Virus record (IMG/VR): IMGVR_UViG_3300043444_000295 | Span: 1-22,545 of that record | Origin: a virus | Reading direction: 5' to 3' (one strand) | Length of the DNA stretch: 22,545 bases | Shown: in pieces, positions 1 through 22,545 of the stretch | Numbering within the stretch: the first letter of the stretch is position 1 | Layout: each line of letters starts with the position of its first letter | Made by a program: the position numbers and the translations under genes | The notes under the pieces: model-generated | What the model was told of the DNA's origin: nothing | Seen by the model: only the letters and a program-made list of their open reading frames with translations | Database searches by the model: none

Positions 1-15
1 TATAATACTTTAACT

Positions 16-267
16 ATGTCTAAAAATATATTATCGGAAAATACAGTAATTGATAAATTACTATCTTTATTTATAAAATCAAAAGCTGAAAATCAAAGTG
101 ATAGATTTTTATCAAATATAAAACAAAAAGACCCTGCTTCTGCTAAAGCTTGGGATAAAGTCGATAAATATATGGAAGCTGCTTTGCGTGCTGCTAGAGC
201 CGATTTAAAAGCAAGTGGTATATCTACCAAAGATTTGGATAAAAGATTAAAGCAGTTTGATAATTAA
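16..267 (+). CDS. Small unknown protein preceding the tape-measure gene
   Basis: This 83-residue protein is not recognised. It is charged and looks mainly helical, with no signal peptide, membrane segment or cysteine. The centre (about residues 38-62) is a Lys/Ala-rich helix. The frame is open upstream of the chosen ATG to the window edge, so the real gene may begin outside the window and this could be the C-terminal part of a longer protein. It ends 20 bases before the tape-measure candidate and is probably co-transcribed with it. In many tailed phages the gene just before the tape measure encodes a tail-assembly chaperone, but nothing in the sequence proves that role here. Confidence 0.6.
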   Translation: MSKNILSENTVIDKLLSLFIKSKAENQSDRFLSNIKQKDPASAKAWDKVDKYMEAALRAARADLKASGISTKDLDKRLKQFDN

Positions 268-287
268 ATAACTGATTTCCAATACTA

Positions 288-2867
288 ATGGCTAAAAAAA
301 CTCCAAAAACTGATGGATTCGATGCATCATCGTTGAGAGATTTCGAAGATTACGAATTATCTCTTAATAGTATTACAAATCAATTAGGTAAGCAGAACGA
401 TATTTACAAACGAATCAAAACAAATCTAAAAGACTCAAAACTTTTAGTAAATAGTATTGCGGATAAAATTGAGCAAGCTACTGATTTAGAAGATAAGCAT
501 AGGAGACAAATAGAAAAAGCTGCACAAGCTTATAAAGAATCAAAGAAAAGTATTACAGATGCCGCTTTACAATTGAAAAAGCGTGAAATAACTCAAAAAG
601 AATATAATTCACTTATTATAAGGGCTAGAGATAACTTTAAAGAAGTTGTAAGCCAAATTGATACAAGCAATAAATCAGCTAAGAGAACATATGATACTCT
701 TGTAAAAAGTAATAAAGAATTATTGGCATTTGCAGATGCGGCAGAAAAGAGTACTAAGAAAATAGAAAAAATAGAATCGATTGTAGATGATATTGGTGGG
801 AGTGGAGTTGAAGGCGTTAGAGAATTAGGTGATGTACTTAAAAGTGCTGCAAATGGTGGTAAAGGATTAGCAGCTGCATTAGGAGCTGCTGCTGGTGTAT
901 TAGCTGGTATGGCTTACAATTATGGATTAATTGGTGATAAGCTTGGTACAATTGCCGGTTATGATAAAAATATAGCAGGATTACAAGGAGAGATAGACCA
1001 AATTAACCAAAAGGTTGATATGGGTATGAAAGGTTTCGGAAAACGAAACTTTGTTATGGAAGAAGCAATGCTTCAATTCAACGCATCCTTACAACAAATG
1101 GGTGCACAATTTCAAGCTGCATCTAAGACCGCATTATTTGGTAATAAATTAGGAAGTGTTGGGTATGGAGCAGCTCAATTGCAATTAGCAGGAATTAGTG
1201 CAGACCAAATAGCGGAGGCAATGCAAAGCGCAGCTGATGCAACAGGTAAAATGCCAACCGGAAAAATGGGCGCTGATATGAGTATAATGGCTCAGCGTAC
1301 CGGTCAATCCGTTGATAATATTGCACAAATAAATGATATTTTTCAAAGGTTGGATGGTATTAGTGCAACAACTGCGTTAAATTTACAAGAAGGTGTTAGA
1401 AGTATGGCTTCTAAAGCGGGGGTAAATTTAGCAGGTGCTATGACTGAAATCGCAGAAGCTTCTAAAGATGCAATAAGTTATCAAATAAGAAGTACAAGTC
1501 AATTAGCTAAGCAAGTAATATACGCTAAATCATTGGGTGTTAGTTTTAATGAAGTTGCAAAGGCTGGGCAAAGTATGGTATTGAACTACAAAGATAGTAT
1601 CAAAGCCGAAATGAGTTTATCAGCAATGCTTGGTAAAAATGTAAACCTATCAGAAGTTCGTTCTAAATTTATGAGTGGTGACCAAGAAGGTGCGATGAAA
1701 GCGCTTAAGGCACAGGGATTAAATCCAAAAGATATGAATATGTTCCAACAACAAGCTTTACAACAAGCTTTAGGTGGGATGGATTTAAATTCTATACAGA
1801 AAATATCAGAAAGAAGTGGTACTACCGGTGGTAATTTAAAAGCAGGAAGTACTGAAGCTGGTAATAAAACATATTTAGCAAGTAAACAGGCTGCCGAATC
1901 TGGATTAGCAGCGGCAAACGCAATGATATCAGCAGCAACTGAATTGAAATCAATTGCATTACAAGCTGAAAAAGAACAACAAAGGCAAGATGCCATTATA
2001 AATAATGTTGGTAAAATAGCCGACAAGATGAATCAAATAAAACAAGAAGAATTTAAAAAGAATGCCGAAACAATGCTTACAACTGCATTGATAGGGATTG
2101 TAGTTGGTCTTGTTACAACATATTTGGCTAGTAAAGGTGGTTCACTTTTCAAAGGGTTAGGTAATCTTTTCAAAACGAGTGAAAAAGTTGCACCAAAAGT
2201 TGCATCAAAAACAACAGCTAAAGTAGCCGAAAAGACAGCAGTTAAAGCAGCTGAAAAAACTACTGCAAAAGCAGTTGAAAAAACTACTGCAAAAGTAGCT
2301 GAAAAAGTGGTAGCAAAAACGGCTGGTAAAGCATTAGGAAAATCTTTACTTAAAAAAATCCCACTTTTGGGTTTAGGTGCTGGTTTATTGTTTGCCGGAC
2401 AAAGAGCGATGGCAGGTGATTTTGCAGGAGCTGGATTAGAGTTAGCATCGGGCGCAGCTGGTACAATTCCAGGCGTAGGAACGGCTGCTTCCGTAGGTAT
2501 TGATGCTGCACTTGCTGCAAGGGATATGGGTGCATTTGGAGGAGTACCTGGTTCAGAAACCAAAAAGCCCGAAGCTATTAAAAAAGAATCAAAACCAACA
2601 GTAGATGCCGTTAAAGAAACCGGAAAAAAGCAAGTTGAAGCACAAAGATTGGCTGTTGAAAAAGCAAGAGTAACATTGACGGAAACTCAATACAATACAA
2701 AATTGAACCAAGAATTGGTTACATTGTTGGGTGTAAACGCACAATTTTTACAACAAATAAGTGAAAATACGGCAAAAGATACAAGCGTTAATATAAATGG
2801 TAAAGTATTAAACAATACATTATTAAATCAAGCCCGTAGAAATTACGCAGTAGCTAGAACGCAATAA
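288..2867 (+). CDS. Tape-measure-like tail protein
   Basis: At 859 residues this is the longest protein in the window, and it has the build of a phage tape measure, the protein that sets tail length and sits inside the tail tube. Residues 15-165 are strongly charged and predicted coiled coil. Hydrophobic, Ala/Gly-rich segments that could insert in a membrane lie at about 193-210, 597-614 and 690-745. Residues 250-590 are Gln/Ala-rich helix. Residues 634-684 are a Lys/Ala/Thr/Glu repeat encoded partly by a duplicated 24-base unit. No peptidase or lysozyme motif was seen. T4 gp29 is shorter (about 590 residues), so a one-to-one match is not claimed. The following baseplate-like genes support the call. 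A different long internal virion protein remains possible. Confidence 0.62.
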   Translation: MAKKTPKTDGFDASSLRDFEDYELSLNSITNQLGKQNDIYKRIKTNLKDSKLLVNSIADKIEQATDLEDKHRRQIEKAAQAYKESKKSITDAALQLKKREITQKEYNSLIIRARDNFKEVVSQIDTSNKSAKRTYDTLVKSNKELLAFADAAEKSTKKIEKIESIVDDIGGSGVEGVRELGDVLKSAANGGKGLAAALGAAAGVLAGMAYNYGLIGDKLGTIAGYDKNIAGLQGEIDQINQKVDMGMKGFGKRNFVMEEAMLQFNASLQQMGAQFQAASKTALFGNKLGSVGYGAAQLQLAGISADQIAEAMQSAADATGKMPTGKMGADMSIMAQRTGQSVDNIAQINDIFQRLDGISATTALNLQEGVRSMASKAGVNLAGAMTEIAEASKDAISYQIRSTSQLAKQVIYAKSLGVSFNEVAKAGQSMVLNYKDSIKAEMSLSAMLGKNVNLSEVRSKFMSGDQEGAMKALKAQGLNPKDMNMFQQQALQQALGGMDLNSIQKISERSGTTGGNLKAGSTEAGNKTYLASKQAAESGLAAANAMISAATELKSIALQAEKEQQRQDAIINNVGKIADKMNQIKQEEFKKNAETMLTTALIGIVVGLVTTYLASKGGSLFKGLGNLFKTSEKVAPKVASKTTAKVAEKTAVKAAEKTTAKAVEKTTAKVAEKVVAKTAGKALGKSLLKKIPLLGLGAGLLFAGQRAMAGDFAGAGLELASGAAGTIPGVGTAASVGIDAALAARDMGAFGGVPGSETKKPEAIKKESKPTVDAVKETGKKQVEAQRLAVEKARVTLTETQYNTKLNQELVTLLGVNAQFLQQISENTAKDTSVNINGKVLNNTLLNQARRNYAVARTQ
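2253..2300 (+). repeat. Tandem 24-bp repeat inside the tape-measure gene
   Basis: Two adjacent 24-base units (2253-2276 and 2277-2300) differ at two positions. Both begin GAAAAAACTACTGCAAAAG. They encode the Glu-Lys-Thr-Thr-Ala-Lys type repeats at about residues 656-671. More diverged copies flank them, making a Lys/Ala-rich region at residues 634-684. The unit length is a multiple of three, so unit gain or loss would change protein length without a frameshift. Confidence 0.8.
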
Positions 2868-2916
2868 TCCAATAATTTATATTGCGAATATTTATAGTAA
2901 ACATATACATCTATAA

Positions 2917-4227
2917 ATGGCAACTCTTAAAGATTTATTTAAACAAAAAGAAACCGAAGTTTACGGAAAGACTGGTAAAATCTTTATCGAAAGTAGGGGA
3001 TTCATAAATCCACCTAGAGGTGCTGCATTACTCGCATCTTCTCCAAATGCGTTAGCTGATTTGATAGGAAATCAAATTGGTGGTGCTTGGGGTGGTAACG
3101 CAAATAGAGTATCTGATACTATATTTAAAAACAATACTCCATTTAGTAAACCTATAAGTTTATTCAAAACACAGCAAGGTTTAAAGAACGCAATTAAAAG
3201 TGGAGACCAATATTATATAAAACAATCCCCATCACCATCTTCTTTATTTGCACAAATTAAAAATGGAGGTTCAACTGTTGGTGGCGTATTAGCTAACGCT
3301 GCAATTAAAGCAGTTACTAAAGGTGGTTTAAAAAATATCAAAAAACAATTAGAAGGTTCGCCTGAAAACACATATGGTGTAAAATATGGAAATGCTGAAA
3401 ATGGAAAATTAATAAAAAATGATAAGAAATTTTCGGAATACTATAAAAATAAAGAAGGTAAATTACAAAAAAGAGATTTGGGATTTGGTGACAATGGTGC
3501 GTATTGGGAAGATGGTCAATATATAATAAATAATGCTGATAAAATTACAGATGATGAATTAAAGAAGGCAGAAAAAAACGGACATATTGTTGTTACTTTT
3601 GGTAAGATTATAGATGATATGTTAAATGTGGATTTCAATGTACCATTTATAGGGTCTGTTACCGGAATAAGTGAAGATATACAATCGGAATGGACCAATT
3701 TCAGATACATAGGTTCACCATTTAAAGTTAATAGATTTATCGGAGTCGAAAGAACTATTAAATTTAATTTAAAATTATATTATATCACTTCAAAAGAGAA
3801 GGATGTAATGATTAAAAAAATAAATTATTTAAAATCATTGACATTCCCAGATACAACCATAAAAACAATTACTTTTGGTGATGATAAAGAATCACAATAT
3901 TCAATTGCACCAAACATTGTAAAATTTAGTATGGGTTCTTTATATAAGAATATGCCAACTATATTAGAATCTTTATCGTTTACAATAGATGATAATATTT
4001 CTTGGCCAAAAATGGGATACAATAAATTTGATTGGGAAGTAGAAGAGAAAAATGATTTTGAAACCGATAATAACGATGAAAACTTTATGTATCCATCTGT
4101 TGTAAATGTAGCAATCAGTCTTAAAATTATTGAAAACCATAAAATAGATACATCAAATAATACAAAGGTTTACAAATATGATTTTGATGGATTAAATCAA
4201 AACGATAAATACACTATTAAGAAATAA
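2917..4227 (+). CDS. Tail-tube/baseplate-like structural protein
   Basis: This 436-residue protein has two parts. Residues 1-225 are Gly/Asn/Lys-rich and poorly conserved in appearance. Residues 235-415 are compact and beta-rich, with a pattern known from phage tube-domain and tube-initiator structural proteins: a 'GISEDIQSEW' segment near 250-259, 'YIGSP' near 264-268, an aromatic-basic strand near 275-290, 'KINYLKSLTFP' near 301-311 and a 'SLSFTIDDNISW' strand near 352-363. By position it could correspond to T4 gp48 or gp54, the proteins that connect baseplate and tube, but this is inference from layout and pattern. Its stop codon overlaps the next start by one base (TAATG), suggesting translational coupling. 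Confidence 0.55.
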   Translation: MATLKDLFKQKETEVYGKTGKIFIESRGFINPPRGAALLASSPNALADLIGNQIGGAWGGNANRVSDTIFKNNTPFSKPISLFKTQQGLKNAIKSGDQYYIKQSPSPSSLFAQIKNGGSTVGGVLANAAIKAVTKGGLKNIKKQLEGSPENTYGVKYGNAENGKLIKNDKKFSEYYKNKEGKLQKRDLGFGDNGAYWEDGQYIINNADKITDDELKKAEKNGHIVVTFGKIIDDMLNVDFNVPFIGSVTGISEDIQSEWTNFRYIGSPFKVNRFIGVERTIKFNLKLYYITSKEKDVMIKKINYLKSLTFPDTTIKTITFGDDKESQYSIAPNIVKFSMGSLYKNMPTILESLSFTIDDNISWPKMGYNKFDWEVEEKNDFETDNNDENFMYPSVVNVAISLKIIENHKIDTSNNTKVYKYDFDGLNQNDKYTIKK

Positions 4228-4529
4228 TGGCAAGTAGATATACATATTCAAAAATACAAACTGAAAAAGATACCAAAAAAAGATATTTGGGAAGTGTGAT
4301 ATATCCTAAAATAAATCCAACTGATAATGATATGTATATTATTTCAGAATCGAGTGATAGATTGGATTTATTGGCTCATAAATATTACGGAGATAAAAGT
4401 TTGTGGTGGGTTATAGCTGTGGCTAATAATTTAAATAACGCATCTCTCTACATCGGAGAAGGTGTACAATTAAGAATCCCATCTAATTTATCTCAAATTT
4501 TAAATGATTTAGAAAAGATAAATAGATAA
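4227..4529 (+). CDS. LysM/gp53-like baseplate protein
   Basis: This 100-residue protein resembles short LysM-like phage baseplate proteins of the gp53 or tail-protein-X kind. Residues 33-62 contain 'SDRLDLLAHKYYGDKSLWW', followed by an Ala-Asn-Asn segment and, near 75-86, 'YIGEGVQLRIPS', which ends in the typical Gly-x-x-Leu-x-Ile-Pro strand. Such proteins assemble into the baseplate wedge or hub, and the LysM-like fold does not necessarily bind peptidoglycan. T4 gp53 is about twice as long, so this would be a minimal version. The start codon shares a base with the preceding stop, and the next gene begins three bases after its stop. Confidence 0.65.
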   Translation: MASRYTYSKIQTEKDTKKRYLGSVIYPKINPTDNDMYIISESSDRLDLLAHKYYGDKSLWWVIAVANNLNNASLYIGEGVQLRIPSNLSQILNDLEKINR

Positions 4530-4532
4530 TAG

Positions 4533-6764
4533 ATGCCGTTTCCATTTGTAGCACCATTAAAATCCGAAATTAAAACAAAATTAACTAATAGAGAATCGCA
4601 TGATTTAAGCAATCATAAATTATCTCCGTTTGTTATACTATCATCCGGTGCGGTTGTAACAAATAAATCCGAAAATATATTAAAATCTATAAAAGATGGT
4701 GATTACGATAGTAATGCATATAAAGGATGTGTCATAACAAACCAAACTTCATTTGGTATGATGTATCAAACAGCCGAAACTATTTTGGGATATGATTTGA
4801 ATGGTAAACAAATAAAAATTACAGGCGAAAGTGGTAGAAGAATATCAACACCAATAATACAATCGGTAGAGATAGATACGGATGGTGGAAATAATACTTT
4901 AAAATCAGCCAATATAAAAATTAAGGTTATGAGTTTAAAGCAATTGGAAATGTTTGACCTTTTCTTTTTAAGACCTTCAATGCCAGTAGTTTTGGAATAT
5001 GGTTGGAATACTGATTTGGTTTTAAAAACAACAATAGATGGGTATTTATTATCTAAAAAACCATACGATGAATATAAATCCGAAGTTGCAAGTTATTTTA
5101 CAAAATACAAAGAATCTAAAGCAAATTATTTATTAGCATTAAAGGATACTGATTATAATTTTGATTATATGGTTGGTAAAGTTACCAATTTTACTTATTC
5201 TCCATCGGAAGATGGTACATACGATATTGATTTAGAAATATCAGCCGGAAATGAATTACAACTATGGATACCATTAAAACAAAGTACAGGTAAATCGGCT
5301 CAAGCAAAGAAAGATACACAAGCAGCTCCATATCAAAGTTGGTTAAATAAAATTTATGCAGATTTTAATTTACCAAATGTAATAACAAATTATAGTCAAA
5401 AAGATTGGGAAAAAGAATTTTTTAATTGGGGTATGATTAATCAGCAAGAAAAAGATAAAACAGTATCTTATACTCCATATATATCTTTCAAATTTGCATT
5501 AGAATTATTGACATTATCTCAAGTATTTAAATTTGATAAATCTAAATTAGTTTATTATTACGAAGATAAAGCAAAAACAAAACCTATAATTCCAATGAAT
5601 TCGCATAAATATATGTGTTCTACATCAGAAGATTTGATTATACCAACATATATTCCCGAATTTAAAAGAAATACACAAAAGGGAAAAGAAAATGAATTAC
5701 TATTGGTTACCGGTTCTAAGAATATACAAGAATGTAAAGTAAATGGTAAAGAATTTAATATATCTACCAAAACTATATATGATAACAATGGTGTAGAATA
5801 TAAATTAGTTGAGAATGAAAAATATGGTAATTTACTAAATGTATTCTTAAATTATAATTCCGTTTTAAATGCATATAACCAATCAGCTACCCAAGCTGAT
5901 TTTATTAATAACATTTTAGCAATTGTTAATGAGAACACATTTGGATTATGTAAGATGGAATTAATGTCTCAAACCGATGATGCAACGCATGCATTAAAAA
6001 GTTTATCAATAATTGATTATAAATTAAAAGGATTGAATCCACCAACTACATCATCTAAAGATACATATAAATTTAAAATTGGACCAAATTCAATATTGAA
6101 AGAATTTAGCTTTAATATGGAATTGAGTACATTGGCACAGGCGCAAGCTATGTATCAATCTCAATTGAATTTAGATAGTATAATGCGTGGCGGTGAACTG
6201 GATAATTCTACAAATGCTCAATTAAATGAGGGAGCTTATAAATTATTTGATTTATCGTATGCAAAAAATTCAGAAGGATGGTTTTCTGTAAACGAAATAA
6301 ATAAAGAAATTGTTATAGAATCTGCGAAAAACGCAAAAGAAAAAGAAAAAAATGCAAATGTAGGTAGTACGACACCACCCGCTGAAGATGAAGAAGTAGA
6401 TAAGCAGCCAACGGATTTAGCGGAATTGATAAAAGATAAATCGGTTAAATTTAAAACAATTGTTAATAATTCTTCTAAAATAAAAACATATATCTTTTTA
6501 GATAAAGGAGTTATTCAAAATGTTATTGGTAAAGAGGAACAAGGTTCTGCATTAACCTATTTAGATATTTCCTTAGCAATAGATGGAATTAGTGGATTTA
6601 GTTGTGGAGAATATTTTAATATAGAAGGTATACCTGAAATTTACAATAGAAATGGGTATTTTCAAATAACGAATGTTAAGCAGGGAATAGATGATAATGG
6701 TTGGAAAACTACTATTGAGGCTGGGTATAGAATTGATATTGAAAAAGCAAATTCTAAAAAATAA
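4533..6764 (+). CDS. Large baseplate-like structural protein
   Basis: At 743 residues and beta-rich, it lies in the middle of the baseplate block. Residues 95-170 hold a strand-rich domain with 'PVVLEYGW' (about 151-158). Residues 211-236 hold 'VGKVTNFTYSPSEDGTYD' followed by alternating hydrophobic residues. This resembles hub or baseplate proteins of T4-like marine phages that I recall only at pattern level. The central 260-560 region is Lys/Asn/Tyr-rich. Residues 600-640 are a charged linker with Pro-Pro and Glu-Asp-Glu, and 640-743 form a second beta domain. No enzymatic motif was seen. The role as a hub (T4 gp27-like) or other baseplate protein is inferred from order and length and is not established. 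Confidence 0.5.
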   Translation: MPFPFVAPLKSEIKTKLTNRESHDLSNHKLSPFVILSSGAVVTNKSENILKSIKDGDYDSNAYKGCVITNQTSFGMMYQTAETILGYDLNGKQIKITGESGRRISTPIIQSVEIDTDGGNNTLKSANIKIKVMSLKQLEMFDLFFLRPSMPVVLEYGWNTDLVLKTTIDGYLLSKKPYDEYKSEVASYFTKYKESKANYLLALKDTDYNFDYMVGKVTNFTYSPSEDGTYDIDLEISAGNELQLWIPLKQSTGKSAQAKKDTQAAPYQSWLNKIYADFNLPNVITNYSQKDWEKEFFNWGMINQQEKDKTVSYTPYISFKFALELLTLSQVFKFDKSKLVYYYEDKAKTKPIIPMNSHKYMCSTSEDLIIPTYIPEFKRNTQKGKENELLLVTGSKNIQECKVNGKEFNISTKTIYDNNGVEYKLVENEKYGNLLNVFLNYNSVLNAYNQSATQADFINNILAIVNENTFGLCKMELMSQTDDATHALKSLSIIDYKLKGLNPPTTSSKDTYKFKIGPNSILKEFSFNMELSTLAQAQAMYQSQLNLDSIMRGGELDNSTNAQLNEGAYKLFDLSYAKNSEGWFSVNEINKEIVIESAKNAKEKEKNANVGSTTPPAEDEEVDKQPTDLAELIKDKSVKFKTIVNNSSKIKTYIFLDKGVIQNVIGKEEQGSALTYLDISLAIDGISGFSCGEYFNIEGIPEIYNRNGYFQITNVKQGIDDNGWKTTIEAGYRIDIEKANSKK

Positions 6765-6772
6765 TTATTAGT

Positions 6773-7147
6773 ATGTATAATGATTTAATTAAAGATAAGG
6801 AACTACATTCATTACAAACTCCAAAAACATTTGTACCATTACCATCTTTAAACGATTATGATTATGGCAGTATTGATAGATATTTTTGCCAAAGAGCAAA
6901 TGATGTAAATGGATTTGTGTATGAAATAAATGAATCCGAATACGAATCATTGACACATAATCCATATTGGATAACCGCTACAATGCGATGGAGAATATCG
7001 GGGCCAAAAGATGTTGTATATTCGAATTCTGGTAAAATAACTGATATGGGTGTATATTCATCAAATAGTGCATCAATTGCTATAACATCTTCGAAGATTA
7101 AAAATTTAGGTTTATATTTACCCAATCTACTTCAGTTCCATAAGTGA
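6773..7147 (+). CDS. Small unknown protein at the end of the virion block
   Basis: This 124-residue protein is unrecognised. It is soluble-looking, rich in Tyr, Ser and Asn, with no signal peptide or membrane segment. Residues 35-60 contain a Cys and a run of acidic and aromatic residues, and 67-75 hold a 'WITATMRWRISGP' strand. It starts eight bases after the large baseplate-like gene and is the last gene before a hairpin and T-rich tract, so it is most likely a minor virion or baseplate component expressed with the upstream genes. Its TGA stop lies inside the hairpin stem. Confidence 0.6.
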   Translation: MYNDLIKDKELHSLQTPKTFVPLPSLNDYDYGSIDRYFCQRANDVNGFVYEINESEYESLTHNPYWITATMRWRISGPKDVVYSNSGKITDMGVYSSNSASIAITSSKIKNLGLYLPNLLQFHK

Positions 7148-7177
7148 TATAAATCACTAATATTTTATTTGTTTTTG
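7143..7177 (+). terminator. Probable terminator at the end of the virion block
   Basis: A six-base-pair stem AGTGAT/ATCACT (7143-7148 and 7153-7158) with a four-base loop is followed by a T-rich tract ending in five T residues (7172-7176). It overlaps the stop of the preceding gene and precedes a promoter-like site. The stem is short and only moderately GC-containing, so it may be a weak terminator. Confidence 0.5.
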
Positions 7178-7199
7178 TAGAAAAATTTATATATATTTA
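7168..7199 (+). promoter_or_regulatory. Bacteroidota-type promoter for the PhyH gene (one mismatch)
   Basis: TTTG (7168-7171) and TATATTTA (7192-7199) are separated by exactly 20 bases. The second box matches the Bacteroidota -7 element TAnnTTTG except for the last base. The expected transcript start leaves a leader of about 18 bases. The same spacing is found at four better sites in this window. It partly overlaps the T-tract of the probable terminator. Confidence 0.45.
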
Positions 7200-7219
7200 T
7201 ATATAAACTAAATTAAGTT

Positions 7220-8002
7220 ATGGCAGAAATCAAACATTTAAATGAATCCGAAATCCAACAAATGACCTTCGATTGGAGGTATAGAGGTTGGACAGTATTA
7301 CAACTTCTTACTGAAGAAGAGTGTGATGAAATCAACGAAGAATTGGAACGATTAAGACAAGAACGTTCTAAGACTACAAAAGAAAATGGAGATGATTGGG
7401 GTGAGTGGGACCCGTTTGCATATCCACATAAAATTTCACCAAAATTAGAAAAATTATTTGCACATCCAAAAGTTTTGGAAGCATGTGAATTTCTTATGAA
7501 AGGAGAGGTTGTTGGATTACAAACTTGGTCATATTTTAAACCACCAGGACAATTGGGCAGAGACCAACATCAAAACGCTTTCTACACAGGATGTGGACAC
7601 AATGAAATCATTAATACCGCATTGGCATTAGATAATCACGATAAAGAAAATGGAGCAGTATGGAACTATGAGGGTTCTCATAGATTGCCTGTTTTACCAA
7701 TTGAAGTGGATGAGGAAAGAACAAAAACAAATCCAACATTTTGGAGAAACGAAAGAGGTAAACCATGTGTTATGCCAGAGGGACATGATTTCCGTAAAGT
7801 AGAAGGTTATTTGCAAAAAGGACAAGTGGTATTATTGCATTCGCATTGTGTACATGGTTCAGAACCAAATAACTCTAATAGATTCAGAAGAAACTTCTTA
7901 GGTGGATATTTGAAGAAAGGTGCATATTTTAATCAAGGTGGTCATATGAAAAGAGAACCAATTGATATGTACGAACTTCGTCAAAAACATTGGGGAGAAT
8001 AA
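7220..8002 (+). CDS. PhyH-type Fe(II)/2-oxoglutarate dioxygenase-like protein
   Basis: This 260-residue protein matches the phytanoyl-CoA dioxygenase (PhyH) family found in many T4-like marine phages. The N-terminal helix carries 'EEECDEINEELERLR' (about 32-46). 'RDQHQNAFY' (114-122) stands where the first metal-binding HxD motif is expected, with His117. 'ENGAVWNYEGSHRLP' (143-157) is a typical core strand. The distal metal His is probably His212 in 'HCVHGSEPNNSN', followed by an Arg (222-224) that would bind 2-oxoglutarate. The acidic ligand of HxD is Asn119 here, so normal iron binding is doubtful. The substrate is unknown. It is preceded by its own promoter-like site and a terminator, so it is separately expressed from the tail genes. 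Confidence 0.8.
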   Translation: MAEIKHLNESEIQQMTFDWRYRGWTVLQLLTEEECDEINEELERLRQERSKTTKENGDDWGEWDPFAYPHKISPKLEKLFAHPKVLEACEFLMKGEVVGLQTWSYFKPPGQLGRDQHQNAFYTGCGHNEIINTALALDNHDKENGAVWNYEGSHRLPVLPIEVDEERTKTNPTFWRNERGKPCVMPEGHDFRKVEGYLQKGQVVLLHSHCVHGSEPNNSNRFRRNFLGGYLKKGAYFNQGGHMKREPIDMYELRQKHWGE

Positions 8003-8034
8003 TTTGGATAATTAAAATATTTTTTGTATATTTG
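8003..8034 (+). promoter_or_regulatory. Bacteroidota-type promoter for the polymerase gene
   Basis: TTTG (8003-8006), 20 bases, TATATTTG (8027-8034) matches the -33/-7 promoter consensus fully. The start codon at 8041 is only seven bases after the -7 box, and an in-frame TAG at 8035-8037 rules out an earlier start, so the mRNA would be almost leaderless. Confidence 0.75.
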
Positions 8035-8040
8035 TAGGGT

Positions 8041-9309
8041 ATGAATTTAATAGAAACTAAATCTACCCTACATTTTTTTGTCAAATCAAATCCAACAATT
8101 GATTTGATAATTCCCGTATGGAGTTCTCGAAAAGCACATCCATTGACCAGTCGTATATCATTTGTATATTATAGAGAAACAAATGGAAACGATGGTATAA
8201 TTAATTTCAATCATATTGATGCAAAGAAAATCGATAAGTTTGATTTGAATATCTTTATTACTGATACAACAAAAGTATTAGGAAGTAGATATATAAGCAA
8301 ATTGGGACTTGATTATGAATGGGTTTATTTCGAATCATATGGAAAACCATTTGTATTTGATGAATTCGTAGAATCGGTTTATAGGGGGTATAGAATTGAT
8401 TTTAAAGAATTAAATGATTGTGTACCTCTAATGAAGTGGTATGGTATATTAAAAACAATACCGACAATAAATCATATAAATGATTGGGATGTAAACTATT
8501 CATCAGCTATCCGAACATTAGGGAGGCTGGAGGGGGCGGGGGTGAAAGTCGAAGAAGAAAAATTTATTGATAGTTTTAATTTTGATGCGTCTTATCTCAA
8601 AAGAGGATTGGTGTACACACAATACAATCCATATACAATAACGGGTAGACCTTCGAATAGGCATTTAAATGTAAACTATTCTGCCTTAAACAAATCGGAT
8701 GGGAGTAGGGAATGTTTTGTTAGTAGGAATCCAAACGGAACTCTCTTACAATTCGATTATGAGTCTTATCACTTACGATTGATAGCGGGATTAATAGGGT
8801 ACAAACTTCCAACAAACATATCGGCTCACCAATATTTTGCCGACATCTATGGTACGGATTACGAAACTTCCAAAGGGATTACATTCCGTTATCTTTATGG
8901 GGGGTTAGATGATACGGCTCGAAGGATTCCGTTTTTTCAAAAGGTGGATGAATATATCAAATCCGTTTACCAAAAGTTCGTAATTTCCGGTCGTTTAACG
9001 ACTCCTCTATATAAGAGGGAAATTCATTTTAGTAGAATCGAAGGGGCGACTGAACAAAAGGTATTTAACTATTTGTTACAAGCGTTGGAAACTGAAGTGA
9101 ACTATATGAAGATGAAATCCATCTTTGATTGTTTTGAGGGAAAGATGAGTAAACCGATTTTATATACATATGATGCGTTCTTAATTGACCTACATCCAAT
9201 TGAAAGAGATGTGATTATTAGTTCAGTAAAAGAAGCAATGGAAATGGGTGGATTCCCTGTCAAAGTGGAAGAAGGAACTAATTATGGTAATTTAGTTGGA
9301 ATAGATTAA
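8041..9309 (+). CDS. Compact divergent family A DNA polymerase
   Basis: This 422-residue protein has a recognisable family A polymerase core in residues 155-422. 'TITGRPSNRHLN' (199-210) matches the T-x-x-GR motif. Motif A is 'FDYESYHLRLIA' (238-249) with catalytic Asp239. Motif B is 'KGITFRYLYG' (278-287) with Lys278, Phe282 and Tyr286 in the canonical spacing. Motif C is 'YTYDAFLIDL' (375-384) with catalytic Asp378. Against E. coli Pol I, the steric-gate Glu710 aligns with His244, Arg754 with Tyr274, and the His and Glu of the HDE motif with Tyr377 and Ala379. Residues 1-150 are unlike a normal 3'-5' exonuclease, and no complete DEDD set was recognised. It presumably copies the phage genome, but the fingers and thumb look shortened. 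The gene has G-runs unusual for its surroundings. Confidence 0.78.
   Translation: MNLIETKSTLHFFVKSNPTIDLIIPVWSSRKAHPLTSRISFVYYRETNGNDGIINFNHIDAKKIDKFDLNIFITDTTKVLGSRYISKLGLDYEWVYFESYGKPFVFDEFVESVYRGYRIDFKELNDCVPLMKWYGILKTIPTINHINDWDVNYSSAIRTLGRLEGAGVKVEEEKFIDSFNFDASYLKRGLVYTQYNPYTITGRPSNRHLNVNYSALNKSDGSRECFVSRNPNGTLLQFDYESYHLRLIAGLIGYKLPTNISAHQYFADIYGTDYETSKGITFRYLYGGLDDTARRIPFFQKVDEYIKSVYQKFVISGRLTTPLYKREIHFSRIEGATEQKVFNYLLQALETEVNYMKMKSIFDCFEGKMSKPILYTYDAFLIDLHPIERDVIISSVKEAMEMGGFPVKVEEGTNYGNLVGID
8521..8542 (+). other. G-rich tract inside the polymerase gene
   Basis: Between 8521 and 8542 the + strand has G runs of 3, 2, 2, 5 and 5, separated by short loops, in an otherwise AT-rich genome. 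It encodes Gly-Arg-Leu-Glu-Gly-Ala-Gly. The run pattern could form a two- or three-layer G-quadruplex in the transcript or coding strand. Other G runs in the same gene are at 8384-8388 (five) and 8899-8904 (six). Confidence 0.4.
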
Positions 9310-9361
9310 AAAATTATATTTATATGATATAATTATATAAGAATAAACACGCAATAGAATA

Positions 9362-11662
9362 ATGATTCCAAATTTCAAAGAAATCTTATTAGAATTAAGT
9401 TATAGAGTAGAGGGCGGAATACCTGATTTAAACAAAGAATCTCATACTAATCATTTAATTGATATTTTAAGAGAGAATGGTATATCCGATGCAGCACATC
9501 TTGCACAAAAAGCGAGAGTGTATTTTTCTTATTTAAATGAAGCTTCTCCAAAGAAAGGTGATGCTGGATTAGAAGCGGCAGCTGAGAAGTTTAAAAATAA
9601 AAAATATAAAACATCAAAGGGTGGCGAAGTATCATTTACAACTGCTATTAATTATGGATATCAGGGTAAAGAAAATGATTCGGCACACATACAAGCGATG
9701 AATGATTTTGAAACATTTATCGATAGTTCAAAAGGTAAATATGGTACGATGGAAAAACCAAAACAACCTGATGAACCAAAACAAAATATTTTCGGTAAAG
9801 ATAAGGGTGGAAAAGTTTTTGAACCATCTACTCCAATGAAAGTACCTACTACTAAAGTAAAGGATGAACCAACCCCATCACAATCAACGGGTAAGTTTTC
9901 CGATATAGTTGCAGGAATGCCGGCAAATAAAAATACCGAAAAGCAATTAAACAATACAATCCAAACTCAAAAATCTATATTAGATACTTTTGATAAGCTT
10001 TCAAAAATGAGTGGAAATCAGCATGCAGCTGAACATAAGCAAGTTAAAGCATTGCTTGAGAAATTGTTTAATGGGCAAAAATTAAATCCTTCAGAACAAA
10101 AATTAACCGCTCAATATATTAGAGTAGCTGAACCAACTGAAAATAATCCAAATGCTACTAAATTCTATTTAGCTAAGCAACCGGGTAATTTTAAGAGTCA
10201 GGGACCAACTGCTAGAATAAGAATATATGTTGGAGCAAAGGATTCATCTAATCCTATACATGGTGCATTTGGTAAATTTGTTAGAGCAAACGGTATGGCT
10301 GAATTATCACCATCTACATTTGGTGGTAAACTTTCAACTGCAAACCAAACATATGTTGGTAAAGATGGTAAGACTAAACTTTTAAAAGATGCTAGTCAGG
10401 TTAAAGAAACAAACGATGGAATAGTACAATCTGTTAAAATAGGTGGACTTAATATCGTTAGAATAGACCCTAAAACGGCTAAAACGGAAACCGAAAGAAA
10501 GAAGATAGAAAAGAATAATAGAACAATGGATGAATACGCTGAAAAAATCAAAGCCGGCGATTTAGATTTCATTGATATGGATAGTGGTACTATTCCGGAT
10601 ACACCTGAAAATAGAGTAATTGTAATCAAAGAATCTATCGCTGGAATGGCAAATAGATTCAAAGCATTGGCGGATAAAGCACTTATAACAGATAATGAAA
10701 CATTGGGTATGATTAATCAATTATCCAATTTTTCAAAAAAAGACCCTAATCAAAATCCACAAGAGTGGTCAAACGAATTTGAAAGAATTCTATCTAATAT
10801 AGCAAACCACGAAGGAGAACCATCTTTGAAGGAAGGTTGGGCAAATTACGCCGAAGTATTTGTGGCTATAAGAGAAATGCACGATAATGGTAGGGGAACT
10901 CAAAATGGTAAGTGTGCATTATTACCACAAAGTACAACATTGGAAACAGTCGATGTTATTACTGTTTCAAACGGAAAGGGTGAAAATAGAATTGTAACAT
11001 TAGATGGTAGAAGCGTTAAGAAAGGTGTAGGAGGAGCTAGTGGATTGGGTTCTAAAGCTAGAAAATCTACTTACAAAAATGACACAAAAGGTTTAATTAA
11101 AAAAGGTGTTATAGAATTATCAGAATCACATGGTAAACCATTTGAATTAAAATTAGATAGTCCGTTAAAAGAACATCAAAAATTAAATAGCGAATACCAA
11201 CAATATTTAAAGCAAAGAGCTTTACAATTAAATGTAACTCCTCAATTTATTAAGCAAATTGAAGATGAATTGAAAAAAGGAGGTAAAGGTGCTAGTAAAG
11301 TTACAAGTGCACTTGCAAAAGTAATTTTAGAAAGACAGAAAGCAGGATTGGATGTTAGCCAAAATGTTGTAGATACATTGAGATTAAGATTGGAATCCAG
11401 ATATATATTTACTGAATTGGCACATGAAGCATATAATACAAATGTAGATGTGCAAGATTTTTCAAATGATTCTGTATTATCTCAAAAAGAAGATAGAGGT
11501 GGTGCAAAATTAGTAAAAGCACATAAGATTTTAATAGATAGTTCGGATGGTATTGATATATTGGCATATCCTAAGCCCGAATTTAACATTGGATTTGATT
11601 TAGAAGGAAGAAGTAGAAACCCAGGAGCAGGAAGATTCCATAATGAAAAAAAGAGAATATAA
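9362..11662 (+). CDS. Large unknown protein downstream of the polymerase
   Basis: This 766-residue protein is not recognised. Residues 1-62 form a compact helical module ('LELSYRVEGGIPDLN' followed by Leu/Ile/Ala-rich helices) that looks like a separate N-terminal domain. Residues 63-180 are a Lys/Pro/Gly-rich, probably flexible linker. Residues 190-760 are mixed, with a Lys/Glu-rich helix near 370-390, 'NHEGEPSLKEGWANYAEVFVAIREMHDNG' region residues near 480-510, and helical Lys-rich stretches near 590-680. The C-terminus is basic and Gly/Arg-rich ('EGRSRNPGAGRFHNEKKRI'). There is no signal peptide, membrane segment, P-loop or nuclease motif that I can support. It may be a DNA-bound or virion-internal protein, but this is a guess from its basic, domain-plus-linker build. 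The next gene starts three bases after its stop. Confidence 0.65.
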   Translation: MIPNFKEILLELSYRVEGGIPDLNKESHTNHLIDILRENGISDAAHLAQKARVYFSYLNEASPKKGDAGLEAAAEKFKNKKYKTSKGGEVSFTTAINYGYQGKENDSAHIQAMNDFETFIDSSKGKYGTMEKPKQPDEPKQNIFGKDKGGKVFEPSTPMKVPTTKVKDEPTPSQSTGKFSDIVAGMPANKNTEKQLNNTIQTQKSILDTFDKLSKMSGNQHAAEHKQVKALLEKLFNGQKLNPSEQKLTAQYIRVAEPTENNPNATKFYLAKQPGNFKSQGPTARIRIYVGAKDSSNPIHGAFGKFVRANGMAELSPSTFGGKLSTANQTYVGKDGKTKLLKDASQVKETNDGIVQSVKIGGLNIVRIDPKTAKTETERKKIEKNNRTMDEYAEKIKAGDLDFIDMDSGTIPDTPENRVIVIKESIAGMANRFKALADKALITDNETLGMINQLSNFSKKDPNQNPQEWSNEFERILSNIANHEGEPSLKEGWANYAEVFVAIREMHDNGRGTQNGKCALLPQSTTLETVDVITVSNGKGENRIVTLDGRSVKKGVGGASGLGSKARKSTYKNDTKGLIKKGVIELSESHGKPFELKLDSPLKEHQKLNSEYQQYLKQRALQLNVTPQFIKQIEDELKKGGKGASKVTSALAKVILERQKAGLDVSQNVVDTLRLRLESRYIFTELAHEAYNTNVDVQDFSNDSVLSQKEDRGGAKLVKAHKILIDSSDGIDILAYPKPEFNIGFDLEGRSRNPGAGRFHNEKKRI

Positions 11663-11665
11663 GAA

Positions 11666-12085
11666 ATGAATACACAACTTTTATGTTTGTTTACATATAA
11701 AAATGAATTAGAAACTTCATTGGATTTTATAATGAGTAATTACACATTAGTAAATCCGAATGTATTTGTATTAGAAAGTAAATTGATAGATACTGAATTA
11801 TTTATCACATTTAATATTGAAAAAGGAACTGCACCGATAGATTCTAATTGGAAAACTATTCTTGTACATAGAAAAAAGCAATCAAATACAATATACACAA
11901 TCAATGCTTTAAACGAAGTAGTTAAATCAAAGACTGGTGGTATGTTAGATAACTCTTATATGATTGATTGGGAAGAATTCAGAAATTGCATACTCACAAC
12001 TTCAAATTTAGGATATAAGAAAATTCCTACAAAAGTTTATAAAAACTTAAAAACAAATTCTTCGGAAGAAAGTTTGGAATATTAA
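11666..12085 (+). CDS. Small unknown protein
   Basis: This 139-residue protein is unrecognised. It has alternating beta and helix: hydrophobic start (residues 3-9), a 'LFITFNIE' strand near 50-57, 'TILVHRKKQSNTIYTINALNEVV' region near 64-87 and 'DWEEFRNCILTT' near 100-111. I recall similar 'TIYTINALN' stretches in other T4-like phage hypothetical proteins, but cannot name a family. There is no membrane segment. The start follows the stop of the 766-residue gene by three bases, so the two are probably translated from one mRNA. The stop is followed directly by the next promoter. Confidence 0.65.
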   Translation: MNTQLLCLFTYKNELETSLDFIMSNYTLVNPNVFVLESKLIDTELFITFNIEKGTAPIDSNWKTILVHRKKQSNTIYTINALNEVVKSKTGGMLDNSYMIDWEEFRNCILTTSNLGYKKIPTKVYKNLKTNSSEESLEY

Positions 12086-12104
12086 AATAATTTTCTTATA
12101 TTTG
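12073..12104 (+). promoter_or_regulatory. Bacteroidota-type promoter for a small-gene cluster
   Basis: TTTG (12073-12076), 20 bases, TATATTTG (12097-12104) gives a full consensus with the same spacing as the polymerase promoter. The next ATG (12109) is five bases after the box, so the transcript would be leaderless or carry about two bases of leader. The -33 box lies inside the end of the preceding gene. Confidence 0.72.
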
Positions 12105-12108
12105 TGGT

Positions 12109-12447
12109 ATGAAGGAAGCATACCAACCTATCGAAATTCACATTAAAAATCCTATCAATCTATTCAATGAACATAGATTGGAAATTTCAAAAGCCATAGT
12201 AAATGGTATTGAATATGGTATGTCCAATCGAAAACAAAAAATAGATTTTGCAAAAGTAATTGTTAAGGATTTAATTGTTATCACATTATCAATTAAGAAA
12301 AAAGAATTCTCTGGATTATTAGATGAGCATTTAAAAATTCTCGTTGAATATGAAGAATATGAAAGTTGTGCGTTAATAATGAAACTAAAAGAAAAACTAA
12401 ATAAGAAAAATGAAAAAGTTACTAAAAAAAATCGAATTTTGGATTGA
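12109..12447 (+). CDS. Small unknown Lys-rich protein
   Basis: This 112-residue protein is unrecognised. It is strongly basic and helical: Ile/Lys-rich helices at 45-75, then 'FSGLLDEHLKILVEYEEYESCALIMKLKEKLNKK' region residues 66-99, ending in a Lys/Asn-rich tail. There is no membrane or catalytic motif. It sits directly behind a consensus promoter with almost no leader and overlaps the start of a 41-residue gene in another frame by 38 bases. It is probably an early accessory protein. Confidence 0.62.
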   Translation: MKEAYQPIEIHIKNPINLFNEHRLEISKAIVNGIEYGMSNRKQKIDFAKVIVKDLIVITLSIKKKEFSGLLDEHLKILVEYEEYESCALIMKLKEKLNKKNEKVTKKNRILD

Positions 12448-12535
12448 TATCCATTTAGTATATTTCCTTTACAATGGAAATAAAACACAACGTTATTATG
12501 ATTATTTAAACAAAAAGTGGGGATTAAAAAAATAA
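12410..12535 (+). CDS. 41-residue basic protein overlapping the previous gene
   Basis: This short gene runs from ATG at 12410 to TAA at 12533-12535. It begins 'MKKLLKKIEFWIDIHLVYFL' and ends in 'YYDYLNKKWGLKK', so it is rich in Lys and in aromatic residues. It fills the otherwise empty gap between the genes at 12109 and 12539, overlapping the first by 38 bases and ending three bases before the second. The amphipathic N-terminal helix and aromatic pattern look like real protein rather than random translation. It might be a small membrane-associated or protein-binding factor. Function is unknown. Confidence 0.55.
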   Translation: MKKLLKKIEFWIDIHLVYFLYNGNKTQRYYDYLNKKWGLKK

Positions 12536-12538
12536 GTT

Positions 12539-12892
12539 ATGCCAGAAATTAAAGAAGAAACCGCAAGAGAATTTTGCGAAAGAGAATTTCCACAAATGAT
12601 GGAAGAGTTCAAAAAGATTCAATCTGAAATGTATGAAACCTTTTGTAAGAAACAAAGGAATTATGGACCCGGTAACATTTCAGTAGGAACACCATTACAA
12701 ACCAAAGAAGATATTAAACTATCACTCACAGGTCTTTGGTTCAGAATCAATGATAAAGTACAACGATTAAAACAATTGGTAGTTTTAGGACAGCCAGATG
12801 AGGTGGGAGAATCGGTTCAAGATACATATGAAGATTTATCGGTATATGGTATTATTGCACAAATTGTGAGTAGAGGAAAATGGGCAAAATAA
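12539..12892 (+). CDS. Nmad1/DUF1599-like protein
   Basis: This 117-residue protein resembles the nucleotide modification associated domain 1 (DUF1599) family, small all-helical proteins common in phages and related in fold to MazG-like nucleotide pyrophosphatases. The family pattern is visible as 'KKQRNYGPGN' (37-46), a 'GLWFRINDKVQRLKQL' helix (65-80) with Arg69 and Asp72-Lys73, and 'ESVQDTYEDLSVYG' (91-104) with acidic residues Glu91, Asp95 and Asp99 that could bind a metal ion. The activity of the family is not firmly established, and a role in nucleotide metabolism is inferred. It starts three bases after the 41-residue gene, and its end overlaps a possible 34-residue frame. Confidence 0.72.
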   Translation: MPEIKEETAREFCEREFPQMMEEFKKIQSEMYETFCKKQRNYGPGNISVGTPLQTKEDIKLSLTGLWFRINDKVQRLKQLVVLGQPDEVGESVQDTYEDLSVYGIIAQIVSRGKWAK

Positions 12893-12984
12893 ATTTGGAA
12901 AATACCAAAAAATATTGTATATTTGTGAAACAAAATGGAAAAAGGTTATATTTAGATATAGAGGATATCGCGATAAAACCTTAA
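12880..12984 (+). CDS. Possible 34-residue frame overlapping the SSB promoter
   Basis: An ATG at 12880 opens a 34-residue frame ending at TAA 12982-12984, with 'FVKQNGKRLYLDIEDIAIKP' at its C-terminal end. It overlaps the previous gene by 13 bases. Its sequence is plausible for a small protein. However, it runs straight through a consensus promoter and a structured leader that better explain the same bases, so it may be chance. Confidence 0.25.
   Translation: MGKINLENTKKYCIFVKQNGKRLYLDIEDIAIKP
12894..12925 (+). promoter_or_regulatory. Bacteroidota-type promoter for the SSB gene
   Basis: TTTG (12894-12897), 20 bases, TATATTTG (12918-12925) matches the consensus in full. The SSB start is at 13022, so the leader would be about 94 bases, far longer than for the other promoters in this window. 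Confidence 0.72.
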
Positions 12985-13012
12985 ACATTAAACTTAATTA
13001 TTAACTTTAAAA
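12942..13012 (+). promoter_or_regulatory. Structured and repeat-containing leader of the SSB gene
   Basis: The leader has two parts. First, GATAT (12955-12959) and ATATC (12965-12969) can pair across a five-base loop AGAGG, and loop bases 12961-12964 can pair with CCTT (12979-12982), giving a possible H-type pseudoknot ending 39-40 bases before the ATG. An alternative stem AAGGTT/AACCTT (12942-12947 and 12977-12982) encloses the same region. Second, five TTAAN units begin at 12981, 12988, 12994, 13001 and 13007, a spacing of six to seven bases. T4 gene 32 mRNA is known to carry a pseudoknot followed by an unstructured AU-rich site through which gp32 represses its own translation. The same logic is inferred here, not proven. 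Confidence 0.45.
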
Positions 13013-13021
13013 CGTAAAAAA

Positions 13022-13879
13022 ATGGACATTAAACTTGCCCTATCGAGATTCAACTCGTTACAAAACACTTCCAAAAAATCAGATTCACTTTGGAAGCCAA
13101 CTCCAGGGAAACATCAAATTCGTATCGTTCCCTACAAATTCAATAAAGATATTCCTTTCATTGAATTATTCTTTCACTACAACATTAACAACAAAACTTA
13201 TTTGAGTCCTGCATCATTCGGCAGACCTGACCCTATCGTAGAGTTTGCTGAAAAGTTAAAACGCACTGGCGATACTGATGATTGGAAAGCAGGTAAGAAG
13301 ATGGAGCCGAAATTGAGAACTTTCGCACCTGTTATCGTAAGAGGTAAAGAGAATGAAGGTATTAAATTTTGGGGATTTGGTAAGACTGTTTATCAGGATA
13401 TCTTAGGTTACATCGCTGACCCGGATTACGGAGATATTACTGACCCAATGAGTGGTAGAGATATCGTATTAGAAATCACTTCAGCAGAAGAATCTAACGC
13501 AGCTTATCCAACAACTACAATTCGTGTTAAACCATCTCAATCTAAATTAGTAGAAGATGCTTCTCAAATTGAATCTCTATTGGAGAATCAAAAGAATATT
13601 ACTGAATTATATTCAGAATTATCTTACGCTGAATTAAAAACAGTATTAGAGAATTGGTTAAATCCAGGTTCAGCAACAACCGGAGCTGATGAAGTAGTTG
13701 AGGAATTGGAAGCACCGAAACCAGCTCCAAAGCAAGCATCAGTATCAACTGATATGGGTGGTACATCTCCTATTGGTGGTGAAGGTATTGGTGATTTACC
13801 TTGGGAAAAAGAAGAAGCTGCAGCTCCAAAAGCAAAAGATGATGTAGCATCTGCATTTGAAGATTTATTCAATAACTAA
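13022..13879 (+). CDS. gp32-like single-stranded DNA-binding protein
   Basis: This 285-residue protein has the layout of T4 gp32 (301 residues). It has a short N-terminal segment (1-25) for cooperativity, an OB-fold core (about 28-200) with 'KHQIRIVPYKF' (30-40), a 'HYNINNKTYLSP' strand (52-63) and 'KFWGFGKTVYQDILGYI' (115-131), and an acidic C-terminal tail (about 222-285) ending in 'AFEDLFNN'. It coats single-stranded DNA during replication and recombination, and its tail is expected to recruit partners. Unlike T4 gp32 it contains no cysteine, so the zinc site is absent: His52 aligns with a T4 zinc ligand, but the CPVC segment aligns with DPIV (70-73). The uvsX gene follows after 14 bases. 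Confidence 0.82.
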   Translation: MDIKLALSRFNSLQNTSKKSDSLWKPTPGKHQIRIVPYKFNKDIPFIELFFHYNINNKTYLSPASFGRPDPIVEFAEKLKRTGDTDDWKAGKKMEPKLRTFAPVIVRGKENEGIKFWGFGKTVYQDILGYIADPDYGDITDPMSGRDIVLEITSAEESNAAYPTTTIRVKPSQSKLVEDASQIESLLENQKNITELYSELSYAELKTVLENWLNPGSATTGADEVVEELEAPKPAPKQASVSTDMGGTSPIGGEGIGDLPWEKEEAAAPKAKDDVASAFEDLFNN

Positions 13880-13893
13880 AATTAGGTTACATT

Positions 13894-15000
13894 ATGGCCA
13901 AAGTACAAGAGGATTTAGCAAGTATTCTTGCAGACTCGTTAAACAAACAAAATAAGGATGGTAGAATTGCATACTTCCTTACGGATGGTGGGGGTGATGC
14001 TCCTACTAACGTAAAAGATTGGTTATCTACGGGTAACGCTCTTTTGGATGTAGCAATCTCCAATAGACCTTATGGTGGTTTGCCGGTTGGCCGTATAGCA
14101 GAGATTACGGGTTTAGAGCAAAGTGGAAAATCTTTGCTCTCCGCCCATCTGTTAGCTGAAACACAAAAGAAAGGTGGAGTAGCAGTACTAATTGATACAG
14201 AAACTGCCGTTAATAGGGAGTTTTTGGAAGCGATTGGTGTTGATATTTCAAAATTACTTTATGTATCGGTAGATACGGTTGAAGGTATTTTTGAAGCTTG
14301 TGAAACTATCATTGAAAAAATCAGAACTTCCGATAAGAATAGATTAGTTACGATTGTAGTTGACTCAGTTGCAGCTGCATCTACTAAGAAAGAATTGGAA
14401 GCCGATTACGATAAAGATGGTTACGCTACTGATAAAGCAATTATCATCTCCAAAGCGATGAGAAAGATTACGAATATGATTGGTAGACAAAATATTTGTT
14501 TAGTGTTTACTAACCAACTTCGTCAGAAAATGAACGCAATGGCATTTAGTGACCCTTGGACAACATCAGGTGGTAAAGCATTAGCATTCCACGCATCGGT
14601 AAGATTGAGATTAAAGTCTATGGGACAATTAAAAGTAGGTGATAGAATTGTGGGTATTAAGGTGAGAGCACAAATTGTAAAAAATCGTTTAGGACCACCA
14701 TTAAGACACGCCGATTTCTCTATTTTCTTCGATAGAGGTATCGATAACTACGGAAGTTGGTTAGGAACAATGAAAGATAATAAATTAGTAAAACAAGGAG
14801 GTGCTTGGTATGAATATACCGACACCGATACTGGTGAAATTATTAAATTCCAATCAAAGGATTTCGCAGATATTCTTAAAAATGAAGAGTTAAAAGACCA
14901 AATTTATCGTAAGATATGTGAGGTTAGTATTTTACAATATAAAAGTTCTGCTTCAGATGAAGTTGATGAAACAACGGATGTAGCCAATGAGTCAGATTAA
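13894..15000 (+). CDS. uvsX: UvsX/RecA-type recombinase
   Basis: This 368-residue protein is a RecA-fold strand-exchange ATPase, the phage UvsX counterpart. The Walker A motif is 'GLEQSGKS' (73-80). The catalytic Glu is likely Glu103 in 'DTETA'. Walker B is 'LVTIVVDSVAA' (151-161) with Asp157. 'FTNQLRQKMNAMAFSDPWTT' (205-224) covers the sensor Gln208 and the DNA-binding loop region. 'SGGKALAFHASVRLRL' (225-240) is the following conserved helix and strand. The C-terminus is acidic ('SDEVDETTDVANESD'). It should load onto gp32-coated DNA to drive recombination-dependent replication and repair. The next gene overlaps its last 14 bases in another frame, so the two are probably translationally coupled. 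Confidence 0.9.
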   Translation: MAKVQEDLASILADSLNKQNKDGRIAYFLTDGGGDAPTNVKDWLSTGNALLDVAISNRPYGGLPVGRIAEITGLEQSGKSLLSAHLLAETQKKGGVAVLIDTETAVNREFLEAIGVDISKLLYVSVDTVEGIFEACETIIEKIRTSDKNRLVTIVVDSVAAASTKKELEADYDKDGYATDKAIIISKAMRKITNMIGRQNICLVFTNQLRQKMNAMAFSDPWTTSGGKALAFHASVRLRLKSMGQLKVGDRIVGIKVRAQIVKNRLGPPLRHADFSIFFDRGIDNYGSWLGTMKDNKLVKQGGAWYEYTDTDTGEIIKFQSKDFADILKNEELKDQIYRKICEVSILQYKSSASDEVDETTDVANESD

Positions 15001-16039
15001 TAAAAAGTATTTAGATATACTAAAACAAATAGATGAGGAACATAAAAGTTTTGGAGATTTACAAAAAAACTCTAAAACATTAGTTATTGATGGTCTTAAT
15101 ACCTTCATTCGTTCCTGGTCAACTGCACCAAACCTAAATGATAATGGTGACCATATTGGAGGAATAGTCGGTACTTTAAAAAGTATCGGCTACGCCATCC
15201 GTTTAATTAACCCTACCAGAGTTATTATAACTTTTGATGGTAAAGGTGGTTCAGATAGTAGAAAAAAGATTTACGCAGGATATAAGGCGGATAGAGCTAA
15301 AAACAAAATCCGTCTTAATCGTGCTATTACTGTTGATATGAATCCTGAAGATGAACAGGTTTCAATGAGAAGGCAGATGGTAGCATTGGCAGATTTATTA
15401 ACATATCTACCCGTAACTATTATGCTATATGATGGAATTGAAGCAGATGATGTAATGGCTTATATTGCCACTCAATTAAGAAAAGATGATGAGAAAGTAG
15501 TTTTAATGTCATCTGATAAAGATTTCTTACAATTAGTAAATAAAGATGTAAGTGTATATTCTCCATCTAAAAAGAAAATCTATAACATAGATGAAGTTAA
15601 AGAAGAATTTACAATCCATCCACATAACTTTATCAATTTCAGAATGATTGATGGTGATAAATCCGATAATATAGAAGGTATTAGTGGATTGGGTATTAAA
15701 ACCATTATTAAAGCATTTCCTATTTTAACCGAAGAAACATATCATTCAACCAAAAGTATGTTAGAATATATCAATAGTTTGGATAAAAAATCCAAAGCAC
15801 ATGATTTATTTGAAAATAATTTGGAAATTTTGGAAAGAAATCGTAGATTAATGCAATTATCTGAACCGGAATTTAGTGGTAATCTTAGAATGAAAATTAT
15901 GGATAGATATGATGAACCAATTCCTAAATTCGATAAACAAGGATTTCTAAAATCGGGTTTAAGAAGTGGTGTAATTGATGCGTTTAAAGATATAAACGAT
16001 TGGTTACAATCAACATTTTCCCATTTATCAAAATTTTAA
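14987..16039 (+). CDS. FEN/Rnh-type 5'-3' nuclease
   Basis: This 350-residue protein matches the PIN/FEN superfamily that includes T4 RNase H (305 residues), which removes RNA primers and flaps from lagging-strand fragments. 'LVIDGLNTF' (32-40) holds the first metal-binding Asp35. 'ITFDGKGGSDSRKKIYAGYK' (81-100) holds Asp84 and the basic arch-helix residues. 'DGIEADDVMAYI' (149-160) supplies Glu152, Asp154 and Asp155. 'SSDKDFLQL' (175-183) supplies Asp177 and Asp179. 'DGDKSDNIEGISGLGIKT' (222-239) holds Asp residues and the helix-hairpin-helix DNA grip. All expected acidic residues are present, so it should be active. It overlaps uvsX by 14 bases and abuts the next gene. Confidence 0.88.
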   Translation: MSQINKKYLDILKQIDEEHKSFGDLQKNSKTLVIDGLNTFIRSWSTAPNLNDNGDHIGGIVGTLKSIGYAIRLINPTRVIITFDGKGGSDSRKKIYAGYKADRAKNKIRLNRAITVDMNPEDEQVSMRRQMVALADLLTYLPVTIMLYDGIEADDVMAYIATQLRKDDEKVVLMSSDKDFLQLVNKDVSVYSPSKKKIYNIDEVKEEFTIHPHNFINFRMIDGDKSDNIEGISGLGIKTIIKAFPILTEETYHSTKSMLEYINSLDKKSKAHDLFENNLEILERNRRLMQLSEPEFSGNLRMKIMDRYDEPIPKFDKQGFLKSGLRSGVIDAFKDINDWLQSTFSHLSKF

Positions 16040-16861
16040 ATGAGTACAAAAACAAATCAAAAATTGTGGGTAATTGGTGATAGTTTTGCTAATTTAAGAC
16101 ATGGTAAAGAGTCTTGGCAACTATTGTTAAAAGATAAGTTTGTTGGAGATAGTGCAATTGTTAGTGGTAGAGGTGGTAGAGATATTCAAACAATTATTGA
16201 TATTTTTCTAAAATCCTTACATTTAATAAATGATAATGACTTTGTTGTGTTGGTATTACCTACATCAGCTAGAGTTAGATATCCGATGAAAAGTAGTAGA
16301 TTATATTTAGATTATCAACCAAAGGGAGATATAGAAATATTAAAAAATACAATATCGGATGAATTTACTGCATATCATGCAAATTCTACATATCATTCAG
16401 ATGTTAAAAAAGAATTAATATATCCACTTGATATCATTAATGATACAATGATTGAAGATTTAGATGAACATGATAGGGAAAAGTATTATACACAACGAGA
16501 TATTTTAAATTTCTTTAAAAAGAAATCAAAATTAAGTTATAATCAAATTAGTACAATCATAAATACATCGGAGGCTGTACTAAGTAATTATAATAAGCAA
16601 TTTTATTCCTTTTCGAAATCATTTAAATTTAAAACAATTTTTTTGAGTTGGTCTGATGATTTTAATATTTTTGATAAAACTAATGTTATCACTAAATCCA
16701 AATTAGAAGATACATTGGGAAAATTGCAAACACAACATGAACTATATATTGAAACAAATGGTGAATTTGGAGTATATGGTGATTGGCATTGGAGTGTATT
16801 TACTGATAAAAAAATTAGTGAATACATTATAAATAATAATTCAAATTATTTTGTTAAATAG
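16040..16861 (+). CDS. SGNH-hydrolase-like protein
   Basis: This 273-residue protein resembles SGNH/GDSL hydrolases. The nucleophile block is 'WVIGDSFANL' (10-19) with Ser15. 'SGRGGRDI' (42-49) fits the oxyanion Gly block. 'FVVLVLPTSARVRYP' (68-82) lies where the Asn block normally occurs, but no clear Gly-x-Asn is seen. 'GDWHWS' (247-252) fits the C-terminal Asp and His block, with Asp248 and His250 one residue apart rather than the common Asp-x-x-His. No signal peptide was seen, so it should act in the cytoplasm. Families of this fold cleave esters or acetyl groups from lipids or sugars, and its phage substrate is unknown. The ATG follows the stop of the nuclease gene directly. Confidence 0.65.
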   Translation: MSTKTNQKLWVIGDSFANLRHGKESWQLLLKDKFVGDSAIVSGRGGRDIQTIIDIFLKSLHLINDNDFVVLVLPTSARVRYPMKSSRLYLDYQPKGDIEILKNTISDEFTAYHANSTYHSDVKKELIYPLDIINDTMIEDLDEHDREKYYTQRDILNFFKKKSKLSYNQISTIINTSEAVLSNYNKQFYSFSKSFKFKTIFLSWSDDFNIFDKTNVITKSKLEDTLGKLQTQHELYIETNGEFGVYGDWHWSVFTDKKISEYIINNNSNYFVK

Positions 16862-16881
16862 CAAAATATTTAGTATATTTG
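16850..16881 (+). promoter_or_regulatory. Bacteroidota-type promoter for the GroES gene
   Basis: TTTG (16850-16853), 20 bases, TATATTTG (16874-16881) matches the consensus in full. The -33 box lies in the end of the previous gene. The leader would be about 20 bases, A-rich and free of obvious structure, which suits strong translation in Bacteroidota. Confidence 0.75.
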
Positions 16882-16904
16882 TAAAATAAAAATAAACAAA
16901 AGTT

Positions 16905-17210
16905 ATGGCAGAAAGATTAGCAAAACCATTGGGAGACAGAGTACTCCTAACAGAATTAGAAGCAGAAGCTACACAAACGGCTGGAGGAATTATTATTCCG
17001 GATTCCGTAAGAAGTGAAGATGTAAAAAGAGCAATTGTAGAATCAGTAGGACCTGGTATTTACACTCAAAGTGGAACATTAATTCCAATGAATGTAGAAG
17101 TAGGCGATGAAGTGATTCTTCCACCATACCATCAGGGTGTAGAAATCAAAATAGGTGGTAACAAATATACATTGTTAAGAGAATCGGAAATCTTAATGAT
17201 AGTAAAATAA
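16905..17210 (+). CDS. groES: GroES-type co-chaperonin
   Basis: This 101-residue protein is a full-length GroES/Cpn10 homologue. 'KPLGDRVLL' (7-15) is the conserved first strand. Residues 17-34 are the mobile loop with the hydrophobic tripeptide Ile29-Ile30-Ile31 ('TAGGIIIPDS') that docks on GroEL. 'VESVGPG' (45-51) and 'VEVGDEVILPPY' (64-75) are typical later strands. It would cap host GroEL and help fold phage proteins such as the capsid. T4 gp31 does this job but is more divergent from GroES. No groEL gene is in the window. It has its own consensus promoter, so it is probably expressed independently and strongly. The next gene follows after 28 bases. Confidence 0.92.
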   Translation: MAERLAKPLGDRVLLTELEAEATQTAGGIIIPDSVRSEDVKRAIVESVGPGIYTQSGTLIPMNVEVGDEVILPPYHQGVEIKIGGNKYTLLRESEILMIVK

Positions 17211-17238
17211 TTTTTTAATTTAAACATGGAGAAAAACT

Positions 17239-17475
17239 ATGAAGTGTATTAAAGTAGTAAAAGAAACAAAAGACCAATCAATTGGCACAATCCGTAGAGT
17301 AGCAGATACAGAAGCGGATGTAAAAGTAAGTACCGGTGTGTGGGCATTTTGCCCGAAATCGGAATGGAAACTTGCAACTCGTAAACCAAAAACCGACCAA
17401 GCTACCGACCAAGCTACCGACCAAGTTAAACCGCAATCTAAAAAGCAATTAAGAAAACAAAAAGCTGAAGCATAA
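17239..17475 (+). CDS. Small protein with TDQA repeats
   Basis: This 78-residue protein has a small beta-rich N-terminal part (1-48) that resembles short phage proteins with a 'GTIRRVADTEADVKVSTGVW' type pattern. Then come a Thr-Asp-Gln-Ala repeat (about 52-63) and a Lys/Gln-rich tail. The beta part could form a small SH3-like barrel, but no family is claimed. It is one of the few genes here with a Shine-Dalgarno-like sequence (GGAG at 17228-17231, seven bases before the ATG). Its stop overlaps the helicase start by one base, so it is probably coupled to it. It may be a helicase-associated accessory factor, which is inference from position only. Confidence 0.6.
   Translation: MKCIKVVKETKDQSIGTIRRVADTEADVKVSTGVWAFCPKSEWKLATRKPKTDQATDQATDQVKPQSKKQLRKQKAEA
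17392..17425 (+). repeat. 12-bp tandem repeat, 2.8 copies
   Basis: The unit ACCGACCAAGCT occurs at 17392-17403 and 17404-17415 with a partial third copy at 17416-17425. Each unit encodes Thr-Asp-Gln-Ala. The copies are identical in DNA, which suggests recent slippage rather than conserved protein structure. Confidence 0.9.
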
Positions 17476-18830
17476 TGGAAGCAGTAGATACACTAACCAA
17501 ATATGGCAGTTCGTATCAATCTAAAGTTGTTGCTTCCCTCATCACAGATGTAAAGTTTTTAGAACAGGTAAACGAAATCACAAAACCAACATTCTTTGAA
17601 TCCGAAGCCAATAAATGGATTGTTGGAGAAATCTTGTCTTATTTCAACGAATTTAGAGCAGCTCCTACTATGGAGGTGTTTAAGATTAAAGTAGGAGATA
17701 TTGAAGATAAAGTTCTCAAACAAACTACTATTGAACAATTAAAGAGTGTTTACTTACAAGTCGGTTCTGAAGATTTAGCATATGTTAAGAAAGAATATCT
17801 TACTTTCGCCAAAAATCAAAAAGTAAAAGATGCCCTTTTAAAATCCGTAGAATTACTTAAAGCAGGTCAATACGATAAGATTATCGATACAATGACCGCT
17901 GCATCCAAAGTCGGTGTAGAAAACGATTTGGGATTGGATTACATCGATGAATTCGAATTGATTATGGAAGATGTCAAACGAAATTCAGTATCAACGGGAT
18001 GGGAGGTTATCGATGAATTGATGGATGGTGGTTTAGGACCAGGTGAATTGGGAGTTGTAATGGCACCATCGGGCATTGGTAAGAGTTGGTTCTTATCAAA
18101 GATAGCTTGTTCGGCATTACAAAAAGGTAAAAATGTTTTACATTATTCTTTGGAGTTATCCGAAAGTTATGTAGGACAAAGATATACTACAATTCTTACC
18201 GGAATTCAAACATCAGAACATAAAGAACGAAAGGATGAGATTATCAGAAAGATTAAAGGTACTCCAGGCAGAGTTCGTATTAAATACTATCCACCACAGT
18301 TCGCAACTTCTAAAACTCTTTCAGCTCATATTGAAAAGTTAAAACAAATTGGATTCGCACCGGATTTAATCATTATTGACTACGCCGATTTATTAAAGAG
18401 CGGTAGTGGAAGAGATGGTTTATACGCTGAATTAGGAGGAATCTATGAGGAATTGAGAGGATTGAGTGGTGAAACAGGTATTCCAATTTGGACAGCAACT
18501 CAAACAAATAGAGCAGCTATTGAACATGAAGTTATCCAAGCCGATTCGGTTGGTGATTCATACAAGAAAGTTCAAACGGCAGATTTCATTATGAGTGTGA
18601 GTAGAAAAACAAAGGATAAGTTATCAAACACAGGTCGTATTCACATCGTTAAAAATCGATTTGGTCCGGATGGCATGACATTTCCAGCTAAGATTGATAC
18701 TTTTCACGGTGTTATGGATGTATTCGCAGCAACATCAGCGGATGGTATAATTGCTCAAAAAGAATCCAAAAATGGAGAAAATTTGGAGAAAAAATTATTA
18801 CACAAAAAGTATGTAGAGAATATGGGATAA
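17475..18830 (+). CDS. DnaB-type replicative helicase (T4 gp41-like)
   Basis: This 451-residue protein is a superfamily 4 hexameric helicase. Residues 1-155 form an N-terminal helical domain like DnaB_N. The RecA-like core begins near 175. Walker A is 'APSGIGKS' (197-204), 'HYSLELSESYVGQR' (223-236) holds the catalytic Glu227, Walker B is 'LIIIDYADLL' (298-307) with Asp302, and 'IPIWTATQTNRAA' (336-348) is the conserved motif 3 with Gln343. 'GRIHIVKNRFGP' (387-398) fits motif 4 with the arginine finger. It should unwind DNA at the phage replication fork. No separate primase gene is seen in the window. The C-terminal 40 residues are Lys-rich and variable. It is followed by a 96-base gap with an inverted repeat. 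Confidence 0.88.
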   Translation: MEAVDTLTKYGSSYQSKVVASLITDVKFLEQVNEITKPTFFESEANKWIVGEILSYFNEFRAAPTMEVFKIKVGDIEDKVLKQTTIEQLKSVYLQVGSEDLAYVKKEYLTFAKNQKVKDALLKSVELLKAGQYDKIIDTMTAASKVGVENDLGLDYIDEFELIMEDVKRNSVSTGWEVIDELMDGGLGPGELGVVMAPSGIGKSWFLSKIACSALQKGKNVLHYSLELSESYVGQRYTTILTGIQTSEHKERKDEIIRKIKGTPGRVRIKYYPPQFATSKTLSAHIEKLKQIGFAPDLIIIDYADLLKSGSGRDGLYAELGGIYEELRGLSGETGIPIWTATQTNRAAIEHEVIQADSVGDSYKKVQTADFIMSVSRKTKDKLSNTGRIHIVKNRFGPDGMTFPAKIDTFHGVMDVFAATSADGIIAQKESKNGENLEKKLLHKKYVENMG

Positions 18831-18838
18831 CTGAAAAA

Positions 18839-18888
18839 ATGTCATATAAAATTTTCTAAAGAAAAGAGAAAATTTTAATTTTAGACAT
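18839..18888. repeat. Inverted repeat between the helicase and nrdB
   Basis: AAAATTTTCT (18848-18857) and AGAAAATTTT (18867-18876) form a perfect ten-base-pair stem with a nine-base loop. The outer ATGTC (18839-18843) and GACAT (18884-18888) can add five more pairs after an internal loop. It lies nine bases after the helicase stop and is followed by a short T-run (18879-18882). It may be a weak terminator or processing site, or a regulator-binding site for nrdB. The remaining gap to the nrdB start holds no consensus promoter. Confidence 0.45.
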
Positions 18889-18926
18889 ATAGTTATACTT
18901 ACACTCTAAACTAAAAAGATTATACA

Positions 18927-19940
18927 ATGAGTAAATTATTTACAGAAAGAATTCCATTTAAGCCGTTTGAATATCCAGAATATTATACGGAAGGATGGTT
19001 AAAACAAATGCAGGCATTTTGGTTACATACCGAAATTCCAATGCAGATGGATGTTAAAGATTGGAATGAAAATTTAACGAAAGAGGAAAAGCATTTAGTT
19101 GGTAACATTCTTTTAGGATTTGCTCAAACCGAATGTGCCGTATCTGACTATTGGACTGGAATGGTAACCAAATGGTTTCCAAAGCATGAGATTAGACAGA
19201 TGGCAATGGCATTCGGTTCACAAGAAACGATTCACTCAATTGCATATTCGTATTTAAACGAAACATTGGGGTTAGATGACTTTGAAGGATTCTTACACGA
19301 TGAAGCAATGAAAGAGAGATTTGAATTATTAACAAACACAACTGCCGATTGGACTCCAAAAGATTTGGACACTAATCCAAAAGCTAGAGTTGAAGTAGCC
19401 CGTTCATTAGCAATCTTTTCAGCATTCGCTGAGGGAGTTGCATTGTATTCATCATTCGCAGTTCTTTACTCATTCCAAATGAGAAACCTTTTAAAAGGAA
19501 TCGGACAACAAATGAAGTGGAGTGTTAGAGATGAATCCTTGCACTCAAAGATGGGATGTCAATTATTCAGACATATGTGCGAAGAGTTTCCTGAATTATT
19601 AGAGGAAGCAAAAGAAGATATCTACAAAGCCGCTAAAATCATTATTGATTTAGAACACAAATTCATTGATAAGATTTTTGAAATGGGTGATTTAGAGAAT
19701 CTTAAAAAAGATGACCTAAAAGAATTCATTACAAAGAGAGTAAATGAAAAATTGGGCGAATTGGGGTATAATCCGATTAAAGGTGGCGATGGTTACTTTG
19801 AATTCGATGAAGTAAAGGCTTCCGAATTAGATTGGTTTTATCACTTAACGGGTGGTGTTACGCATACCGACTTCTTTGCTATCAGACCAACTGATTATTC
19901 AAAAGCAGGTGAAGGTGAGAATTGGGATGATATATTTTAA
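18927..19940 (+). CDS. nrdB: Ribonucleotide reductase class I, radical subunit
   Basis: This 337-residue protein is a class I RNR beta subunit. It uses a dimetal centre to make the radical needed by NrdA to reduce ribonucleotides. Metal ligands by alignment to E. coli NrdB are Glu100 and His103 ('QETIHSIAY'), Glu169 ('FAEG'), and Glu203 and His206 ('RDESLHSKMG'). The radical-bearing Tyr is conserved as Tyr107. The first ligand, Asp84 in E. coli, aligns with Glu69 in 'AQTECAVSDYW'. The C-terminal tail ends in 'GENWDDIF', suited to docking NrdA. There is no N-terminal ATP-cone. Order is nrdB then nrdA, the reverse of E. coli, with 12 bases between them, so they are expressed together. Confidence 0.92.
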   Translation: MSKLFTERIPFKPFEYPEYYTEGWLKQMQAFWLHTEIPMQMDVKDWNENLTKEEKHLVGNILLGFAQTECAVSDYWTGMVTKWFPKHEIRQMAMAFGSQETIHSIAYSYLNETLGLDDFEGFLHDEAMKERFELLTNTTADWTPKDLDTNPKARVEVARSLAIFSAFAEGVALYSSFAVLYSFQMRNLLKGIGQQMKWSVRDESLHSKMGCQLFRHMCEEFPELLEEAKEDIYKAAKIIIDLEHKFIDKIFEMGDLENLKKDDLKEFITKRVNEKLGELGYNPIKGGDGYFEFDEVKASELDWFYHLTGGVTHTDFFAIRPTDYSKAGEGENWDDIF

Positions 19941-19952
19941 ATTATTTAAGTT

Positions 19953-21731
19953 ATGAAGAATTACGGAGAAGAATTAGGCTGGGAGCTAGATGTCGATTTT
20001 CCATCGTGGGGGAATACCGAAATTTATGTTAAAACAATATCAAAAGGATATTTGTTAGCCGGAGAAAAGCCAAAAGATGCATATTGGAGAGTAGCCACTG
20101 CAGTTGCAAAAAGATTAGAAAAACCACAATTGGCTACAAAGTTTTTTGATTATATTTGGAAGGGATGGTTGTGTTTAGCAACACCTGTATTATCAAATAC
20201 TGGCACCGATAGAGGATTACCAATATCGTGTTTTGGTATTGATGTTGGTGATAGTATCTTTGAAATTGGTTCGAAGAACTTAGAACTGATGTTGTTAGCA
20301 AAGCATGGTGGTGGTGTTGGTATTGGTGTAAATATGATTAGACCAGCCGGAAGTAAGATTACCGGAAATGGCACATCGGATGGTATTGTTCCATTTATTA
20401 AAATTTACGATTCTACTATTCTTGCAACAAATCAGGGTAGTGTTCGTAGAGGAGCAGCATCAGTAAACATTAAAATCGACCACAAAGATTTCGATGATTT
20501 CTTAGAGATTAGAGAACCAAAGGGAGATGTAAACCGCCAAGCACTTAATATGCACCAATGTGTAGTTGTAAGTGATAAATTTATGGCTAAATTGGAAGAA
20601 GGAGATTCTGAAGCTCGTAGAAAGTGGGGTAAGTTACTTCAGAAGAGAAAAGCTACAGGCGAACCCTATATTATGTTTAAAGGTAATGTCAACAAACATA
20701 ACCCTGAAATGTATAAGAAGAACGGATTAAAAGTTCATATGACTAACATTTGTTCTGAAATCGTTTTACATACCGATGAGCAACATTCATTCGTTTGTTG
20801 TTTAAGTTCACTTAACTTAGCAAAATATGATGAATGGAAAGATACCGATTTAGTCTATACATCTACTATTTTCTTAGATGGTGTTTTGGAAGAGTTTATC
20901 CAAAGAGCTAAGAATATGAAAGGGTTCGAAAATGCAGTCCGTTCAGCAGAAAGAGGTAGAGCATTGGGATTGGGTGTATTAGGATGGCATACATACTTAC
21001 AACAAAGAGGTGTTCCATTTGAAGGATTAACTGCACAATTTGAAACTCGTAAGATTTTCTCTCAAATTAAGATTGAATCCGAAAGAGCAAGTAGAGATTT
21101 AGCAAAAGAATATGGTGAACCACTTTGGTGTAAAGAGAGTGGATTCAGAAATACTCACCTAAGAGCAGTGGCACCAACAGTATCAAACTCTAAATTGAGT
21201 GGTAATGTAAGTAGTGGTATTGAACCTTGGGCGGCTAATGTATTTACCGAACAAACTGCCAAAGGAACATTCATTAGAAAGAATCCTGAATTGGAAAGAG
21301 TACTTCGTAAGATTGGTAAAAACACAAAAGAAGTGTGGGACCAAATTTTAGCAGATGGTGGTTCGGTACAAGGATTAGATTTCTTAGATGAATGGTGTTA
21401 TGTTGATGGTAAAGTGGTTGAATGTAAAGAGGTGGAAAACGAACCAAAACATAATTGTACAGCAATTAAAGATGTATTCAAAACATTTAAAGAAATTAAT
21501 CAATTAGATTTAGTTAGACAAGCAGGTATCAGACAACAATATATTGACCAAGCCGTTTCTCTCAATTTAGCATTCCCTGCAACGGCAGAACCTAAGTGGG
21601 TTAATCAAGTTCACTTAGAAGCGTGGAAGCAAGGTGTTAAAACACTTTATTATATGAGAACCGAATCGGTACTAAGAGGTGATATTGCAGCAAAAGCAAT
21701 GGACCCGGAATGTTTAAGTTGTGATGGATAG
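19953..21731 (+). CDS. nrdA: Ribonucleotide reductase class I, catalytic subunit (compact)
   Basis: This 592-residue protein is a class I RNR alpha subunit, short beside E. coli NrdA (761 residues). Active-site residues are present: Cys93 ('LPISCFGID'), Asn265, Cys267 and Glu269 ('TNICSEI'), Cys282 ('VCCLSSLNLA'), Tyr566-Tyr567 ('TLYYMRT') for radical transfer, and a C-terminal Cys587-x-x-Cys590 pair for re-reduction. 'GLGVLGWH' (339-346) and 'SGNVSSGIEPW' (416-426) are typical barrel segments. It starts near the usual specificity region, so the N-terminal ATP-cone that switches activity with ATP and dATP is absent. This suggests an enzyme that is not shut down by dATP through that domain. 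It pairs with nrdB just upstream. Confidence 0.93.
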   Translation: MKNYGEELGWELDVDFPSWGNTEIYVKTISKGYLLAGEKPKDAYWRVATAVAKRLEKPQLATKFFDYIWKGWLCLATPVLSNTGTDRGLPISCFGIDVGDSIFEIGSKNLELMLLAKHGGGVGIGVNMIRPAGSKITGNGTSDGIVPFIKIYDSTILATNQGSVRRGAASVNIKIDHKDFDDFLEIREPKGDVNRQALNMHQCVVVSDKFMAKLEEGDSEARRKWGKLLQKRKATGEPYIMFKGNVNKHNPEMYKKNGLKVHMTNICSEIVLHTDEQHSFVCCLSSLNLAKYDEWKDTDLVYTSTIFLDGVLEEFIQRAKNMKGFENAVRSAERGRALGLGVLGWHTYLQQRGVPFEGLTAQFETRKIFSQIKIESERASRDLAKEYGEPLWCKESGFRNTHLRAVAPTVSNSKLSGNVSSGIEPWAANVFTEQTAKGTFIRKNPELERVLRKIGKNTKEVWDQILADGGSVQGLDFLDEWCYVDGKVVECKEVENEPKHNCTAIKDVFKTFKEINQLDLVRQAGIRQQYIDQAVSLNLAFPATAEPKWVNQVHLEAWKQGVKTLYYMRTESVLRGDIAAKAMDPECLSCDG

Positions 21732-21746
21732 TAAATAAAAAATTTT

Positions 21747-22472
21747 ATGGGTGAAAATCAATCATTAAAATTCAAAGAATTGACAGAAAAAATTAGAGAA
21801 GAGAAAGCTGATAAACCGAAAGGACCTATTAAGTTTCAGATTCAACTAAATGAAGAACAAAAAGAAGCAAAGGATAAAATTTTAAATAACGCTATTACAA
21901 TACTAAGTGGTAAAGCTGGAAGTGGTAAAACACTTTTAGCTTGCCAAGTAGCTTTGGATATGTTATTTAAAAAGAATATTCAAAAAATCATCATAACTAG
22001 ACCTACTGTAAGTAAAGAAGAGATTGGATTTTTACCGGGTGATTTGAGAGAGAAGATGGAGCCCTGGATGCAACCAATCTATTCTAATTTTTATCAACTT
22101 TACAACAAAGAAAAAATTGATAAAATTTTAGAAAGTGGACAAGTAGAAATTGTACCATTAGCATTTATGAGAGGTAGAACATTTTTAGATAGTTTTATTA
22201 TTGTAGATGAAGCTCAGAATTGTACAAACGACCAAATGGAAATGATTACATCTCGATTGGGATTGAGAAGTAAAATGGTGGTATGTGGTGATACCCAACA
22301 AGTAGATTTAAAATATAAAGGGGATAGTGGATTTAAATTCTTATTATCAGCTGCAAAGAAGATTAAAGATATGGATTCACAAACATTATTAACCAATCAT
22401 AGACATCCTGTTGTAGATGCTTTATTGGATGCTTATATTGATTTTAAGGAAAAATTAAATGGAAAAGACTAA
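21747..22472 (+). CDS. phoH: PhoH-like P-loop ATPase
   Basis: This 241-residue protein belongs to the PhoH family, predicted ATPases common in phages. Walker A is 'GKAGSGKT' (55-62). 'IITRPTVSKEEIGFLPGDL' (82-100) is the characteristic PhoH segment, 'FIIVDEAQNCTNDQMEMI' (150-167) contains Walker B with Asp154-Glu155, and 'VVCGDTQQVDL' (178-188) is the sensor region. The function of phage PhoH is not settled; RNA helicase/RNase-linked roles are suggested for bacterial relatives. No fused domain (PIN or KH) is seen. It follows nrdA after 15 bases and overlaps the next, incomplete gene by 14 bases. Confidence 0.93.
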   Translation: MGENQSLKFKELTEKIREEKADKPKGPIKFQIQLNEEQKEAKDKILNNAITILSGKAGSGKTLLACQVALDMLFKKNIQKIIITRPTVSKEEIGFLPGDLREKMEPWMQPIYSNFYQLYNKEKIDKILESGQVEIVPLAFMRGRTFLDSFIIVDEAQNCTNDQMEMITSRLGLRSKMVVCGDTQQVDLKYKGDSGFKFLLSAAKKIKDMDSQTLLTNHRHPVVDALLDAYIDFKEKLNGKD

Positions 22473-22545
22473 TTTTAAAGATTTTATTATAATATCTTCA
22501 GAATTAAAAACAATTTTTGTTGAGAAACCATTTTTCATGCAAACT
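22459..22545 (+). CDS. Unknown gene cut by the window end (5' part)
   Basis: An ATG at 22459, inside the end of phoH, opens a frame that continues without stop to the last base (29 codons). It begins 'MEKTNFKDFIIISSELKTIF', with a hydrophobic strand followed by a helix. It covers the 73 bases after the phoH stop and matches the overlapping-gene style of this genome. It is too short to identify. Confidence 0.55.
   Translation, partial: MEKTNFKDFIIISSELKTIFVEKPFFMQT

Follow-up and report, generated by a model that had tools for sequence, protein, structure and literature searches.

A divPolA1-type, probably accessory family A DNA polymerase with histidine at the steric-gate position in T4-like phages

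The gene at positions 8041-9309 (+ strand) of a viral DNA stretch of 22,545 nucleotides (IMG/VR record IMGVR_UViG_3300043444_000295, referred to below as the window) encodes a protein of 422 amino acids which, judged by its sequence, is an ortholog of immuto35A_1, a founding member of the divPolA1 polymerases. This kind of polymerase was already published in 2024, and the window protein is a further member of it. With a probability of roughly 0.6 it is an accessory polymerase of low processivity and without proofreading, which would fill gaps or bypass lesions while a separate full-length polymerase performs the main replication. The evidence lies in its identity, the loss of domains, a conserved active site, a full-length polymerase in the relatives and a conserved operon.

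Identity, relatives and predicted fold

The open reading frame is intact (422 codons, from ATG to stop). In a profile search residues 183-422 matched the DNA polymerase family phrog_17 with an E-value of 2.9e-10. The match to Pfam DNA_pol_A (PF00476) reached an E-value of 2.9e-7 and 30.2 bits, which is under the curated cut-off of 34.3, yet some of the relatives pass it; the window protein is thus regarded as a divergent member of PF00476 by fold. The Pol I fold (Z 26.5 to Bst Pol I) and both catalytic aspartates of that family are present, and two of its features, the Glu710 gate and Arg754 of the RxxxK motif, are absent.

The small polymerase was compared by tblastn with 50,697 phage records, and its close relatives were found in LR756508 (an uncultured 484-kb phage), Microcystis phage Mel-JY01 and the Flavobacterium phages immuto. 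The match to immuto35A_1 had an E-value of 5e-33 and 30% identity over residues 120-414; the two proteins align over their full length and have the invariant residues in common. In existing annotation the immuto copy is a DNA polymerase family A and the Mel-JY01 copy a hypothetical protein (locus L003, 11989-13215); in the same phage the name DNA polymerase I was given to the FEN nuclease gene (17384-18424). A search for relatives by profile methods had been proposed in the first-pass annotation of the window, and several hundred further homologs were obtained by scanning viral contigs; from these, 197 unique full-length sequences (382-452 aa) were aligned. Three lineages can be distinguished among them: window-type, immuto-type (mostly 441 aa) and Mel-type (about 404 aa). 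Viral contigs searched with the LR756508 protein gave zero confirmed relatives, and the cellular homologs come down to two contigs of metagenome-assembled genomes, which are probably phage. The phages that carry the small polymerase are large tailed phages of about 150-240 kb with a T4-like gene set.

An AlphaFold2 model built on a 76-sequence alignment (pLDDT 92.9, pTM 0.89) was aligned by VIA-align with the large fragment of Bst Pol I (4dqp); at first pass a superposition on Klenow or T7 polymerase had been suggested. The alignment covers 391 of the 422 residues (Z 26.5, rmsd 3.7), and residue 1 of the model starts on residue 301 of the Bst chain. The best 50 Foldseek matches of the model are all family A DNA polymerases; no T7-like single-subunit RNA polymerase was noticed among these best 50, which would not exclude one.

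The N-terminal domain (residues 1-145, positions 8041-8475, +) probably has a degenerate 3'-5' exonuclease fold. D91 is the single invariant acid of residues 1-150, position 60 is always acidic (D or E) and position 135 is mostly E; with one invariant acid in 150 residues there is no conserved DEDD site. The structure aligns from residue 1 with the Bst large fragment, where this domain is vestigial, so that a degenerate exonuclease domain is the most likely identification. The first-pass annotation described the N-terminal 150 residues as not recognisable as an exonuclease, which is right for the sequence and probably not for the predicted structure; its view that the enzyme has no proofreading of its own is supported. 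The thumb had escaped its attention. Between Gly167 of the GVxV motif and the TGR motif there are 34 residues (167-200, positions 8539-8640, +) as compared with 122 in E. coli Pol I (G544 to T666), and hence the thumb is essentially absent; the model has one short helix only in its place (172-179). The fingers are shorter too. From the motif A aspartate to the motif B lysine there are 39 residues versus 53. Since the palm is kept, the fingers are short, the exonuclease is degenerate and there is almost no thumb, low processivity and no proofreading are to be expected.

Active-site residues

Motif A reads DYESYHLR (8755-8778, +), with the catalytic D239 and with H244 (codon 8770-8772) at the steric-gate position. 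H244 was assigned to the gate from ungapped profile alignments to Taq and E. coli Pol I, where D239-Y-E-S-Y-H244 pairs gap-free with D705-Y-S-Q-I-E710. By the same alignments, in the motif B region Y274...K278...F282...Y286-G287 (8860-8901, +), K278 pairs with K758 and Y274 with R754, so that the counterpart of the arginine is lost, and in motif C, YTYDAF (9163-9180, +), Y377-D378-A379 stands in place of H881-D882-E883. The TGRPSN motif of residues 201-206 (8641-8658, +) is the counterpart of E. coli T666-G-R668. Every residue call made at first pass (D239 and D378 retained, His244 for Glu710, Tyr274 for Arg754, YDA for HDE) proved correct.

The following residues are the same in 197 of 197 aligned relatives: Y195, T201, R203, N212, D239, H244, K278, F282, Y286, G287, K340, Y344, Q347, E350, T351, N354, Y375, Y377, D378 and A379. 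The position of Arg754 is occupied by Y, L, I, V or T, and by Arg in none of the 197. The gate histidine is also kept in two more divergent homologs (from the metagenome-assembled genome contigs), and between the small polymerase and its two nearest relatives dN/dS amounts to 0.09-0.10, a sign of purifying selection. Taken together, the invariance, the divergent homologs and the low dN/dS indicate that the histidine is a fixed trait of the family and not an error or a mark of a decayed gene. That the gate His, Tyr-Asp-Ala, Lys278, Phe282 and Tyr286 do not vary, and that Arg754 is always replaced, is stated nowhere in the text by Yutin et al. (2024, PMC11348598), although the alignments in their Fig. 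5 may show the gate His and YDA; nor does that text speak of the steric gate, histidine or sugar selection.

The enzyme was called active at first pass, and this is probably so, as both metal-binding aspartates, the catalytic lysine and other active-site residues do not vary among the 197 sequences. Arg754, the His and Glu of motif C and the thumb are nevertheless lost, and the activity could for this reason be weak or absent. That the protein is a pseudo-polymerase with little or no catalysis, serving the recombination module as a structural or DNA-binding component, is considered very improbable: these losses speak for it, but neither of the aspartates nor Lys278, Tyr286, Arg203 or Gln347 varies in the 197 sequences, and such constancy would be difficult to account for if there were no catalysis.

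Glu710 was termed universally conserved among A-family polymerases, and it is joined by a hydrogen bond to Tyr766, the two residues together shaping the nucleotide pocket (PMC4882331). In principle, His244 could replace Glu in the pairing with Tyr286, or loosen the gate, and an altered sugar selection is plausible. It might even be supposed that the relaxed gate makes the enzyme permissive for ribonucleotides, so that RNA or mixed primers would be made or extended, or a modified nucleotide incorporated. The change of a residue so described to His in all 197 relatives and both divergent homologs is consistent with such an enzyme, and the position has been a subject of work on ribonucleotide selection, as the title of the solved complex of Bst E658A with rCTP (4dqq) indicates. 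Phe282, however, is the residue of a DNA polymerase, and DnaG-type primases were found in relatives (immuto, Mel-JY01, LR756508, G002 and G003). Histidine is moreover a bulky residue: it could stand in the way of the 2'-OH, or take over from Glu the pairing with Tyr286, and this also counts against ribonucleotide permissiveness, which is held to be decidedly unlikely. In view of the same primases the small polymerase is not needed as a primase, and a sole primase role was rejected.

Full-length polymerases, gene neighbourhood and proposed role

A separate full-length polymerase is present in 18 of 22 related phage records. It is a PolB of about 850 aa in G001-G004, G006, Mel-JY01, G014-G016 and G018, and in split frames in LR756508 and G017; it is a PolA of about 780 aa in immuto and G009-G013. 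Thus family B goes with the window-type and Mel-type lineages and family A with immuto. The exonuclease domain of family B was found in all seven PolB-bearing records tested, and the full-length PolA of immuto has the exonuclease motif DTET and a Glu gate (DYTSLE). The four records with no second polymerase (G005, G007, G008 and G019) are all incomplete contigs, in which PolC (PF07733) had no match. Phrog_17, used as a probe for further polymerases, matched the small polymerase alone. The nearest long relative, G001, encodes a PolB together with a small polymerase 87% identical to that of the window, and therefore the window phage is expected to carry a PolB as well, outside its record of only 22.5 kb. 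In LR756508.1 (259645-266900; 1022 + 625 aa) and in G017 (53555-55532; 610 + 306 aa) the PolB matches lie in separate frames, which suggests an intein, an intron or a split gene.

The first-pass annotation had called the enzyme replicative or repair-related, and had named a second full-length polymerase in the genome as the finding that would speak against a replicase. Such polymerases, with exonuclease domains, are what the relatives encode, so the role of main replicase was rejected for them, and the small polymerase is probably not the main replicase. The idea of proofreading supplied by a separate 3'-5' exonuclease had a limited yield: PF00929 matched in LR756508 only, proofreading lies within PolB, and an RNase_T-type exonuclease as a proofreading partner was rejected.

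Downstream of the small polymerase, the window holds genes for a gp32-like single-strand DNA binding protein (13022-13879), a UvsX/RecA recombinase (13894-15000), a FEN or Pol I-type 5'-3' exonuclease (14987-16039) and a DnaB/gp41-like replicative helicase (17475-18830), all on the + strand; this order (gp32, uvsX, FEN, helicase) is common to all three lineages. Clamp-loader genes were found in Mel-JY01. Directly upstream, in most window-type loci, lies a gene of a PhyH-type 2-oxoglutarate dioxygenase (7220-8002 in the window). The genome of immuto phage MW353176.1 contains at 18607-36971 a set for 7-deazaguanine DNA modification (FolE, QueC, QueD, QueE, QueF and DpdA), and its DNA may accordingly be modified.

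All 97 loci whose flank is long enough encode, downstream of divPolA1, a protein of 129-151 aa. In the window it has 139 aa (11666-12085, +) and no assigned function, matched no named family, and is a possible partner of the polymerase. It is marked by the signature ILVHRKKxSNTxYTINALN. In the phage collection it is confined to six records, those that also encode the small polymerase, a co-occurrence that shared ancestry may explain, as these records are related. Its model (pLDDT 87.8) has an ACT- or ferredoxin-like N-terminal half and no clear match by fold (best Foldseek E-value 0.1, best Z 6.3). The text of Yutin et al. 2024 (PMC11348598) is silent on this downstream protein. In the window-type lineage the polymerase gene and the gene of the 139-aa protein are separated by one for a 766-aa protein with no family match (9362-11662 in the window). 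The motif at the N-terminus of this 766-aa protein, LLELSYRVEGGIPDL, is also present in LR756508, in the gene that follows the polymerase (L004:9019-10095).

Such a neighbourhood invites the opposite view, that divPolA1 is itself a main replisome polymerase, for instance for one strand or for recombination-primed synthesis, with the full-length enzyme secondary and with a partner, for example the 139-aa protein, supplying the function of the thumb. divPolA1 does head the replication operon in all lineages, it is retained whether the full-length polymerase is of family A, as in one lineage, or of family B, as in the others, the 139-aa protein always accompanies it, and an involvement in replication is suggested in the text of Yutin et al. 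(PMC11348598). Against this, it has no proofreading domain, a truncated thumb and no Arg754, whereas all long relatives except fragments encode a full-length polymerase, with an exonuclease domain wherever this was tested; a main-replisome role is on balance unlikely. A bolder combination, a natural His-gated family whose members would, in filling gaps or extending primers, incorporate ribonucleotides or a modified nucleotide and have the 139-aa protein as a replacement thumb or processivity subunit, is distinctly improbable.

According to the preferred reading of an accessory enzyme, the small polymerase would extend primers over short stretches and would act inside the gp32-UvsX-FEN-helicase module, leaving bulk replication to the separate full-length polymerase with its own exonuclease. 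The position of the gene beside those for FEN, the single-strand binding protein and the recombinase suggests gap filling or lesion bypass; the most likely role would be to fill the short gaps that are left after primer removal or after recombination and strand exchange, or to bypass lesions. The arrangement may be seen as a split Pol I, in which the 5' nuclease (14987-16039) and the polymerase (8041-9309) would work as separate proteins.

Many uncultured aquatic T4-like phages thus carry two polymerases, the small one having, throughout its family, His instead of Glu at the residue by which family A polymerases select the sugar. If this histidine alters sugar or lesion tolerance, the family offers a natural model of steric-gate function and perhaps a useful enzyme; if it does not, the family still shows that nature can do without Glu at the steric gate. 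A concrete candidate for a partner is the 139-aa protein, which is tightly linked.

Comparison with known systems

The large fragments of Klenow and Bst type share with the window protein the fold, the order of domains, motifs A, B and C, both aspartates and the counterparts of Lys758, Phe762 and Tyr766; the exonuclease domain of Bst is vestigial, as in the window protein. In contrast to them, the window protein has no thumb, shorter fingers and 422 aa versus about 605, and its family has His for Glu710, Tyr and other residues for Arg754 and YDA for HDE.

TV-Pol (Iyer et al. 2008, PMC2579912) is likewise a superfamily A polymerase without an exonuclease, known from viruses and mobile elements. 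TV-Pols, however, retain a two-helix (coiled-coil) thumb and the RxxxK motif, and their partners are D5 helicases or resolvases instead of a T4-like replisome (PMC2579912). Judged against that description, identity with TV-Pol was rejected, the window family having neither the two-helix thumb nor RxxxK.

Closer in kind is divPolA2 of barbaviruses, in the published description also a second, thumb-less and exonuclease-less family A polymerase beside a regular PolB, but one with its own unrelated N-terminal globular domain and a variable neighbourhood (PMC11348598). By this description the window protein, with its degenerate exonuclease N-terminus and fixed neighbourhood, is set apart from divPolA2.

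divPolA1 itself was described by Yutin et al. (2024, Virol J 21:200, PMC11348598) from three immuto phages and 11 others, and in the literature searched the name occurs in that paper and its preprint only. According to the text of the paper, these phages also encode a regular polymerase, which belongs to family A, B or C, and divPolA1 is a divergent family A enzyme whose thumb is truncated and whose exonuclease is inactivated; its palm residues are conserved, and so is its replication neighbourhood, from which it is argued that divPolA1 is itself involved in replication, the role of the regular polymerase being less obvious (PMC11348598). As far as these traits are given there, the window protein has all of them: it is orthologous, its palm keeps the catalytic residues (D239, D378, K278), the thumb is truncated and the exonuclease domain inactivated, replication genes follow in the operon, and a regular full-length polymerase is co-encoded in 18 of the 22 relatives. 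It differs from divPolA1 of immuto in that the two are about 26-30% identical, in its length of 422 aa versus 441, and in that the full-length polymerase of the window lineage belongs to family B.

Follow-up and report, generated by a model that had tools for sequence, protein, structure and literature searches.

The analyzed window is a stretch of 22,545 nucleotides representing the IMG/VR virus record IMGVR_UViG_3300043444_000295. It carries a gene for a single-stranded DNA-binding protein (SSB) preceded by a long untranslated leader (Table 1). The window SSB is a member of the gp32 family. It matched PF08804 (gp32 family) with an E value of 2.8e-16 and 60.6 bits, above the Pfam curated cut-off of 26.8, and was also matched to PHROG SSB families. 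A PDB profile search based on 18 relatives, with T4 left out, recovered the gp32 structures of T4 and RB69 (E about 1e-6 to 1e-5). The cores of RB69 and T4 gp32 were also the top structural matches (E 2e-10 and 3e-9, respectively) of the AlphaFold model of the window SSB, which had a pLDDT of 72.8. The protein is around 23% identical to T4 gp32, and its acidic C-terminal DDLF resembles the DDLL of T4. The lack of cysteines described in an earlier reading of this DNA from the sequence alone (the sequence-only reading) holds for all 285 amino acids; the aligned SSB relatives, too, lack the cysteines that bind zinc in T4 gp32. The nearest annotated SSB relative (54% identity) belongs to Microcystis phage Mel-JY01 (L082, PP395634), to which a cyanobacterial host is assigned; its SSB promoter nonetheless looks Bacteroidota-type (TATATTTG). 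The gene upstream of the SSB leader (12539-12892) showed a weak match to DUF1599, a nucleotide modification associated domain, just under the Pfam cut-off. Inspection by eye also revealed, at 7220-8002 among tail and replication genes, a protein resembling a phytanoyl-CoA dioxygenase-type enzyme.

Table 1: Features of the SSB locus in the window.
Feature	Positions	Strand	Description	Basis or remark
Promoter	12894..12925	+	Bacteroidota-type, TTTGG-N19-TATATTTG	Predicted start about 12930
SSB mRNA leader	12930..13021	+	92 nt	Promoter position plus ORF start
Candidate nested hairpin	12942..12982	+	AAGGTT 12942-12947 with AACCTT 12977-12982, enclosing S1	Minimum-energy fold
Conserved segment	12944..12954	+	GGTTATATTTA, directly before the inner stem; includes GGTT, 5' arm of the candidate nested helix	Alignment of relatives
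S1 hairpin	12955..12969	+	GATAT 12955-12959 with ATATC 12965-12969, loop AGAGG	Re-paired in relatives
S2 5' arm	12961..12964	+	GAGG, inside the S1 loop	Loop AGG in 45/46 distinct cores
S2 3' arm	12979..12982	+	CCTT, closes the candidate pseudoknot at -67..-40; also 3' end of the candidate nested helix	Pseudoknot search
TTAA units	12981..13010	+	Five units in an unstructured A/T-rich stretch	Starts 12981, 12988, 12994, 13001, 13007
SSB gene	13022..13879	+	gp32-family single-stranded DNA-binding protein	285 aa, no cysteine

In promoters of this type the -7 box lies at positions -12 to -5 relative to the transcription start (PMC9723704), which places the start of the SSB mRNA at about 12930. The general form of the promoter was matched 10 times in the window, compared with 1.5 matches expected by chance. 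When 87 distinct leaders from relatives were compared, 77 had retained this promoter with the same spacing, and the predicted leader length was 92-97 nt. The window has three other intergenic promoters of this type, at 8003, 12073 and 16850, which lie about 0-20 nt from their genes. Thus, the SSB leader is unusual in its length, in agreement with the sequence-only reading, which had put it at roughly 94 bases and the others at about 20 or less. The promoters at 8003-8041 and 12073-12109 come to within about 4-6 nt of the listed start codons and predict leaderless or nearly leaderless mRNAs for both genes. An mRNA starting downstream of 12982 had been named as incompatible with a folded element in the SSB leader; the conserved promoter sets the predicted start upstream of the element. 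The sequence TATATTTA at 12947-12954, immediately preceding S1, is the same in nearly all relatives, and neither of the folds described below accounts for it. A second promoter at this site, which would start an mRNA inside the element, is disfavoured: its -33 box reads TTTA in roughly half the relatives, and its spacing is 21-22 instead of 20. TATATTTA may represent another -7 box or an RNA processing site like the one at -71 in T4.

The leader was analyzed with a purpose-made search for H-type pseudoknots, and the outcome was tested against 300 shuffles of the leader. For the window, this search yielded a candidate pseudoknot formed by GATAT/ATATC (S1) and GAGG/CCUU (S2) at positions -67 to -40 (P = 0.01). 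The final pair of S2 is a G-U pair. The known pseudoknot of T4 gene 32 was found by the same search, also at -67 to -40, and none of the 300 shuffles was as good. The coordinates previously proposed for the pseudoknot (12955-12982) and for the TTAA starts were confirmed on the sequence. In the energy test a coding-sequence control in the window's clade scored nearly as well as the leader. The energy argument alone is therefore weak, and the strength of the case rests on the comparison of relatives. RNAalifold applied to a MAFFT alignment of the leaders gave no structure; loop indels misalign the arms. Rfam searches gave no match in the window at gathering scores, and the leader stayed without one up to E = 10. 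This means little, since the T4 leader also has no Rfam match above gathering.

The SSB proteins in the clade of the window are about 71-100% identical; 68 distinct leaders were compared first and more were added later. Within this clade S1 is re-paired as GATAT/ATATC, CTATAT/ATATAG, TAGTTAT/GTAGCTA and GTAAT/ATTGC. S1 arms paired far better with their own than with swapped partners (-4.88 versus -3.51 ± 0.30; 0 of 20000 swaps), in a permutation which ignores shared ancestry and with registers that were partly picked by pairing. S1 is weakened in the leaders L260, L321 and L345 and in the L390-394 group. The only distinct core without the loop AGG, L366, has GAG instead, with CUC available downstream. 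For S2 the swap test revealed no covariation in the window's clade (P 0.07-0.18). AGG and CCU hardly vary, and S2 is consequently left without covariation support in this clade. Relatives lacking both the repeats and any compensatory changes had been anticipated as the finding that would contradict the proposed element; both the repeats and such changes exist. The pseudoknot is the likely fold in the window's clade.

A sister clade, with SSBs about 60-65% identical, carries stems of different sequence at about the same place (GGTGT/ACACC, CGAGT/ACTCG, AAGTGT/ACACTT and GATTCC/GGAATC). S1 was 100% paired in 18 aligned stems, and both sides had changed in 4 of the 5 pairs. In the swap test, S1 pairing was -10.2 for own versus -5.4 ± 0.47 for swapped arms. 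S1 and S2 taken jointly gave a covariation score of 0.394 versus 0.112 in shuffles, 0 of 500 being as high. The S2 swap test was at first not significant when partner positions were unrestricted. With the partner limited to the homologous arm 4-15 nt downstream and 2 bp allowed, a test shaped after inspection, own pairing was -4.69 versus -3.56 ± 0.30 for swapped pairing (P 5e-5 over 19 distinct loops, ignoring shared ancestry). The pairs of S2 switch between GG/CC, AG/CU (L463), AGUUU/AAACU and ACAG/CUGU (L482, L486). The longest S2, UAAGUUUG with UAAACUUA, comprises up to 8 bp; in many members the S2 core consists of just two G-C pairs. The element is missing from four leaders of this clade (L447, L448, L452 and L481). 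As judged from these comparisons, both stems covary in the sister clade.

In a third clade, with SSBs about 51% identical, the leaders contain strong predicted pseudoknots of unrelated sequence, for example L522 with a 9-bp S1 and an 8-bp S2, L569 and L529. The 25 leaders scored gave a mean z of -3.66 and 64% of them fell below -2.5, compared with none in three control segments; the T4 leader reached a z of -4.0 in a matching single-sequence run. Direct reading of L507 versus L522 revealed a one-base deletion on either side of S1 with the pairing kept. The pair count, with 95.9% of cells paired and little variation, lends no covariation support in this clade. At L143-clade loci the control segment 172-250 nt upstream of the SSB also scored as structured (mean z -1.26, 22% below -2.5); it is possibly the terminator of the preceding gene. 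Independent stem changes amount to only a handful per clade, and at that number the comparison of relatives supports a real RNA element.

The folded element is followed by the UUAA-rich stretch. Five TTAA units in 44 nt occur with P = 0.02 by shuffles, the 20 other window genes are preceded by 0-2 units, and the exact array has one match in the window. Relatives contain 3-5 units in 59 of 68 leaders and five in 12 of 68. The five units after the folded element thus stand as first described, while their 6-7-nt spacing is limited to a minority of relatives. The suggestion that this spacing is set by the protein footprint is not supported, as the number and spacing of the units vary between relatives.

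Apparently, this arrangement resembles the gene 32 operators of T4, T2 and RB69. There, as here, a gp32-family SSB gene lies downstream of a pseudoknot of about 28 nt (a candidate in the window) at -67 to -40, followed by about 40 unstructured nt that contain UUAA(A) repeats and reach to the start codon (PMC535899, PMC3014915). In T4 and RB69 the binding of gp32 is nucleated at the pseudoknot and extends from there across the start region, which is rich in UUAA (PMC535899, PMC3014915). In contrast to T4, the window element shows no evident similarity to the T4 sequence, the window's clade has a competing nested hairpin, no Shine-Dalgarno-like sequence precedes the SSB start codon and the SSB is devoid of the zinc cysteines. 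The stems also differ in length, with an S1 of 5 bp and an S2 of 3-4 bp in the window compared with 4 bp and 7 bp in T4. RB49 gene 32 of a T4-like phage is likewise a gp32-family SSB gene; its leader was reported to have no pseudoknot, and PMC535899 and PMC3014915 disagree on its UUAA units. The STAXI RNA motif (RF01728) is also a pseudoknot motif found near genes including SSB (PMC2864571). It consists of tandem repeated pseudoknots and is listed for Enterobacteriales, and the window is without an Rfam match.

On balance, we consider the leader to be probably an autogenous translational operator of the T4 gene 32 type whose sequence is unrelated to that of T4. The 5' part of the mRNA would fold compactly, the loop of the S1 hairpin pairing with CCUU to form an H-type pseudoknot. 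The 40 nt 3' of this element would stay unstructured and extend, rich in UUAA, into the start codon. SSB in excess of single-stranded DNA would nucleate on the folded element and spread cooperatively across the UUAA-rich stretch, so that ribosome entry is blocked. When single-stranded DNA appears, SSB would be drawn off and translation would resume. By analogy to T4 we infer that translation of the SSB is repressed by the SSB itself, bound to its leader, and we likewise infer that the pseudoknot is the active fold in the window's clade. Of the T4-like control put forward in the sequence-only reading, the folded element with the UUAA-rich stretch behind it, the long leader and the gp32-family SSB are retained; the footprint ruler formed by the TTAA units is abandoned.

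A different fold may serve the same autogenous operator. The pseudoknot and the nested hairpin are mutually exclusive because both use the same CCU. Variants of the hairpin are the predicted minimum-energy fold across 68 leaders, with z mostly between -1 and -5, and in the window's clade it is predicted to be slightly more stable than the pseudoknot. The protein might thus recognize an ordinary long hairpin, AAGGTT/AACCTT around GATAT/ATATC, and read AGG as its loop. The outer arms do exceed shuffles in complementarity (mean z about -1), GTTT variants have AAAC as their pairing partner, and the outer helix is perfect in L256, L320, L364 and the L390-394 group. It is also perfect in the subclade of L377, L390-L394, L398 and L410, in which S1 is cut to about 3 bp. 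However, the GG of the conserved GGTTATATTTA segment is replaced in 9 of 40 cores, and all nine retain AGG and CCU; AGG is kept in 45 of the 46 cores overall. Furthermore, the outer helix exhibits no two-sided covariation, and sister clades have little or no outer helix while their loop-to-downstream pairing covaries. We therefore regard the long hairpin as an unlikely choice for the recognized fold. Either fold leaves 12984-13021 single-stranded, so the functional layout is the same with both.

The distribution of the element bears on its specificity. The window contains a single strong match to the element sequence model, located in the SSB leader, and this model, made from the window's clade, also has one strong match in every one of five related phage records (176-238 kb). 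A blastn match in a PinkBerry-associated phage was discarded; it covers only 37% of the query and has no annotated SSB gene nearby. The element is absent in the Flavobacterium immuto clade, where a hairpin overlapping the promoter is found instead; UUAA units are present there too. Leaders of the set L085-164 are heterogeneous: several subfamilies have simple hairpins, and several leaders are without the element. In several gp32-family SSB leaders of L105-L157, such as L105 and L122, simple hairpins were seen near the predicted mRNA 5' end (for example ATCAAG-GTTACA-CTTGAT and GTTAC-GAAA-GTAAC). On the sequence comparison, the element appears common, not universal, among the gp32-family SSB genes compared.

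A 5' stabilizer or processing signal, prolonging the life of the SSB mRNA without SSB binding, would fit the simple hairpins which several other subfamilies have at that place, and the sister-clade hairpin does sit at the predicted mRNA 5' end. T4 gene 32 mRNA, too, is unusually stable and is cleaved at -71, adjoining the pseudoknot (PMC3014915). Such a role, however, requires neither a pseudoknot nor S2 covariation nor UUAA units, and each phage record has the element once, at the SSB gene only; we judge this explanation improbable. A small protein gene, or what is left of one, conserved as coding sequence, can practically be dismissed as an account of the leader: the open 34-codon frame from 12880 (MGKINLENTKKYCIFVKQNGKRLYLDIEDIAIKP) does pass through the window leader, but it is broken in relatives, where frame-shifting indels vary its length between 8 and 41 aa while the stems persist, and it has no PHROG match.

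The preferred reading, an autogenous operator recognized as a pseudoknot, may extend further. Tentatively, such operators might be general to gp32-family SSB genes and might have been rebuilt repeatedly from unrelated sequences in large non-T4 phages. The SSB would then read the shape of the pseudoknot together with the UUAA-rich tail, not the sequence, and the window's clade may toggle between a pseudoknot and a hairpin sharing one strand. The same layout was found with unrelated sequences in some 150 distinct metagenomic phage leaders in three clades. The T4 layout in the SSB leader suggests that this self-control reaches far beyond the relatives of T4. If the SSBs bind these leaders, they would constitute a natural experiment on the recognition of one RNA by its shape through a sequence-blind DNA-binding protein, and they would also inform on how translation is controlled where the host makes no use of Shine-Dalgarno sequences.
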